This document shows positions 1-64,000 of a stretch of 64,000 nucleotides of DNA, one piece after another. The notes beneath the pieces were generated by a model. The model worked only from the letters and a program-made list of their open reading frames with translations. It was not told the DNA's origin and searched no databases. The stretch is from Acinetobacter equi (GTDB taxonomy: Bacteria; Pseudomonadota; Gammaproteobacteria; Pseudomonadales; Moraxellaceae), in assembly GCF_001307195.1 (NCBI RefSeq), contig NZ_CP012808.1:1240001-1304000 (forward strand). The letters run 5' to 3'. Positions within the stretch are counted from its first letter, which is position 1. Each line of letters starts with the position of its first letter. Position numbers and translations under genes: made by a program.

Positions 1-1154
1 GTGTGCTTGAAGGGGATTCTGCACGTCAAATTCGTCAACAATTACGAGAACAGGAACTTATTCCTATTTCAGTAGAGCCTGTTGAGCAAAGACAAAACAT
101 ATCAAAAAGCACGTGGTTTCAAAAAAAATTAACAGCCTATGATTTGGCATTAATGACCAGACAATTATCTGTATTAATTGCTGCGTCTATTCCATTGGAA
201 GAGGCGGTTAAAGCAGTTGCAAAACAAAGTGAAAAAGCACATGTACAAAGAGTATTGTTATCTATTCGTTCAAAAGTTTTGGAAGGGTATTCTTTTGCGA
301 ATGCTTTGCAACAATCAGGACGTTTTCCAGATTTATATATTGCAACAATAGCTGCAGGTGAGCGCTCAGGGCACTTAGATTTAATTTTAGATCAGTTGGC
401 TGAATATACTGAAAATCGATTTGCGATGCAGAAAAAAATTCAAGGTGCCATGATTTACCCTATGATTCTTATGCTGATGTCTTTTGCAATTGTGATGGGG
501 TTAATGACGTATGTCGTCCCTGATATTGTAAAAACTTTTGAGCATAATAAAGATGCTTTGCCTTTGCTCACAATTGCCTTAATGAAGACGAGTGATTTTA
601 TTCGAGCATCTTGGCAGTATTTGACTTTAGCTGGTATGGGGGGGATTATTTTATTAATTCGATTTTTAAGAACAACAGCAGGGCATTATGCTTTTGATCG
701 AATAATACTCAAACTGCCATTATTTGGTAAGCTTTCACGTGGTATTAATGCTGCACGATTTGCAAGTACGTTATCTATCTTGACTCAGTCTGGAGTACCC
801 TTGGTCGATGCGCTCAAAATTGGGGCTGCTGTAAGTAACAATTGGGTGATACGAGATGCTGTGAATTTGTCTGCTGAAAAAGTCACAGAGGGTGGAAATT
901 TATCAACACAGTTGGAGCGTAGTGGTTATTTCCCTCCTATGATGGTACAAATGATTCGAAGTGGTGAAGCATCAGGTGAATTAGATCTAATGTTAAGTCG
1001 AGCATCGAGTATGCAAGATAGAGAAGTGACCACATTTATTTCAACTTTATTGGCATTATTAGAACCATTAATGCTTGTTTTTATGGCAGGTATTGTTTTG
1101 GTAATTGTAATGGCGGTGATGTTGCCAATTGTGAATATGAACAATATGATTTGA
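1..1154 (+). CDS. gspF: Type II secretion inner-membrane platform protein GspF (5' end cut by window)
   Basis: GspF is the polytopic inner-membrane platform protein of the type II secretion system, coupling the GspE ATPase to pseudopilus assembly. About 383 residues are visible in the frame whose first full codon begins at base 3. The frame opens with V-LEGDSARQIRQQLRE, which normally lies some 20 residues inside GspF, so that GTG is probably internal and the true start is upstream of the window. Two repeated T2SF domains are seen (about 45-170 and 245-375), with membrane segments near 148-170, 205-220 and 350-378. gspG follows after a short gap, as in a gsp operon. Confidence 0.93.
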   Translation, partial: VLEGDSARQIRQQLREQELIPISVEPVEQRQNISKSTWFQKKLTAYDLALMTRQLSVLIAASIPLEEAVKAVAKQSEKAHVQRVLLSIRSKVLEGYSFANALQQSGRFPDLYIATIAAGERSGHLDLILDQLAEYTENRFAMQKKIQGAMIYPMILMLMSFAIVMGLMTYVVPDIVKTFEHNKDALPLLTIALMKTSDFIRASWQYLTLAGMGGIILLIRFLRTTAGHYAFDRIILKLPLFGKLSRGINAARFASTLSILTQSGVPLVDALKIGAAVSNNWVIRDAVNLSAEKVTEGGNLSTQLERSGYFPPMMVQMIRSGEASGELDLMLSRASSMQDREVTTFISTLLALLEPLMLVFMAGIVLVIVMAVMLPIVNMNNMI

Positions 1155-1179
1155 TGATAAAAATATGCGAGAAATTGGA

Positions 1180-1611
1180 ATGAAAATGAAAAGGCTAAAT
1201 AAGCAATCAGGCTTTACCTTAATTGAAGTGATGGTTGTGATTGTTATTTTGGGTGTTTTAGCCGCGTTGGTTGTTCCTAATGTGATGGGTAAAGTAGATT
1301 CATCTAAAATTAAAACAACAGAAATCACATTAAATAGTGTGGCAAAAGAGTTAGATGCTTTTAAAATGGATAATAACCGCTATCCAAATTCTCAGGATGG
1401 TGGATTAGAAGCTTTAGTTACTCAGCCTGCAAATGCTAAAAATTATCCGATTGGTGGATACTTAAAGAAATATCCTAAAGACAGTTGGGATAATGACTTG
1501 CAATATGTTAATCCAGGCTCAGATGGTCGTCCTTATGATTTATATTCATTAGGTGCAGATGGAAAAGAAGGTGGTGAAGGTACCGATGCTGATATTTACT
1601 ATAAATACTAA
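1180..1611 (+). CDS. gspG: Type II secretion major pseudopilin GspG
   Basis: The major pseudopilin, which is cleaved and N-methylated by the prepilin peptidase and polymerises into the secretion pseudopilus. The class III signal is clear: a short basic leader ending in QSG, then FTLIEVMVVIVILG, with Glu at mature position 5. The C-terminal part (DSWDNDLQYVNPG, YDLYSLGADGKEGG) matches the calcium-binding region of GspG. An ATG 15 bases upstream is also possible, but the internal ATG at 1180 gives the usual short leader and has GAGAA before it. It directly follows gspF. No gspH-K genes follow here, which fits the dispersed T2SS genes of Acinetobacter. Confidence 0.93.
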   Translation: MKMKRLNKQSGFTLIEVMVVIVILGVLAALVVPNVMGKVDSSKIKTTEITLNSVAKELDAFKMDNNRYPNSQDGGLEALVTQPANAKNYPIGGYLKKYPKDSWDNDLQYVNPGSDGRPYDLYSLGADGKEGGEGTDADIYYKY

Positions 1612-1626
1612 TTCATTGTGAAAAAT

Positions 1627-1652
1627 GAAGAGTGTTTTCTATAGCACTCTTC
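1627..1652 (+). terminator. Hairpin after gspG
   Basis: Inverted repeat GAAGAGTG / CACTCTTC with a 10-base loop just after the gspG stop. It lacks a proper T-run on the plus strand (AAATAATAAAAA follows), so it may stabilise the 3' end of the mRNA rather than act as a strong intrinsic terminator. Confidence 0.4.
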
Positions 1653-1710
1653 AAATAATAAAAATAATTCTTTAAAAATATCAGAATTAAATTTTTATAA
1701 AGAGTCTGTT

Positions 1711-2466
1711 ATGTATAAAAAAATATTTAAATTAAGCTTAATTTTTTTTATTCCCTTCTATTTGATCAGCTGTACTGCAATGGTTTGGCATGAAGGTAAT
1801 GGCATGTTCTCAATGGGGAAAGTTTGGGAAGAACAAAACAAAACGATATATAAAAAAAAGCTTCTGAAAAAAGATGAGTTATTGGGTTTGGTGCAAACTC
1901 AGTCGAGTCAAGATACTCAATTATTTATTATTGGAAAAAAGTACGGTTATAAAGTTTTGAGTGGGCAAGATGAGGCATTAAAAATTGTTAATTCGAATAC
2001 GGGTATTCAGTATTGGCGTTTAAAACAAGAAGAAGAGTGTAATGAATGTAAGCTTGAAATATTTTTTGATGATGAAACATCAACAGATCAGCATTTGATA
2101 TTTTACACGACTATGACTTTATACTATGTGAATCCAAACATAACAGAGCAACAAAATGTAGAACTTCTAAAAATAGGAGCTAAGAAAAGGACAGTGATGG
2201 TTAATACAACGGAAAGACAAGAAATTTATATAAAAACAATTGATTTAAAAGGAGAGGTTGTTGGTTTAAATAAGCAATTTAAAGCTCTAGAACATCAAAA
2301 ATTTAGTCAACCATATTCTATAGAACTTTATGATAGAGATATAAGCACTAGAACAAGTAAGGCTAACTATCCACTTTTATTAAAAAAAATCGCTGTAACA
2401 CCGTTTACATTGTTAGCTGATATTGTGGTAGTTCCACTTTTTTTAATTATGGATGCAAATCATTAA
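1711..2466 (+). CDS. Putative lipoprotein of unknown function
   Basis: I do not recognise a family. The N-terminus is a lipoprotein signal peptide: basic MYKKIFK, a hydrophobic stretch, then the lipobox LISC with Cys at residue 21, so the mature protein is probably lipid-anchored. The following 230 residues are mostly polar and Lys-rich, with a CNEC pair near residue 110. A hydrophobic stretch near the C-terminus (about 222-247, ending LFLIMDANH) could be a membrane-associated tail. It stands alone between gspG and a small membrane protein, with its own spacing. No function is assigned. Confidence 0.75.
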   Translation: MYKKIFKLSLIFFIPFYLISCTAMVWHEGNGMFSMGKVWEEQNKTIYKKKLLKKDELLGLVQTQSSQDTQLFIIGKKYGYKVLSGQDEALKIVNSNTGIQYWRLKQEEECNECKLEIFFDDETSTDQHLIFYTTMTLYYVNPNITEQQNVELLKIGAKKRTVMVNTTERQEIYIKTIDLKGEVVGLNKQFKALEHQKFSQPYSIELYDRDISTRTSKANYPLLLKKIAVTPFTLLADIVVVPLFLIMDANH

Positions 2467-2551
2467 ATATGTTGTTCATTTAATTTTAGCAATGTTTTGA
2501 TCATAATTTGGTGTAAAATTTAACTCGACTTATTAATGTTGCGTTGAACGA

Positions 2552-3064
2552 ATGTCTGAAATTAAGCCTACTTTGTCTTTACGATATATTTTAACTCTTG
2601 AAGAATCTCAAGATGGTTTTGCTTTAGCAACATTTGGAAAAAAGCAATTTACCCGTTTTATTACACCAGTAATTAGTATTGCAATTATTGTTTGGGGTTT
2701 TTACCTTGGTCTTGATGGTGTTGGTGGCTATTACGTTGCTTTAGGTGCTTTTTTCTTAATTTTACAAATTTTAATGCGCTATTGGTTTTTACCAATGATG
2801 TTTAAACGTCAGTTTGTAAAATATCAAATTGGTAAAAGTGAGCAAGGTATAGATTTATATCAAGAAAAAGCTGAAATTTTTAGTAATGGACATAAAAGAG
2901 AATTTGAATATTCAAATGTACAAAATTTTGCAATTGGTCGTTTAACCTATATGTTAGAGTTGAAAATGGGACAATCTAAAAATCCTACAGCGGTGATTGT
3001 ACCTAAAAGTGCATTTAAAGATGTAGCAGATCAAACATTATTTGAAAATACTTTCAAAAAATAA
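2552..3064 (+). CDS. Small membrane protein, YcxB-like
   Basis: A 170-residue protein with two adjacent membrane segments (about 37-55 and 60-80) and a C-terminal soluble part. The layout resembles the YcxB-like C-terminal domain family: EQGIDLYQEKAEIFSNG, then a tyrosine- and asparagine-rich strand region, then IVPKSAF, the typical closing motif of such proteins. The role of this family is unknown. It lies about 23 bases before the FAH-family gene on the same strand, so the two may be co-transcribed. Family assignment is by motif recall only. Confidence 0.65.
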   Translation: MSEIKPTLSLRYILTLEESQDGFALATFGKKQFTRFITPVISIAIIVWGFYLGLDGVGGYYVALGAFFLILQILMRYWFLPMMFKRQFVKYQIGKSEQGIDLYQEKAEIFSNGHKREFEYSNVQNFAIGRLTYMLELKMGQSKNPTAVIVPKSAFKDVADQTLFENTFKK

Positions 3065-3087
3065 TATTGAATAAATAAGCAAGGAAG

Positions 3088-3732
3088 ATGATGAATACTC
3101 GTCCATCAAAAATTGTCTGTGTCGGTCGTAGCTATGCAGATCATGCAAGAGAATTAGGTAATGCAATTCCTGATAGACCTGTTCTTTTCATTAAACCGCC
3201 AAGTAGTTTAAGTTCTTTAGAAGCTGATATTTCTTGGAACGAAGCTTTAGGTAGTTGTCATTATGAATGTGAATTAACATTACGTATTGATCAAACTTTA
3301 AAAGCTGAAACAGATCCACAAAAAGCTTTAGCAGCAGTGGGTGCAGTTACTTTGGGTTTAGATTTAACACTGCGTGATTTACAAGATGATTTGAAGAAGA
3401 AAGGTCAGCCTTGGGAACGTGCTAAAGCTTATGATGGTTCATGTGTTTTAGCAGATTGGGTTGATGTTTCTGAAATTGCTGACTGGGATAAAGTAAATTA
3501 TACCTTGCATGTTAATGATGAATTACGTCAGCATGGAAATACTGAATTCTTGATTTTTGATATCGGTGCATTATTGGTTGATATTAATCAAGTATTTACG
3601 TTAGAGGCAGGTGATGTCGTGATGACAGGAACTCCTGCTGGAGTGGCAGCATTACAATCTGGTGATCAATTAAAAATGACTTTAAAAGGTCGTAGCCAAG
3701 ATTATATTTGGACAACTGCTGTCAAAGCATAA
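3088..3732 (+). CDS. Fumarylacetoacetate hydrolase family protein (acylpyruvate hydrolase-like)
   Basis: A 214-residue protein covering the complete FAH catalytic domain, resembling E. coli YcgM and eukaryotic FAHD1, which cleave acylpyruvates or decarboxylate oxaloacetate. Visible motifs are VCVGRSYADHARELGN at the start, the metal-binding HYECEL, LTLRDLQ followed by KKKGQPWERAKAYDGSC, and a closing GDVVMTGTPAGVAAL. The start used is MMNTRPSK; the second Met is equally possible. It precedes a strong bidirectional terminator shared with msrA on the other strand. The exact substrate cannot be read from sequence. Confidence 0.85.
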   Translation: MMNTRPSKIVCVGRSYADHARELGNAIPDRPVLFIKPPSSLSSLEADISWNEALGSCHYECELTLRIDQTLKAETDPQKALAAVGAVTLGLDLTLRDLQDDLKKKGQPWERAKAYDGSCVLADWVDVSEIADWDKVNYTLHVNDELRQHGNTEFLIFDIGALLVDINQVFTLEAGDVVMTGTPAGVAALQSGDQLKMTLKGRSQDYIWTTAVKA

Positions 3733-3753
3733 AGTCTTTTCAATTCAATAAAA

Positions 3754-3780
3754 AAGGACTGCTTTAGCAGTCCTTTTTTA
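3754..3780. terminator. Bidirectional intrinsic terminator
   Basis: Perfect 10-bp stem AAGGACTGCT / AGCAGTCCTT with a 2-base loop, flanked by an A-run on the left and a T-run on the right. It separates the convergent FAH-family and msrA genes and can serve both. Confidence 0.85.
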
Positions 3781-4302
3781 TTAATCTTTAAGGAGATGTT
3801 GAAACTTACTATGAAGTTTTAATAATTTCGGTGGAATTGCGAAGTTGCAATAACCTTGAGTTGGGTTCTTCACAAAGAAACTTTGATGATATTCTTCAGC
3901 AGGGAAAAAAGTTGGTACTGGAGTAACTTCAGTCACAATATTCAAATCTTCTGCTTTTAATGCATCTATCGCTTGTTGTGCAAGTTGCTTCTGTTCTTCA
4001 TCATAATAATAAATTACAGAACGATATTGTGTTCCAATATCATTACCTTGGCGGTTTAATGTTGTTGGATCATGTGTTGCAAAGAAAACATCTAGAAGAT
4101 GTTTATATTGAATTTGAGTTTCATCAAAATCAACTAAAATAACTTCTGCATGGTTTGTATCACCTTTGCACACTTCTTCATAGCTAGGATTGATGGTATT
4201 TCCACCGGCATAACCACAAGTGACTTTCTGAACACCGATTAAGCGTGAAAAAATAGCTTCTGTACACCAGAAACAACCTCCACCAAAGAGTGCTTGTTGC
4301 AT
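3781..4302 (-). CDS. msrA: Peptide-methionine (S)-S-oxide reductase MsrA
   Basis: Reduces methionine-S-sulfoxide in proteins and free methionine, repairing oxidative damage. The active-site motif [10 protein letters not shown] lies at residues 7-16, with the catalytic Cys in GCFW. It continues with [18 protein letters not shown] and [18 protein letters not shown], all hallmarks of MsrA. The 173-residue length is normal for a single-domain MsrA without a fused MsrB. A C-terminal Cys (QGYCNF) is present and may act as the resolving cysteine. It is a single gene facing the FAH-family gene. Confidence 0.96.
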
Positions 4303-4374
4303 GGTAATATCCCTAAAAAATACTCGGTTTTATATATAGGGGCATTTGTGGAAAATTACAATGTATCTTTTATA

Positions 4375-4399
4375 AAAAAAGCTTACCGAAGTAAGCCTT
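4375..4399 (-). terminator. Terminator of the META-domain lipoprotein gene
   Basis: On the minus strand the sequence reads AAGGCTTAC, a short loop, GTAAGC and then a run of seven T. It lies directly after the stop of the META-domain gene. Confidence 0.75.
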
Positions 4400-4407
4400 A
4401 TATTTGA

Positions 4408-4869
4408 TTAACGAGGCTGAATAACACTTTCAAATTCAAGTACAGGGTTACCATGACGATCAAGTAGTTTTAAAGTTCTATTAAATACTTGGTAATGGGT
4501 TACTTTTGCTAAAGCTTCATTAAATTGTTGATCTAAATTATCATTATTCATACAAGCCATACGAGTAGATGCTATTTGTTCAAGCTCTAAAGTATCTTTT
4601 CCTGCTTTATACGCACCTGTAAGACGATTACAGCCATCGGTACCAGTCACGCGATGTGTTGCTTCATCAAACTGGAGGCTAGCACGATTAGGTGCATCAT
4701 TATTGTAAACGATCGTTGATTTACCAATTTTGGTAGCAACCCAAGTTGTATTTTGTAAAAGTGTTAAATTTGTTGCTGTCATATTTGCAGAAGTACTTGG
4801 AGTAGATTGACAACCTACAATTGCCAAAGTTGAGCTTAAGATAGTAATAGCGAACAATTTTTTTAACAT
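4408..4869 (-). CDS. META domain lipoprotein (HslJ-like)
   Basis: A 153-residue predicted outer-membrane lipoprotein. I chose the internal Met at 4869 because it gives a clean signal peptide, MLKKLFAITILSSTLAIVGC, with the lipid-attachment Cys at 20; a longer frame would bury this. The rest is a META domain: an opening W in NTTWVATKIG, TGTDGCNRLTGAY, and ASTRMACMN. E. coli HslJ, a heat-inducible member, affects novobiocin tolerance; the molecular role is unknown. It is a single gene with its own terminator, downstream of the DUF4105 gene on the same strand. Confidence 0.85.
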   Translation of the reverse strand: MLKKLFAITILSSTLAIVGCQSTPSTSANMTATNLTLLQNTTWVATKIGKSTIVYNNDAPNRASLQFDEATHRVTGTDGCNRLTGAYKAGKDTLELEQIASTRMACMNNDNLDQQFNEALAKVTHYQVFNRTLKLLDRHGNPVLEFESVIQPR

Positions 4870-4996
4870 TTTTAAATCACTTTTAAATTGATATATTTCT
4901 AATATAAACAGAAAACTAGAAAACACATAGCACTATTTGTATAGATCATTTGCCTATTTATAGCCTTATTGTTGCATACCGTTGAAAACGTGAATT

Positions 4997-6043
4997 TTAA
5001 GGTGCAAGGTCTTTGCGTATTAATGCAGAATATTGCTCACTAGTGAGTTGTTTGTTTTCAGTTTTAGGATTAACGTGAGCATGTTGATACCATTGCTCTA
5101 TAGTCCAAGCATGACTAAATGCATGTAAATCGTATAAATAATTAGGTAAATATCCAGAAAGTAATAAACGATAATCTGAAGGATATTCATGATGACTTAC
5201 AGCCTGTGCCATATCAAAAACAAGTGTGGTGCAATTACTTGTTAATGTGTTGTACCATTTAGGTGTTTGTTGTAATTCTTTAGCTGTTAATAAATATTCT
5301 TCAAATAATGCACGCATTTCTGCTTTTGGCATGTGAATAGGGAAGAAATAAACCTCTTCATTACGAATATTACTACGTGTAAAAATAATATCTTTTTCAT
5401 CAGCTGCAATTAAGCTCAGCTCAAATTTTCGGAAGAATCCCCCTAAGGCAGAAAATGACTCACCTTTTTCTTTACGTATTTCAATGGAAAAGGTCAGTGG
5501 GGCACTATTTTCAAAATCAAAACTCACTAAGGTATGTGCAATTTGTGGTCCCATCCAATAAGATGTGATGACATTAATACCAGAAATTTTACTTAAATCG
5601 ACAGTGCGGTTTTCCCATTTTTCATCATAGTCATTTTCAGAGCGCCAGTTAAAATTACGAACATTATGAAGCGTGACTAAATTGCCATGTTGCTCATAGC
5701 TAAGTTCACGAGAAACTTCAGGTGCCCAATCTCGATCTTGTCTAGCTGAAATACTAAAATAGCCTATAAGGCTACAGATAAAGGCGAGACAATAAATAAT
5801 ATTGCACAGATGACGGAGAAAAACGTACTGAGTAAAATGAAAGCCTAAATTAATTGTGGCGAGCACAATCCAAACAACAATTAAAAATATACTAAAAATA
5901 AGGCCAAGTGGTTGTTGAAACCAAATGACCATACAGACCCAAATTGAAGTACATACAACAAAAAGAGCAAAGAGGGTATGGAAAAAATATTTTCCAAACT
6001 GTGCTAGTTTTGATGATGTTTTTGTTTGTTTAGTTTGGGTCAT
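4997..6043 (-). CDS. DUF4105 domain inner-membrane protein
   Basis: A 348-residue protein with three membrane segments (about 18-42, 46-70 and 78-100) followed by a periplasmic domain. The domain matches DUF4105: FNWRSENDYDEKWENR, SYWMGPQIAHTLVSF, and LTSNCTTLVFDMA, whose Asn-Cys-Thr is the conserved Cys of the family. Some relatives are described as putative proteases or lipoprotein N-terminal-processing domains; no activity is claimed here. It follows folA after a gap under 30 bases, so it is probably the last gene of a thyA-folA-DUF4105 operon. Confidence 0.8.
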   Translation of the reverse strand: MTQTKQTKTSSKLAQFGKYFFHTLFALFVVCTSIWVCMVIWFQQPLGLIFSIFLIVVWIVLATINLGFHFTQYVFLRHLCNIIYCLAFICSLIGYFSISARQDRDWAPEVSRELSYEQHGNLVTLHNVRNFNWRSENDYDEKWENRTVDLSKISGINVITSYWMGPQIAHTLVSFDFENSAPLTFSIEIRKEKGESFSALGGFFRKFELSLIAADEKDIIFTRSNIRNEEVYFFPIHMPKAEMRALFEEYLLTAKELQQTPKWYNTLTSNCTTLVFDMAQAVSHHEYPSDYRLLLSGYLPNYLYDLHAFSHAWTIEQWYQHAHVNPKTENKQLTSEQYSALIRKDLAP

Positions 6044-6071
6044 TATTGATCTAAATTCTAAAAATTAGTGT

Positions 6072-6584
6072 TTATTTTCTATATGTTGCGAACTCAAAAG
6101 CAACCCCAGTTTTGTCATCAATATGTTGTTCAGATGCCACTTTTTTAAATTCATTTGGAATTTCTGGATAATGAGCATCACCTTGAACATCTAATTCAAC
6201 ATGAGTAAGTTCCAAGCGATCTGCAATATCAATTGTTTGCTTGAAAATTTCACCGCCACCAATGATAAAAATAGTGTCGGGCTTTTCTGATGCTTTTACA
6301 TCTGTCACAGCTTGTTGTAAGGCATCGTCAATACTATGAGCTATTTTTGTACCTTCAAAAGCCCAGTTTAAATCCCGCGTAATAATCCAATTCACACGTT
6401 TTGGTAACGTACGGCCCATAGATTCTAGGGTTTTACGTCCCATCACTACAACGCCACCTTGGGTAATTTCTTTAAAATGTTTTAGGTCAGCAGAAATATG
6501 CCAAGGCAAGTCATTACCTTTACCAATACAATGCTTTTGATCCATTGCAACAACGTGCACAACTTCTAAATTTTGAAATGCCAT
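6072..6584 (-). CDS. folA: Dihydrofolate reductase
   Basis: Reduces dihydrofolate to tetrahydrofolate with NADPH; the target of trimethoprim. The 170-residue protein shows the DHFR order: VVAMDQKHCIGKGNDLPWH, the substrate-binding Asp in SADLKHF, VVMGRKTLESMGR, a TFIIGGGEIFKQ nucleotide-binding turn, and a closing FEFATYRK. It lies downstream of thyA, the classical pairing because thymidylate synthase makes the dihydrofolate that FolA recycles. A perfect 20-bp palindrome sits in the thyA-folA gap. Confidence 0.96.
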   Translation of the reverse strand: MAFQNLEVVHVVAMDQKHCIGKGNDLPWHISADLKHFKEITQGGVVVMGRKTLESMGRTLPKRVNWIITRDLNWAFEGTKIAHSIDDALQQAVTDVKASEKPDTIFIIGGGEIFKQTIDIADRLELTHVELDVQGDAHYPEIPNEFKKVASEQHIDDKTGVAFEFATYRK

Positions 6585-6605
6585 ATAAGACTCTAATTTA
6601 GTCAG

Positions 6606-6625
6606 TCCTCCTTTTAAAAGGAGGA
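6606..6625. promoter_or_regulatory. Perfect 20-bp palindrome in the thyA-folA gap
   Basis: TCCTCCTTTTAAAAGGAGGA is exactly self-complementary. It lies between the thyA stop and the folA start and contains AAGGAGG, a full anti-16S match, but about 21 bases from the folA ATG, too far for normal initiation. It could fold as an intercistronic RNA hairpin (processing, attenuation or ribosome stand-by), or bind a dimeric protein as DNA. Function unproven. Confidence 0.6.
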
Positions 6626-6641
6626 TAAATTCGCGAAGTAA

Positions 6642-7484
6642 TTAAACTGCAACAGGTGCTTTAATTGCAGGATGAGACTCATATCCAATAATTTCAATAT
6701 CTTCAAATTTAAAATCAAAAATATCTTTAATTTCAGGATTTAACTTTAATTGGCAAAGTGCTAATGGTTCACGTGTGAGTTGTAATTTTGCTTGTTCAAA
6801 ATGGTTGGCATATAAATGCGTATCGCCACCTGTCCATACAAAATCGCCTACTTGCAAATCACACACTTGCGCAATCATATGAGTTAAAAGCGCATAACTT
6901 GCAATATTGAATGGCACACCTAGAAATACATCGGCACTACGTTGATACAGTTGGCAAGATAATTTTCCATCTTGAACAAAAAACTGGAATAAAGTGTGGC
7001 AAGGTGGTAATGCAACTTGACCAGCTTCTTGTGGGTTCCAACCTGAAACAATTAAGCGACGTGAATTAGGATTGGTTTTAATTTCATTTACTAGCCATTT
7101 TATTTGGTCAAAACCATCTTGTTCATATAGACCATTTTCTTTTTTAGTCGCACCGAAGTTGCGCCATTGATGACCATATACAGGACCTAATTCACCTTCA
7201 GGACGACCAAAACGTGCAGTTTGTTCTGCCGTAGCCCATTCATCCCAAATAGAGACTTTATTGTCTTGAAGATATTGAACGTTGGTATCACCTTTTAAAA
7301 ACCACAATAGTTCCACGACAATTGAACGGAAATGAACTTTTTTTGTGGTTAAAATAGGAAAACCTCTGGATAAATCGAAACGCATTTGATGACCAAACAC
7401 CGACCGAGTACCCGTTCCAGTACGGTCGCCTTTATCACCACCGTTATCAAGAATGTGTTGGAGAAGGTCTAAATACGCTTTCAT
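6642..7484 (-). CDS. thyA: Thymidylate synthase
   Basis: Converts dUMP to dTMP using methylene-tetrahydrofolate. The 280-residue protein is full length: [20 protein letters not shown] near the N-terminus, [11 protein letters not shown] for phosphate binding, and the catalytic cysteine in [31 protein letters not shown] and the [10 protein letters not shown] folate/dUMP motif follow. Translation starts at an ATG with AGGATT upstream. It is first in an apparent thyA-folA-DUF4105 operon; an 8-bp stem hairpin (CCCTTATT/AATAAGGG) lies in the leader just upstream. Confidence 0.97.
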
Positions 7485-7881
7485 AGAAATCCTATTAATT
7501 TCCCTTATTCGATTAATAATAAGGGGATAAGAAAATTGATTTAATGTGGGGAGTTTATACTATTTAGTACTAATTTTTAAGACAAGATATTATTTAAAAT
7601 CTGACTAGTAAAAGATATATGTAAGATGAATTAGTGATCATTTAAATTAATATAAAACAATTATTTACATTGACATATTTTGAATTAATTGTAAGAGCTT
7701 ATGTTTTAATTGTTAAGAATGTTTCTAAATATATGATTTTATTGTATTTAAAATATATAATACAATAAGTGTATTCCTAAAAGTTTCTAAATTAATAAAA
7801 ATGATAAATTAGATTTATGTGATATCAGGGTTATAATCGAATAAATAGAGAATTACACCCAGTCCAGTGGAGCAAATCGAC
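7485..7881. other. Gene-free divergent region between thyA and leuC
   Basis: About 400 bp of very A/T-rich DNA holding the leaders of the divergent thyA and leuC genes. I see a stem CCCTTATT/AATAAGGG (7502-7525) in the thyA leader and a TATAAT at 7756-7761 on the leuC side with a poor -35. A TTGACA at 7670-7675 lacks a convincing -10. I looked for a leucine-rich leader peptide or an attenuator ahead of leuC and saw none. Confidence 0.5.
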
Positions 7882-9315
7882 ATGGCAGGCGAAACCCAAA
7901 AAGCAAAAACATTATATGATAAATTATGGGATGACCATTTAGTAAAACAACGAGATGATGGTTCAGCTTTACTTTATATCGATCGTCATTTATTGCATGA
8001 AGTGACATCACCACAAGCATTTGAAGGTTTACAACTTGCTGGTCGTAAACCATGGCGCTTAAGTGCAAACGTTGCAACACCAGATCATAACGTACCAACA
8101 TCAACAAAAGAACGTTCAGAGGGTATTTCTGGAATTGAAGATTCAACATCTCGAATTCAGGTTCAAACTTTAGATGATAACTGTAAAACATTTAATGTCG
8201 TTCAGTTCGATATTAACGATGTACGTCAAGGTATTGCACATGTAGTTGGCCCTGAACAAGGTTTAACCTTACCTGGTATGACAGTAGTATGTGGAGATTC
8301 TCATACTGCAACACATGGTGCATTTGGTTGTTTGGCACATGGTATTGGTACATCTGAAGTTGAACATGTATTGGCAACTCAATGTTTAGTACAAAAGAAA
8401 ATGAAAAACATGTTGGTACGTGTTGACGGTAAATTAGGTCAAGGCGTAACACCAAAAGATGTTGTATTAGCAATCATTGGTAAAATTGGTACTGCTGGTG
8501 GTACTGGTCATGCAATTGAGTTCGGTGGTCAGGTATTCCGTGATATGTCTATTGAAGGTCGTATGACGGTATGTAATATGGCAATTGAAGGCGGTGCGCG
8601 TGTCGGCATGGTCGCTGTAGATGATAAAACCATTGAATATGTAAAAAATCGTCCATATGCACCGAAAGGTGAGCAGTGGGATCATGCGGTTGAATATTGG
8701 AATACTTTGCATTCTGATGAAGGTGCTCACTTTGATACGGTTGTTGTATTACAAGGTGAAGAGATTGAGCCACAAGTGTCTTGGGGCACATCTCCTGAGA
8801 TGGTGATTCCAGTTTCACAAGCTGTACCAACATTAGAACAAGCAAAAGATGATGTTCAACGTAATGATTGGACACGTGCATATCAATATATGGGCTTGGA
8901 AGCAGGTCAAGCATTGGCTGATATTCAATTAGATCGTGTTTTTATTGGTTCTTGTACAAACTCTCGTATTGAAGATATTCGTGCTGCAGCTGAAGTTGCG
9001 AAAGGCAAAAAAGTTGCAAACTCTATTAAGCAAGCGATGGTTGTTCCGGGTTCTGGCTTAGTTAAAGCGCAAGCAGAAGCTGAAGGCTTAGATAAAATTT
9101 TAATTGAAGCAGGTTTTGAATGGCGTGAACCAGGTTGTTCAATGTGTTTGGCAATGAATGCCGATAAATTACAACCAGGTGAGCATTGTGCATCAACTTC
9201 AAACCGTAACTTCGAAGGTCGTCAAGGTAATGGCGGTCGTACTCACTTAGTGAGCCCAGCAATGGCAGCAGCAGCAGCGATTGCAGGTCATTTCGTTGAT
9301 GTACGTTCATTCTAA
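7882..9315 (+). CDS. leuC: 3-isopropylmalate dehydratase large subunit
   Basis: Large, [4Fe-4S]-bearing subunit of isopropylmalate isomerase, the second step of leucine synthesis; it works with LeuD. I start at the ATG ([19 protein letters not shown]) because GGAGC lies 9 bases upstream; a GTG 15 bases earlier is less likely. Cluster cysteines are in [14 protein letters not shown] and [11 protein letters not shown], and [12 protein letters not shown] is the substrate loop. Length about 477 residues, normal for the family. leuD follows 14 bases after the stop, so the two subunits are surely co-expressed. Confidence 0.97.
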
Positions 9316-9329
9316 TAGGAGCAAACAAC

Positions 9330-9980
9330 ATGAAAAAATATACCGTTGAACAAGGTATCGTTGCACCATTAGACCGTGCCAATGTCGATACAGATTTGAT
9401 CATTCCAAAACAGTTTTTGAAATCAATTAAACGCACAGGTTTTGGTGAAAATTTATTTGATGAGTTACGTTATTTGGATGAAGGTTTTTTAGGTCAAGAT
9501 AATTCTAAACGCCCTAAAAACCCAGATTTTGCTTTAAACCAAAAACGTTACCAAGGTGCATCAATCTTGATTTCACGTGCTAACTTTGGTTGTGGTTCAA
9601 GTCGTGAACATGCGCCGTGGGCATTGGAAGAGTATGGTTTCCGTACTGTTATTGCGCCAAGTTATGCAGATATTTTCTTTAATAACAGCTTTAAAAATGG
9701 CATGTTACCTGTGATCTTGTCTGAAGAGATTGTAGATCAGTTATTTAAAGAATGCTTTGCAACGGAAGGTTATCAATTAACAATTGACTTAGAAGCACAA
9801 GAAGTTCGTACGCCATCTGGTGAAAGTTTTAAATTTGAAGTTGATCCATTTCGTAAGCACTGCTTGTTAAATGGTTTAGATGATATTGGCTTAACTTTAC
9901 AAGCTGCGGATGATATTCGTGCTTATGAAGAAAAAACGAAACAATCAAGACCTTGGGTATTTAGTGAAATTAAAGGCTAA
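9330..9980 (+). CDS. leuD: 3-isopropylmalate dehydratase small subunit
   Basis: Small (swivelling-domain) subunit of isopropylmalate isomerase. The 216-residue protein has [16 protein letters not shown] near the start, the conserved [20 protein letters not shown] loop, and [15 protein letters not shown] precedes the ATG. It is coupled to leuC and followed on the same strand by a lipoprotein gene and leuB, so the leu operon appears interrupted by one unrelated gene. Confidence 0.97.
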
Positions 9981-10077
9981 TTTCTAGAAAATTTAGTCGT
10001 AGATAAGCATCTAATCTCTTGATACTATCAAACATAATTATGGTGATAGCTTTAGGGATTTAAGGTTGGGCCTCTGC

Positions 10078-10653
10078 ATGACTAAATCTATAGGAATACT
10101 TGGGGTTTTTAGTTTGATTGTACTCATGCTGGTAGGCTGCCAAGCTTGGGATACTGTTCGAATTAAAAATATTAAAGAAACTGAAAGCATGAAAAAAAAT
10201 GCATTGGTTTTTTGCGAGGGAACTGAAGTTTGTGAATTTGAACGTCTAGATACAATTAACATTGTTGATGAAAATAGATATCAAATTAGTGATGAAGCGA
10301 TTGAGCAAGGGCTGGTTCGTTTAAAAGGGACTTCACTGAAACATCCTAATGCATTGTATCTTTCAGTTTTGCCTCAACAGCATGAAGTTGTGATACGTTT
10401 TTATCCAATCTCAAAAAATAAGGCTGAAAAATTGGTGGTAATTCATCGGTTTGAGCCAAATAGAAATTATACCTTTAAGATGTATCGCAATCGTGGTACT
10501 GGGACTGGTTCATTATTAAATGTTTCAGCACCTGAACCATTATGTGTAGATTTGATTGAAGGTCAAAAAACCATACGTCGTTTTTGCAAACCTTATAATG
10601 TTCTTAACGGACTTGGAGAGTTTGCAGAAAAAAAAGTTAACAAACGTCAGTAG
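10078..10653 (+). CDS. Putative lipoprotein lying between leuD and leuB
   Basis: I do not recognise a family. Starting at the internal ATG (MTKSIGILGVFSLIVLMLVGC), the signal peptide ends in the lipobox LVGC, predicting a lipid-anchored protein of about 191 residues. The mature part has scattered cysteines (FCEGTEVCEF near the start; CVDLIEGQKTIRRFC near the end) that could form disulfides in the periplasm. It sits about 100 bases after leuD and about 28 bases before leuB, all on one strand, so it is likely transcribed with the leucine genes although nothing in it suggests a leucine-related role. Confidence 0.75.
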   Translation: MTKSIGILGVFSLIVLMLVGCQAWDTVRIKNIKETESMKKNALVFCEGTEVCEFERLDTINIVDENRYQISDEAIEQGLVRLKGTSLKHPNALYLSVLPQQHEVVIRFYPISKNKAEKLVVIHRFEPNRNYTFKMYRNRGTGTGSLLNVSAPEPLCVDLIEGQKTIRRFCKPYNVLNGLGEFAEKKVNKRQ

Positions 10654-10681
10654 TTTACTGATTTAAAGAATGGAAATCCTC

Positions 10682-11761
10682 ATGTCTAAACATATTTTGA
10701 TTTTACCTGGTGATGGTATTGGCCCAGAAATTATTAAAGCTGCGGAACAAGTACTCGCACGAGTAAACGAAAAATTTAATTTAGGTTTGACGTGGGAGGA
10801 AGGTTTATTGGGTGGTGCTGCTATTGATGCGCATGGTTCACCTTATCCAGAAGTAACAGCTGAACAAGCAAAAAAAGCAGATGCTATTTTATTAGGTGCA
10901 GTGGGCGGTCCTAAATGGGATACGATTGAGCGTTCCATTCGTCCTGAGCGTGGTTTACTTAAAATCCGTAGTGAATTAAATTTATTTGCAAATTTACGTC
11001 CTGCAATTTTATACCCACAACTTGCAGATGCTTCCAGTTTAAAACCTGAAGTTGTTGCTGGCTTAGATATTCTTATTGTTCGTGAATTAACTGGTGGTAT
11101 TTACTTCGGTCAACCACGTGGTATTCGTGAATTAGAAAATGGCGAGAAACAAGGTTTCAATACTGATGTTTATGCTGAATCTGAAATCAAACGTATTGCG
11201 AAAGTTGCATTTGAATTAGCAGGATTACGTGGTGGTAAAGTATGTTCTGTCGATAAAGCAAACGTACTTGAAGTTACTGAGCTTTGGAAGCAAACAGTTA
11301 CTGCTTTGAAAGAAGAGCAATATCCAAATATTAACTTGTCACACATGTATGTTGATAATGCTGCTATGCAATTGGTACGTGCACCAAAACAGTTTGATGT
11401 TATTGTGACAGGGAACTTGTTTGGTGACATCTTATCTGATGAAGCAGCAATGTTGACAGGTTCTATTGGTATGTTGCCATCTGCATCTTTAGATGAAAAT
11501 GGTAAAGGTATGTATGAACCATGTCATGGTTCAGCACCTGATATTGCTGGTCAAAATATTGCAAACCCATTGGCAACGATTCTTTCTGTTGCAATGATGC
11601 TTCGTTATACTTTCCGTGAAGAAGTGGCTGCTAAGGCAATTGAAGATGCTGTCGGTGCTGTTTTAGATCAAGGTTTACGTACAGCAGATATTTTATCTGA
11701 AGGTGCAACAAAAGTTGGTACAGTGGAAATGGGACAAGCTGTTGTTACAGCATTGAACTAA
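10682..11761 (+). CDS. leuB: 3-isopropylmalate dehydrogenase
   Basis: NAD-dependent oxidative decarboxylation of 3-isopropylmalate, third committed step of leucine synthesis. I use the start [16 protein letters not shown], the family's usual N-terminus; four extra residues upstream are unlikely. Other motifs are [13 protein letters not shown], the substrate-binding arginines in [41 protein letters not shown] and the NAD-binding [19 protein letters not shown]. About 359 residues, normal length. A clear terminator follows. Confidence 0.97.
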
Positions 11762-11784
11762 TTTAAAACTATTTTGTTGTAAGA

Positions 11785-11811
11785 AAACGTAGCCAAGTGC
11801 TACGTTTTTTT
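11785..11811 (+). terminator. Terminator of the leu operon
   Basis: Stem AAACGTAGC / GCTACGTTT with a CAAGT loop followed by a run of T, directly after leuB. Confidence 0.85.
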
Positions 11812-11970
11812 ATGGAAATAAGAGTTTTATGTAAAAAATTAAGTTTTAAAAATCGTAAAAAGAAATGTAAAGAATAGAAAAAAATGAGGTAGAAGATATT
11901 TTTTGATAAAATTTGGGGGATAAAAATGCAAGGCTTCAATTATATAATTGAAGTCGAAAAAGATAATAAA

Positions 11971-11997
11971 AAAGCCACTAGATAAAAGTGGCTTTTA
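11971..11997 (-). terminator. Terminator of infA
   Basis: On the minus strand AAAGCCAC, a loop, GTGGCTTTTTTA: an 8-bp stem followed by T residues, just after the infA stop. Confidence 0.75.
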
Positions 11998-12009
11998 GCT
12001 TACTAACGC

Positions 12010-12231
12010 TTAGCGTGCACGGTAAGTAATACGACCCTTAGTTAAATCATAAGGAGTCATTTCTACTTTTACACTGTCGCCAGTCAAAATACGAATATAG
12101 TGTTTACGCATTTTACCAGAGATGTGGGCGATAACTTCGTGACCGTTTTCTAAACGTACACGGAACATAGTATTAGGAAGCGTTTCGGTGACAACGCCTT
12201 CGAACTCGATGAGTTCCTCTTTATTGGCCAT
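12010..12231 (-). CDS. infA: Translation initiation factor IF-1
   Basis: A 73-residue S1/OB-fold protein that binds the ribosomal A site during initiation. The sequence is near-canonical: [39 protein letters not shown], and KGRITYRAR at the end. Monocistronic, with its own terminator, opposite in strand to leuB and to the AraC-type gene. Confidence 0.97.
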
Positions 12232-12431
12232 AGCCTACCTGAGTATCAAATTGGAAAGGCGCAAATTATAGTCAATTTTTTTGCAAATTACAAGATTAGA
12301 GGGCTTTGAGAATGATCATCTGTCATTCAAATAGATGAATTTGGTGTTTAAATAATTTCAACAAATATTGTAGCGATGCTGTTGTCAGTTTGGTCAATCG
12401 AAGTTAATCTTAAATTCTAAGATTGGGATAG

Positions 12432-13463
12432 ATGAATAGAGCAAGGAAGATTTTTGTGGGTCAGCTAACAGATGCATCCGTTGTTTTACGACTAGGCTAT
12501 CAAGCTATTCGACGTTCAGGATTACCAACAGAAGAAATATTAACAAAAGCAGGTGTTGCATTAACACAAGTAGAAGCAAATGATCGAACACCTTTTAGCG
12601 CTCAATATGCATTTTGGGTTGCTGCAGAAGAAGTTAGTAAAGATCCAGATATTGGATTGCATTTAGGTGAAAACTTACCACTATATCGTGGGCAGGTGAT
12701 GGAGCATTTATTTGTATCTTCTGAAAATTTTGGAAAAGGTCTTACTCGTGCTTTAGCTTATCAACGGCTTATTAGTGATGTTTTTTCTGCTAAATTAGTG
12801 GTTGAAGATGATCGTTGTTATTTAACCAATGGTTTGCAACGGTCACCTGAAAATATTGTAAATCGTCATTTTTCTGAATGTGCGATGTCAGGCATTATTC
12901 GCTTTTTTAAATTTATTACAGAAGGACATTTTAAGCCCTTATATATTGATTTTAATTTTAGCCAAGGTGCACCTGATGATGAATACTTTAGGGTTTACGA
13001 ATGTCCTGTGAGCTTAGGTCAGGCAGAAACTCGATTGTATTTTGAACCATCTATTTTAGAACATCCACTTTGGCAAGCAGAACCAGAATTGTTACAGTTG
13101 CATGAGCAATTAGCATTAGAAAAATTACAAGAGTTGGCTCGTTATGATTTGGTGGGGGAAGTCCGACGTGCTATAGGTTCAACGCTTGAAAGAGGAGAAA
13201 CAACCTTAGAAACCGTTGCAGCACAGTTAAATATTACTCCACGTCGTTTAAGAACTCAGTTAAGTGAAGCGAATACCAGTTTTCAGCAAATTTTGTCAGA
13301 TTACCGTTGTCGTTTGGCAAAGCGTCTTCTTGCGAATACAAGTGAAAGTGTTGAGCGAATTGTATATTTAACAGGTTTTTCTGAACCAAGTACATTTTAT
13401 AGGGCATTTAAACGCTGGACAAATGAAACACCTGTTGAATATAGAAAGCGTAAACAGCGCTAA
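12432..13463 (+). CDS. AraC-family transcriptional regulator
   Basis: A 343-residue regulator with the arabinose-binding-like N-terminal domain found in OruR/ArgR-type AraC proteins (about 20-210) and two C-terminal helix-turn-helix motifs (about 245-340). The first is LETVAAQLNITPRRLRTQLSE; the second is VERIVYLTGFSEPSTFYRAFKRW, followed by TPVEYRKRK, the classical AraC ending. No divergent target operon is adjacent: infA lies upstream and truA downstream, both on the other strand. Its regulon and ligand cannot be inferred. Confidence 0.9.
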   Translation: MNRARKIFVGQLTDASVVLRLGYQAIRRSGLPTEEILTKAGVALTQVEANDRTPFSAQYAFWVAAEEVSKDPDIGLHLGENLPLYRGQVMEHLFVSSENFGKGLTRALAYQRLISDVFSAKLVVEDDRCYLTNGLQRSPENIVNRHFSECAMSGIIRFFKFITEGHFKPLYIDFNFSQGAPDDEYFRVYECPVSLGQAETRLYFEPSILEHPLWQAEPELLQLHEQLALEKLQELARYDLVGEVRRAIGSTLERGETTLETVAAQLNITPRRLRTQLSEANTSFQQILSDYRCRLAKRLLANTSESVERIVYLTGFSEPSTFYRAFKRWTNETPVEYRKRKQR

Positions 13464-13481
13464 GATCATATTTAAGAGCTT

Positions 13482-13514
13482 TCGTATCCCTCTTTTATGT
13501 AAGAAGGGATACGA
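13482..13514. terminator. Hairpin between convergent araC-type gene and truA
   Basis: CGTATCCCTCTT pairs with AAGAAGGGATACG with one bulged base. It lies between two convergent stops and probably ends transcription from one or both sides, although the T-run is weak. Confidence 0.55.
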
Positions 13515-13519
13515 TCGTA

Positions 13520-14317
13520 CTATTCAGGCATATTTAGCCAATGAGGTCCTAAAGGTTGCTTGGGTAATTCAAACTCGGGCGGATAGTCGGCATGAATAAA
13601 ATAAAGTCCATCTGGAGGGGCTGTAATCCCTGCTGCTTTTCGATCTTCGGCTGCAAAAATCTCATCAATATGATCTAAATCATACATACCTTGTCCAATT
13701 TCAAGTAAGCATCCCATAATATTTCTTACCATATGATGTAAAAATCCATTAGCTTGAATATCGAGAACTAAATAACAACCATGACGAATTAAACGACAAT
13801 GGCTGACATGACGAACAGGTTGATTTGATTGGCATGCTGCTGCTCGAAAGCTTTCAAAATTATGTGTTCCTTCAAATTTTTTCGCAGCTTCAATCATTTT
13901 ATCGACATCTAATGGATAAAAAGCATGAGTCACTTGTTTATATAAAAGAGCTGGTCGCTGAGGATTATTATAGACCACATAACGATAGCGACGTGCTTGT
14001 GCTTTAAATCGAGCGTGGAAGCTAGAATCCATCTCTTTAATCCATTGGATGGAAATATCTTTAGGCAAGGTGCTATTTGAGCCCATGAGCCAACCACGCA
14101 TTGGACGAATTGCATTTGTATCGAAATGAGCAACCATATTGGTGGCATGTACACCAGCATCGGTACGACCTGCACCATGTAAGATGATGGGTTCATCTGC
14201 AATTTTAGAGAGTACGGTTTCTATTGTTTCTTGAACACTACGTACGCCAGCTTGTTGAGTTTGCCAACCTTTATATCGAATGCCACAAAACTCAATACCG
14301 ACTGCAAAACGTGGCAT
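13520..14317 (-). CDS. truA: tRNA pseudouridine(38-40) synthase TruA
   Basis: Isomerises uridines 38-40 in the anticodon arm of tRNAs. The catalytic aspartate is in GAGRTDAGVHA; YKGWQTQ near the N-terminus and NGFLHHMVRNIMGCLLEIG are family signatures. I prefer the ATG (MPRFAVGIEF) with GAGGTG in front over the GTG two codons upstream. About 265 residues. The order asd-fimV-truA is shared with Pseudomonas, although here an asparaginase gene lies between fimV and truA. Confidence 0.95.
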   Translation of the reverse strand: MPRFAVGIEFCGIRYKGWQTQQAGVRSVQETIETVLSKIADEPIILHGAGRTDAGVHATNMVAHFDTNAIRPMRGWLMGSNSTLPKDISIQWIKEMDSSFHARFKAQARRYRYVVYNNPQRPALLYKQVTHAFYPLDVDKMIEAAKKFEGTHNFESFRAAACQSNQPVRHVSHCRLIRHGCYLVLDIQANGFLHHMVRNIMGCLLEIGQGMYDLDHIDEIFAAEDRKAAGITAPPDGLYFIHADYPPEFELPKQPLGPHWLNMPE

Positions 14318-14335
14318 AATCACCTCAAATTAGAC

Positions 14336-15298
14336 TTAATCATTCCAATGTTCAATCCATTGGTCTACGGTATCGTATTTTAAATACATTTTTAATGATT
14401 TTGCATAAAGATCTGCATGACTAAGTGTATTACTCACTAAAATTTTAGAAGTTTGAATCCATTGACTAATGGCATAACGTTGATCAATTGAACCAAAAGG
14501 GACTTGTGTTGTTAAAATAACTGGACAGTTTTTTTCTTTAAGTTTTTGCAATATATCAATAATTTCTGTATTTGTAGAAATGTTGCCTGTTCCAAATCCT
14601 TGTAAAATGAGGCAACTTGGAGGATGAGACAGTAGATTTTTTAAATTAAATAATAATGCAGAAGGATCTGAAGGTTGTAGCATCCAATTTTGACAATTGA
14701 ATTGTTTTGCTTTCTCAATATGTGAATCTTTTACTATAAGTACATGTTCAATATATGAAATTGAATTTTGTGCAAGAATGCCTGTAAATGCATTTAAATC
14801 GGTTGTATGTCGTTTTAAGGCAGTTTGGGCATGTATGAGTTGATGATGAAATGCCAGATAAACACCTACAGGAACATGCATCACAGAATCGAGAGCGAAA
14901 TTTAAATTTTCTAAAGCATCTGTAAATTCACGTGTATTTTGAGCATCTACCGTAAGCAGAGGATATTGGCTACCTGTAAGCACGACATAGGCAGACTGAC
15001 CAAGACATTGAGCTAAAATAGCACCTGCATAACTAAGCGTATCTGTACCGTGAATAATCACAAAGTGTTGAAAATTTTGCAGTTGAAATTTTTGAATAAA
15101 TTGTATGAGTTTAAGCCAATCACTTGGGGTACAAGCACTACTATCTTTAATTACAGGTGCAATAAAACATTCAATATTCAAATGATGCGGTAAGATTTTT
15201 TTTAGTTTTGGGATAAGGTCATTTGCAGGCATTGGGTTTAAAGGTTCACCAATGCAGCCAAACGTTCCACCCATATAAATCAATGCAATTTTTTTCAT
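14336..15298 (-). CDS. L-asparaginase family protein
   Basis: A 320-residue amidohydrolase of the bacterial asparaginase family. The first active-site threonine motif appears as YMGGTFGCIGE and the second as HGTDTLSYAGAILAQ, with LTGSQYP following, as in cytoplasmic (type I-like) enzymes. No signal peptide is seen, consistent with a cytoplasmic enzyme. It ends about 18 bases before truA on the same strand and follows the fimV genes, so it appears inserted into the conserved asd-fimV-truA block. Asparagine versus glutamine preference cannot be judged. Confidence 0.88.
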   Translation of the reverse strand: MKKIALIYMGGTFGCIGEPLNPMPANDLIPKLKKILPHHLNIECFIAPVIKDSSACTPSDWLKLIQFIQKFQLQNFQHFVIIHGTDTLSYAGAILAQCLGQSAYVVLTGSQYPLLTVDAQNTREFTDALENLNFALDSVMHVPVGVYLAFHHQLIHAQTALKRHTTDLNAFTGILAQNSISYIEHVLIVKDSHIEKAKQFNCQNWMLQPSDPSALLFNLKNLLSHPPSCLILQGFGTGNISTNTEIIDILQKLKEKNCPVILTTQVPFGSIDQRYAISQWIQTSKILVSNTLSHADLYAKSLKMYLKYDTVDQWIEHWND

Positions 15299-15352
15299 TA
15301 CTAAAATTCACACTTTAGATTGTCATTTTATGTGATCATAAAACTAAATTTG

Positions 15353-16164
15353 TTAAGATGCGATTTGTTTTAGTAGTTGATCTGCTTGGTTTCGTTGTGC
15401 TGTATTGTAGCTTTTTTCCTTTTCTTCAATTAATCGTCTAGCATCTTCATAAGCTCCCAACTCTATATATTTTTCAGCAAGTTCGAAATTAAGAGAAATT
15501 TCATCTGTTTGTTCAAGTTCAGGAAATGCATCTAATAAAGGATCAGAAGGCATTGAGATAGTAGTTTGATTATTCTCACTTTCAACTGCTATAAGATTTA
15601 ATGAATGGTCATTTGAGAGTGAGTTTTCGCTCGTTGAGATAGAAAAATTCTGATCAAAATATTCTTTTTTACTGTTAGATTCTGTTGTTTCTAGTTCTAA
15701 TTTTTTAACAATTTGATTTGATTTGATTGAGAAGGTAATTCAAACTCAATGGTTTCTATTGTATTGCTGTTATCTTTGATTCTTGCTTTTACCAATTGAA
15801 GAATTGGTTGATGATCTTGTGTATTTAGGCGGTCTAAAAGTTCTTGAATGGAAAGTTCATCATTTTGTAAAAGATAAATTTCGAGTAACAGTAGGTAGGC
15901 TTTTGGTTCTAAATGATTTTGTTTAATCCATTCATTAATCTGAACTTCAGCTGCAAAAAAATTACGATCATTAATTAAGGATGTAATCTTTTGGTAAATT
16001 TCATCTGAAGTTAAATATATTTGGCTTGTATCGTTTAGTGTAGAAGAGGTAGATCCTTTCTTTACTGATGTGCGGGATACACGTGATTTTTTCTTTGATT
16101 TATTAATGATAAAAAATAATGCAATAAATACAATCACAATAGCAATAAGTATATATATGAGCAT
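15353..16164 (-). pseudogene. fimV: FimV C-terminal half (TM + TPR + FimV_C), frame broken by one base
   Basis: As written, the gene gives two frames: a 155-residue part (membrane helix 2-20, then a basic and Ser-rich linker and a TPR-like region) and a 66-residue part ending in a FimV C-terminal domain (ISLNFELAEKYIELGAYEDA). They join if one A is added to the A6 run (T6 at 15701-15706 on the plus strand): the frame then reads through KKLELETTESN, continues open to MPSDPLLDAFPELEQ, and totals exactly 271 codons. AGGGG lies upstream of the ATG. FimV/HubP proteins are polar landmark organisers of type IV pili. Either a sequencing deletion or a genuine frameshift. Confidence 0.8.
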
Positions 16165-16367
16165 CTAGGTACCCCTTTAAATATGTTTATATGTAATTAA
16201 AATTAGCTCAATTTCGTTATTTTAAATTAAGAAAAAGATACCAGACAAAGTTTAAATAATGATGAGTTTAACATTTATATAGCATAATTAGCATGATATA
16301 GGTCTCTTCTAATTTATTATTAAATTAATTTCACTTATATTTATTCGTTAAATTTAATTCTAAAAAA
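16165..16367 (-). other. Spacer between the two fimV halves
   Basis: About 200 bp of A/T-rich DNA with stops in all minus-strand frames, so the N- and C-terminal FimV parts are not joined by a simple frameshift here. It ends with a good ribosome binding site (AAAGGGG) for the downstream half, which suggests separate translation. Confidence 0.5.
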
Positions 16368-17321
16368 TCATACTAGTATTGGCTTTAACGTAATAATAGT
16401 GCCATTTTTAAGTTTATTAAAATTTCCACGAATAAATGCATGTTGATTGTTTAGTTGAATTTGTTTCATTACTTGTGAGATGGGGATTTGATGTTTATAT
16501 GCAATTTTTGATGAAATTAACCATAAATTATCATTTTTTTGAACGATATATTTGATATCTGTTTGAATAGAGCCTGTATTCTTTATATGAGTTTCTTTTG
16601 AATTTATAGCAAATTTTTCTTGATTGAGCGATGGTGGCGCAAAAGAAGAAACCTGTAAAACTTTATCAGTAATTGTAGCTTGATTTGTGATTACTTTTTG
16701 TGGTGTTTGGTCACTTGTTGAAACCTGACGATTTGATGTTATCCATGTATTGTTTAAATTTGGTGGTTGTTTGGGTAAAGGGGTAAGTACATAGTCTATT
16801 TGTGAAGGGCTTTCTATATTGATCCTACTTTGTTGTTTTCTTATGTGCTGTGCAGTAATTTCTAGTTCACTTACAATATGAATGGGGTGTAGCATTTTTT
16901 CTTGATAATTTTCTAATTTGTAACTTGTAGATATATTAGGATGATAAATAATAGATTGCCGTATATGTTGCAGTCTCTTATTTTCCCCATTTTGAATTTT
17001 AATTACAAAGTCTAAAGTTGGGCTATAAATAGGAGTAGAGGAGGTAACTGTAATGATCCCAGTTTCATGATTTTTAGGGCGAATAAAAAAATTTAAATGT
17101 TGTGGTGGTTGGTGTTTAATTCCTAAAGTGTTTAAGTCATGTGCATTTGCTAAACTGACGTGTATAGGTGAGTCATGATCGGTGTATCGAAAATGGATTT
17201 CGGCATATAGGAGATCTCCTATAGAGGACTGAATTCGAATGGAGTCAAGAGAAAGAGAATATAAACTTTGAGATCCTAAAATCGCAAAAATCGCCCCGAT
17301 AATTTTTTGATAAGTATTCAT
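16368..17321 (-). CDS. FimV-like N-terminal protein (FimV N-domain plus LysM)
   Basis: About 317 residues from MNTYQKIIGAIFAILGSQ, a signal peptide ending near YSLSL. The mature start LSLDSIRIQSSIGDLLYAEI matches the conserved FimV/TspA N-terminal domain. A C-terminal LysM-like region (YIVQKNDNLWLISSKIA, then HAFIRGNFNKLKNG) matches the FimV peptidoglycan-binding part. The frame ends there, whereas full FimV proteins continue through a membrane helix to a cytoplasmic TPR region; that part is the next gene. I reject the longer frame because it would run into the asd terminator. The position next to asd supports the identity. Confidence 0.85.
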   Translation of the reverse strand: MNTYQKIIGAIFAILGSQSLYSLSLDSIRIQSSIGDLLYAEIHFRYTDHDSPIHVSLANAHDLNTLGIKHQPPQHLNFFIRPKNHETGIITVTSSTPIYSPTLDFVIKIQNGENKRLQHIRQSIIYHPNISTSYKLENYQEKMLHPIHIVSELEITAQHIRKQQSRINIESPSQIDYVLTPLPKQPPNLNNTWITSNRQVSTSDQTPQKVITNQATITDKVLQVSSFAPPSLNQEKFAINSKETHIKNTGSIQTDIKYIVQKNDNLWLISSKIAYKHQIPISQVMKQIQLNNQHAFIRGNFNKLKNGTIITLKPILV

Positions 17322-17407
17322 ATTTTTCTTTGGATCATATTTATTATTGATATATAAGATATCTTTTTGTTGGTTATTTGTAAATAATTTGTAGAGGGTA
17401 GAATTAA

Positions 17408-17437
17408 AAAAGCCGATCAAAATAGATCGACTTTTCT
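17408..17437 (-). terminator. Terminator of asd
   Basis: On the minus strand AAGTCGATC, loop, GATCGGCTTTTTT: a 9-bp stem with one G-U pair and a T-run, immediately after asd. Confidence 0.8.
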
Positions 17438-17456
17438 TTCAAAAATAAGAATTAAA

Positions 17457-18575
17457 TTAGTTGTTTTTAAATTCAATAAGAATACGTAACATACGACGCA
17501 GTGGTTCAGCAGCACCCCAAAGTAATTGGTCACCAACAGTAAACGCACCTAGATATTCTTTACCCATATTGAGCTTACGTAGACGACCTACTGGTACAGA
17601 TAATGTACCTGTTACAGCAACAGGTGTGAGATCAATCATAGATGCGTCACGTGTATTTGGCACAACTTTAGACCAATCATTAGCATTTGCAATGATATCT
17701 TCGATTTCATCTAATGGGATGTCTTTACGAAGTTTTAAAGTTAAAGCTTGTGAGTGGCAACGCATTGCACCAATACGAACACAGTGTCCATCAATAGGGA
17801 CAATTTGTTGATTGCCTAAGATTTTATTGGTTTCAACTTGACCTTTCCATTCTTCTTTAGATTGACCGCTTTCTAATTGCTTATCAATATAAGGAATGAG
17901 TGAACCAGCTAATGGAACGCCAAAGTTTGCAGATGGGAAACCTTCACCACGTTGTAATTCAGCAATTTTAGAATCAATATCTAAAATTGGTGAGCGTGGA
18001 TCATCAAGTAAGTCTTTTGTATTATTATACAAATAACCCATACCAGTGATGAGTTCACGCATGTTTTGCGCACCAGCACCAGAAGCAGCTTGATACGTCA
18101 TTGATGTTGCCCATTCCACTAAGTTATTTTGGAATAAGCCACCTAAACCCATAAGCATTAAAGAAACTGTACAGTTACCACCAACAAAAGTTTTAGTACC
18201 TTTGACTAAACCATCTTTGATGACATTCATGTTTACAGGATCTAGAACAATAATTGCTTCATCATCCATACGTAATGTAGATGCTGCATCAATCCAGTAA
18301 CCATTCCAATTTTCAGCTTTTAGCTTTGGAAATACTTCAGACGTATAATCACCACCTTGACAGGTAATAATGACATCCATTTGCTTTAGACTGGTAATGT
18401 CTGTCGCATCCATAAGTGCTGGGGCAGTTTTACCGCCAAACGCAGGTGCTTCACCACCTGCATTACTGGTAGAAAAATAAAATGGCTCAAAATGAGCGAA
18501 ATCATTTTCTTCAACCATTCGTTGCATAAGGACGGAACCAACCATCCCGCGCCAACCGACCAGACCTACTTTCAT
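17457..18575 (-). CDS. asd: Aspartate-semialdehyde dehydrogenase
   Basis: NADPH-dependent reduction of aspartyl phosphate to aspartate semialdehyde, the branch point for lysine, threonine, methionine and diaminopimelate. The start [20 protein letters not shown] is the family norm; the longer upstream frame is spurious. The catalytic Cys is in [16 protein letters not shown]; the active-site His region is [16 protein letters not shown]. About 372 residues, typical of the gamma-proteobacterial type. It is followed by the fimV homologue on the same strand, as in Pseudomonas. Confidence 0.97.
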
Positions 18576-18844
18576 GTCATTTTGCCTCGGTGCGTAAAAA
18601 ATAAAAGGGGATTTGAGTGTATCAAAAGAGCAATTAACTGCAAGCGTTACACGATGAAAAATCAAGAATATTATGCAATATACCTTGTTTCTTTTAGAGG
18701 TAAAATTGATATAAATTTATGAATTAATAAAAAAATAAGAATATGAGATTTGATGTATATTATAAAAAATAAAAATAAGTAAATGTAAAATATGACAAAA
18801 TATATTTGATATATGTGAATTAATTAATTGAATTGTAGTAAAAA
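18576..18844. other. Gene-free A/T-rich region upstream of asd
   Basis: No supportable ORF. It must contain the asd promoter (leftward) and, if the neighbouring small RNA is real, a rightward promoter. TTGATA at 18806-18811 is a possible -35, but no good -10 sits at the right distance. Confidence 0.4.
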
Positions 18845-19048
18845 GCTTACATGAACTTAAGTTTATAGAGCTATGGCGTTTTCATAATCATGTTTAAAGT
18901 ATAAACATCAGTATGTGGAGCCCAGAAAGGATTTTGAAGTGAATACTGATATAAAGATGGAAAGGACGTTCCAAGAAAAAAGTTTGAATGACACAACCTA
19001 AAGTAAGCCCGATTTTTGTAGGATGCAGATTTCGGGCTTAGTTTTTTT
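18845..19048 (+). ncRNA. Candidate structured small RNA with intrinsic terminator
   Basis: About 200 bases without a credible gene that fold into successive stems on the plus strand. Helix 1 is ATGTTTA/TAAACAT (18890-18908). Helix 2 is ATCAGTAT/ATACTGAT (18907-18950), enclosing a 28-base loop. Last is a 9-bp terminator stem TAAGCCCGA/TCGGGCTTA (19004-19040) followed by T7. The T-run is on the plus strand while both neighbours (asd, clcA) are on the minus strand, so the terminator has no coding client. The 5' end is a guess. A 17-codon ORF (from about 18988) overlaps the terminator but has no clear ribosome site. No known RNA family is recognised. Confidence 0.45.
19004..19048 (+). terminator. 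Intrinsic terminator without a plus-strand gene
   Basis: Stem TAAGCCCGA/TCGGGCTTA closed over a 19-base loop, then T7 on the plus strand. It could also weakly serve clcA on the minus strand, where only TTACTTTAGG follows. Confidence 0.7.
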
Positions 19049-19065
19049 GATTTATTAAAAAAAGA

Positions 19066-20433
19066 TTAATTTTTTTGATCGGGTTCAATACCTAATTTAT
19101 TGAGTGTATTTTCTAATATTGCTGAATATAAAGATGTTGAACCAAGTGTTTGAGCCATAAATGTTGCAGCGACACAAGTTAAAATTAAAGGCAGTATTAA
19201 TATATAGCTACTTGTCATTTCCATCACAATAACAATACCAGTTAATGGTGCACGGATACTTGCGGCAAATAAACCAGCCATACCCAGCACAGCACATGTA
19301 CTCAGCTGAATGTCATATTCTGGAAAAATAGTTTTTACCATAATGCCAAATAAAACTCCCAATATTGCACCTAAAGCAATGGTTGGTGAGAAAATACCAC
19401 CTGGTGCTCCAGAGCCAAAACATAAAATAGTGGCAATCAGTCTTAATGCAAAAAGAATGAGTAATGGATAGAAGCCATAGAATTCATTCATCAGATTTGG
19501 AACAAGATCGAAGCCACCACCTGTAATTTCAGGTAAAAACATGGTGAGTAAACCAAATGTTCCAGCAAGAAGAGCCCCAGTTAAAACAAAAAGATATTCT
19601 TTCTTTTGATAAAAAAGATCTAAAAATTTTCGAGTAGTTAAAATTAAAAAATTAGAAAGAGAGCCAATCACACCTAGAGCAAGCCCTAAAAAAATATAAA
19701 GCCAGATGGTGCTAAGAGGAACTGCGCTTTGATTTGGAATATTTAATATTGGTGCAGATCCCATAATTAATTGATAAACCACACATGCAGATACACATCC
19801 TACAAATACTGCTTTGATTGATGCTTTGGTATAAGTGAATTCTCCTTTCATTTCTTCAATGACAAATAAAATACCACTGAGAGGTGCATTGAATGCAGTA
19901 GTAATACCAGCACCTGCACCAGTTGCAATGAGCGTGTGTTGGGAGTCTTTATTTTTAAGATGGCAGGTATCTGCGACCATTTTTCCTAAATTAGAGCCCA
20001 TTTGTACTGTTGGACCTTCACGACCTAATACCATGCCACTCCCTAGTGCACATAATCCACCAAAGAATTTAACAGGCAATACACGCCACCAACGGACGGG
20101 TCTTAAATCAAGTAAAGCACCTTCAACTTCTGGAATACCAGAACCTCCAGATTCTGGAGCAAAGCGTTTAACTAAATAATATGCAATTGCTCCCATCAAA
20201 GCAGTGATTGTAAAAACAATAAATGATTTTAAGTAGATATTGCTAAATGTTGACCCAGTAAGCTCCAATCGCAATGAGATAATATGTTGAATTCCGATTT
20301 GAAATAATGAACCAATCGCCCCAGTTAAAGCGCCAACAATACTTGCTAAAATGAGAATAATAAAAGGTGAGCGCATTTGCCAACTGTCAATTTTTTTCAC
20401 AGCATACATAGCGAAATCTTTACGGTTATGCAT
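19066..20433 (-). CDS. clcA: ClC-type chloride channel / H+-coupled antiporter
   Basis: A polytopic membrane protein of about 455 residues that exchanges chloride (or related anions) for protons. All three selectivity-filter motifs are visible: GSGIPEVEG, GREGPTVQMG and GAPGGIFSPTIALG, plus AFNAPLSGILFVIEEMKGEF, which carries the glutamate linked to proton coupling. I prefer the ATG of MHNRKDFAMYAV, which has AGGA at good spacing, over one seven codons upstream. No C-terminal CBS domains. The symbol reflects the family; whether it is the true E. coli ClcA equivalent is not shown. Confidence 0.9.
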   Translation of the reverse strand: MHNRKDFAMYAVKKIDSWQMRSPFIILILASIVGALTGAIGSLFQIGIQHIISLRLELTGSTFSNIYLKSFIVFTITALMGAIAYYLVKRFAPESGGSGIPEVEGALLDLRPVRWWRVLPVKFFGGLCALGSGMVLGREGPTVQMGSNLGKMVADTCHLKNKDSQHTLIATGAGAGITTAFNAPLSGILFVIEEMKGEFTYTKASIKAVFVGCVSACVVYQLIMGSAPILNIPNQSAVPLSTIWLYIFLGLALGVIGSLSNFLILTTRKFLDLFYQKKEYLFVLTGALLAGTFGLLTMFLPEITGGGFDLVPNLMNEFYGFYPLLILFALRLIATILCFGSGAPGGIFSPTIALGAILGVLFGIMVKTIFPEYDIQLSTCAVLGMAGLFAASIRAPLTGIVIVMEMTSSYILILPLILTCVAATFMAQTLGSTSLYSAILENTLNKLGIEPDQKN

Positions 20434-20759
20434 GATTTTTCCTAAATTTAGCAAGTATTTTGAGTCTTAATAAGCATCAAAAAAAAGGTTATTAAATACT
20501 CTGCAATTAATATGATTTAGATTGCTAGAGAGCTAAAGAATAATTAGAACGAATTTACAAAAAATGGTAAATAAGAATGAAAGATATGATACAAGTTTTA
20601 GTAAAATACCAATGTGCGAGTCTTTTGATTTGTATGGAAATATGTGAATTATGTTTTATTTGTAAGATTTAAAATTCATTAAATAAACTTAATATATTTG
20701 AATTTGATTTTTTGAAAGGGCTTTTTTTATAAGAATGAGTTATGAAGCCCTTAAGTGTA
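20434..20759. other. Gene-free region between clcA and the acyltransferase gene
   Basis: About 325 bp, A/T-rich. The only structure seen is the inverted repeat AAGGGCTT / AAGCCCTT near 20715-20755, on the 3' side of the acyltransferase gene and probably its terminator. The remainder must hold the clcA promoter. Confidence 0.45.
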
Positions 20760-21695
20760 TTAATAAATTTTATCCCAACCTTCTGGGCGAGTTTTAAATC
20801 GTCTATGGAACCACATATATTGTGTTGGTGCGATTCGTAGTTGACGCTCAATAATTAAGTTAGTACGTGTTGCATCATCAAGTTCATCATCACTTGGTAA
20901 ATTTTCTACAGGTGGTTCGATTAGAACTTTATATTTAGGGTTTTTAATATCACCATCACGATAAAAGTATAACGGAATAGCTTCAGCTTTGGTCATTTTA
21001 AGTAAACGTCTATGTGCTGTAACAGTTGCAGCAGGCACACCAAAGAAAGGAGCCATGACGCCTTGTTTTAATCCAAAGTCTTGATCGGGGCTATACCAAA
21101 TAGCACGACCATTTTTTAAATGTCGGATTAGGCCGCGCATATCATCATGATCAATTTGATGGGTATAAATTGTTGAACGACAACGATAAATAAACATATC
21201 CAATAACGGATTATTTTGCGGACGATAGACAACATCAGGGTCAAAATATTGTGCACATACATAGCCACCTGCATCAAGCAGCGTTGAATGTGTTCCTAGT
21301 AAAAGTGCACCTTTGCCTTGAGCTTGAGCATTTTCAATATGCTCTAAACCTTCCATTTCAACACGGCCATCAAACCATTTTGGACAGTACCAAGCATTGA
21401 GTGTTTCAAAAACACCTAACATTTGGTCAATAAAAACTTGTTCTGCATTTTGTAGAACTTGTTCTTGATTCCATTCAGGAAAGCAAACTTCTAAGTTGCG
21501 AATTGTCGTTTTACGTCTAGATTTAAGATGACGAAATGAGAAACGTCCCAAAGCTGTTGCTAAGCGGTATTGAATACTCCACGGTAATATCGCCAAAAAC
21601 ATCAGGAATGTAATGCCAATCCAAATACCCCAATATTTAGGCAGAAGGAAAGACCATTGAAATTCACCTGGTTTATAGTTTGGCTTTTTACTCAT
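20760..21695 (-). CDS. Lipid A acyltransferase, LpxL/LpxM (HtrB) family
   Basis: A 311-residue inner-membrane acyltransferase. It has one N-terminal membrane segment (about 22-45), then the catalytic H-x4-D motif in GTHSTLLDAGG, FIYRCRSTIYTHQIDHDDMRGLI, and SPDQDFGLKQGVMAPFFGVPA, all typical of late acyltransferases that add secondary fatty acids to Kdo2-lipid IVA. Whether this is the LpxL or LpxM type of the organism cannot be settled by eye. A single gene with a likely terminator, upstream neighbour of clcA on the same strand. Confidence 0.88.
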   Translation of the reverse strand: MSKKPNYKPGEFQWSFLLPKYWGIWIGITFLMFLAILPWSIQYRLATALGRFSFRHLKSRRKTTIRNLEVCFPEWNQEQVLQNAEQVFIDQMLGVFETLNAWYCPKWFDGRVEMEGLEHIENAQAQGKGALLLGTHSTLLDAGGYVCAQYFDPDVVYRPQNNPLLDMFIYRCRSTIYTHQIDHDDMRGLIRHLKNGRAIWYSPDQDFGLKQGVMAPFFGVPAATVTAHRRLLKMTKAEAIPLYFYRDGDIKNPKYKVLIEPPVENLPSDDELDDATRTNLIIERQLRIAPTQYMWFHRRFKTRPEGWDKIY

Positions 21696-21754
21696 TGCAA
21701 CAAAGAGACCTTAAAAATTGACAGTAGTTTAACACGATTGATTTATACAAATAA

Positions 21755-21788
21755 AAAGACATCTAAACCAAAGGAATAGATGTCTTTA
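21755..21788 (-). terminator. Terminator of uup
   Basis: AAGACATCTA pairs with TAGATGTCTT; on the minus strand the stem is followed by TTTTTATTTG. It lies just after the uup stop. Confidence 0.8.
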
Positions 21789-21808
21789 TTGGATCTTAAA
21801 AATTAAGC

Positions 21809-23716
21809 TTAGTTTCCTTTACTTAAGTTCTCAAGTTCTTCCCAACGCTCTAATTTTTCAAGTAAAAGTTCATCAATTTCAGATAAACGATTTGAAAGTT
21901 TCATTGCTTGATCTGCATTGGATACAAACATTGAACCATCTGCAAGTTGAGCATTAATTTCGGCTTGTTCTTTTTCAAGCGCTTCCATTTCTGCTGGCAA
22001 TTGCTCTAAAGCACGTTGATCTTTATAGCTGAGTTTTACTTTTTTAGGTGTTGCTGCCGCAGCGGCTGCTTCAGCTTTTGCAAGGGCTTTTTTAACATCA
22101 CTTTTTTGATCTACCGCAGTTTGATCTGGGCGTTGCTCAAGGTAATCTTGGTAACCACCGATGTATTCATCAATGTTTCCTTTACCATCAAATACCCAAG
22201 TTGATGTTACGACATTGTCCATGAAGGCACGGTCATGTGAAATAAGTAGCAATGTACCTTTATATCCACCTAACATTTCCTCTAGAAGCTCTAAAGTCAC
22301 CATATCTAAATCGTTTGTTGGCTCATCCATCACAATAAGGTTAGATGGTTTGAGTAACAATTTAGCCAATAAAATACGGTTACGTTCACCACCTGAAAGT
22401 GCTTTTACTGGCGTACGAGCACGTTCAGGAGAGAATAAGAAATCTTGTAAATAGCTATAAATATGACGACGGTTACCATTTACATCGACATGATCTGAAC
22501 CTTCAGAAACGTTATCTTTTACTGATTTTTCCAGATCAAGCGCATTACGTAATTGGTCAAAATAAGCAACTTCAAGTTGAGTTCCTGTTTTTACCGTTCC
22601 AGTATGTTCAAGATCACCTAAAATAGCTTTAATGAGTGTTGTTTTTCCTACACCATTATCACCCACTAAACCAATTCGATCTCCACGTAGGACAAGTGCA
22701 GAGAAGTCTTTGATGATAGGTGCATTATTTCCGAAAGTAACACTTAGATTATCAATTTCGAAAACAACTTTTCCTGAGCGATTAGCATCTTGTGTTGCCA
22801 TGCTCACTTTACCTTGTTGTGAGCGACGTGCTTTCGATTGCTCACGTAATTCTTTAAGAGCACGTACACGACCTTCATTACGCGTACGACGTGCTTTAAT
22901 TCCTTGACGAATCCAAACCTCTTCTTCAGCTAAACGTTTGTCGAAGAGCGCATTTTGCTTTTCTTCAGCTTCCATTTGCTGTGCTTTTAAATCTAAATAG
23001 CGTGAATAGTTACCTTCGTAGCTACGTAAAGTTCCACGATCAAGTTCAACAATACGTGTAGCAATGTTGTCGACAAATGAACGGTCATGGGAAATAAATA
23101 ACAAAGTTAAGTTATTTTGATCGAGTAAGAATTTTTCTAACCATTCAATACTTTCAACATCTAAATGGTTCGTTGGCTCGTCAAGTAATAAAACATCAGG
23201 TTGTGTTAATAGTGCACGTGCAAGAAGTACACGACGTTTACGTCCACCCGATAAATCGGCTAAATCTGCATCTGGATCTAATCCCATTTTGCTTAAAATA
23301 GAATTTACTTTAGTTTCTAAAGCCCATCCATCAAGTTGATCCATTTTATGTTGCAAATGTCCCATATGGTCACATGCTTCCATGTCACCAAGTACACAAG
23401 CATCACTGGCTTCATGATAAGCGCGTAAAACTTTAGCAGCTTCACCAGCACCATCGGCAACAATATCTGCAACCTTACCAGAATCCATCGGTACATCTTG
23501 TGCAAGCATTGAGATGGTAATGCCATTCTGTAAGGCAATTTCACCAGAATCTGGAAGTAAACTACCGTCAATGAGCTTAAGTAATGTAGACTTACCTTCA
23601 CCATTACGGCCGATTAAACATACTCGTTCGCCACGTTCTAAGTTAAAATTCGCGCCGTCGAGTAAGGCAGGTCCACCGAAAGCAAGTTGGACATCCCTTA
23701 AAGTAATATAGGCCAT
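21809..23716 (-). CDS. uup: ABC-F family ATPase Uup
   Basis: A 635-residue soluble protein with two ABC ATPase domains and no membrane part. Walker A motifs are GRNGEGKST and GDNGVGKTT; signatures are LSGGRKRR and LSGGERNR; Walker B motifs are LLLDEPTNHLD and IVMDEPTNDLD. A linker between the domains (about 235-300) and a C-terminal coiled coil (about 560-630, Glu/Leu/Lys-rich) mark it as Uup, which acts at the ribosome or on DNA and reduces transposon excision in E. coli. Divergently transcribed from slyX across about 35 bases. Confidence 0.94.
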   Translation of the reverse strand: MAYITLRDVQLAFGGPALLDGANFNLERGERVCLIGRNGEGKSTLLKLIDGSLLPDSGEIALQNGITISMLAQDVPMDSGKVADIVADGAGEAAKVLRAYHEASDACVLGDMEACDHMGHLQHKMDQLDGWALETKVNSILSKMGLDPDADLADLSGGRKRRVLLARALLTQPDVLLLDEPTNHLDVESIEWLEKFLLDQNNLTLLFISHDRSFVDNIATRIVELDRGTLRSYEGNYSRYLDLKAQQMEAEEKQNALFDKRLAEEEVWIRQGIKARRTRNEGRVRALKELREQSKARRSQQGKVSMATQDANRSGKVVFEIDNLSVTFGNNAPIIKDFSALVLRGDRIGLVGDNGVGKTTLIKAILGDLEHTGTVKTGTQLEVAYFDQLRNALDLEKSVKDNVSEGSDHVDVNGNRRHIYSYLQDFLFSPERARTPVKALSGGERNRILLAKLLLKPSNLIVMDEPTNDLDMVTLELLEEMLGGYKGTLLLISHDRAFMDNVVTSTWVFDGKGNIDEYIGGYQDYLEQRPDQTAVDQKSDVKKALAKAEAAAAAATPKKVKLSYKDQRALEQLPAEMEALEKEQAEINAQLADGSMFVSNADQAMKLSNRLSEIDELLLEKLERWEELENLSKGN

Positions 23717-23751
23717 ATTGGTTTCCTAAAAATCTCAAGTGAGGATTTATA

Positions 23752-23994
23752 ATGACTAAACAAAATATTGATGATCAGGCGTCATTTTCCGCACCTATTG
23801 AAGATTTGCAAGTGCGAATTGCTTTTTTAGATGATTTAGTTGAACAATTGAATGCACAAGTCGCTCGTCAAAGCTTGGAAATCACTGATTTACAAAAACA
23901 AATGAAAATTTTGTATCAGCGTATTGAATCTGCAGATTTATCTGAAGGAATTGAGGAATTTGACCCATTTAAGAATATTCCACCACATTATTAA
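23752..23994 (+). CDS. slyX: SlyX family protein
   Basis: An 80-residue coiled-coil protein: residues 17-60 form heptads (VRIAFLDDLVEQLNAQVARQ and on), and it ends FDPFKNIPPHY, the Pro-Pro-His-Tyr tail typical of SlyX. Function is unknown in all organisms. GTGAGGA provides the ribosome site. Divergent from uup. Confidence 0.88.
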   Translation: MTKQNIDDQASFSAPIEDLQVRIAFLDDLVEQLNAQVARQSLEITDLQKQMKILYQRIESADLSEGIEEFDPFKNIPPHY

Positions 23995-24075
23995 GATGAT
24001 TAACGTTCTCAATAGATATGATTGATTATATTCAATTGTATTTTTACATTGCCATTTAAAGAAATAGTTAAGTTT

Positions 24076-25065
24076 ATGCAATCAAAAGTTGTTCTATTCG
24101 ATTTAGAAAATAATCCCCCTAAAGCTCAATTATTCAGGGAAGTTTTAGAGCACTATTCCACAATTTACTTATTTAATTGTGCGGGAACATTTGACTATGC
24201 TTTAGAAGATTTAACTGAAATGGCAAGTTGGATTACGAGTGGTCAAATCATTATATTAGAAACACCCAAAATTTCTCATAAAGAATTTGAATATGCAATG
24301 GTCGTAGGGCAATTACTAGCTTTACTTGATTCTTCAACACATATTGAAATTATATCTGCCTCTGCAAGTGCAGAAATGTTACTTTTAATGTTACAAGAAT
24401 CTGATATCTCAAGTCATTTGATTCAGGTTGAATCTACTACAAGTGGAAAAGTAGCAGCGAAATTTAAAATTCCAGGAATTGAAAAGATCATTCAGAGCAC
24501 TGATTTACAACGGGTTAAGTTGTATTGTGATGCATTGTCTAAAATGTCAGGTAAACCCAATACAATTGAAAAATTAAAAAATTCAGTAGCGAATGTTTTA
24601 CAACTTAAAGATTCTGATGTTCAGAATATTGTGGGAATGCTGATTAATCTGAAAATTGTAAAAAAATATGATGCACAAATTGAGTTTCGTAAAAAAGTTT
24701 TAAAACAGTGGCAGCAATTAGATTTAAATCAAACTACACCAGATATACATAACGAAACATTATCAATACATCATCGATTGAACATTCAAATGCAAAATTT
24801 AGATGAAAATGATGTGATTGAAGAGCATGTTACGGTAGTAGATAAAAATTTTGCCCAAATTGATCCTATACAGATTGAAGTAGCAAAAAAATTACGTAGT
24901 TTGAAATCAGAAAAGCCTAAAGATATTTATGCCTTAAGGGATTTATTGGAAAAAATGTTCCCAGAATCTGATGTTCGTTTATTACTCAAGGAATTGCTAG
25001 AAAAAGGCTATATTTATTGGAATGGTCATGAAATTTTGTATAGTCACGAAATGTTTTTGAATTAA
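24076..25065 (+). CDS. Uncharacterised protein with possible PIN-like N-terminal domain
   Basis: About 329 residues from MQSKVVLFDLENNPP; the longer upstream frame adds an unsupported Phe/Ile-rich tail. The first 100 residues alternate short strands and helices: VVLFDLENNPP, TIYLFNCAGTFDY, GQIIILETPK, IEIISASAS. The Asp-x-Glu-Asn opening recalls PIN-like/NYN nucleases. The C-terminal part looks helical, with two winged-helix-like segments (about 160-215 and 275-325). A nuclease role is only a guess. Same strand as a small membrane protein and topA. Confidence 0.7.
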   Translation: MQSKVVLFDLENNPPKAQLFREVLEHYSTIYLFNCAGTFDYALEDLTEMASWITSGQIIILETPKISHKEFEYAMVVGQLLALLDSSTHIEIISASASAEMLLLMLQESDISSHLIQVESTTSGKVAAKFKIPGIEKIIQSTDLQRVKLYCDALSKMSGKPNTIEKLKNSVANVLQLKDSDVQNIVGMLINLKIVKKYDAQIEFRKKVLKQWQQLDLNQTTPDIHNETLSIHHRLNIQMQNLDENDVIEEHVTVVDKNFAQIDPIQIEVAKKLRSLKSEKPKDIYALRDLLEKMFPESDVRLLLKELLEKGYIYWNGHEILYSHEMFLN

Positions 25066-25135
25066 TTTTATCGTTCAAACTTGCGTTTTATATTGAGCTT
25101 ATGCAACTCTAATATAAGAATAGAAAGGTTGTACT

Positions 25136-25585
25136 ATGGAAAATACTGGAATTTGGGTTGCAGTTATTATCGTTGTGTTCTTACTTGGTTCAATTTTTGG
25201 TCTACGTGTGAGTCCAAGAGAAAAAGCCATTGGTATGATGCGCGATAAAGCAAGAAAAATGGGGTTACACCCAAGACTGGTGAAAGCACCTGATTGGACT
25301 AAAATTCCGATGGCATCTGAAAGCCGTGCCAGTATGGTTGCGTATTACAGTATTCTGATACCAAATGCTCAACTTCAGTTAATGAGAGCTCTAGTTGTAG
25401 AGCAAAAATTACAGTTGGTTTATGGTGATGAAAAATTTAACAATTTGCCGATTGAATTGAAAGGCGTATATGCTATTGATATGCAAGCGAACTGTGTTGG
25501 TCTATATTGGAACGAAGAGGTTGATTTAAGAGCTTCTCAATTAGATGACATGAAAGCATTTTTGAATTCTTTAGCTGAAATTTAA
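25136..25585 (+). CDS. Uncharacterised single-pass membrane protein upstream of topA
   Basis: A 149-residue protein with one N-terminal membrane helix (about 6-23, [17 protein letters not shown]) and a soluble domain beginning [21 protein letters not shown] recognise no named family. The gap to topA is only about 16 bases, so the two are very likely co-transcribed. AGAAAGG lies before the ATG. Confidence 0.8.
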
Positions 25586-25601
25586 TTTACAAACAGGATT
25601 A

Positions 25602-28253
25602 ATGGTTAATATGGCGAACGCTCCTCGATCCACATCCAAAAGCACTACAGCAAAATCATCCGATGCTGGGAATAAGCGTGCCCTAGTGATTGTGGAGTCG
25701 CCTGCAAAAGCGAAAACAATCAATAAATACTTAGGTTCACAGTACATTGTAAAATCTTCTGTGGGTCACGTTCGTGACTTACCTACGGGTGGTGGGGCAA
25801 AGACAGCAGAAAAGAAACCTGCAACGCGTACTAAATTGACGGAAGAGCAAAAAGCAGAAAAAGCACAAACAGCTTTGATTAATCGTATGGGAGTCGATCC
25901 TGAGCACGATTGGAAAGCTAAATATGAAGTCCTTCCTGGTAAAGAAAATGTTGTTGCTGAACTGAAAAAGCTTGCTTCGCAGGTTGACGAGGTATATCTC
26001 GCAACAGATATGGACCGTGAAGGGGAAGCAATTGCTTGGCATTTAAAAGAAGTCATTGGCGGTGATGACTCACGTTATCAACGTGTGGTTTTTAATGAAA
26101 TTACCAAAAATGCCATTCAAGAAGCGTTTAAACATCCATCTCGTTTAGATACAAATAAGGTTAATGCACAGCAAGCACGTCGTTTCTTAGACCGTGTTGT
26201 TGGCTTTATGATCTCACCTTTATTGTGGGAAAAAATTGCCCGTGGTTTATCGGCAGGTCGTGTGCAATCTGTTGCTGTAAAGCTTGTGGTTGAACGTGAG
26301 CGCGAAATTCGTGCTTTTGTACCAGAAGAATATTGGCAAGTTTTTGCAGATACTAAATCTGCTAAAGATGACATTCGCTTAGAAGCAGTTAAGCAAGCAG
26401 GAAAAACTTTAAAATTACGTAATAAAGCAGAAACAGATGCTTTATTAAACTTAATTAAAGATGTTGCTTATACTGTTTCAGCACGTGAAGATAAACCAAC
26501 AAAGGTAAATCCTAGCGCACCATATATCACTTCTACATTGCAACAAGCGGCAAGCACACGCTTAGGATTTTCTGTAAAGAAAACGATGATGCTTGCACAG
26601 CGTTTGTATGAAGCAGGTTTTATTACCTATATGCGTACTGACTCAACATTCTTAAGTGATGATGCGGTTAATATGGTACGTGATCATATTGGAACTGAGT
26701 ACGGGAATAAATATTTACCTGAAAAGCCAAATCGTTATGGGAATAAAGCGGGTGCTCAAGAAGCCCATGAAGCGATTCGTCCTTCAAGTGTTTCTTTAAA
26801 AGGAGATGCACTTGCAGGTGTGGAACGAGATGCACAGCGTTTATATGATTTAATTTGGCGTCAATTCGTTGCATGTCAAATGACACCAGCACAATATTTA
26901 TCATCGACTATTTTAGTCAATGCGAATGGCGTGGAATTAAAAGCGAAAGGTCGTACTTTAGTTTTTGACGGTTTTACCAAAGTTCGTGGTCAAAACAAAT
27001 CTGATGATGATGTTTTACTTCCTGCGGTAAAAGTTGGTGAAGTTCTTAAACTTGAAAAATTAGATCCATCTCAACATTTCACAAAACCACCTGCACGTTT
27101 TACAGAAGCATCTTTGGTTAAAGAGCTTGAGAAAAAAGGTATTGGTCGTCCTTCGACTTATGCAGCTATTATCTCAACGATTCAAGATCGTGGTTATGTG
27201 AAACTTGAAAATCGTCGTCTTTTCGCCGAAAAGATGGGGGAGATTGTCACAGATCGTCTTGATGAAAGTTTTAATAACTTAATGAATTACGATTTTACGG
27301 CAGATTTAGAAGGTCAGCTTGATAAAGTTGCCGATGGTCAGCGTGATTGGAAAGACTTATTAAATAGCTTCTATGGCGATTTTAAGCAACGGTTGACAAA
27401 TGCTCAAGGTGAGCATGGTATGCGCCGTAATCAGCCAGTAGAAGTGGATGCTGTTCATTGTAAAGAATGTGAGCGTCCAATGCAGATTCGTACGGGTACA
27501 ACAGGCGTATTCTTAGGATGCTCAGGTTATAACTTACCACCAAAAGAACGATGCAAGGGGACGCTGAATTTAACCCCTGTAGAATCTTTAGCTGCACTTT
27601 CAGATGATGATACAGCAGAAACTGCTGATTTAATGTCGAAAAAACGTTGTCCAATTTGTGAAACGGCAATGGACAGCTATGTGATTGATGGTGGTCGTAA
27701 ACTACATATCTGTGGTAATAACCCAGATTGTAGTGGTTTTGAGCTCGAAGAAGGTGAGTTTAAAATTAAAGGTTATGATGGTCCAACAATTCCATGTGAC
27801 AAGTGTGATGGTGAAATGCAGTTGAAAACAGGTCGTTTTGGACCATATTTTGCCTGTAATAGTTGTGAAAACACTCGTAAAGTGTTGAAAAGTGGTCAAC
27901 CTGCACCACCACGTGTAGATCCAATTAAAATGGAGCATTTACGTTCAACAAAACATGATGATTTCTTTGTACTTCGTGATGGTGCAGCAGGCTTATTCTT
28001 GGCTGCAAGTAAATTCCCGAAAGTACGTGAAACACGTGCACCAAAAGTTGCTGAATTACGTACGGTGGCAGATCAGCTTGATCCTAAATATCAATTTATT
28101 TTACAAGCACCAGATGTAGATCCTGAAGGGAATGCAACACTTGTTAAATTTAGCCGTAAGAATCAAGCACAATATGTGGGTTCAGAAACACCAGAAGGTA
28201 AGCAGACTAAATGGAGTTTGGTATACCAAGATGGTAAATGGGTAGAAGCCTAA
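25602..28253 (+). CDS. topA: DNA topoisomerase I
   Basis: Type IA topoisomerase that relaxes negative supercoils. Its 883 residues contain an N-terminal TOPRIM domain ([19 protein letters not shown], later [13 protein letters not shown]), the catalytic tyrosine in [10 protein letters not shown], and [20 protein letters not shown]. Three C-terminal zinc-ribbon repeats start [18 protein letters not shown] and [10 protein letters not shown] second in-frame ATG three codons in is an equally good start. A terminator follows closely. Confidence 0.97.
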
Positions 28254-28280
28254 TATTTTTTAAATTTAGTTTTATATCTA

Positions 28281-28308
28281 AAAATGCTCACATATGTGGG
28301 CATTTTTT
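28281..28308 (+). terminator. Terminator of topA
   Basis: Stem AAAATGC-TCACA / TGTGGGCATTTT followed by TT, just downstream of the topA stop. Confidence 0.8.
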
Positions 28309-28351
28309 ATGGGTTAAATTCTATGTTTAGTGATTTTAGTAGAGGTTAGAA

Positions 28352-28801
28352 GTGATTCCAATTCGTTCAATTATTGTATTTTTTGTTTTACTTTCTAAAA
28401 TTGACGGGGAGGTTAAAATTTTATTAATGAAGCGAGTAAAGGGATAGTTTTGGTGTCATATTGCAGGAAAAGTAAAGAAAAATGAAACCGCAATTTAAGC
28501 GATACGTAGAGAAATTTATGAAGAAACACAAATAGAAGTACAGCATTTATTTAGTGCTGACTATTTGGAACAGTTTTATGTGTCACAATTTAATGTTATT
28601 GAAATGATTCCTACATTCGTAGGTTTCTGTAGCCCTAATCAATTTGTTACTTTAAATCATGAGCATACAAATGATCAATGGTGCAGTTTAACTGAGGCTA
28701 AAAAATTGGCTATGTTTTCAAATCAATGTAAATTATATGATTTTGTTTGGGAAAATTTTGTGATACGAGAACCTAAAAAACTATTAAAAATTACGTTATA
28801 G
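28352..28801 (+). pseudogene. NUDIX hydrolase with two in-frame stops
   Basis: One frame from a GTG (with AGAGG upstream) runs about 149 residues to the TAG ending at 28801, but is broken by TAG at 28445-28447 and TAA at 28496-28498. The Nudix box is readable across the second stop: G-KVKKN-E-TAI, stop, AIRREIYEETQI, giving the G-x5-E-x7-REUxEE pattern. The stop before FWCHIAGKV lies just ahead of the box. No reading-frame shift is needed, so these are base substitutions, not homopolymer errors. The downstream 78 residues alone lack the catalytic box. Probably a recently inactivated nucleotide-diphosphate hydrolase. Confidence 0.85.
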
Positions 28802-28943
28802 ATTTTAAAATGTATGTTAATTTTAAAACTTATTGAATAATTAATTGAATTTATTTGTATTAATAAATTAAATAATAAGTATTAAAACATGATTTATATA
28901 TTAATATGAAAGATAGTGCCAAAGAGTAGAAGCGAGAAAAAGT

Positions 28944-29516
28944 ATGAAAACAGTCGGGAATGATTTAGTTCGTCATCAATTACATGAGAATCGTAAGTGG
29001 TATTTAGGTTTAGGTATTTTATTGACCCTTTTTGGTATTGTTCTATTAGTTTCTTTACCACTTGCAACCCTATCTGCCATATTAATTTTTGGTGCTTTAA
29101 TGATGTTGGGAGGGATTATTCATATTATTGCGGGACTTAAAATATTTTCAGGCACATTTCGTATTTTATGGTTGTTGTTCGGTATTTTATATTTTGTAGC
29201 AGGATATTATGCATTTAAAACACCAGCTCAAACAGCAGTGGTTTTAACTGATTTATTAGCAATTTTTTTAATTATTGCAGGTGCAGTTCGTATATTTAAT
29301 GCGGTTTTATTTAAAGCAGTACAAGGTTGGGGATGGATTTTATTCTCAGGTTTATTAACATTAATCGCTGGGATAGTGATTCTTAAAACTCCTGGTGCAC
29401 CATTTTGGGTATTGGGTTTATTTTTGGCGATGGATGTATTATTTCAGGGAATTAATTATTTATCTTTAGCATCTTATATTAAAAATGATGTGCCAAAGAG
29501 TTCTGCTGATATATAA
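28944..29516 (+). CDS. HdeD family membrane protein
   Basis: A 190-residue protein with six predicted membrane helices in the DUF308/HdeD arrangement: WYLGLGILLTLFGIVLLV, LIFGALMMLGGIIHIIAG, WLLFGILYFVAGYYAF, LLAIFLIIAGAVRIFNA, GWILFSGLLTLIAGIVIL, LGLFLAMDVLFQGINYLSL. In E. coli, HdeD contributes to acid tolerance at high cell density. A single gene with a clear terminator. Confidence 0.88.
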   Translation: MKTVGNDLVRHQLHENRKWYLGLGILLTLFGIVLLVSLPLATLSAILIFGALMMLGGIIHIIAGLKIFSGTFRILWLLFGILYFVAGYYAFKTPAQTAVVLTDLLAIFLIIAGAVRIFNAVLFKAVQGWGWILFSGLLTLIAGIVILKTPGAPFWVLGLFLAMDVLFQGINYLSLASYIKNDVPKSSADI

Positions 29517-29541
29517 ATGATCTTAGATCTGATTCAAAAAG

Positions 29542-29570
29542 AAGAGCGCAATTTGCGCTCTTTTATTTTT
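29542..29570 (+). terminator. Terminator of the hdeD-like gene
   Basis: Stem AAGAGCGCA / TGCGCTCTT with an ATT loop, then TTATTTTTT. Confidence 0.85.
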
Positions 29571-29668
29571 TATAGTTGTCATTGGTCAATCTAAACAAAA
29601 TTGTACTGTTTATCATAAAGAAATTCAAAAATAATAAAATCATTATAAGGATGTAGTAAAAATAGAAA

Positions 29669-30802
29669 ATGATGAAATTTGTACTTGCTCCAGACTCATT
29701 TAAAGAAAGTATGACCGCTGAGGAAGCGTGTTTAGCAATGCAAAGAGGAATACTGCAAGTGTATCCGAATGCGGAGTGTATTCATGTGCCTATGGCAGAT
29801 GGTGGAGAAGGAACAGTTGATGCGTTGATATATGCTTTAGATGGGCAAAAAATAGGATGCAAAGTTCAGGGTCCATTATCACATCAACAAGTTGATTGTT
29901 ATTTTGGGCTTATTGATGGTGGAAAAACAGCTGTAATTGAAATGGCAAAAGCCAATGGAATTCATCTTGTTAAAGCCAATGAGCGAAATCCTTTACTTAC
30001 TTCTACTTATGGTACTGGTCAAATGATTCTTAGCGCCCTTGAACATGGGGTGACAAAAATTATGGTAGGTTTAGGAGGAAGCGTTACTAATGATGCTGGT
30101 GCTGGAATGGCTCAGGCTTTAGGTATCAAATTTCTAGATGAAAATAAATATGAAATAAAAGTTTGCTCAGGAAATTTAACTCAAATTAAAGATATAGACT
30201 TATCAGCGATAGATGCTCGTCTAAAAAATATTGAATTCTTAATTGCATCTGATGTAACGAATCCTTTGTGTGGTGAGCAAGGTGCTTCAGCTATCTTTGG
30301 ACCACAAAAGGGTGCAACACCAAAGATGGTGCAAGAGTTAAATCAAAATTTAAAATACTTTGCAGATTTTATTGAGCAGAAAATTAATAAAAATTGTCAG
30401 AATGTAGCAGGAGCAGGTGCAGCAGGTGGCTTAGGATTTGGATTGATGGCTTTTTTGAATGCTAAGATTCAATCAGGTGCACAATTTATTATAAAGCAAA
30501 CGAATTTAGCTGAAAAAATTGCATATGCAGATTATGTTTTTACAGGTGAAGGAAGCATAGATTTCCAAACAAAGTTTGGTAAAACGCCTTGGGCAGTTGC
30601 ACAAGTAGCGAAGCGGTTAAATAAGCCTGTAATCGCTTTTGCTGGTCGTGTTGGAGATGATGTTGAGCCGTTATTTGATGAAGGATTTGAGCAGATTATT
30701 TCGATCAATGAGCCAAATTGTGATTTAAAAGTAGCATTAAATAATGCAGAGAAAAATTTAGAAAAAGTAGTGTTTTCTTTTTTAAAGACAATGAATAAGT
30801 GA
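29669..30802 (+). CDS. Glycerate kinase (GarK/GlxK family)
   Basis: Phosphorylates D-glycerate, feeding glyoxylate or tartronate metabolism into glycolysis. The 377-residue protein opens KFVLAPDSFKESMTAEEA, then VPMADGGEGTVDAL, VGLGGSVTNDAGAGMAQALG and GAGAAGGLGFGLMAFL, all family signatures. A second Met directly after the first could be the start. No glyoxylate-pathway genes are nearby, so regulation and pathway context are unclear. Confidence 0.92.
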   Translation: MMKFVLAPDSFKESMTAEEACLAMQRGILQVYPNAECIHVPMADGGEGTVDALIYALDGQKIGCKVQGPLSHQQVDCYFGLIDGGKTAVIEMAKANGIHLVKANERNPLLTSTYGTGQMILSALEHGVTKIMVGLGGSVTNDAGAGMAQALGIKFLDENKYEIKVCSGNLTQIKDIDLSAIDARLKNIEFLIASDVTNPLCGEQGASAIFGPQKGATPKMVQELNQNLKYFADFIEQKINKNCQNVAGAGAAGGLGFGLMAFLNAKIQSGAQFIIKQTNLAEKIAYADYVFTGEGSIDFQTKFGKTPWAVAQVAKRLNKPVIAFAGRVGDDVEPLFDEGFEQIISINEPNCDLKVALNNAEKNLEKVVFSFLKTMNK

Positions 30803-30910
30803 AATTAGAGTTTATATTATGTTGAAGAGACATTAATAATGGAAAACTGAAATCTCCGAAAAAATAATAGCTCTGTTACACTATAGGCTGAATTTGAACG
30901 ATGAGACACC

Positions 30911-32899
30911 ATGAGTTTAGCCAGCCTAATTGATGAATTAAATCCTCAACAAAAACAAGCAGCGACTACAGAAGCAAAACATAGTTTGATTTTGGCGGGT
31001 GCTGGCTGTGGTAAAACAAAAACGATTGTGGCACGTGCTGCATATCTTATTGAACAAGGTATTCCTGCCAATCAAATTCAAATTTTAACTTTCACACGTC
31101 GTGCAGCAAGTGAAATTGTGGCGCGTGTAGAACTCGCTTTGGGTGAGCAAGCCAAAGGATTACGAGCATCGACATTTCATACATTTTGTATGTTCTTATT
31201 GCGCCGTGTGCCGAAGGCTTTTGGTTTAGAACAATTTTCAATTATTGATCGTGATGATCAGTTAATGATGTTTCGCCTCATTCGTGGGAAAGATGATAAA
31301 AACAATCCAAATCAATTACCCAAACCAAAAGAACTCTGTGATTTATATTCTTTTGCTCGTAATACACGACAGAAATTGAGTCTTGCTTTAGAAAAGCAAA
31401 TGCCAGAATTTTTAGCAATGAAAGATCTTATTGCTGACATGATGAAAGAATATGAGTCACGTAAAAAAGCACGTGGCTTTTTAGACTATGATGATATTTT
31501 GGCAATTGTTGCAAAAGCATTAGCTGAATCGGATAGCTTAGTCGATTATGTTGCAGGCATTTGTCGTCATATGTTGGTCGATGAAATGCAAGATACTAAT
31601 CCTTTGCAGTGGGCACTTTTAGAGCCACTAAAAGAACGTATAAATTTATTTTGTGTAGGCGATGATGCTCAATCAATTTATGGTTTTCGTGGTGCAGATT
31701 TTGAAAATATTCATCATTTCAAGGAACGAGTACCAGATGCACAAATTTATAAACTTGAAAAAAATTATCGTTCAACACAAGAAATTTTAGATTTGTCGAA
31801 TTGGTTATTAGATGAAAGTGAAATTAAATACGATAAAAAGTTAGAAGCATATCGTGGTGATGGTATAAAACCAAAATTACATGTTTTTCCAAATGAATTT
31901 GATGAAGCAAAATGGATTGCCATAGATATTAAAGAGCGTCACTACTTAGAGGGAAATAAGTGGAATGACCATATGGTACTCGTTCGTTCAAGCTTTGCTG
32001 CTCGTCATATTGAAGCAGCAATGATTCAAGCGAATGTGCCATATCGTTTTATTGGTGGTTTAAAATTACTTGAAACAGCACATGTAAAAGATTTAATTAG
32101 TTTGTTACGTGTTATGGCAAATCCTTTAGATGATATTGCATGGATGCGCTTTTTAACCCTCTGGAATGGCGTTGGTGATGTTGGTGCAAGTCGTTTAGCA
32201 CAGCAGTTATTACTTGAACCAAATATTGATAAAATTGCAGATAAATTAGAGAAGTTTGGCAAAATTCCTCAACAAGTTATTTTAATGATGAAACAAATGT
32301 CTGTAATTCGTCATGAAGTCCAAGCTTGTGTGACTTTAGCAATTCAAGCAATTTCAGATCAATTGGCAGAAAATTATAAGAAGGACTGGAATCGACGTCA
32401 GCATGATTTTGAGTTAGTGAAGCAATTGGCAACTAAACATGATCAATTAAGTGAATTCTTAGAGGCTTATGTGCTCGATCCTGTTTCTATCTCAGAAATT
32501 GAACGTCAATCAGATGTAGATGTTGTGACCTTAATTACAATTCATTCTGCTAAAGGTACTGAGCAAAAGGTATGTTATGTTGCAAATGTAACTGCAGGGC
32601 AGTATCCGCATGCGCGAGCACAAGGAAATTTTGATGAGGTTGAAGAGGAACGTCGTGTACTTTATGTGGCATTAACTCGTGCGAAAAATGAATTAATTTT
32701 GACTAAGCAAAATTTAAGTATTTGGGCACGTGATATTGTGGATGAGCAAGGTCGTAAAGTAGAAAGTTATTTTTTAAATAATTTAACGCGTGATTTATGT
32801 ACTACAGAAACACATTATAAGACTCGTCAACAGACAGTAAAAAGTGCATTAATTGAAAGACAGTCGATAAATTTAGATTTTGGAATCGATCTCGATTAA
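30911..32899 (+). CDS. Superfamily 1 DNA helicase (UvrD/Rep family)
   Basis: A 662-residue ATP-dependent 3'-5' helicase. Motifs in order: Q-motif LNPQQKQAA, Walker A GAGCGKTKT, Ia LTFTRRAASEI, Walker B VDEMQDTNPLQ, III GDDAQSIYGFRGAD, IV YRSTQEIL, V TIHSAKGTEQKVCYV, VI EEERRVLYVALTRAK. Length is close to Rep, but the C-terminal half is diverged from both Rep and UvrD, so I give no symbol. An RRM protein gene follows about 75 bases later on the same strand. Confidence 0.92.
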   Translation: MSLASLIDELNPQQKQAATTEAKHSLILAGAGCGKTKTIVARAAYLIEQGIPANQIQILTFTRRAASEIVARVELALGEQAKGLRASTFHTFCMFLLRRVPKAFGLEQFSIIDRDDQLMMFRLIRGKDDKNNPNQLPKPKELCDLYSFARNTRQKLSLALEKQMPEFLAMKDLIADMMKEYESRKKARGFLDYDDILAIVAKALAESDSLVDYVAGICRHMLVDEMQDTNPLQWALLEPLKERINLFCVGDDAQSIYGFRGADFENIHHFKERVPDAQIYKLEKNYRSTQEILDLSNWLLDESEIKYDKKLEAYRGDGIKPKLHVFPNEFDEAKWIAIDIKERHYLEGNKWNDHMVLVRSSFAARHIEAAMIQANVPYRFIGGLKLLETAHVKDLISLLRVMANPLDDIAWMRFLTLWNGVGDVGASRLAQQLLLEPNIDKIADKLEKFGKIPQQVILMMKQMSVIRHEVQACVTLAIQAISDQLAENYKKDWNRRQHDFELVKQLATKHDQLSEFLEAYVLDPVSISEIERQSDVDVVTLITIHSAKGTEQKVCYVANVTAGQYPHARAQGNFDEVEEERRVLYVALTRAKNELILTKQNLSIWARDIVDEQGRKVESYFLNNLTRDLCTTETHYKTRQQTVKSALIERQSINLDFGIDLD

Positions 32900-32976
32900 A
32901 CTAATGTAATATTGATGTGCAAAAAGTAGAGTAGGCGAATGCTTTTTGATGTTTTTGTCTATTTTAAGGTTGTGAA

Positions 32977-33228
32977 ATGAAAATTTTGGTTCGTAATTTA
33001 GAACGTACAGTAACAGAAACTGAATTGCTTGAATTATTTAAGCAATATGGAACAGTAGATACGTGTACATTAGTATTGGATGCAGCAACAGGTAAATCTA
33101 AAGGCTTTGGCTTCGTTGAAATGCCACATGGTCGTGAAGCAGTAAAGGCAATTAAAGGCTTAAATACGTTACGTTTACATGGCACAGGTATTCGTGTGAA
33201 GCAAGTTGAAGATAAACCTGAAGCGTAA
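32977..33228 (+). CDS. Single-RRM RNA-binding protein
   Basis: An 83-residue protein consisting of one RNA recognition motif: RNP2 is ILVRNL at residues 3-8 and RNP1 is KGFGFVEM near 45-52. The aromatic stacking pair in RNP1 (two Phe) is present, so single-stranded RNA binding is likely. It lacks the glycine-rich tail of cyanobacterial Rbp proteins. Bacterial RRM proteins are sporadic and poorly understood; the target RNAs are unknown. A strong terminator follows directly. Confidence 0.93.
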   Translation: MKILVRNLERTVTETELLELFKQYGTVDTCTLVLDAATGKSKGFGFVEMPHGREAVKAIKGLNTLRLHGTGIRVKQVEDKPEA

Positions 33229-33234
33229 GAGAAG

Positions 33235-33261
33235 AAGGAGCATTGATTGCTCCTTTTTTTG
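33235..33261 (+). terminator. Terminator of the RRM gene
   Basis: AAGGAGCA, TTGAT, TGCTCCTT and then T-run; perfect 8-bp stem. Confidence 0.85.
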
Positions 33262-33368
33262 TATAAGAAGAAAAATTTGTTTTACTTACATCGGTTATGC
33301 ATAATTTTTATTGTGCATTTTGAATGAATATGTTTACTCTGTAATAGCCAAAATTGAGGGAACTATTC

Positions 33369-33872
33369 ATGTCACGTGTTGCTCGCTTTCATGCAGATCG
33401 TACAAATCAGAAATTATATTTTGCTCGTTTATCTTGTCAGCAGGCAGAACAAATGGATCATATTCAGCAAGTACAAGCACATCGTGAAGCTGCAGTTTTC
33501 CATCTTCAAGGTGCAGTTTTAGCATTTTTGCAAGAATTAGTACGTTATTATCGTTTGAATGATACTGTACCAACATTGAAATCAATTGAAACCTTGATGG
33601 CTGAAAAAGGACAAATTTCTCCTGAAATTTCGATCTTACAGCAATTAGCGAAAGATGGATTTATTGCTGAATTAAAACGGGCTTATAGAATGTGTCAGTA
33701 CGCACCTGAGCCAAGTACACCAGAACCTGAAGATGAAACATCGTCTAATTTAATTATTAAAGTAACGCAAACATCGCAAGCTTGGTTACCAGATGTTAAG
33801 ATTTTACGAGAATGGCATCGGGATTTGACACAATTGATTGATGGTTTTCGTAATGAAATGGTTGAGTTTTAA
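33369..33872 (+). CDS. Uncharacterised protein (DUF6586-like)
   Basis: About 167 residues from MSRVARFHADRTNQKLYFAR, chosen because GAGGGA lies just upstream. No signal or membrane segment. It is mostly helical, and its opening resembles the DUF6586 family of gamma-proteobacteria, although this is from memory. A Pro/Glu-rich linker near residue 115-122 (PEPSTPEPEDE) splits an N-terminal helical bundle from a short C-terminal tail. Function unknown. The next small gene lies about 105 bases downstream on the same strand. Confidence 0.75.
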   Translation: MSRVARFHADRTNQKLYFARLSCQQAEQMDHIQQVQAHREAAVFHLQGAVLAFLQELVRYYRLNDTVPTLKSIETLMAEKGQISPEISILQQLAKDGFIAELKRAYRMCQYAPEPSTPEPEDETSSNLIIKVTQTSQAWLPDVKILREWHRDLTQLIDGFRNEMVEF

Positions 33873-33979
33873 TTTAAATTTTTAGTGACTTGAAATAAAC
33901 TATTTTATCCACATATATATTTTTCTAAGCAATGCAAAGTGCAGGTGCCTTTGCCACCATGTTTAGCATGGAGGATTTT

Positions 33980-34258
33980 ATGTCAATTGAGCGGTTAAAA
34001 GAATTATTTGGTAATCAAGATGCAATGTTGGAGTTAGTGCAACTTGAAGATGGTGAGCTAGCTTTGCGTAACGCTGGTTCTGAAATGGAACCACTTGTTA
34101 AAATTCAGTTTAGTGAAGAAGTTAGAACTTTACTAGGTGAAAATACATCGGTTGTTGCACAAAGTATGATTCAGGCTGCTTTAATTGGCTTAATAGAAAA
34201 GCAGGTGGGCGAATGGAATGCTGAAATTGTAGATGAAAAACCAAGATTCATGAGCTAG
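33980..34258 (+). CDS. Small uncharacterised cytoplasmic protein
   Basis: About 92 residues from MSIERLKELFGNQDAML; I chose this start because GGAGG stands 6 bases before it, while upstream ATGs have no ribosome site. Acidic, no cysteines, no membrane segment. No family recognised. It ends in a clear terminator and follows the DUF6586-like gene. Confidence 0.75.
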   Translation: MSIERLKELFGNQDAMLELVQLEDGELALRNAGSEMEPLVKIQFSEEVRTLLGENTSVVAQSMIQAALIGLIEKQVGEWNAEIVDEKPRFMS

Positions 34259-34279
34259 TTTTATTATATTTTTCATAAA

Positions 34280-34309
34280 AAACGCACTGATTAAAGTGCG
34301 TTTTTTTAT
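34280..34309. terminator. Bidirectional terminator
   Basis: Stem AAACGCACT / AGTGCGTTT, T-run on the right and A-run on the left, between a convergent small gene and the antiporter gene. Confidence 0.85.
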
Positions 34310-34329
34310 TTGAGATTTAACTTCCAGAT

Positions 34330-36047
34330 TTAGTGAGTTGGTGTTTGATGATGAGCAATTTGGATTTGGTTTAAAATATGATTGCTCATATTTTTTGCCA
34401 TTTCTTCTTTTGCATAGTACACCTCGCCAAAACCTTCATTTCGAATGATTTCAGCTTCTTCTTTACTTTCAGCACATACAAGAACCTGAATTTCAGGATT
34501 GAGTGTTTTAGCAATATCGACAATTTTATGAATGTTGAGTACATCCATTGGAGATAATACTAAAAGTCTTGCATGTTGAATATGTGCCTGAATGAGTACA
34601 CTTGGTTCAGTTGCTTTACCAGAAACAGCAGCAATTCCTTTTTCACGTAAGTTTTCTACTATTTCTCTGTTTTCTTCAGCAATAACAACTTTAATACCAT
34701 CTGCCATTAGAGTATTCGTGATACGACGACCAACCTCACCGTGACCAACAAGTACAACTTGATCACGTAAATAATCTTGAGATACTTCATCTGGCAACAT
34801 TGCAAGAGGATCTCCATTGCGTTCAAGTAATCGAGCTAAATAAGAGCGATCTCTGATCCATTGTTGAATAGGTTCTACTGCTGAGAAGATGAAGGTATTT
34901 AATGTAATTGATATTAAAGCACCGGCTAAAATAAGATTCTGCCCCTCAAGAGAGAGTAAGTTAAGCGATACCCCTAATGTTGCTAAAATAAATGAAAACT
35001 CACCAATCTGTGCAAGGCTGGCGCCTACTGTTAATGCTGTATTGAGCGGATAGCGGAAAAACAGTACTAATGCCATAGCAGCAAGTGTTTTACCAATCAT
35101 GATGATGGCAACAACAATGAGGACGTGAAGAGGTTGTTCGATTAAAATTCTAGGGTCGAAGAGCATTCCGACAGCGACAAAGAATAAAATTGAAAATATT
35201 TCACGTAAGGGCAAGGTTTCTTCTTCTGCACGGTGACTGAAATCGGATTCTTTAACGACCATTCCAGCAAAGAATGCACCAAGAGCCATTGATACGCCAA
35301 AGACTTTATAAGCACCAAATGCAATAGAGATAGCAGCAGCAACTACAGTTAATGTAAAGAGTTCACGTGAACCAAGACGTGCCACAATTTGCATGATTTT
35401 AGGTACAAGACGTTTACCAATAATGAGCATAAAGGCAATAAAGCCACTTACTTTTAATAAAGTGATACCTAAAGTAAGCCAAATATTTTCATTACCAGTA
35501 CTGTCGCTTAATGGTGTTCCACCAAGTAAAACAGCCGTTGCAGGAAGTAGAACTAGGACAAGAACCATAACAAGGTCTTCGACTAAGAGCCATCCTACAG
35601 CAATTTTACCATTAACAGAGTTAAGTAAGCCTCTGTCACCAAGTGCTTTAAGTAAAACGACAGTGCTTGCACAAGATAAACTTAAACCAAAAACAAGTGC
35701 TGAACCAAAACTCCAGCCCCACATCATAGATACGCCCATACCTAAGAGCGTAGCGACAGCAATTTGTAAAATTGCTCCTGGTAGGGCAATACGGCGGACT
35801 TGCATTAAATCACCAAGTGAAAAATGCATACCGACCCCGAACATTAAGAACATTACACCTAATTCAGCAAGTTGATTTGCGAGGTGAATATCTCCTACGA
35901 CACCTGGGGTATTGGGGCTAATTAATATTCCCGCTATTAAATAACCAATCAGGGGGGGAGGCGTAAGCGAGCGGCTAGATAGCCAAAAATTAGGGCTAGT
36001 CCAAAACCAACAGCAAGTAATATGATTAATTCTACGTCATGCGGCAC
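34330..36047 (-). pseudogene. CPA2 potassium/proton antiporter (KefB/YbaL-like), frame broken in a C7 tract
   Basis: The open frame from 35853 has 507 residues: CPA2 membrane domain (to about 375) and a TrkA-N domain with VVLVGHGEVGRRITNTLM. The N-terminus is missing from it, but a GTG at 36047, with AAGGAG upstream, starts VPHDVELIILLAVGFG and runs to RLRLPP, then a stop. Adding one C to the C7 run (35952-35958) lets it continue LIGYLIAGILISPNTPGVVG straight into MFLMFGVGMHF. The repaired gene has 573 codons, normal for YbaL/KefB. One missing base: sequencing error, or a switchable tract. Confidence 0.85.
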
Positions 36048-36220
36048 TAAAAACTCCTTAAGCGCAAGTTAAGGGTAAAAAAGAATAAGCACAAAAAGTG
36101 CCAAAAATAAATTAGCACAGATTAGGCTTTAATATGTTAGATCGAACCTAATATGAGGGAATAAATATTAAGTTCTGTAAATCTTGATAAAATTTTACCA
36201 ATCAGCATAAAAAAAATGCA

Positions 36221-36252
36221 AAAAAAAACGACCTAAAAGGTCGCCTTTTTTC
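36221..36252 (-). terminator. Terminator of rpmB-rpmG
   Basis: On the minus strand GGCGACC, loop, GGTCG then eight T; it follows the rpmG stop. Confidence 0.85.
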
Positions 36253-36264
36253 AAAAAACTAAAA

Positions 36265-36420
36265 TTATTTAATTTTAGCTTCTTTAAAGATTACGTGTTG
36301 ACGGATTTTTGGATCAAATTTTTTGATTTCCATTTTTTCCGGCATAGTACGTTTGTTCTTAGTAGTGGTATAGAAATAACCTGTACCAGCAGAAGAAACT
36401 AAGCGAATCTTATCACGCAT
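36265..36420 (-). CDS. rpmG: 50S ribosomal protein L33
   Basis: A 51-residue ribosomal protein read directly from the minus strand: [20 protein letters not shown] at the start, then [19 protein letters not shown] and an end in [10 protein letters not shown]. This is the cysteine-free, zinc-independent L33 type. It follows rpmB after 16 bases, the conserved rpmB-rpmG pair, and precedes a terminator. Confidence 0.95.
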
Positions 36421-36436
36421 TGTCCTGACTCCTTAC

Positions 36437-36673
36437 TTAGATCTTTTGACCTTGAGCACGAAGGTCTGCAACAACCTTTTCGATACCCAATTTGTCGATA
36501 ATACGCATACCTTTAGTAGTTAGACGAAGACGTACGAAACGTTTTTCGCTTTCTAACCAGAAACGGTGGTGGTGCAGGTTCGGCTCGAACCGGCGCTTAG
36601 TTTTGTTGTTGGCGTGTGAGACGTTGTTACCAACGACTGGACGCTTGCCGGTAACTTGGCAAACCTTAGACAT
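36437..36673 (-). CDS. rpmB: 50S ribosomal protein L28
   Basis: A 78-residue ribosomal protein: [37 protein letters not shown], and [20 protein letters not shown] are canonical. Only one Cys is present, so it is the non-zinc form. AGTTACACC precedes the ATG. First gene of the rpmB-rpmG operon. Confidence 0.96.
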
Positions 36674-36838
36674 GGTGTAACTCCATTGATTTAGCCAACA
36701 GCAAATCTGTATGGCCAGTCAAAAATAAACGGATTGAATTCATTCAAGGGGCGTTTTATACCAAAAATACGCTTAAAAGACAAGCGATTTTATATAAAAC
36801 CAGACATGATATCGTGTGATAGCTCATGCCTTGATCAG

Positions 36839-38287
36839 TTATCGAAGAAGAGTCTTTGAAATTAGTCTATGAATCGGCTTATTAAACGGTGGGAGAATGA
36901 ATTTTAAGCTATACAGCTTAGGATTCGACATCATAGACCGTTCGTGCGATAAACTAAAGAAACCTTCTGGACCGTGATATTTACCCATACCTGATGCTCC
37001 GATGCCCCCAAATGGAAGATCATCTTGCGCGACATGGGTTAATACGGTGTTTATTCCGAAATGCCCTGAATGGGTACGCTGTGCGATAAAATCGGCACGC
37101 GCCTGATCAAAGTCGAAATAGTATAATGCAAGTGGACGCGGACGGCTATTAATAAAGTGAATAACATCGTCTATTTGATCATATTCCATGATGGGAAGTA
37201 GTGGACCAAAGATTTCATTTTGCATAATCTCCATCTCAGGAGTTACACCAGTCAAGACAATAGGGGCAATTTTACGATGAAGAGCGACATCTTCATGTAA
37301 TGGATTAAATTCAATAATTTTTGCACCATTTTTACGTGCATTATCTAAATATCCTTGTAAACGACCGTATTGTTTATCATTCACAATAGATGTGTAGTCA
37401 GGATTATTTAATAGATGTGGATACATTTCATTCACAAAATATGCGAAATGTTCTAGAAATTCTTGAGTTTTTCCTTTTGGTAAAAACATGTAGTCTGGCG
37501 CGACGCAGGTTTGTCCAGCATTCCATAATTTTCCTACGGCAATTCTCTGGGCAACATCTTGCATATCACTTGATTCGTGAACGAGTACAGGAGATTTTCC
37601 TCCTAGTTCTAAAATAACGGGAACAAGATTTTGTGCGGCAGCAGCCATAACTGTTTTCCCGACATTTGTTGAACCTGTGAAAATAATCTTATCGAAGGGT
37701 AAATGTGAAAAATCATTAGAAACTTTTCCACCACCATTAATGACAGCGACAAGTTCTTGTGGAAAAGCTTCTGCTATAACTTTTTCTAAAACATGACCAA
37801 AATGCGCAGATGCACTAGAAATTTTGATCATTGCATGATTGCCAGCAGCTAATGCACAGATAAGTGGACCAATAGATAATAGAAGAGGATAATTCCAAGG
37901 TGTAATAATTCCAATAACACCTAAAGGCTGATATTCAACCCAGCCTTTTGCAGGTTGATGAATGATACCAATATGTCGTTTTGATGGCTTCATCCAATTT
38001 GTGAGGTTTTTACTATAATATTTGATATGTTCGAGACATGTTAATAGTTCGCCAATTTTAGTTTCACTGATTGAGCGATTACCATAATCTTGGTTAATTG
38101 CTTCAGCCATTTCATCTTGATACTTAATAAGTACACGTTTAAGCCGTGCAAGGCGATCAATACGTTGTTTTGCTGTTGAGGCTGGAGATTGTTGGTATGC
38201 AATTTTTTGTACGTTTAAAATTTCATGTAATCGCGAGTCATCTATGGGCTCAGGATGTATAGAATTCAGATTTGTTTGACTATTCAT
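36839..38287 (-). CDS. Coniferyl aldehyde dehydrogenase-like enzyme
   Basis: A 482-residue NAD(P)-dependent aldehyde dehydrogenase. The general base is in LELGGKSPVLV, the catalytic Cys in WNAGQTCVAPDYMFLP, the cofactor loop in FTGSTNVGKTV and a structural motif in IITPWNYPL. The FAxFGxIGASGMGKYHG-type ending and the VAPDY sequence after the Cys are typical of the coniferyl aldehyde dehydrogenase group (CalB), although many members act on fatty or other aromatic aldehydes. It is divergent from a TetR regulator with an operator-like palindrome in the shared gap. Confidence 0.88.
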   Translation of the reverse strand: MNSQTNLNSIHPEPIDDSRLHEILNVQKIAYQQSPASTAKQRIDRLARLKRVLIKYQDEMAEAINQDYGNRSISETKIGELLTCLEHIKYYSKNLTNWMKPSKRHIGIIHQPAKGWVEYQPLGVIGIITPWNYPLLLSIGPLICALAAGNHAMIKISSASAHFGHVLEKVIAEAFPQELVAVINGGGKVSNDFSHLPFDKIIFTGSTNVGKTVMAAAAQNLVPVILELGGKSPVLVHESSDMQDVAQRIAVGKLWNAGQTCVAPDYMFLPKGKTQEFLEHFAYFVNEMYPHLLNNPDYTSIVNDKQYGRLQGYLDNARKNGAKIIEFNPLHEDVALHRKIAPIVLTGVTPEMEIMQNEIFGPLLPIMEYDQIDDVIHFINSRPRPLALYYFDFDQARADFIAQRTHSGHFGINTVLTHVAQDDLPFGGIGASGMGKYHGPEGFFSLSHERSMMSNPKLYSLKFILPPFNKPIHRLISKTLLR

Positions 38288-38295
38288 GGCAAATT

Positions 38296-38346
38296 ACTAT
38301 TTAAACATGCTAATATGTATTTTTTAGAGTATTTGCTCTAAATAGT
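38296..38346. promoter_or_regulatory. Candidate TetR operator between aldehyde dehydrogenase and regulator
   Basis: Two nested inverted repeats lie in the divergent gap: TTTAGAG-tatttg-CTCTAAA (38323-38342, 7-bp arms) and ACTATTTA / TAAATAGT (38296-38346, 8-bp arms). Such symmetry between a TetR-family gene and its divergent enzyme gene is the usual layout for autoregulation and target repression. Site assignment is inference. Confidence 0.5.
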
Positions 38347-38401
38347 CAAGTTACTTTATTTATTTGTAAAATCGCCTAACTCCTGAAAAGAATGGTTACT
38401 T

Positions 38402-39094
38402 ATGCTGCATTCAAAAACGGTTAAAACGAAAGAGAGAATCCTACAGTTAAGTTTGCAACTGTTTAATGAACGTGGTGAACGTTCAGTGACAACAAATCAT
38501 ATTGCGGCTGAGCTTGGGATGAGTCCAGGAAATTTATATTATCATTTTCGCAATAAAAGCGAGATTATTAAAGAGCTGATGGAACAATATCAGCGCGAAA
38601 CATTAGATATGTTAGCTTTGCCAGATGATCGTCCACTCGATGCTAATGATAAAATTCGATATTTCCAAGTTTTAAGTAGTCAGCTATGGGCATATCGATT
38701 TTTACATCGTGATGTTTATCATTTAGTTGAAAATAATGAAGACTTTAGAAAAATGTATCCAAAATTTTCAGCTCAAGTTATGCAGCAAGGGCAGAAAATC
38801 TATAAAGCTTTTGTCAATGCAGGATTGATGGAGATGACGGATTCAGAAATTGAAGCTTTGACCATTAATTTATGGATTGTTTTAACAAACTGGACAAATT
38901 TCCTTTATATGTCTGGGCATATTACAGATTCTAATGTTTTAGAAGATAAATGGTTGTGGCAAGCATTACGTCAAATGGTCTTTTTAGAGGGTGCTTATTT
39001 GCGTGGTGAAAGTCGTAATACATATGAAGAATTACTGACAAGTTTGGGCTCTTCTGAGCTTTTTACGCAAATGAAAATGAATAGTTCTGAATAA
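38402..39094 (+). CDS. TetR-family transcriptional regulator
   Basis: A 230-residue repressor-type protein. The N-terminal helix-turn-helix is clear: RILQLSLQLFNERGERSVTT, HIAAELGMSPGNLYYHFRNKSEI. The C-terminal ligand-binding domain (about 75-225) is helical with several Trp residues (LWAYRFLHRDV, INLWIVLTNWTNFLYMSGH). It most probably controls the divergent aldehyde dehydrogenase gene, with an operator-like palindrome between them. The inducer is unknown. Confidence 0.92.
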   Translation: MLHSKTVKTKERILQLSLQLFNERGERSVTTNHIAAELGMSPGNLYYHFRNKSEIIKELMEQYQRETLDMLALPDDRPLDANDKIRYFQVLSSQLWAYRFLHRDVYHLVENNEDFRKMYPKFSAQVMQQGQKIYKAFVNAGLMEMTDSEIEALTINLWIVLTNWTNFLYMSGHITDSNVLEDKWLWQALRQMVFLEGAYLRGESRNTYEELLTSLGSSELFTQMKMNSSE

Positions 39095-39169
39095 GGCTAT
39101 TTAGAAAGCCGATAAAACGAGTTAGAATACTCCGCTTATTTTTACTTATAGATTAGTGACATTAACAAA

Positions 39170-40036
39170 ATGAATATGACGACTGCAAATACTGCGCGCT
39201 TACTCATTACTTGTGAAGATAAACCAGGTATTGTGCAAGCTGTATCGAGCTTTTTGTATCATCAAGGAGCAAATATTACTGCGCTTGATCAATATGCAAC
39301 AGAAGCTCAAGGCGGGCGTTATTTCATGCGCGTTGAGTTTGAATTAGATAATTTACAAAGCCGTAAAGATAATTTAACTCAGACGTTTGCATCTAATGTT
39401 GCAGAACGTTATAGCATGCAATGGCGTTTAGCTTTAGTGAGTGATGTGAAAAAAGTAGGTATTTTGGTTTCTAAAGTAGACCATGCCTTATTAGAGCTTT
39501 TATGGCGTCATGCTCGTGGTGGTTTACCTTGCGAGATTACTAAAGTTGTTTCAAATCATGAAACTTTACGTGAATCTGTTGAAAACTTTGGCATTCCATT
39601 TGAAGTTGTGCCTGTGAATAAAGACAATAAGCGTGAAGCTTATGCAGAAATTGATGAATTAATGAAAGGTAATGATTTATTAGTTCTCGCACGTTATATG
39701 CAAATTTTAGATGAAGAATTTGTTGCTAAGTGGGAAATGAAGGTGATTAATATTCATCACTCATTCTTGCCTGCATTTGTTGGTGCAAACCCATATAAGC
39801 AAGCACATGAAAAAGGTGTTAAATTAATTGGAGCTACAGCACATTATGTTACTGCTGATCTAGATCAAGGTCCAATTATTGAACAAGATGTGGAACGTGT
39901 AAGTCATGATTTTACAGTTGAACAATTAAGAGAGCTAGGTCAGGATGTTGAGCGTAACGTATTAGCACGTGCTGTAAAATGGCATTTGGAAGACCGAATC
40001 ATTGTAGATGGAAATAAAACAGTTGTTTTTCAATAA
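39170..40036 (+). CDS. purU: Formyltetrahydrofolate deformylase
   Basis: Hydrolyses 10-formyl-THF to formate and THF, balancing one-carbon pools. A 288-residue protein with an N-terminal ACT domain (LLITCEDKPGIVQAVSSFLY) and a formyltransferase domain. The latter has the catalytic NIHHSFLPAFVGANPYKQA and the Asp in VTADLDQGPIIEQDVERVSH. The Met three codons in is an alternative start. Followed by a strong terminator. Confidence 0.95.
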   Translation: MNMTTANTARLLITCEDKPGIVQAVSSFLYHQGANITALDQYATEAQGGRYFMRVEFELDNLQSRKDNLTQTFASNVAERYSMQWRLALVSDVKKVGILVSKVDHALLELLWRHARGGLPCEITKVVSNHETLRESVENFGIPFEVVPVNKDNKREAYAEIDELMKGNDLLVLARYMQILDEEFVAKWEMKVINIHHSFLPAFVGANPYKQAHEKGVKLIGATAHYVTADLDQGPIIEQDVERVSHDFTVEQLRELGQDVERNVLARAVKWHLEDRIIVDGNKTVVFQ

Positions 40037-40057
40037 TTGTTAATTTAACAAGAAAAA

Positions 40058-40084
40058 AAGCATGCGATTTAGCATGCTTTTTTA
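40058..40084 (+). terminator. Terminator of purU
   Basis: Stem AAGCATGC / GCATGCTT with a GATTTA loop, then seven T. Directly after purU. Confidence 0.85.
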
Positions 40085-40244
40085 TATCCATCAAAAAAAG
40101 CCATAAAAATATAATAATTAATAGTTGCAAATGAAAACACTTCTCATTTATCATTGCGCATACTTTAATAGTACGAACCGATGCAATTAATTGTTTATTC
40201 TGAACTAGAATAAATGTTAAATTCATTAAGGTCAGCGGAATTCA

Positions 40245-41021
40245 ATGAGCACATCTTCAGCCCCTATGATGCCAAATTTTACACCAATGAAAAAGAAAGT
40301 TATTGCTGTTATTGCAGCGGTAATTATTGGTCATACTGGTATGATGTGGGCACTAAAGAATGTCAAACCTATAGAATTAAAGCCCCTAGAAAAAGAGCCT
40401 CTAAAAGTTCGGTTTGTTAAAATTCAAGAGCAGCCTAAACCTAAAATTGAGCCTGAAAAAGAAAAACCTAAGCCAAAAGAAGTTAAAATTGTAGAAAAGA
40501 AATTACCACCACCACCTTCTAAAAAAGTGGAAAAAATTGAACAGGCGAAAACTCCTGAACCTCAAAAACAGGTTAATAAACCAGTAGAATCTTCTGTTCA
40601 GTCAAATATTATTACGACTAATTCTTCTGAGAAAAAAATTACTACTCCAGTAGTAGAGCCCGTGAATGTTCCTGTTGAGAATCCAACACCTAAACCAGCT
40701 GCTGCACCTGCTACACAAAAAGGTCCAAAAACTGTATCTGTTGGTAGCGGTATTGAATGGAGATCGTCACCTAAACCAAATGTAAATGCTTTACAACGTA
40801 AAAATAGAGATTCATTAGGTCAAACATTTAATGTTGTTGTACGTATTAATGCTGATGAAAAAGGTAATATAACATCGGCTATACTTGTTAAAAAAAGTGA
40901 AAATGAATCTGTAAATAATGAAGTAATACGAGCAGTTAAGGCAGCAAAATTTAAACCGTATAAAGAGGGTGGTGTAGCCTATCCAATTGTAGCGGATCAA
41001 CCTTTTTCAATTAAACTCTGA
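40245..41021 (+). CDS. tonB: TonB-type energy transducer
   Basis: Transmits proton-motive-force energy from the inner membrane to TonB-dependent outer-membrane receptors. The 258-residue protein has one N-terminal membrane helix (about 18-36, VIAVIAAVIIGHTGMMWAL), a long Pro/Lys/Glu-rich linker spanning the periplasm (about 50-165), and a C-terminal TonB domain (FNVVVRINADEKGNITSAIL, VIRAVKAAKFKPY). It lies upstream of exbB-exbD in one operon. The receptor it serves is not in this window. AGCGG precedes the ATG. Confidence 0.92.
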   Translation: MSTSSAPMMPNFTPMKKKVIAVIAAVIIGHTGMMWALKNVKPIELKPLEKEPLKVRFVKIQEQPKPKIEPEKEKPKPKEVKIVEKKLPPPPSKKVEKIEQAKTPEPQKQVNKPVESSVQSNIITTNSSEKKITTPVVEPVNVPVENPTPKPAAAPATQKGPKTVSVGSGIEWRSSPKPNVNALQRKNRDSLGQTFNVVVRINADEKGNITSAILVKKSENESVNNEVIRAVKAAKFKPYKEGGVAYPIVADQPFSIKL

Positions 41022-41048
41022 TTATCCAGATCACCAAGGAGTTCGAGT

Positions 41049-41672
41049 ATGAACTTTTCAGTTTATTGGCAACATGCTGATGCAGTTAGTAAAACGCTGT
41101 ATTTCGTGTTATTGGCAATGTCTATTGCGACATGGACAATTGTAATTTTACGATTGATGGGCACTCGCCAACTTAAACAATTAGCTTATGCTCAACTTTC
41201 AAATGCTTTACAAGCATTAAAAGCAAAATTAAAACCTTTGTCTTTTGAGCAACGTAAAGCGGTTGCAGAACAAGCGTTATTACGCCAAATTGCAACAGAA
41301 AAAGCATCAGCTGAAAAAGGTGTATCTGTTTTAGGTACGATTGCTTCTTTAGCACCTTTTGTTGGCTTGTTTGGTACCGTTTGGGGTATTTTTCATGCAC
41401 TCGTTGCTGTAGGTAAAAGTGGTCAAGCTGGTTTAGCACAAGTAGCAACCCCCGTTGGTGAGGCACTGATTATGACTGGTTTTGGTCTCGCTGTTGCAAT
41501 TCCTGCTGTAATTGCTTACAACATCTGTATGCGTTATAACCGTACATTATCAAATGAGCTACAAGATCATGCTCATAGCTTATTAATTGATACGATGTTG
41601 CAGCAAGATTCATCAGTTCAAAAAGCTGAAGCGAGCGCAACCCAAGAAGGTTTAGTTGGAGGTCAAGCTTAA
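41049..41672 (+). CDS. exbB: ExbB proton-channel subunit
   Basis: MotA/TolQ/ExbB family subunit of the TonB motor. The 207-residue protein has three membrane helices (about 16-36, 93-120 and 135-160); SVLGTIASLAPFVGLFGTVWGI and the following helix (PVGEALIMTGFGLAVAIPAVIAYN) are the conserved core. The stop codon overlaps the exbD start (TAATG), indicating translational coupling. Confidence 0.94.
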   Translation: MNFSVYWQHADAVSKTLYFVLLAMSIATWTIVILRLMGTRQLKQLAYAQLSNALQALKAKLKPLSFEQRKAVAEQALLRQIATEKASAEKGVSVLGTIASLAPFVGLFGTVWGIFHALVAVGKSGQAGLAQVATPVGEALIMTGFGLAVAIPAVIAYNICMRYNRTLSNELQDHAHSLLIDTMLQQDSSVQKAEASATQEGLVGGQA

Positions 41673-42076
41673 TGGCTTTTCAATTGGGTGAGGACAATGA
41701 TGGTGGTATGAATGAGATGAATCTCATTCCACTTATCGACATTATGTTGGTATTGATGATCATCTTTTTGGTGACTGCAACCGTTGCCAACCCATCGATT
41801 CCATTAACTTTGCCACAAACAGCAGCTGAGGTTGTAGATCAGCCACCCAAAGCAATAACAGTGAGCATTAATGCAAATAATCAAGTTGCTTGGGATGATC
41901 AAGTGATCAGTCTTGATGAGTTGAAAACTCGTTTACAAGAAGCTGGTCAAGAACCACAAAAACCAACAGTACAGCTTCGTGCAGATAAAGAAGCAAAATA
42001 TGATACTGTTGCACAAGTGATGTCACATGCGAGTGAAGCCGGACTCAGTGATATAGCATTTGTAAGTGATAATTAA
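41672..42076 (+). CDS. exbD: ExbD proton-channel subunit
   Basis: TolR/ExbD family partner. In 134 residues it has one membrane helix (about 16-38: MNLIPLIDIMLVLMIIFLVT) containing the proton-carrying Asp in LIDIMLV, and a periplasmic domain ending with VMSHASEAGLSDIAFVSD. Starts inside the exbB stop codon. Ends the tonB-exbB-exbD operon, followed by a terminator. Confidence 0.94.
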   Translation: MAFQLGEDNDGGMNEMNLIPLIDIMLVLMIIFLVTATVANPSIPLTLPQTAAEVVDQPPKAITVSINANNQVAWDDQVISLDELKTRLQEAGQEPQKPTVQLRADKEAKYDTVAQVMSHASEAGLSDIAFVSDN

Positions 42077-42094
42077 TTTAAAAATAATATTAAG

Positions 42095-42121
42095 AAGCGA
42101 TCAATTATGATCGCTTTTTTT
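42095..42121 (+). terminator. Terminator of tonB-exbB-exbD
   Basis: Stem AAGCGATCA / TGATCGCTT with an ATTA loop followed by T-run. Confidence 0.87.
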
Positions 42122-42232
42122 GTTGATTTCTAAAAAGACATACTTTTATTAGTCATATTTTTTAATAAAAATATCCTTAATTAGATCTATATTTAATTTA
42201 AGGTAGCATTATAGTATGCAAGTTACATTTTT

Positions 42233-43177
42233 GTGAGTAATACAGTGGAACTGCGTAAGCAGCTAGATGCACAAGCATCTGGCTTAATGATTTTATTGTG
42301 TATGATTTGGGGTATTCAACAAGTTGCGATTAAGCTTGCTGCACCTGATATTTCTCCAATGATGCAAATTGCAATACGATCAGGTTTAGCAGCTTTACTT
42401 ATTTTTCCTTTAATTAAAATTAGCCATTTCAAAAATTTATATGCAAAAGAATATTTATTACCAGGAATTTGGTTAGGTATTTTATTTTCGGTTGAATATC
42501 TTTTTGTAGCGGAAGCATTACGTTATACCTCTGCATCACACACTGTTGTTTTGCTTTATACAGCACCTATTTTTGTGGCTTTGGGCTTACATTGGAAATT
42601 ACCGTCAGAAAAATTATCTTTCATTCAATGGGGTGGGATTCTTCTGGCATTTTTAGGCATCGTACTTTCTTTTATTCGATCAGATCATCAAACAGAAACA
42701 GCATTAAGCCAAATCTTATATGGTGATTTTATGGCACTTATGGGAGGTGTGATGTGGGCGCTGACAACAATTTCTTTACGCTTAACTAAGCTTTCAGAAG
42801 TACATCCGACTCAGACTCTGTTTTATCAGCTTATTAGTGCTTTTATTATTTTATTACCCACAACATTTTTGATGAATCAAACCTCCATTCTATGGTCGAC
42901 AACTGCAATTTGGAGCATGATATTTCAAGTATTTATTATGTCTTTATTTAGCCTGATTTTGTGGTTTTGGTTATTAAGAAATTATTTAGCAAATGCACTT
43001 GGTGTTTTTTCATTTTTAACGCCAGTCTTTGGAATGATTTTCGGGGTGATGTTTTTAAATGAGCATATTGAATTAAATTTTATTTTGGGCTCAATACTCG
43101 TAATGCTTGGAATTATGATTGTGAGTTTGCATAAGTGGATTAAACGCGCATTTCAATTTTCGAAGTTAATATCTTAA
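42233..43177 (+). CDS. EamA-family (DMT) transporter
   Basis: A 314-residue membrane protein with ten predicted helices in two EamA repeats (about 18-147 and 168-300). The start is GTG (MSNTVELRKQ); another GTG four codons on is possible. Motifs such as TSASHTVVLLYTAPIFVALG and SFLTPVFGMIFGVMFLNEH are typical of DMT exporters. The substrate is unknown. A second, different EamA gene follows after about 10 bases, so they form an operon of two exporters. Confidence 0.88.
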   Translation: MSNTVELRKQLDAQASGLMILLCMIWGIQQVAIKLAAPDISPMMQIAIRSGLAALLIFPLIKISHFKNLYAKEYLLPGIWLGILFSVEYLFVAEALRYTSASHTVVLLYTAPIFVALGLHWKLPSEKLSFIQWGGILLAFLGIVLSFIRSDHQTETALSQILYGDFMALMGGVMWALTTISLRLTKLSEVHPTQTLFYQLISAFIILLPTTFLMNQTSILWSTTAIWSMIFQVFIMSLFSLILWFWLLRNYLANALGVFSFLTPVFGMIFGVMFLNEHIELNFILGSILVMLGIMIVSLHKWIKRAFQFSKLIS

Positions 43178-43187
43178 GTGCTGTAAT

Positions 43188-44072
43188 ATGATGAATATGA
43201 CTCAAAAATATACTTGGATTGGTCTATCTTCAATTTTGATTTGGGCAAGTCTTGTTGCTGTGGTAAAGCTTATTACAGATGATTTAACTCCAATTTCAGG
43301 CATCGCATTAATTTATACATTCAGTGCTTTTGCAATTTTAATTTTAAATAAATTTCCATCTATTCGGCAAATGCCTAAAGCATATTTATATGGTTGTGGT
43401 GCGTTATTTGTTGGTTATGAAGTTTTATTTCTTATCGCAATTGCATTTTCTCATAGTCATGAGGAAGTGCTTGTAATTGCAATGATTAATTATTTGTGGC
43501 CACCTATTACAATTCTATTTTCAATTTTTGCCCAACAATTAAAGTTTCATTGGTTGGTGATCGTTGGTTTTATTATTGCTGTTATCGGATTACTTTTGGT
43601 CGTCAATCCTAAAGTATTTGAATTTACTAGATTTAGTGCAATCATCATGCAAAATCCTAAAGCATATACTTTTGCTTTTATTGGTGCTTTATTGTGGCCT
43701 AGTTATAGTGTACTGACAAAAAAATATGCACAAGGCTTTAATGCTGTGCCATTATTTTTCTTGGTAACTGCATTTACCTTATGGGGATTACATTTTTATC
43801 TTGGTGAGTCTTTTATTTTGCCAAGTTTACCTATGTGGTTGCTGATTATAATGACAGGATCTTTGATTGGTATTGCATATAGTAATTGGAATCAAAGTAT
43901 TCAATTTGGCAATATTCAATTATTGATCTTAGCGACATATTTTATGCCAATTCTTTCATCTTTAATGTCGATGATGATTTTAAATGTTTATCCTTCCATA
44001 TCGTTTTGGATGGGTAGTTTGTTGGTTTCGATTGGTGCTTTAATTTGTTGGAAAAGTACTTCAGAAGTATAA
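43188..44072 (+). CDS. DMT transporter, YddG-like (aromatic amino acid exporter)
   Basis: A 294-residue membrane protein with ten predicted helices. The opening KYTWIGLSSILIWASLVAVVK and EVLVIAMINYLWPPITILFS match the YddG group, which exports aromatic amino acids and other metabolites. It directly follows another EamA gene and shares its transcript. Substrate assignment is by family resemblance only. Confidence 0.85.
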   Translation: MMNMTQKYTWIGLSSILIWASLVAVVKLITDDLTPISGIALIYTFSAFAILILNKFPSIRQMPKAYLYGCGALFVGYEVLFLIAIAFSHSHEEVLVIAMINYLWPPITILFSIFAQQLKFHWLVIVGFIIAVIGLLLVVNPKVFEFTRFSAIIMQNPKAYTFAFIGALLWPSYSVLTKKYAQGFNAVPLFFLVTAFTLWGLHFYLGESFILPSLPMWLLIIMTGSLIGIAYSNWNQSIQFGNIQLLILATYFMPILSSLMSMMILNVYPSISFWMGSLLVSIGALICWKSTSEV

Positions 44073-44073
44073 A

Positions 44074-44096
44074 AAAAGCCCTAAAAAGGGCTTTTA
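44074..44096. terminator. Bidirectional terminator
   Basis: AAAAGCCCT, short A-loop, AGGGCTTTT; T-run on one side and A-run on the other. Serves the convergent yddG-like and yihY-like genes. Confidence 0.85.
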
Positions 44097-44100
44097 TAAA

Positions 44101-45348
44101 TTATTTTTGTTCAAAAATAGTGGACAGTGGAATAGAGAGTTTTGCTGCAAGATATTGGTCAGATTCTAATAATTGAGGAATCAATTTTTCCATCCAAGGT
44201 TCACGAAGCACAATATTTTCAATATCGGTTTGATTTGGTAGTGGATAAGGCAATTGCTGATAAAAAGCCCAAAAATTTACTTGGGATAAATTTCGAACCA
44301 ATGCGTATTTATTATCATCTGTACGCTTAATTAAATTCTGTTGTTCTAACATGAGAATAAAAGAGGGTAGCGCACCTGCTTCATCGCAACCGAGAATATC
44401 TAAGGCTTCGACTTCGGTGACGCTATTTCCTGTTTGTTGACGTTCATAAAATAAATTGAGTAAACTAAGTAGCATAATAACAGGATGACGTTTAGTATTT
44501 TTCCCCGCATGGAATGCTGTAATTCCATAGCTAATTTCTACACCCATTAAAATGATATTCCACGTTAAAAATACCCATAATAAGAAAATAGGAATTGCTG
44601 CAAATGCACCATAAATAATTTGATAACTCGTAAAATTCGTCATAATGACGCCAAAAAGATTTTTTAAAAGTTCAAAAATAACAGATGCGAAAATACCTGA
44701 AATAAAGGCAGCTTTAATAGGAACATTACGATTTGGAATAGTCCAATAGAGAATAAAAAAGCCTAAAATAGTGAGTGCAAAAGAAATAGTCCAAAGAATT
44801 AAAGCACCATTGAGCTCATATCCTGCAAAATTATTACTTAAAACATTGAGAGAAGCTAAGGTTGATGAAATAACAAATGCACTGCCTAAAAGAATTGGAC
44901 CTAGAGAAATAATTGTCCAATAGCGCATAAATCCTAAGATTCCGCCACGCGTTTCTTTCACACGCCAAATTCGATTAAAGACTGTTTCAATACTAGTTAG
45001 CATCATTACTGTAGTAAAAAATAAAAAGAGCACACCAATAATGGTTAAATTACTCGATTTATCAGTAAAAGCATTAAGTGCTTTATCAAAGGCTATTGTT
45101 GTTTTAGGTAAAAAATTACTATAAATGAGCTGTTGTAGCTGCTGTCTTGCTGGCTCTAAGGCTTTAATTGAAGAAATAATCACAAGAAAAACAGTAAGCA
45201 TGGGTACAACAGCAAAAAGTGTTGTATAAGTCAATGAGCCGGCCATTTCTCTACAACGATCAGCTTCAAAACGTCTGAATACAAACAGTATAAATTGAAA
45301 CCAAGTTTGATTATAAAAAGGAAGCTTTTTCAAATATTCAGCGATCAT
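44101..45348 (-). CDS. YihY/BrkB family membrane protein
   Basis: A 415-residue inner-membrane protein of the YihY/virulence factor BrkB family. Once annotated as RNase BN, this family is not a nuclease. About six helices (residues 40-275), with RCREMAGSLTYTTLFAVVPM and NRIWRVKETRGG motifs, then a C-terminal cytoplasmic winged-helix-like domain (about 295-400). A single gene; role unknown (envelope or stress). Confidence 0.9.
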   Translation of the reverse strand: MIAEYLKKLPFYNQTWFQFILFVFRRFEADRCREMAGSLTYTTLFAVVPMLTVFLVIISSIKALEPARQQLQQLIYSNFLPKTTIAFDKALNAFTDKSSNLTIIGVLFLFFTTVMMLTSIETVFNRIWRVKETRGGILGFMRYWTIISLGPILLGSAFVISSTLASLNVLSNNFAGYELNGALILWTISFALTILGFFILYWTIPNRNVPIKAAFISGIFASVIFELLKNLFGVIMTNFTSYQIIYGAFAAIPIFLLWVFLTWNIILMGVEISYGITAFHAGKNTKRHPVIMLLSLLNLFYERQQTGNSVTEVEALDILGCDEAGALPSFILMLEQQNLIKRTDDNKYALVRNLSQVNFWAFYQQLPYPLPNQTDIENIVLREPWMEKLIPQLLESDQYLAAKLSIPLSTIFEQK

Positions 45349-45462
45349 ACTTATGTTCGTCTCAATTGTTTTTAATGATATTTCTACAAATCCTTAGCGA
45401 AGTTTACCAAATAAAACGGAAAATACCGTATAGTTTTAATATTTGGTTTAGTTAATAAAAAT

Positions 45463-46053
45463 ATGCAACCTTATATTTTAGTTTTGTATTACAGCAAATA
45501 TGGTTCAACAAAGGAAATGGCACATTTTATTGCCAATGGTGTTGAATCTACTGGAATGGCAGTCAAAATTCGTACTGTTCCAAATATTTCTACAGTGGTT
45601 AAACAGGCTGAAGCAAGTATTCCTGATGAGGGAGATATTTACTGTACATTGGATGATTTAGCTCATTGTTCTGGTTTGGCTCTAGGCTCGCCAACACGCT
45701 TTGGCAATATGGCATCGGAAATGAAATACTTTTTAGATCAAACCACAAGTTTATGGCTGAGTGGAGCATTGCATAATAAACCAGCTTGTATATTTACTTC
45801 ATCAGGTTCTATGCATGGAGGTCAAGAGAGTACATTGCTTACGATGCTACCACCTTTATTTCATCATGGGATGATGATTATGGGGTTGACGAATGCGACA
45901 CCTGCACTATCAAATACAAAAACAGGTGGAACACCTTATGGTGCTAGTCATGTGAGCGGTGCGAGACATGATCAAACAATTAGTCAAGATGAACGTACTT
46001 TGTGTGAAGAGCAAGGTAAAAGATTGGCTGAGGTTGCATTAAAATTATTATAA
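45463..46053 (+). CDS. wrbA: NAD(P)H:quinone oxidoreductase, WrbA family
   Basis: A 196-residue flavodoxin-fold protein reducing quinones with two electrons. The N-terminal phosphate-binding loop is YSKYGSTKEMAHFI; the flavin-binding middle is GSPTRFGNMASEMKYFLDQT, and FTSSGSMHGGQESTLLTML follows, all WrbA signatures. A strong terminator separates it from the convergent glycan-related genes. Confidence 0.93.
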   Translation: MQPYILVLYYSKYGSTKEMAHFIANGVESTGMAVKIRTVPNISTVVKQAEASIPDEGDIYCTLDDLAHCSGLALGSPTRFGNMASEMKYFLDQTTSLWLSGALHNKPACIFTSSGSMHGGQESTLLTMLPPLFHHGMMIMGLTNATPALSNTKTGGTPYGASHVSGARHDQTISQDERTLCEEQGKRLAEVALKLL

Positions 46054-46056
46054 AAA

Positions 46057-46099
46057 AAAGAGGTTAATACTATATTTAAGTAGTATTAATCTCTTTTTT
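46057..46099. terminator. Long bidirectional terminator
   Basis: AAAGAGGTTAATACTA pairs with TAGTATTAATCTCTTT (one G-U) with an 8-base loop, then TTTT. It closes wrbA (plus) and the membrane-protein gene (minus). Confidence 0.85.
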
Positions 46100-46111
46100 C
46101 TTATTTGAAAT

Positions 46112-47311
46112 TTAATTTAAGAAATTTAATTTTTTTTGAGTATCAATCGGAAGATTTTTACTTGAGAGTCCGCCGCTATTTACTTTGTGGATATGAGGAT
46201 AAAGATTAATGACGCCCAAGGGACCTAGAAATAGAGATAATGTACAATAAATAATAATATTTTTTCTATATTTTATTAAATTATCTCGTAATTGAGAGTT
46301 ACTGATTAGTTTTTTATTAATCAGATAAGTAAATAAGATAAAAAAATTAAAAAGAAATAAGCTGATCCATCGAAAGTAGTCATATGCAATTAGACTGAGT
46401 GCTAATGGTGACATTGTAAAAATAAAATAATATAAGTAAGAAGTTTTACTTATTGATATTGTTATTAACCTAATTACTGGATAAATAATGATAAGACTTA
46501 GAATAATAGGGATGAAGGTTTTTCTTTCAATGAGTGAATGCCAATTCATTAAAAGATTCTCATATAAACTGAGAGAAGTTGTTCTAAATGCAAACTCATT
46601 ATATCCACGGTACTCTTCATAAGTTGAAATAAGTTTTTCTAAGTGTAGTGTGTTTATTTTTCCAAAATGTGAAATAAGTGTAATTGAAATAATTGATAAT
46701 GCTAGGAAAACAATAATAGGAATTATTTTTTTATATTCTAAATAGTAGATGGATAAAATGAGAGGTAGGAATATAATTATTCCTGCTTCATGTGTTATTG
46801 TTATAAGTGGAATGATTAGTAAAATGTATAAGCTAGATATAATATAGCTTTTTATTTTTATTAAAATGAAAAGAAATAGTAGTGTTAATATTTGGAATAT
46901 TTGATCAAACCTTCCTGCCTCTAAAATAAATTCAGATAATGTAAAAGAACAAAAGAAAAAACAACTAATATATAGGATTATATTTTTTTTACTTAAATTA
47001 GTTTTTTTTAGAATATTAAGAATTAATATGTATAGAAGGTAATAGAGTATAAGAACAATAGAAAAAGAGATGGAGCGAATACTATTATAGTTTTTATTTA
47101 AATTTAATTGATTGAAAATTTCACCAATGAAACCCCGTTGCATAAATCCATATTCATAACTAAATAGCCATGTACTATACATATAGGGGTCAAGGGTTAG
47201 ACTAAAGTCAAGACTATAAACTCTACTATGAATAAATAGAACAATAGTTAAGATTAAAAATGGAGTAAATAAATAAAGTTGGATTTTTTCATTTTTAAAA
47301 AGCTGTAACAT
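46112..47311 (-). CDS. Large polytopic membrane protein, candidate GT-C glycosyltransferase
   Basis: A 399-residue protein dominated by Ile/Leu/Phe-rich helices (ten or more predicted). The first loop after helix 1 carries acidic DPYMYSTWLFSYEYGF followed by MQRGFIGEIF. An acidic residue in the first periplasmic loop is the usual catalytic feature of GT-C enzymes that use lipid-phosphate sugars. I recognise no named family. It is the last gene of a minus-strand set with a PAP2-like and a UbiA-like gene, so it may transfer the pentofuranose that this locus seems to make. It looks even more A/T-rich than its neighbours, suggesting a horizontal origin. Confidence 0.65.
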   Translation of the reverse strand: MLQLFKNEKIQLYLFTPFLILTIVLFIHSRVYSLDFSLTLDPYMYSTWLFSYEYGFMQRGFIGEIFNQLNLNKNYNSIRSISFSIVLILYYLLYILILNILKKTNLSKKNIILYISCFFFCSFTLSEFILEAGRFDQIFQILTLLFLFILIKIKSYIISSLYILLIIPLITITHEAGIIIFLPLILSIYYLEYKKIIPIIVFLALSIISITLISHFGKINTLHLEKLISTYEEYRGYNEFAFRTTSLSLYENLLMNWHSLIERKTFIPIILSLIIIYPVIRLITISISKTSYLYYFIFTMSPLALSLIAYDYFRWISLFLFNFFILFTYLINKKLISNSQLRDNLIKYRKNIIIYCTLSLFLGPLGVINLYPHIHKVNSGGLSSKNLPIDTQKKLNFLN

Positions 47312-47314
47312 AAC

Positions 47315-47755
47315 TTAAATCCAACACTTCATTGTTGAAACGATGTATAGTAAATAAGCCACACATATGCCTATAATAATTCCACCTAAAATTTCTAAAC
47401 GAGTGTGCCCCATACGTTCACGCAAATTTGGTTTTATAATTAAATTCTCACTTAAGGTATTAATAGCTTTGGCATGTTTTCCAACTTGTTGTCTAAGACT
47501 GTTTGCATCTAAAAGTACAATAAAAGATAGAGTCAAAGCGACACCAAAAGCAGGTGTATTTAAGCCTTCTTTAAATGCAATAAGTGCTGTAGTACTACTG
47601 ACAATCGCACTATGATTGCTTGGCATTCCACCATAACCGACAAGTCCAAATGCTAGTTTTTTAGCCTTTATACTATTAATAAAAAACTTTAAGCAACCTG
47701 CGCTTAGCCATGCACAAAATGGTGTGATTAAATAAATAAAATAATTTAATTGCAT
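47315..47755 (-). CDS. Divergent PAP2 family phosphatase (DUF212/YuiD-like)
   Basis: About 146 residues from MQLNYFIYLITPFCAWLSAG, chosen because the longer frame overlaps the UbiA-like gene and adds an odd tail. Phosphatase motifs are GYGGMPSNHSAIVSS and LDANSLRQQVGKHA, the divergent PAP2 signature, within four membrane helices. By analogy to Mycobacterium Rv3807c it may dephosphorylate polyprenyl-phosphoryl-5-phosphoribose. It lies between the UbiA-like and GT-C-like genes with gaps of about 11 and 3 bases, so one operon is likely. Confidence 0.85.
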   Translation of the reverse strand: MQLNYFIYLITPFCAWLSAGCLKFFINSIKAKKLAFGLVGYGGMPSNHSAIVSSTTALIAFKEGLNTPAFGVALTLSFIVLLDANSLRQQVGKHAKAINTLSENLIIKPNLRERMGHTRLEILGGIIIGICVAYLLYIVSTMKCWI

Positions 47756-47766
47756 TCTATATATCT

Positions 47767-48648
47767 TCAAATAGATGGTAATAGTGACCATATACAGCAT
47801 GTAATCCATGCTGTAACTGTGAGAAGAATTTGCCAATCTTGTATTATTACATCTGTTGGCGATTCACCTTCTTCTAGTGTTTCTACAATGAACCAATATC
47901 GATATAAACCAAACATGACAAATGGAATGGTCATAATTAATTGAGGTTGAACATCCATTACATAAAGACTATAAAAGACAATAGAAGTAACAGCTGACAT
48001 TTCGGCAAAGCGATTAATTAAAGAAATGGAATAGTGAGCTAATACACCTCGTCCTAAAGAACCATTATTGATTAATTCTTGGCGACGCTTAATTGATGCT
48101 AAGTAAAGTGAGATACTTAGAGTTGTAACAAACATCCAGTTAGATACAGGTACCGCTAAAACAACAGCCCCTGCATAAACTCTTAAAACAAAACCAAATG
48201 CAACAACAAATATTTCAATGACAGGTTCATGTTTGAGCTTAAATGTATATGCCCAGTTTAAGGTTAAATATATTGTAATGACATAAATTAAATTTGGTTC
48301 ATAAAACCATACACTTGCAAGTATTAAATAAATAATAATAAGTAAAGTAATTGCACTTTTTGTTGAAACATTACCTGATGCTAAAGGTCGTTTAAAACAT
48401 TTTTCTGGATGTGCTTTATCTTTTTCAATATCTTTTAAATCATTAACAATATATACAGCTGATGCTGCTAGACAAAATATTAATGCAGCAAAAATAGTAG
48501 ATTCAATTGAATTTAAATTTAGAAATAAACCAGAAAATATTAATGGAGCAAATACAAAACTATTTTTAACCCATTGTTTTGGGCGAATGAGTTTTAACAG
48601 ACCTTTAATTTCTACTAGGATGGATTTCTTTACTGTTATATTATACAT
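47767..48648 (-). CDS. UbiA-family polyprenyl-phosphate phosphoribosyltransferase
   Basis: A 293-residue UbiA-superfamily prenyltransferase resembling Mycobacterium Rv3806c (decaprenyl-phosphate phosphoribosyltransferase), which couples PRPP to a polyprenyl phosphate. KLIRPKQWVKNSFVFAPLIF near the start matches the RP-x-QWVKN signature of that group rather than quinone-type UbiA. The first Asp-rich motif is NDLKDIEKDKAHP; eight to nine helices follow. Gene pair downstream: PAP2-like phosphatase and a GT-C-like protein. It is divergent from gtrA by only 30 bases. Confidence 0.88.
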   Translation of the reverse strand: MYNITVKKSILVEIKGLLKLIRPKQWVKNSFVFAPLIFSGLFLNLNSIESTIFAALIFCLAASAVYIVNDLKDIEKDKAHPEKCFKRPLASGNVSTKSAITLLIIIYLILASVWFYEPNLIYVITIYLTLNWAYTFKLKHEPVIEIFVVAFGFVLRVYAGAVVLAVPVSNWMFVTTLSISLYLASIKRRQELINNGSLGRGVLAHYSISLINRFAEMSAVTSIVFYSLYVMDVQPQLIMTIPFVMFGLYRYWFIVETLEEGESPTDVIIQDWQILLTVTAWITCCIWSLLPSI

Positions 48649-48678
48649 GGTAACTCAGAAGAAGAATCTTTTTGAAAA

Positions 48679-49083
48679 ATGATAAATGTTTTTAAACTAA
48701 CAACGCTATACTTTTGTTTTGCATTGATAGCAACAATATTGAATATATTAGCACAACAAATAATGGTGTATGTTTATTGGGGTAAATTTCAAATATTAAT
48801 TTCATTAATATTCGGCACTATTGTTGGGTTATTAGTAAAGTATTTTTTGGATAAGAAATATATATTTAAATATAAGGTTTTTAGTTTTAATGATGATGCT
48901 AGATTATTTGCTTTATATTCATTAATGGGCGTTTTTACAACATTTATTTTTTGGGGGTTTGAATTTTTATTTTATTATATGTTTGAAAATAGAAGCATGC
49001 GTTATATTGGAGCTGTTATAGGTTTATTTATTGGTTATATTATTAAATACTTTCTAGATAAAAAGTATGTTTTTAGGATCTAG
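48679..49083 (+). CDS. GtrA family membrane protein (candidate lipid-sugar flippase)
   Basis: A 134-residue protein with four membrane helices and two copies of the GtrA ending motif: YFLDKKYIFKY (about 56-66) and YFLDKKYVFRI at the C-terminus. The Mycobacterium equivalent Rv3789 sits beside dprE1-dprE2 and is linked to polyprenyl-phospho-arabinose export. It ends just 4 bases before the DprE1-like gene. No strong ribosome site is visible. Confidence 0.9.
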   Translation: MINVFKLTTLYFCFALIATILNILAQQIMVYVYWGKFQILISLIFGTIVGLLVKYFLDKKYIFKYKVFSFNDDARLFALYSLMGVFTTFIFWGFEFLFYYMFENRSMRYIGAVIGLFIGYIIKYFLDKKYVFRI

Positions 49084-49087
49084 TAAA

Positions 49088-50388
49088 ATGAAGAAAATTA
49101 AATCATGGGGTCGATTATCTAATAATAATCATTTAATTTTTAATATAAAAAACATCACTAATATTCAATGTGAAATTAAAAATAATTTACCCGGAATTAT
49201 GCATGGTTTAGGTCGTAGTTATGGTGATGTGGCTTTAAATAGTGGTGGTTGTTTATGGATGGGAAACCAACTCAATCATTTTATTTCATTTGATAAAGAT
49301 TTAGGTGTTTTATATTGTGAGGCCGGCTCATCCTTACAAGATATACATCGTACTTTAGTACCACAAGGTTGGATGCTTCCGGTTACACCTGGAACTCAGG
49401 TTATTACAGTGGGTGGAGCTATAGCGAATGATGTTCATGGTAAAAATCATCATGTTTTAGGTTCTTTTGGAGATCATGTTTTAGAATTTACTTTGTTAAA
49501 AACAACGGGTGAGATTTTTCAATGCTCTAGAACAAATCATTCAGAACTATTTTTTGCCACAATTGGTGGTATTGGTTTAACAGGAATTATTTTGACAGCA
49601 AAAATACAATTAAGAGCTGTTCAAGGACCTTGGCTAGAAGCTGAAACGGTTCCATATTATGATTTAAATGAGTTTTTTGAACTAGCTGATTCTTCTGAAA
49701 AAAAATGGGAGCATACGGTTTCTTGGATTGATTGTATGAATGGTAAGCAGGCACGTGGATTATTTATGCGTGCAAATTTATGTGATGCAAAAGAATCTAT
49801 TCAAGAGTCGGTCATCAAAGATAAGATTTTCCCTATTGCTCCGCCTATTTCATTGGTAAATCATTTAAGTCTGCCACTATTTAATTTTGCTTATTTTCAT
49901 AAAAATCGTTTAAGCCATCATCATAAGATTGTTCATTATGAGCCTTTTTTTATCCTTTAGATGCGATACATGAGTGGAATAAAATGTATGGACCTAAGGG
50001 TTTTTATCAGTATCAAAGTGTTATACCGAGACATTTAGGATTTGATGCAACTCAAGAAATGTTAAAAGTGATTAAAAAGTCAGGTGAGGGGTCTTTTTTA
50101 GCTGTATTAAAAACATTTGGCGATAGAGAGTCAGGAGGATTATTAAGTTTTCCTCAGCCAGGAGTAACACTCGCTTTAGATTTTCCAAATCGGGGTCTAA
50201 AAACAGAAAAGTTATTTAATGCGCTTGATGCGATTGTCCGCGAGGCACAAGGACGACTGTATTTGGCAAAAGATGCTCGAATGCCAAGATCATTATTTGA
50301 AGCAGGTTATCCGAAATTTAATGAATTTTTAAAATATAAAGATCCAAATATCAGTTCAGACATGTCGAGACGACTATTAGGTGTATAA
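49088..50388 (+). pseudogene. dprE1: DprE1-like FAD oxidase, frame broken in a T7 run
   Basis: Decaprenylphosphoryl-ribose 2'-oxidase family; oxidises the polyprenyl-phospho-ribose in the first half of an epimerisation. Residues 1-about 290 (MKKIKSWGRLS to HYEPFF) contain the FAD loop GLGRSYGDVALNSGG and DVHGKNHHVLGSFGDHV. A one-base deletion in T7 (49945-49951) then produces a stop. Adding one T gives PFFYPLDAIHEWNKMYGPKG, and the frame runs on to the end (about 433 residues). The rest (GEGSFLAVLKTFGDR, AQGRLYLAKDARMP) matches the DprE1 C-terminus. DprE2-like gene starts immediately after. Confidence 0.88.
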
Positions 50389-51144
50389 ATGTTAAATAAA
50401 CAAAAAATTTTAATTATCGGTGGAACATCTGCAATTGCTGAGCAATGTGCGAGACAATGGCTATCTCAAGGAATGATTGATGCGATTCTAGTTGGTCGTA
50501 ATCAAGAAAAATTAGAAAGGATTGTAAATGATTTAAGAGTGAGATTTCCTCAAAGTAAGATCGATTTTCAGTTGGTAGATTTTCTATCCATTTCATCTAT
50601 TCAAGAATGTATTAATAACGCATATTTAGATTCGCCAATCGATATTGCTTTAATCGCACATGGAACATTACCTGATCAAATTTTGTGTGAAAACAAAATG
50701 AAAGACTTGAAACAAGCTATTGAAATTAATGCATTTTCTCCAGTGGTTTTTGCAGAATCGATTTTAAATAAAATGATTCAATTGGATTCTGGAAAACTTG
50801 CTGTGATTGGGTCTGTAGCTGGAGATCGTGGTCGGAAATCAAACTATGTTTATGGTGCATCAAAAGCTTTTATTGATAGATATGTAGAAGGTATGCAACA
50901 TCGCTTAGCTTTGATCAAGTCATCTGTGAGCGTGACATTAATTAAACCAGGACCAACAGCAACACCGATGACAGAAGAGATTTCAGGGAAAGGAAAATTT
51001 GCAAGTCCTGAACAAGTTGCAAAAGAAATAGTAAAAGGAGTTTTAAAAGCTAAAAGAACAATTTATACACCTAAAAAATGGGCAATAATTATGTTTGTTA
51101 TACGACATTTACCTTTCTTTTTATTTAAAAAAATGGATATATAG
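50389..51144 (+). CDS. dprE2: Short-chain reductase, DprE2-like
   Basis: A 251-residue NAD(P)H-dependent SDR. In Mycobacterium DprE2 reduces the keto intermediate made by DprE1 to give polyprenyl-phospho-arabinose. The cofactor loop is IIGGTSAIAEQCARQW, the catalytic motif is NYVYGASKAF (Tyr-x3-Lys) and IKPGPTATPMT follows. The start codon lies directly after the DprE1-like stop, so the pair is translationally coupled. Terminator downstream. Confidence 0.85.
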   Translation: MLNKQKILIIGGTSAIAEQCARQWLSQGMIDAILVGRNQEKLERIVNDLRVRFPQSKIDFQLVDFLSISSIQECINNAYLDSPIDIALIAHGTLPDQILCENKMKDLKQAIEINAFSPVVFAESILNKMIQLDSGKLAVIGSVAGDRGRKSNYVYGASKAFIDRYVEGMQHRLALIKSSVSVTLIKPGPTATPMTEEISGKGKFASPEQVAKEIVKGVLKAKRTIYTPKKWAIIMFVIRHLPFFLFKKMDI

Positions 51145-51171
51145 TTGTAGATGGTAAAATAGATTAATTTT

Positions 51172-51198
51172 AAAAGAGGTTGTGTAACCTCTTTTATT
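51172..51198. terminator. Bidirectional terminator after the dprE2-like gene
   Basis: AAAAGAGGTT, GTGT, AACCTCTTTT: 10-bp stem with A and T flanks. Separates the dprE2-like gene from a convergent small gene. Confidence 0.85.
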
Positions 51199-51595
51199 TG
51201 CAATGAATTTCTTTAAACTTACATTGGCATTGCTTGCATTTAAAATCTAAAAAAATATTTTTATCAATAATAACACCTGCTTTTTTTCCATAAATATTAC
51301 CTAAAATACCACCTGTAATACCGATGCCAATAGCGCCAACAAATGTTCCAACAGCACCACCAACGATAATGCCTAATGGACCTGCAACAGTAGTTTCGAT
51401 TGCAGCACCAATGGATGCTCCAGAAGCTGCACCACTAACACTACCAGCTGTGGCACCTGCTGAAGACATTAAAATTCCACCAATTTTTTTTAGTTGTTTA
51501 TCATGATCACGTTGTTCAATATCTGTTGAACCACACTTAGGGCATATGATGATAGGTTGTATAATGATTTTTATAAATGGCTGAATCGTTAACAT
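51194..51595 (-). CDS. Zinc-ribbon / glycine-zipper small protein
   Basis: A 133-residue protein of unusual layout. It has a CPKCGS pair near residue 19 and a CKQCQC pair near 121-126 (a split four-Cys zinc site), with about 80 residues of Gly/Ala-rich membrane-like sequence between (SSAGATAGSVSGAASGASIG, GIGITGGILGNIYG). The Gly zipper suggests a helical hairpin in a membrane. I recognise no family. Single gene, its end overlapping the terminator of the glycan locus. Confidence 0.65.
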   Translation of the reverse strand: MLTIQPFIKIIIQPIIICPKCGSTDIEQRDHDKQLKKIGGILMSSAGATAGSVSGAASGASIGAAIETTVAGPLGIIVGGAVGTFVGAIGIGITGGILGNIYGKKAGVIIDKNIFLDFKCKQCQCKFKEIHCK

Positions 51596-51661
51596 TGTAG
51601 CGAAGATTAGGGGTGTTTGAGTATGGTAGATTTATATTGTTATCACTCGAATAGTAAAATA

Positions 51662-51693
51662 AAAATGCCTGAATTTTATTCAGGCATTTTTAT
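51662..51693 (-). terminator. Terminator of xpt
   Basis: On the minus strand AAAATGCCTGA, loop, TCAGGCATTTTT: strong stem plus T-run, directly after xpt. Confidence 0.85.
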
Positions 51694-51715
51694 TAAGAAA
51701 ATTTTATTTAAATAA

Positions 51716-52336
<621 letters not shown>

Positions 52337-52379
52337 TTAAAAAGCATTAGAAAAAATGCAAGTAAAATTCGCTTCTGTC

Positions 52380-53093
52380 TTAGATGCTTGTGTTCTTATA
52401 GTTAGTTAATAACAACCCATAGCTGTTTTTTTGATCAATATGTGACACTTTTATAGGTGCATAATCAAGTGATGGGGCAAGCCAGAAAATGGTTTCACGT
52501 CCAGGCTTTGTATTTTTCATTACAATTTTGATAGTGTCATATGTTGTATTTCCTGCCTTAATTTTTTCTGTGCCTTGTTTAATAAATTGACGTGATTCAA
52601 CTTCTTTTGCATCAGCAATGAGGTAATTAGATTTTAAAGCATTCTTTTTTAAATCTTCACGAATTTGAAGTTCAGCATTTAGCTCATCTAAAACACCATT
52701 TTTCCAAGCCAATGAACGTGTTTTATCATCTTTTTTTGTATTAATGATTCGTGAGTTGGGATCAAACTTCATATTCATACTTTTATTGTGAACAAGAACT
52801 TTACTTGTTCTAGTAAAACTATTTGAAATAATTTGAGATTCATTTAATGTGAATTGGCTGCTTTCTTTGGCCGAGGCAAGTCCCACAGCTTTAGCTGCAA
52901 AAACGTAGCTCCATTGATTTCCTGATTTACTTAAAGTACGTGTCGCAGAACCTACATTTTTACCATTATATTGAAATTGATAAGATGCTTGAAATGGATT
53001 CATTGCAAATGCATGGCAACTCAAAGCACTTGTGAATAGTATGCTTGTTATGCTAGCAACTTTTGCTAAGTTCTTGAATTTAGAATTGACCAT
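52380..53093 (-). CDS. DUF3108 domain periplasmic protein
   Basis: A 237-residue protein with a signal peptide (KVASITSILFTSALSCHAFA, cleavage likely after AFA), then a beta-rich DUF3108 domain: PFQASYQFQYNGKNVGSATR, then ETIFWLAPSLDYAPIKVSH near the end. The family is periplasmic and uncharacterised. Single gene. Confidence 0.85.
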   Translation of the reverse strand: MVNSKFKNLAKVASITSILFTSALSCHAFAMNPFQASYQFQYNGKNVGSATRTLSKSGNQWSYVFAAKAVGLASAKESSQFTLNESQIISNSFTRTSKVLVHNKSMNMKFDPNSRIINTKKDDKTRSLAWKNGVLDELNAELQIREDLKKNALKSNYLIADAKEVESRQFIKQGTEKIKAGNTTYDTIKIVMKNTKPGRETIFWLAPSLDYAPIKVSHIDQKNSYGLLLTNYKNTSI

Positions 53094-53222
53094 GATTCAT
53101 ATTCCTATGTTTTAAGTAGGCAAAACATATTGCGATATGATGATTATGCAAATGAATCATGTAGTAAAAATGCAGATTAGGCTTTGTAAGTGTAAAGCCT
53201 ATCTACATAATGATTTTAAAAT

Positions 53223-53858
53223 TTATGTATTTTCAGGTGTTATTGTAGGATCAGGCATTTTATTGAGCAATGCAGCTAAGTTTAGATTGCCAAAAACAAT
53301 AAGCTTTTTTTCTCTAAGTTCAGCATGATTCACATGAACTTTACTTAAGGTGTCGAGTACAGATTCGCTTTTACCTAGCCAGCGATTTAAATCTAAATGG
53401 AGTAGATCATCTTTGACTTTTATTACATCTAGTTTTTCTAAAATTGTTCCTAAAGGATCTCTATCTAATATTTTTTGATAATAGAATTTTGCTGCATAAA
53501 CACCCCATTTGTGGAAAATATTTGGGTATTTTGCTTGAACGATATTAGTTTTACTAATTTGTTCGAAGACAATAAGTTGAGTTTTTTTATTCATCTCCAT
53601 TTGGAGTAACTTAAGATCGACTGAAAGGGTGATGTCTAAACCTTGATAATTAAGAGTTGCATATAAGCGTAACCAATCATCATGCAAATCAGCATGAAGG
53701 TCTTTAAGCATTGTGACATTATCTGTGACAAAACGTTGGAATGTTGCATTTAGAAATGCCTCAGATAATGCAAATTCACGTTCATCTTCAATAAATCCTT
53801 CTGTTTTTTTATAAAAATGGTGCATGTATTTAGAGAGATTTGATATCAGAGTTTGCAT
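53223..53858 (-). CDS. Uncharacterised cytoplasmic protein
   Basis: About 211 residues from MQTLISNLSKYMHHFYKKTE; the start was chosen because GGA lies 9 bases before it. No signal peptide; mixed helix and strand. I do not recognise the family. It stands alone between the DUF3108 gene and a broken ABM-type gene. Confidence 0.75.
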   Translation of the reverse strand: MQTLISNLSKYMHHFYKKTEGFIEDEREFALSEAFLNATFQRFVTDNVTMLKDLHADLHDDWLRLYATLNYQGLDITLSVDLKLLQMEMNKKTQLIVFEQISKTNIVQAKYPNIFHKWGVYAAKFYYQKILDRDPLGTILEKLDVIKVKDDLLHLDLNRWLGKSESVLDTLSKVHVNHAELREKKLIVFGNLNLAALLNKMPDPTITPENT

Positions 53859-54040
53859 AAAGAGCATTCCAAATCGTTATTGAAACTGAATATAAATGAA
53901 TATTAGATGAACACGCTTAAATCTTAGTAAAAAGCATATGACGAATCCATGCAGTTTAACAAATTATTTGGAGTTCTATTAAATATTTTATGTTTAAGTT
54001 CAGTTTGTTGATTTTATTTAATATTTTAGTGGCTTAGGTT

Positions 54041-54370
54041 TTAGATGGTGGATGTGGGAAGCATATTTGTCTCATTATTATTTTGAATATAACGTTTATA
54101 AACTTCACAGATTTCAATACTGAAAAACTTGTACTATTTTTCTTTACCGAGTTGTTGAGCAATTTGATGCTCTGTATCGTAATGCCAAGCTTTAATATCT
54201 TCTAAGTTATTCCAATAAGATAGTGCAATTTCATTTTTATCAACGCAAAACGATTCAAATTTTTGACAATTAAACTTTAAAAGTGCTCGGTCTCTAAGTT
54301 TTGTTGCCATCTCGTTATATTCTTGATCAAATTCATTAATAATCGCTTTAAATATCACAACGTATCTCAT
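54041..54370 (-). pseudogene. ABM-type (YqjZ-like) monooxygenase with premature TAG
   Basis: A 78-residue open frame (VVIFKAIINEFDQEYNEMA ... EIALSYWNNLEDIKAWHYD ... QLGKEK) stops at TAG (54134-54136), precisely where relatives have Trp in GREKWY. The same frame then continues YKFFSIEICEVYKRYIQ to TAA at 54041, making 109 residues, close to full length for this antibiotic-biosynthesis-monooxygenase fold. TGG to TAG is a single substitution. Loss of the last strand probably disrupts the dimer fold. Either a recent pseudogene or a base-call error. Confidence 0.75.
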
Positions 54371-54421
54371 TTTATAAATCTCTTATTGTTTTAAAAATTG
54401 TCGTTGAAATTGGATGATATT

Positions 54422-54446
54422 AAAAAAGCGAGCCGTAGCTCGCTTT
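54422..54446 (-). terminator. Terminator of ybeY
   Basis: On the minus strand AAGCGAGC, loop, GCTCGCTTTTTTA after the ybeY stop. Confidence 0.8.
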
Positions 54447-54448
54447 AT

Positions 54449-54931
54449 TTAATCTTGTTCTAAATAAGGATTTTCAAATCCTAATTTTTTAAGAATCTCA
54501 ATTTCTAAGCTTTCCATTTCTTCGGCATCTTCTTCAGATGTTTCATGGTCATAGCCCATTAAGTGAAGCGTTCCGTGAACTAACATATGGGTAAAATGTG
54601 TTAGTGGTGCTTTGTGTTGTTCAGTTGCTTCACGAAGTACAACGGGAATACAAATAACCAAATCACCAATAGGAAATGTTTCTAAAATTTGAGCCATTTC
54701 ATCAGGTAAATCACTTGGGAAAGATAAGACATTAGTTGGTTTATCTTTACCACGATATTCTAAATTGAGTTTATGGCTCTCATCATTATCAACACAAGCA
54801 ATACCAATTTCACAATCACTTTGTGTATCAATATGACGTAAAGATGTTTCTACAACTTTTTTAATATAGGCACGTTTCAAGACCAATTCTAGTGCTTGAA
54901 AATCCTGTTGTAGGGAAAGACTAAGTTTCAA
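54449..54931 (-). CDS. ybeY: Endoribonuclease YbeY
   Basis: Single-strand-specific endoribonuclease for 16S rRNA 3' maturation and ribosome quality control. The zinc site H-x3-H-x5-H is [11 protein letters not shown] (about 118-128), and [10 protein letters not shown] is the family strand. 160 residues. Follows a phoH-like gene by 25 bases, the conserved miaB-phoH-ybeY order. Confidence 0.95.
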
Positions 54932-54956
54932 AATGAATCCTTAAATTTAAATCAAT

Positions 54957-56033
54957 TTAATGCTGTGCATCCGCAGCAGCATCATTTTCAGCAATTAATG
55001 CTTCTTGACGTGCTTTACGTTCAGCACGTGCTTCGGCACTTAAACGCTGTTGCTCGCTGTCCCATCCCTCATAAGCTTCAACAATTTTTTGAACAAGTTG
55101 ATGGCGTACAACATCACGAGAATGGAAGCGCGTGATATGAATTTCTTTAATTTTTTCCACCACACGTAAAGCATGTGAAAGACCTGATTGTTGTCCACGA
55201 GGTAAATCAACCTGTGTAACATCACCTGTAATGACTGCACGTGAACCAAATCCTAAACGAGTGAGGAACATCTTCATTTGTTCAGGTGTTGTATTTTGTG
55301 CTTCATCTAGAATTACAAAAGAATGGTTGAGTGTACGTCCACGCATGTAGGCAAGTGGTGCAACTTCAATCACTTGACGTTCAATGAGTTTAGCCACTTT
55401 TTCAAAACCAAGCATTTCATAAAGTGCATCATAAAGCGGGCGTAAATATGGGTCGATTTTTTGAGTTAAATCTCCAGGAAGGAAACCTAACTTTTCACCT
55501 GCTTCAACAGCAGGACGAACCAAAAGAATACGCTGAATTTCATTGCGTTCAAGCATATCTACGGCAGCGGCTACAGCAAGATAAGTTTTACCTGTACCTG
55601 CTGGACCAATACCAAATGAAATATCACTTTGTAAAATACGTTGTACATAACGTTTTTGGTTTGCACCACGAGGATTAATTCGACCTTTACGTGTTTGTAA
55701 CCAAACATCATCAAGACCGGTGTGTTCTTGACCTTCGAAATTCTCTTGAAGCTCGCGGTCTGTTTGACTACCTTGAATCATCATGTGAAGAATATCTGCA
55801 GTAATATGCGGATTAATTTCACTTTCTTCATGTAATCGATGCAAGAGCCCTTCGGCTCTTTCAACTGCATCGATTTCGCCATCAATAAAAAATGCATCTC
55901 CACGGTGGGAAATTTTGACATCTAAACGTTGTTCGATTTGTTTCAAATGACCGTTATAAGCACCTAAAATACTTTGTAAACGGTCAAGTGAAAGACCAGG
56001 AAAAGTTACTGTACGTCGAATCGCTGCAGTCAA
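54957..56033 (-). CDS. ybeZ: PhoH-like ATPase (YbeZ)
   Basis: A 358-residue NTPase with an N-terminal KH-like RNA-binding stretch (about 1-85) and a P-loop core: Walker A FGIGPAGTGKT, then LVRPAVEAGEKLGFLPGDL, FVILDEAQNTTPEQMKMFL (Walker B) and GDVTQVDLPRGQQSGL. Works with YbeY in rRNA processing and stress. Between miaB (upstream) and ybeY (downstream), with short gaps that suggest one operon. Confidence 0.94.
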   Translation of the reverse strand: MTAAIRRTVTFPGLSLDRLQSILGAYNGHLKQIEQRLDVKISHRGDAFFIDGEIDAVERAEGLLHRLHEESEINPHITADILHMMIQGSQTDRELQENFEGQEHTGLDDVWLQTRKGRINPRGANQKRYVQRILQSDISFGIGPAGTGKTYLAVAAAVDMLERNEIQRILLVRPAVEAGEKLGFLPGDLTQKIDPYLRPLYDALYEMLGFEKVAKLIERQVIEVAPLAYMRGRTLNHSFVILDEAQNTTPEQMKMFLTRLGFGSRAVITGDVTQVDLPRGQQSGLSHALRVVEKIKEIHITRFHSRDVVRHQLVQKIVEAYEGWDSEQQRLSAEARAERKARQEALIAENDAAADAQH

Positions 56034-56074
56034 GAGAATTCCTTTTATAAAGTAGACTAATTTATAGCTCTACA

Positions 56075-57532
56075 TTACGCCACGTCAGGCTCAAGATTCA
56101 AGAGTTCACCATAAACTAAATTCAAAGTTTTGATCTCTGTAATCTCAATTTCCGCGAAACGACCGACCCAAGAAGCATCACCAACAAATGTTACTAAACG
56201 TGTGTTATCTGCAGTACCAACTAAAATGTTCGGATCTTTATTTGAAACATTTTCAATGAGTACACGTTGAACTGTGCCTAACATTGCATCAGTTTTGTCG
56301 ATACTTGAACGCTTAATCCATTGTTGAACTTTCGCTAAGCGTTCTTTTTTCACATCTTCAGGAGTGGTATCTTCAAGTTCAGACGCAGGTGTACCTGGAC
56401 GTTTTGAATATACAAAGCTATAAGAGTGGTCAAAGTCCATGTCTTTAATAAACTGATATGTTTCTTCAAAATTTTCATCAGTTTCACCAGGGAAACCAAT
56501 AATAAAGTCTGAAGATAAGTGCATATCTGGACGAACTTTACGTAATTTAGCAATTTTCTCGATATAAACATCAATTGTATGGTTACGTTTCATTGCTTGA
56601 AGTACATCGTTTGAACCACTTTGTACAGGCAAGTGAAGATGAGAAACCATTTGTGGTAAATCACGATAACATTCAATTAAATCATCGTTGAATTCAAGTG
56701 GGTGAGAAGTGGTATAGCGAATACGACCAATTCCTGGAATTTCTGCAACTAATCGAAGTAAATCTGCAAATGTACAGATTTCACCTTCAAAAGTTTCACC
56801 ACGATAGCCATTTACATTTTGACCTAGAAGTGAAATTTCACGTACGCCTTTTTCGGCTAATGTTGCAATTTCAGCAAGAACATCATCAAGTGGGCGAGAA
56901 ACTTCTTCACCACGTGTATATGGAACAACACAGAAAGAGCAATATTTTGAACAGCCTTCCATGATTGAAACAAAGGCTTTATAGCCTTCTACACGCGGTT
57001 CAGGTAAAAAGTCGAATTTTTCAATATCTGGGAAAGAAATATCAACGAGTTTAATTTTTTCTTTTTTCGGTTTTTCTACCTGCTCGAAATGTTGATCTAA
57101 CATTTGCGGTAAACGGTGTAAAGTTTGTGGGCCAAAAATCATGTCAACATAATTTGCACGTTTTTGAATATTGTCACCTTCTTGCGATGCAACACAACCA
57201 CCAACACCAATAATCAGGTCAGGATTTTTTTCTTTAAGTTTGCGCCAACGACCCAATTCAGAAAATACTTTTTCTTGTGCTTTTTCACGAATTGAACAGG
57301 TATTCATGAGTAGAATATCTGCTTCTTTAGGATCTGTTGTAAGAACATATCCATGAGAATCGCCTAACAAGTCTGCCATACGGTGACTGTCATACTCATT
57401 CATTTGACACCCTTGTGTTTCAATGTACAGCTTTTTAACTGAATCATGAACAACATGAGTGTGCTCTGGCTGGGTAACAGTGTTTTCTGAGGCAGCTTGG
57501 GCACCATTTGGAATGAAGGTTTGAACCGTCAT
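56075..57532 (-). CDS. miaB: tRNA-2-methylthio-N6-dimethylallyladenosine synthase MiaB
   Basis: Radical-SAM methylthiotransferase modifying A37 of tRNAs. The N-terminal UPF0004 domain has [13 protein letters not shown], with further cluster Cys residues in NTCSIREKA and GGCVASQ. The radical-SAM site CSKYCSFC follows (C-x3-C-x2-C), and a C-terminal TRAM domain ends the protein. 485 residues, slightly long at the N-terminus. Start of the miaB-ybeZ-ybeY operon. Confidence 0.96.
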
Positions 57533-57730
57533 GTAGGCTCCTAAAAAGAAAAGATAACAAAAGATTTAATTTTGCCTTATCATATATAAAATTCACTGAT
57601 TTCTGTGAAATGTGAATAATAAATAGCAAGTAGTAAAAAATTAAATCTAAAGATATGAGAAAGGCGCATATTTTAACAGGAAAACACCTTAAACTTATAG
57701 CCTAAAATAATAAAGGCATAGGTATTGTTT
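57533..57730. other. Gene-free upstream region of miaB
   Basis: Part of about 330 bp between miaB and slt, A/T-rich. No ORF worth calling. It should hold the miaB leader and promoter (leftward); no clear -35/-10 pair for miaB was identified. Confidence 0.4.
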
Positions 57731-57760
57731 TTGACAATTATAAGCTTTGGGATTTACTAT
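57731..57760 (+). promoter_or_regulatory. Sigma-70-like promoter for slt
   Basis: TTGACA (57731-57736), 18-base spacer, TACTAT (57755-57760). It is one of the best -35/-10 pairs seen in the window and stands about 100 bases before the slt start, implying a long leader. Confidence 0.55.
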
Positions 57761-57860
57761 AGTTTAATCATGATGTTACATAACAGAACAATACTTTTAT
57801 TGAGAATAATTAAACTATATACATGGTAAAATTAAGCATTTATGGGTTTGGATAAGAGAA

Positions 57861-59834
57861 ATGGGCGGAAATATGCTTAATATGCAAAAAAAGCATTTTA
57901 ATATTGATTCAAAGCAGTTTGTGTTGGGTTTTGTCTCAATATTCATGCTTTCTTCAGCATATGCAGCAGAAGAGCAGTTTAGTGATGCATTAAAAGCCGC
58001 AAATTCAGGAAATACAAGTTTATTGCAACAATACCAAACATCCATGGAGAGTGATGTTTTAGGATATTATCCAGAGTATTGGATGCTAAATAGAAACTTA
58101 GCTTCTCAACCTATTAGTGCAATTACAAGTTTTGCTGAACGTTATCCTCAATCTGCTATGGCAGAAAAATTATCCGCTGACTATGTAGAAGAGAAGGTAA
58201 AAAAAGCTGATTTCATAAATGTTCAAGCCGTTTTACCTTATATTACAAATCCAGATCAAGCTGAAAGCTGTGCTATTGCTCAAGTTCGTGCTCGCTCAGG
58301 CGACTCTCTTGTGTTTCTTGAAAATAAAGAAGCATGGTTAACAACAAACTCTCAACCTCAATCATGTACTGATCTCGCTAAAATGATGTTGGATAGTCCA
58401 TTGATGACTAAAGAAGATAGAAAGCACAGATTATGGGTGCAGTTACGTTCAGGTCAGGCTGGTCCTGCTGTAGCAACATCACAAACACTAGGATTAAATT
58501 TATCATTAACCCAACTTAATGTAATTCAAGACAATCCTTTAAATTATTTGTGGTCTGCTCCGAAAGTGACAGATGCTGATTATGCATATTTGATATATGC
58601 AATTGGTCGTTTGGCAGATAGTGATTTAAATACTGCATTATCTTCAGTGAGTGTGGCTGCTCAAGGCACACCTGAAAATGTACAAAAAGCTTTGTATAGA
58701 ACTGTTGGCTATATTGGTGGTACAACAGTAATGAAAAATAATTTTAACCGAGAAGTATTAAATAGTTTTGAAGCAAGTTATGGCATTCCTTTTAGTCATG
58801 AAGAAGCTGAAATTTATGCTCGCCAAGCGATTCGTTTTGGTGCTTGGGAAAGTCTTATTCGTGCAATTGATTCAATGACAGCTAATCAGCAAAAAGAAGA
58901 TCGTTGGCAATATTGGTTAGCACGTGCATATGAACAACGTAATGACCATGCTTCGAAGACTAAAGCACGAGAAATTTTCCAAAAATTATCTCATGGTGAT
59001 GATTATCATAATTTATTGGCTAAAGATCATATTGGACAGAATTATAAAAATTTTCCAACCAATCATGAACCATCATCACATGATATGCAGCGTTTAAATC
59101 AAGATATACATTTTCAACGTGCTTTTACATTGAAGGCAATTAATGCACCTGCAACTTATATTAATCGTGAGTGGAATTGGGCTGTTCGTCAGGCATATTT
59201 AAAGCATGATGATGGTTTAATTTTAGCAGCTGCTAAACGTGCAACAGATATGGGGTGGTATGATCGAGCAATTTATGCTGCAGATCGAACAACCAACAAA
59301 CATAACTATAGCTATAAATATGCAATGCCATATAAAAATTTTGTGGTTTTGCATAGCCAAAATGCGGGTATTGATCCTGCTTGGGCATATGGTTTAATGA
59401 GACAAGAAAGTCGATTTAATACAGGTGCTCGTTCGCATGTAGGAGCGGGCGGTTTAATGCAAATTATGCCTGACACTGCTAAATTAGTTGCCAGACGAAT
59501 GGGTGAGTCATATAACCCAGCAGCATTATCTGATATGAATACCAATATTCGCTATGGAACATACTATTTATCTATGATTCAAGGACAATTAAGTGATAGT
59601 TCTGTCCTAGCAACAGCTGGTTATAATGCAGGTCCAAATCGAGCACGCCGTTGGCAGCCTGAATTTAGTGAATTGGCAGCAGATCAATATACTGAAACGA
59701 TTCCTTTGTCTGAAACGCGTGATTACGTAAAACATGTGATGACAAATGCTACCCATTATGGTGTATTACTTGGTCAAGGTGGTCAATCTATTGGTCAGCG
59801 AATGAAAACGATTCCTTTAAGAAATACCCAATAA
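57861..59834 (+). CDS. slt: Soluble lytic murein transglycosylase
   Basis: Periplasmic enzyme that cleaves peptidoglycan to anhydromuropeptides. The 657 residues begin with a signal peptide (VLGFVSIFMLSSAYAAE; cleavage after AYA), followed by the helical superhelix (about 45-480) and the C-terminal lysozyme-like SLT domain. In the latter the catalytic Glu is in GLMRQESRFNTGARSHVGAG, followed by LMQIMPDTAKLVA and AGYNAGPNRARRW. Preceded by a good promoter; the next gene lies 28 bases downstream. Confidence 0.93.
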   Translation: MGGNMLNMQKKHFNIDSKQFVLGFVSIFMLSSAYAAEEQFSDALKAANSGNTSLLQQYQTSMESDVLGYYPEYWMLNRNLASQPISAITSFAERYPQSAMAEKLSADYVEEKVKKADFINVQAVLPYITNPDQAESCAIAQVRARSGDSLVFLENKEAWLTTNSQPQSCTDLAKMMLDSPLMTKEDRKHRLWVQLRSGQAGPAVATSQTLGLNLSLTQLNVIQDNPLNYLWSAPKVTDADYAYLIYAIGRLADSDLNTALSSVSVAAQGTPENVQKALYRTVGYIGGTTVMKNNFNREVLNSFEASYGIPFSHEEAEIYARQAIRFGAWESLIRAIDSMTANQQKEDRWQYWLARAYEQRNDHASKTKAREIFQKLSHGDDYHNLLAKDHIGQNYKNFPTNHEPSSHDMQRLNQDIHFQRAFTLKAINAPATYINREWNWAVRQAYLKHDDGLILAAAKRATDMGWYDRAIYAADRTTNKHNYSYKYAMPYKNFVVLHSQNAGIDPAWAYGLMRQESRFNTGARSHVGAGGLMQIMPDTAKLVARRMGESYNPAALSDMNTNIRYGTYYLSMIQGQLSDSSVLATAGYNAGPNRARRWQPEFSELAADQYTETIPLSETRDYVKHVMTNATHYGVLLGQGGQSIGQRMKTIPLRNTQ

Positions 59835-59862
59835 TAGCGAGCTCAAGTTTTTAGGTTTTTGC

Positions 59863-60519
59863 ATGAATAAAGTGAATAGTTTAATAAAACAACAAAGTCT
59901 TCTTTTGCTTTTTGCAATAGGATTTGTTTTATCTATAACAAGTTCATTCATTCATGCGAATCCTTTAAATGGATATGTTATGGAGATTCAGATGACTCCA
60001 GCAACATGTTTACTTGATGCTACAAAAACAAAAAGAAGAGAGTGTTTAGAGGGCTATGCTCTTAATATTGTAGGGTTATATCCAGAAACAACGACTGCAA
60101 ATTGTCGAACAAATTCATCTGCAATTTTACCTCCGATACAAGCTAAAGTTGTTGCAAGTGTAATGCCTAATGAAACGGCACGTGTGAATTTATGGAAAAA
60201 TATTGGTGGCTGTGTGCTTATGACAGCAAGTCAATATTTTAGATATGTTATTAACTTGGCAGATCGCTTAAATATTCCGATTGTGATGACACGGCAAGAA
60301 TCTACACATATTCAGCAGAATATGTTGAGAACAATGTTTACAAAGTTAAATTCAGGTCTTCCTCCACAAGGAATTCATTTTCAATGTAGTAGCCACCGTA
60401 ATGTGAGTTATTTAACCCATATTAAAATTTGTTATAACAAAAATGGAAAATATCGAACTTGTCCGGAAACAATAGAGACAAAATGTCCGAAATCTTTTGT
60501 GATTAAAGGATCGTATTAA
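59863..60519 (+). CDS. RNase T2-like secreted protein lacking catalytic histidines
   Basis: A 218-residue exported protein (signal LLLLFAIGFVLSITSSFIHA). The fold resembles ribonuclease T2/RNase I: YALNIVGLYPE corresponds to the first active-site motif (normally x-L-HGLWP), VNLWKNIGGC to the second (normally HEW-x-KHG-x-C), then MTASQYFRYVINLADRLNIP and a Cys-rich C-terminus (IKICYNKNGKYRTCP). The His in motif 1 and the His/Glu/His set in motif 2 are replaced by V, N/L and I, so catalysis is unlikely. Family call is inferred from spacing and flanks. Possibly coexpressed with slt. Confidence 0.6.
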   Translation: MNKVNSLIKQQSLLLLFAIGFVLSITSSFIHANPLNGYVMEIQMTPATCLLDATKTKRRECLEGYALNIVGLYPETTTANCRTNSSAILPPIQAKVVASVMPNETARVNLWKNIGGCVLMTASQYFRYVINLADRLNIPIVMTRQESTHIQQNMLRTMFTKLNSGLPPQGIHFQCSSHRNVSYLTHIKICYNKNGKYRTCPETIETKCPKSFVIKGSY

Positions 60520-60891
60520 TATAAATTCGGTATAAGATCATATTTAGATTTCGAACGTGGTGTAATACTGCGCATTTTTTAGCGTGTTGTAAAATGTGTG
60601 ATAAATATTTATATTTTAAGATTTTAAATAATGCTTAAATAAATTAACCATATGAAAAATTAAAAAATTTTAATTAATCATGATTTCTATTTTATATGTG
60701 AATTTTTTATATTTGCTGATCTTTAGATTGTATTTTATTTATATTTCCTATCATACTTTTGTTGAAATTCATTCTCTTTTACATGCATATCGGAAAGGAT
60801 TGGAGTACAATCTTTGCCGTTTAAGATAATTAAGATTAAATAGAACAGCTATTTAATCATATTGATGTTCCTCTCAATTGGAGATAATTAC
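60520..60891. other. Gene-free region upstream of mdh
   Basis: About 370 bp, very A/T-rich, no ORF. TACAAT at 60806-60811 could be the mdh -10 element, but the -35 is poor. GGAGAT before the mdh ATG is the ribosome site. I saw no riboswitch-like folding or repeats. Confidence 0.45.
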
Positions 60892-61878
60892 ATGAAGCAA
60901 CCTGTTCGCGTTGCCGTTACTGGCGCAGCTGGTCAAATCGGTTACAGCTTATTATTCCGTATTGCAAGCGGTGAAATGCTTGGTAAAGACCAACCAGTGA
61001 TTTTGCAATTGTTAGAAGTTCCTTTTGAGAAAGCTCAACAAGCGCTTAAAGGCGTAATGATGGAACTTCAAGACTGTGCATTCCCACTTTTAGCAGATAT
61101 GATCGGTACTGATGATCCTAAAGTTGCATTCAAAGATGCTGATTACGCACTTTTAGTTGGTTCACGTCCACGTGGTCCTGGTATGGAGCGTGCTGACCTT
61201 CTTAAAGTGAACGGTGAAATTTTCATTGGTCAAGGTCAAGCATTAAATGAAGTTGCTAGCCGTGATGTTAAAGTACTTGTTGTAGGTAACCCTGCAAACA
61301 CTAACGCTTACATTGCAATGAAATCTGCTCCAGATCTTCCAGCTAAAAACTTTACAGCAATGTTACGTCTTGACCACAACCGTGCTGCATCTCAAATTGC
61401 TGCAAAAACTGGTAAAGCTGTTAAAGATATTAAACAACTTACAGTTTGGGGTAACCATTCTCCAACAATGTATGCTGATTACCGTTTTGCAACAATTAAC
61501 GGTGAAAACGTTAAAGATATGATCAACGATCAAGAATGGAATGCAAATGTATTCCTTCCTACAGTTGGTAAACGTGGCGCTGCAATCATTGAAGCTCGTG
61601 GTTTATCTTCTGCTGCTTCTGCTGCTAATGCTGCAATCGACCATATGCGTGATTGGGCTCTTGGTACAAATGGCGAATGGGTAACTATGGGTATTCCTTC
61701 TGACGGTTCTTATGGTATTCCTGAAGGCGTAATGTTCGGTTTCCCTGTAACTTGCGAAAATGGCGAGTATAAAATCGTCCAAGGTCTTGAAATTGACGAA
61801 TTCAGCCGTGAACGTATTAACTTCACTCTAAATGAGCTTGAAGAAGAACGTGCAGCAATTGCTGACATGGTTAAATAA
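60892..61878 (+). CDS. mdh: Malate dehydrogenase
   Basis: NAD-dependent interconversion of malate and oxaloacetate in the TCA cycle. I use [20 protein letters not shown], with GGAGAT upstream; an upstream ATG adds ten irrelevant residues. Motifs are the nucleotide loop [26 protein letters not shown], the substrate and catalytic region [14 protein letters not shown], and [11 protein letters not shown]. At 328 residues it belongs to the cytosolic-type (type 2) MDH group used by Moraxellaceae and Burkholderiales. Codon use appears strongly biased, as in highly expressed genes. Confidence 0.97.
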
Positions 61879-61901
61879 TTTAATCGTAGATTAAATTAGA
61901 A

Positions 61902-61931
61902 AAAAGCACTCTATAATAGAGTGCTTTTTTT
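61902..61931 (+). terminator. Terminator of mdh
   Basis: AAAAGCACTCTAT, AAT, AGAGTGCTTTTTTT: strong stem with T-run. Confidence 0.87.
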
Positions 61932-62066
61932 ATTGGTATTTATTTTTTGGATAGAAAATATACACAAATTGAAACAACAAATTGATGATTTATACTTTGC
62001 ATTATGATGAATTTCTTATAAGTTAATTGAATAAATTATGACAAAATAGTTGATAAGGAGGGCTAG

Positions 62067-62324
62067 ATGCTCAATCAAAATATACCATCCTTAGCTTTAT
62101 TGTTTTCTCAATTAGGACTTGCTAATAGTCCAGCAGCAATTGAGTTATATGTACGGACACATCAATTATCAGCTTCTCAAAATTTACATGATGCTCCATT
62201 TTGGAGTAAATCTCAGCGTGATTTTTTAATTAGCCATTTAGTTCAAGATGATGACTGGGCAATTTGGATTGATGAGTTAAATCAACAACTTCATATGGAT
62301 GCATATAAAATACAGCTAAGTTAA
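62067..62324 (+). CDS. DUF2789 family protein
   Basis: An 85-residue helical protein: LALLFSQLGLANSPAAIELY, then FWSKSQRDFLISHLVQDDDW and a Trp-rich end, matching DUF2789 of unknown function. AAGGAGG precedes the ATG, a very strong ribosome site. Single gene with its own terminator. Confidence 0.85.
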   Translation: MLNQNIPSLALLFSQLGLANSPAAIELYVRTHQLSASQNLHDAPFWSKSQRDFLISHLVQDDDWAIWIDELNQQLHMDAYKIQLS

Positions 62325-62354
62325 TTTAAATTAAGCCAATTTAAATATTGAAAT

Positions 62355-62383
62355 AAAAAATGCCTATGAAGAGGCATTTTTTA
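62355..62383. terminator. Bidirectional terminator
   Basis: AAAATGCCT, ATGAAG, AGGCATTTTT between convergent small genes. Confidence 0.8.
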
Positions 62384-62405
62384 TATTGTGAGTAGAGATT
62401 CTGTC

Positions 62406-62933
62406 TTAGTGCATTTTGCTCTTTAATAAATTCAGAAACCAATCTAATTTTCTATATTGATCAAAAGCAGGATGGATGTTGAATAAATCAAAATCGAACT
62501 CTTTGGTTTTAAGATATTTACCTAACCAATGGCGTGTTAATGAATGTTCATTTTTTACAGCAGATGCATATGCTAAAAAGAAATAAACTTCTCCATTTAA
62601 ATCGGTGGTTATAGGTTTTAAGATTTGCTGCGTAATAATGGCAAACTTTTGATCTTTAGAAATTTCATAGTAAATCATATATGCTTTGGCTAAATGCAAA
62701 GAAAGTTTTAGGTACATTTCTACAGGCATTTCATCAAATTCAATACGAGCGCGTTCCAGTATAACAATAGCTTCTTGTAAAAAGTGAGTTTGTTCCTGAC
62801 GAAATTGACTAAGCGTCACTAACTGTAAACGAAGATCAGCACGTTCTAGTGCAAGTTCAGGTGTATTACCATTCAAGTAAATTTGATCAGTTTCACCAAT
62901 ACGTTGAATGATTGGTTGAATATTATTTCGCAT
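62406..62933 (-). CDS. Uncharacterised TPR-like protein
   Basis: A 175-residue helical protein with TPR-like spacing of Ala/Leu (HFLQEAIVILERARIEFDEM, LHLAKAYMIYYEISKD, YFFLAYASAVKNEHSL). No signal peptide. GAGGAG precedes the start. Family not recognised. Downstream of a 2OG-dioxygenase gene on the same strand after about 55 bases. Confidence 0.75.
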   Translation of the reverse strand: MRNNIQPIIQRIGETDQIYLNGNTPELALERADLRLQLVTLSQFRQEQTHFLQEAIVILERARIEFDEMPVEMYLKLSLHLAKAYMIYYEISKDQKFAIITQQILKPITTDLNGEVYFFLAYASAVKNEHSLTRHWLGKYLKTKEFDFDLFNIHPAFDQYRKLDWFLNLLKSKMH

Positions 62934-62989
62934 TGGATACTCCTCATAATCAGTTACCTAATATGAGGATGAATATGTAAATTTAAAGT

Positions 62990-63592
62990 TTAAAAAATTG
63001 TATTATCATTTCTTAGCCAAGCAGTAATGGATAAGCGTTGATGTTTGGCAACTAAAACTTCATGCATTAAATCACTTTGGAAAAGTGCAATCCGATTGGG
63101 TTTTGGTTGAATAATATGCCATTGATCATTTTTATCTTGTAAGCGTAATTCTCCGCCCCAGTCATCGTGCCATTCTTCATGTAAATAATAAACTGCTGAT
63201 ATAACACGACCATTTTTGCCTTGGGGGTTGTCTCTATGCAAGGCATAAAATTCACCTGCATTATAGCATGCAAAATGCGCTTCAACTTCATGAATTCCTG
63301 CATAAAATGCACGATTAAATTCGGTAGCTAAATTGTTCAGGGTTTGAATATGTTGTTGAGCAATGGTGAGATTTTCATCAATCCAAAGAATATGATCGCT
63401 TCGGATATTACTGACAATGCCATTCTGAATTGCGGCATTTCTAAATTCGTTAAGATGGGATGTGCATTCTGTAGCAAGTTGGTGTGTATATTCTGGTGTG
63501 TAAGCGTTATCTATAATACTGAACCCGTGTTGATCCAAATTATCTAAAATCTGGTCAACGGGTAAAGCTTTTGGAATAAGCGTTTTTTCCAT
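62990..63592 (-). CDS. 2-oxoglutarate/Fe(II)-dependent dioxygenase
   Basis: A 200-residue prolyl-4-hydroxylase-like oxygenase. The iron ligands are His and Asp in FYALHRDNPQGK and the distal His in SDLMHEVLVA; the Arg about ten residues on (KHQRLSITAWL) should bind 2-oxoglutarate. The layout (AVYYLHEEWHDDWGGELRLQ) matches the P4Hc superfamily. Substrate unknown. GAGG precedes the ATG. Confidence 0.88.
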   Translation of the reverse strand: MEKTLIPKALPVDQILDNLDQHGFSIIDNAYTPEYTHQLATECTSHLNEFRNAAIQNGIVSNIRSDHILWIDENLTIAQQHIQTLNNLATEFNRAFYAGIHEVEAHFACYNAGEFYALHRDNPQGKNGRVISAVYYLHEEWHDDWGGELRLQDKNDQWHIIQPKPNRIALFQSDLMHEVLVAKHQRLSITAWLRNDNTIF

Positions 63593-63709
63593 ATATAAAA
63601 CCTCAAAAAAATGTGAAAAAAAGGGTGTCGTATTCTAGAGTAAGAATAGCATCTGAATGAAACTATTTTTCATGCTAAAATACCTGTTGATATTAGGAAT
63701 TAACGAAAC

Positions 63710-64000
63710 ATGAATTACCGTCATCATTTTCATGCTGGCAACTTTGCCGATGTGATGAAGCATGTCTTACTGCTTCAATTATTAAATCGACTGAATCAAA
63801 AAGACAAACCATACCGCTATATAGATACGCATGGCGGTGCTGGTAAGTATGATTTATCTTCTTCTGAAGCGCAGAAGTCGGGTGAGTTTTTAACGGGTAT
63901 TCATCGTTTAGTGAAACTTGACGACTCAATTAAACGTAATGCGCCAGAAGGTGTTCAACAATATTTAAAAGTTGTTGAAAAAATGCGTGATAACTTTGGT
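63710..64000 (+). CDS. rlmJ: 23S rRNA adenine-2030 N6-methyltransferase RlmJ (3' end cut by window)
   Basis: Methylates A2030 of 23S rRNA. Only the first 97 residues are present: MNYRHHFHAGNFADVMKHVL is the hallmark N-terminus, followed by the SAM-binding start YRYIDTHGGAGKYDL. The frame is open to the end of the window. No stop is reached, so the gene continues beyond. Confidence 0.94.
   Translation, partial: MNYRHHFHAGNFADVMKHVLLLQLLNRLNQKDKPYRYIDTHGGAGKYDLSSSEAQKSGEFLTGIHRLVKLDDSIKRNAPEGVQQYLKVVEKMRDNFG

Follow-up and report, generated by a model that had tools for sequence, protein, structure and literature searches.

Gene content and borders of the locus

The window analysed here is a stretch of 64,000 nt, and all coordinates are positions within it (Table 1). 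Its list of open reading frames includes a contiguous set of six genes at 46112-51144, encoding a polytopic protein that we call GTC, a DUF212 phosphatase, a UbiA-type protein, a GtrA-family protein, and DprE1-like and DprE2-like enzymes. The initial annotation had described six adjacent genes in this interval; all of them are present side by side, but the DprE1-like gene is divided between two reading frames.

Table 1. Features of the locus in the window
Feature	Position	Strand	Details
wrbA-type NAD(P)H:quinone oxidoreductase	45463..46053	+	NCBIfam TIGR01755 156.9 bits, above cut-off; left border of variable site
GTC polytopic protein, proposed periplasmic pentofuranosyltransferase	46112-47311	-	family undescribed in libraries used
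DUF212 'divergent PAP2' phosphatase	47315-47755	-	PF02681 115.7 bits (cut-off 26.5)
UbiA-type polyprenyl-phosphate phosphoribosyltransferase	47767-48648	-	PDB 8j8j; NCBIfam NF008977
Intergenic gap between two divergent start codons	48649..48678	.	30 bp
GtrA-family small membrane protein	48679-49083	+	PF04138 29.2 bits (cut-off 26.1); NF037976 gtrA_1 163 bits (cut-off 50)
DprE1-like oxidase, first part	49067-49960	+	likely start 49088; NF053785 207 bits; PDB DprE1 E 4.6e-39
Run of seven T	49945..49951	+	point where DprE1 frame is lost
DprE1-like oxidase, second part, other frame	49984-50388	+	NF053785 107 bits, positions 315-447; PDB DprE1 E 9.5e-21
DprE2-like SDR reductase	50389-51144	+	PDB DprE2 21gq_C E 6e-24
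Small glycine-rich gene	51194..51595	-	remains at site when module absent
xpt-like phosphoribosyltransferase (presumed)	51716..52333	-	right border of variable site

The interval between wrbA and the gene that we take to be xpt-like is a variable site, spanning 63-5785 bp across 99 genomes. The xpt-like gene is present in 164 of the 175 genus genomes, the wrbA border is common to locus L038, and in L240, which lacks the module, the small glycine-rich gene is the sole gene between the two. The gap between the divergent start codons is similarly short elsewhere, 19-28 bp by ORF coordinates in L032, L033, L038, L039 and L041, and the divergent ORF calls overlap in L040. A promoter scan was uninformative (26 sites vs 33.9 in shuffles).

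Enzymes of the donor pathway

The initial annotation had proposed that the locus builds a lipid-linked pentofuranose by the steps of Rv3806c, DprE1 and DprE2. This is borne out by the best solved relatives of the UbiA-type protein, the oxidase and the reductase, which are those very enzymes and not quinone-type UbiA proteins or generic oxidases, the outcome that the initial annotation had named as refuting it; all three score below the NCBI equivalog cut-offs. The UbiA-type protein carries the RPKQWVKN signature and aligns over residues 14-283 with the solved decaprenyl-phosphate phosphoribosyltransferase (PDB 8j8j, E 6.3e-40); only two PDB sequences, 8j8j and 8j8k, were found at E <= 0.001 (E 6e-40 and 2e-32). 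Its best NCBIfam models are also decaprenyl-phosphate phosphoribosyltransferases (NF008977, 213 bits, below the curated cut-off of 234), and a quinone-type UbiA was rejected on the 30 bits of the ubiA_proteo model. The NDxxDxxxD motif, which we take to have a role in Rv3806c-type enzymes, is kept and aligns with the same residues of 8j8j; N69, D70, D73 and D77 are invariant in nine genus copies. The best placement of this protein would be among the Rv3806c-type phosphoribosyltransferases, since its solved and curated relatives are not aromatic prenyltransferases.

The reading frame of the DUF212 phosphatase extends to 47836 if a TTG start is used, and its PSNHSA and RER-GH motifs are invariant in 10 aligned copies. 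A second GtrA gene lies at 302384 in the strain's own genome; the PF04138 genome search that found it missed the module GtrA, whose protein sequence nevertheless scores above the Pfam cut-off. Among solved structures the reductase is closest to DprE2, the next family following at E 3.7e-14. A generic SDR was rejected on this ground, though the unnamed SDR model PRK07102 (233 bits, cut-off 267) outscores the NCBIfam DprE2 model (161 bits, cut-off 250). The Ser-Tyr-Lys residues S142, Y155 and K159 are invariant in eight aligned copies.

The DprE1-like oxidase is the exception to this picture of intact genes. Its two pieces were scored separately against NF053785, for which the cut-off of 500 bits applies to a whole DprE1, and a generic lactone oxidase was rejected because the closest solved relative is DprE1. 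Counted in the alignment with PDB DprE1, the second part keeps K367 and K418 and has Ala at the position of C387. Thus, unlike DprE1-type FAD oxidases, the protein is not full length, and it nonetheless retains the position of Lys418, which we presume to have a role in DprE1. The gene is intact and full length in all nine related Acinetobacter modules; ANC 4558 and A. dispersus are examples of strains with an intact module. A second allele that differs by one residue (P0041) is broken at the same place, and an intact allele, also one residue different, exists (P0042). The break may be recent, or it may be an assembly artefact at the homopolymer. Because the frame is broken, epimerisation is probably impaired, and it is doubtful that this strain forms D-arabinose, an activity that is probably lost or low. 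The initial annotation had overlooked the frame break.

The polytopic protein and the distribution of the module

A scan of relatives, which the initial annotation had suggested, found the divergent six-gene module in 10 of 175 Acinetobacter genomes. The same six genes occur in the same order in nine genomes besides this one, and therefore do not form a chance grouping. These ten genomes are related, so the co-occurrence does not amount to ten independent events. The GTC core matches listed for the 175 genomes, which extend to about E 2e-18, all come from the ten module genomes; a model without the Sel1 tail matched 9 of 128 sampled genus genomes, all of them module genomes.

GTC has no family match in the copies of Pfam-A, NCBIfam and PDB that we used, and in Pfam and NCBIfam it matches no known glycosyltransferase, Emb/Aft families included. 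Seven of the ten genus copies carry C-terminal Sel1 repeats. In a PDB search, the longer copies matched repeats of the Sel1 and TPR type; with those repeats removed, the search gave two chance-level matches. The GTC profile retrieved nothing from the AftB-like alignment, and its match to a TfpW-like family falls short of significance (probability 17.6, E 0.0014), although it pairs the GRFD and x-E motifs of the two. Three further genomes encode distant homologues at most 10 kb from DprE1/DprE2. Beyond the genus, we read 13 loci taken from 20 GTC matches outside the window genome, some of them cut by contig ends; DprE1/DprE2 are in the stretch at just three, and the GTC superfamily is therefore not tied to arabinose. 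In Paraperlucidibaca, an independent operon contains DprE1, DprE2 and UbiA along with a homologue of GTC, but has a HAD phosphatase and an LPG_synthase_TM flippase-like protein. The synthase, the GtrA flippase candidate and GTC are encoded together, and we propose that GTC acts as the transferase, probably of an undescribed family.

The donor genes occur together with another polytopic gene alongside in Marinobacter, Thiomicrorhabdus and one Comamonadaceae genome. The first 23 loci in the list (L043-L065) include 19 in which DprE1 and DprE2 are both present and 20 with DUF212. Some sets lack DprE1/DprE2: that of Commensalibacter (L050) has UbiA, DUF212 and GtrA, and that of Comamonas koreensis UbiA and DUF212. 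The position of the polytopic gene is occupied in L055 by a PMT-type protein (PF13231 above the cut-off). In Kangiella L065, the donor genes are adjoined by a protein that groups with an AftB-like one of the Acinetobacter genome G130. In G130, the polytopic gene that accompanies the second UbiA matches the terminal arabinofuranosyltransferase model NF041481 at E 1.1e-14, far below its cut-off. Among the titles listed from the open-access library searched, none concerns a DprE1/DprE2 locus in Acinetobacter, and the listed papers that mention both DprE1 and Acinetobacter are, by title, drug, resistance or mycobacterial papers.

Known systems, proposed function and alternatives

The module is probably a variant of the three-component pentofuranose systems, with an undescribed transferase. 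The systems of Citrobacter youngae O1/O2 (GT136; PMC11127046) likewise combine a synthase of polyprenyl phosphoribose with dephosphorylation, in some cases an epimerase, a flippase, and a polytopic protein for which a periplasmic role is proposed. They differ in having a fused HAD domain, a MATE protein, the ORF13 epimerase and GT136, whereas here we find a separate DUF212 phosphatase, GtrA, DprE1/DprE2 and the presumably distinct GTC; unlike theirs, this locus has no O-antigen cluster nearby, as judged by eye from the window ORFs. The same source reports DprE1/DprE2 homologues in Araf-containing cases. In the mycobacterial decaprenyl-phospho-arabinose pathway (Rv3806c, Rv3807c, DprE1, DprE2, Rv3789), the first and the epimerase enzymes are homologous to ours. 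The differences are a DUF212 protein in the presumed role of Rv3807c, the absence of any Emb/Aft family match for GTC, and Ala at the position of DprE1 Cys387. The lipid carrier here is presumably undecaprenyl, unlike the mycobacterial decaprenyl.

The sequence itself shows how the genes are ordered, which enzyme families they belong to, which residues are conserved, and that within the genus GTC co-occurs with the donor genes; which sugar is made, which way it is moved, whether GTC is the transferase and what the acceptor is are inferences. UbiA would make polyprenyl-phospho-ribose-5-phosphate from PRPP, the DUF212 phosphatase would take the 5'-phosphate off polyprenyl-P-ribose-5-P, DprE1 would oxidise and DprE2 re-reduce C2, turning ribose into arabinose, GtrA would flip the lipid-linked sugar outward, and GTC would pass it to an acceptor, probably other than type IV pilin. 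We consider it likely that the locus is a self-contained donor and transferase module, decorating something periplasmic with a pentofuranose that is by design D-arabinofuranose.

The initial annotation had offered a surface glycan or a pilin as the target, and the module might add arabinose to the type IV pilin in the manner of P. aeruginosa group IV, GTC standing in for TfpW. This UbiA type does lie beside pilins and a TfpW-like protein, a label resting on gene context and TfpX/TfpZ, at two other Acinetobacter loci, that of A. venetianus RAG-1 (L041/L061) and that of the second UbiA of G130. The five donor genes recur in RAG-1 with their divergent arrangement unchanged, adjoining two pilins, a TfpX/TfpZ accessory gene (NF041437 above the cut-off), a TfpW-like protein and PglL; this locus differs in lacking GTC, and its UbiA falls in a separate group of the UbiA tree. 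In a Kangiella and in L193, a pilin and a TfpW-like protein are likewise neighbours of UbiA, DprE1 and DprE2. The motifs paired in the weak profile match between GTC and the TfpW-like family fit this reading too, as do the Sel1 tails of GTC, where that family has weak, sub-cut-off TPR matches. We nevertheless find it very unlikely. No pilin match was found in nine related 20-kb loci, and the strain's one PF00114 pilin is 135 kb away, beside a PglL-type ligase and, unlike in group IV pilin arabinosylation, with no TfpW-like protein next to it. GTC is in all ten module genomes, whereas a TfpW-like match at E 1e-5 is absent from nine of them, this strain's included, several being drafts. Distance alone does not exclude a pilin, because in P. 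paraeruginosa the D-Araf cluster PSPA7_6245-6251 is also away from the pilin locus, a likeness in arrangement. According to PMC12369383, however, TfpW there is beside pilA, whereas this strain has a different polytopic gene inside the module. In G130, the GTC module coexists with a pilin locus that has a TfpW-like protein to itself, an argument that the two serve different purposes. Given the enzyme identities and the distant pilin without a TfpW-like match, the donor pathway is well supported and the pilin acceptor is not.

The broken DprE1 invites other readings. The module may be decaying in this lineage and do nothing here, in line with its presence at a variable site in so few genomes; this is unlikely, because the break is single, a near-identical intact allele exists, the remaining five genes have unbroken frames, and the residues invariant in the UbiA and DprE2 alignments are retained. 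Alternatively, the break might leave polyprenyl-P-ribose to be flipped and used, so that the sugar would be ribofuranose here and wherever a version of the module lacks the DprE enzymes. The identically broken P0041, the DprE-less sets of Commensalibacter and Comamonas koreensis, and a transferase reported in PMC11127046 to accept both Ribf and Xylf all point that way. We regard it as quite unlikely, however: GTC may not use ribose, the intact P0042 exists, and the break may be recent or an assembly artefact. It is similarly improbable that GTC serves the pathway as a polymerase, a ligase or a partner in transport and not as a glycosyltransferase. GTC has no sequence link to any named glycosyltransferase family, 10 of the 13 outside relatives read sit in stretches without DprE genes, and its conserved R, D, H and E might support a different kind of reaction; against this stand the PMT-type protein in the same position in L055, the AftB-like-group protein beside the donor genes in Kangiella L065 and the weak motif match to the TfpW-like family. 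A bolder extension of the transferase reading, in which GTC founds a new periplasmic pentofuranosyltransferase family acting on a non-pilin surface molecule and slippage at the T-run in DprE1 switches between D-arabinofuranose and D-ribofuranose, is highly speculative.

The D-arabinofuranose donor pathway is best known as an antituberculosis drug target. Our results now place it in a minority of Acinetobacter species and separate two uses in one genus, one linked to pilins with a TfpW-like protein and the other with GTC. The five donor genes seem to form a portable unit that can be paired with different transferases, and the polytopic genes neighbouring it elsewhere are therefore testable candidates for new glycosyltransferase families.

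Layout of the module and its enzymes

The six genes form two divergent groups between wrbA and a small glycine-rich gene (Table), with a G+C content of 29.6% against 34.5% for the window. The divergent start codons are separated by 30 bases (48649-48678), and by 19-28 in five relatives; they are so close that each group's promoter would need to lie within the gene on the other strand, or else beyond the module.

Genes of the module and its immediate neighbours (window positions)
Feature	Position	Strand or place
wrbA	45463-46053	left neighbour of module
GTC, polytopic, 399 residues	46112-47311	minus
DUF212 divergent PAP2 protein	47315-47755	minus
UbiA	47767-48648	minus
GtrA	48679-49083	plus
DprE1-like oxidase, two frames	49067-49960 and 49984-50388	plus
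DprE2-like reductase	50389-51144	plus
Small glycine-rich gene	51194-51595	right neighbour of module

The initial annotation had likened these genes to the mycobacterial set for polyprenyl-phospho-arabinose. At E <= 0.001 UbiA has only two solved relatives, 8j8j (E 6.3e-40) and 8j8k (E 2.2e-32), both of them decaprenyl-phosphate phosphoribosyltransferases. Its NCBIfam scores are 213, 200 and 154 bits for phosphoribosyltransferase models and 174 for a general UbiA-family model. We rejected a quinone-type UbiA, since the proteobacterial quinone model reaches only 30 bits against 213. Both pieces of the oxidase match solved DprE1 (E 4.6e-39 for the first, 9.5e-21 for the second), and the reductase matches solved DprE2 (E 6e-24; next family 3.7e-14). 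None of UbiA, DprE1 and DprE2 reaches the NCBI equivalog cut-offs in NCBIfam, where an unnamed SDR model outscores the DprE2 model on the reductase (233 vs 161 bits). By alignment position, the second DprE1 piece has Lys at Lys367 and Lys418, and Ala at Cys387, the benzothiazinone target in the mycobacterial enzyme; covalent benzothiazinone-type inhibitors are therefore not expected to act on it.

The first DprE1 frame stops shortly past a heptamer of T (49945-49951). The gene is a single frame of 432-447 residues in nine related modules of the genus, and the equivalent stretch is not a pure T run in any of the six relatives where a script located it (ten tried). One of the two nearest protein-collection entries (P0041, on a 1672-bp contig) has 290 residues, ends at the same point as the window protein and differs from it by one residue; the other (P0042, on a 5697-bp contig) is intact, with 433 residues, one difference before the break and none in the 134 residues after it. 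Broken and intact alleles thus both exist in near-identical sequence, and the break may reflect loss, slippage or a repeated homopolymer error.

Three-component pentofuranose systems have been described, with DprE1/DprE2 homologues named for the Araf-containing cases (PMC11127046), as has a P. paraeruginosa cluster (PMC12369383). The window module would work in the manner of these systems; its phosphatase, its candidate flippase and transferase, and its genomic setting are different. The word Acinetobacter does not occur in the main text of PMC11127046.

Distribution in Acinetobacter and the candidate transferase

UbiA matches at E <= 0.001 were found in 103 of 175 genomes of the genus and exceeded 300 bits in only 11 (G130 with two copies); below these, the matches listed have at most 29 bits. 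We read 20 kb around each UbiA of the ten genomes besides the window's, including the second UbiA of G130. In nine genomes the six genes are complete and arranged as in the window: Acinetobacter sp. ANC 4558, A. dispersus, NIPH 2100, A. vivianii, ANC 3929, two A. rudis strains, G130 and G149. The GTC profile matched 172 of 175 genomes, and among the matches listed (to about E 2e-18) the membrane core was covered only in the ten module genomes, the others being mainly to the Sel1 tail, which ends seven of the ten GTC copies of the genus. A control model without the tail matched nine of 128 sampled genomes, all carrying the module (G149 lay outside the sample). All ten GTC genomes are among the eleven UbiA genomes (p 1.9e-15 under independence, a figure that overstates the case because the genomes are related).

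In our copies of the databases, GTC has no Pfam-A or NCBIfam match and no meaningful PDB match; PF27463, given for some members in the protein collection, was not reported by the Pfam copy used. An 18-row alignment shows invariant F50, Y52, R59, G60, G63, D136, H174, E175, P183, R314, N322 and G363. From sequence, GTC is a likely, if unproven, transferase.

In the eleventh genome, A. venetianus RAG-1, the five donor genes occur without GTC. Next to them lie genes for a pair of type IV pilins, a polytopic protein of 629 residues that we call TfpW-like, a PglL-type ligase and an accessory protein of the TfpX/TfpZ kind (NF041437, 222.7 bits, above cut-off). The TfpW-like family occurs in two of the 11 genomes, A. 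venetianus and G130. The latter (L034, L042) combines the GTC module with a second, pilin-linked UbiA, which adjoins pilins, a relative of the TfpW-like protein and a 544-residue AftB-like protein matching a terminal arabinofuranosyltransferase model (E 1.1e-14, 53.5 bits, cut-off 1050). Profile comparison of GTC with the TfpW-like family aligned the GRFD and x-E motifs, with a probability of only 17.6%. In a UbiA tree of 33 hand-chosen rows (with a long-branch warning for L065, L073 and L191), the window's copy, those of the nine other module genomes and two Commensalibacter rows cluster together (100/100); the pair of pilin-linked copies from Acinetobacter forms a group of its own (100/100).

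A single PF00114 pilin match was found in the window genome (genome positions 1150269-1150574); it lies 135 kb from the module, with a PglL_A match beside it at 1151475 and no TfpW-like neighbour. At the left end of the window (3-1611), inspection by eye shows an inner membrane protein resembling type II secretion components and, distinct from this pilin, a pseudopilin of the GspG kind.

The wrbA-xpt site

We located wrbA in 169 and xpt in 164 of the 175 genomes. In the 99 genomes where both are paired on one contig, the gap spans 63-5785 bp (median 1736), and the only two gaps above 5 kb, in the window and G149, both hold the module. Fourteen other gaps that we read lack module genes; in one of them, L240, the glycine-rich gene is the only gene present. 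The interval (window 45463-52333; L228-L241) is variable across the genus, with different small gene sets that by eye are curli-like, lipoprotein, thioesterase or ABC-type. In the 20-kb stretches that hold the rudis and dispersus-group modules, neither wrbA nor xpt occurs, a sign that the whole module may have moved together.

Loci outside the genus

A species-level scan of 84,980 genomes retained 80 of 131 loci. Of the 23 loci at the head of the list (L043-L065; eight are Acinetobacter, also counted in the genus set), 19 have both DprE1 and DprE2, and one more, on a short contig, has DprE1; DUF212 occurs at 20 and a close GtrA at 15, and no DprE genes were seen at L050, L051 and L063. DprE1 matches above 100 bits occur in three of the remaining 57. 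Marinobacter, Thiomicrorhabdus and a Comamonadaceae genome share the divergent order, with a different polytopic gene at the GTC position. At the Commensalibacter loci L050 and L051 (Acetobacteraceae), UbiA is 70-73% identical to the window's, and L050 also has GtrA and DUF212. Their place in the tree group of the Acinetobacter modules hints at a transfer across classes and at a system of the ribose type.

An order-wide sample gave matches in 77 of 390 genomes, many with a fused protein of ~480 residues, and we read nine loci of the unfused type. Ten of 13 GTC loci read outside the genus (out of 20 matches) lack DprE1/DprE2, with some stretches ending at contig ends. GTC relatives lie within 10 kb of DprE1/DprE2 at L222 and L227, and an operon of Paraperlucidibaca baekdonensis encodes DprE1, DprE2, a HAD phosphatase, a GTC homologue (23% identical), UbiA and an LPG_synthase_TM protein. 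At L223 (7572-10385), in an apparent glycan cluster (judged by eye) of another genome, a GTC-superfamily gene comes directly after a weak AftB-like relative (45 bits).
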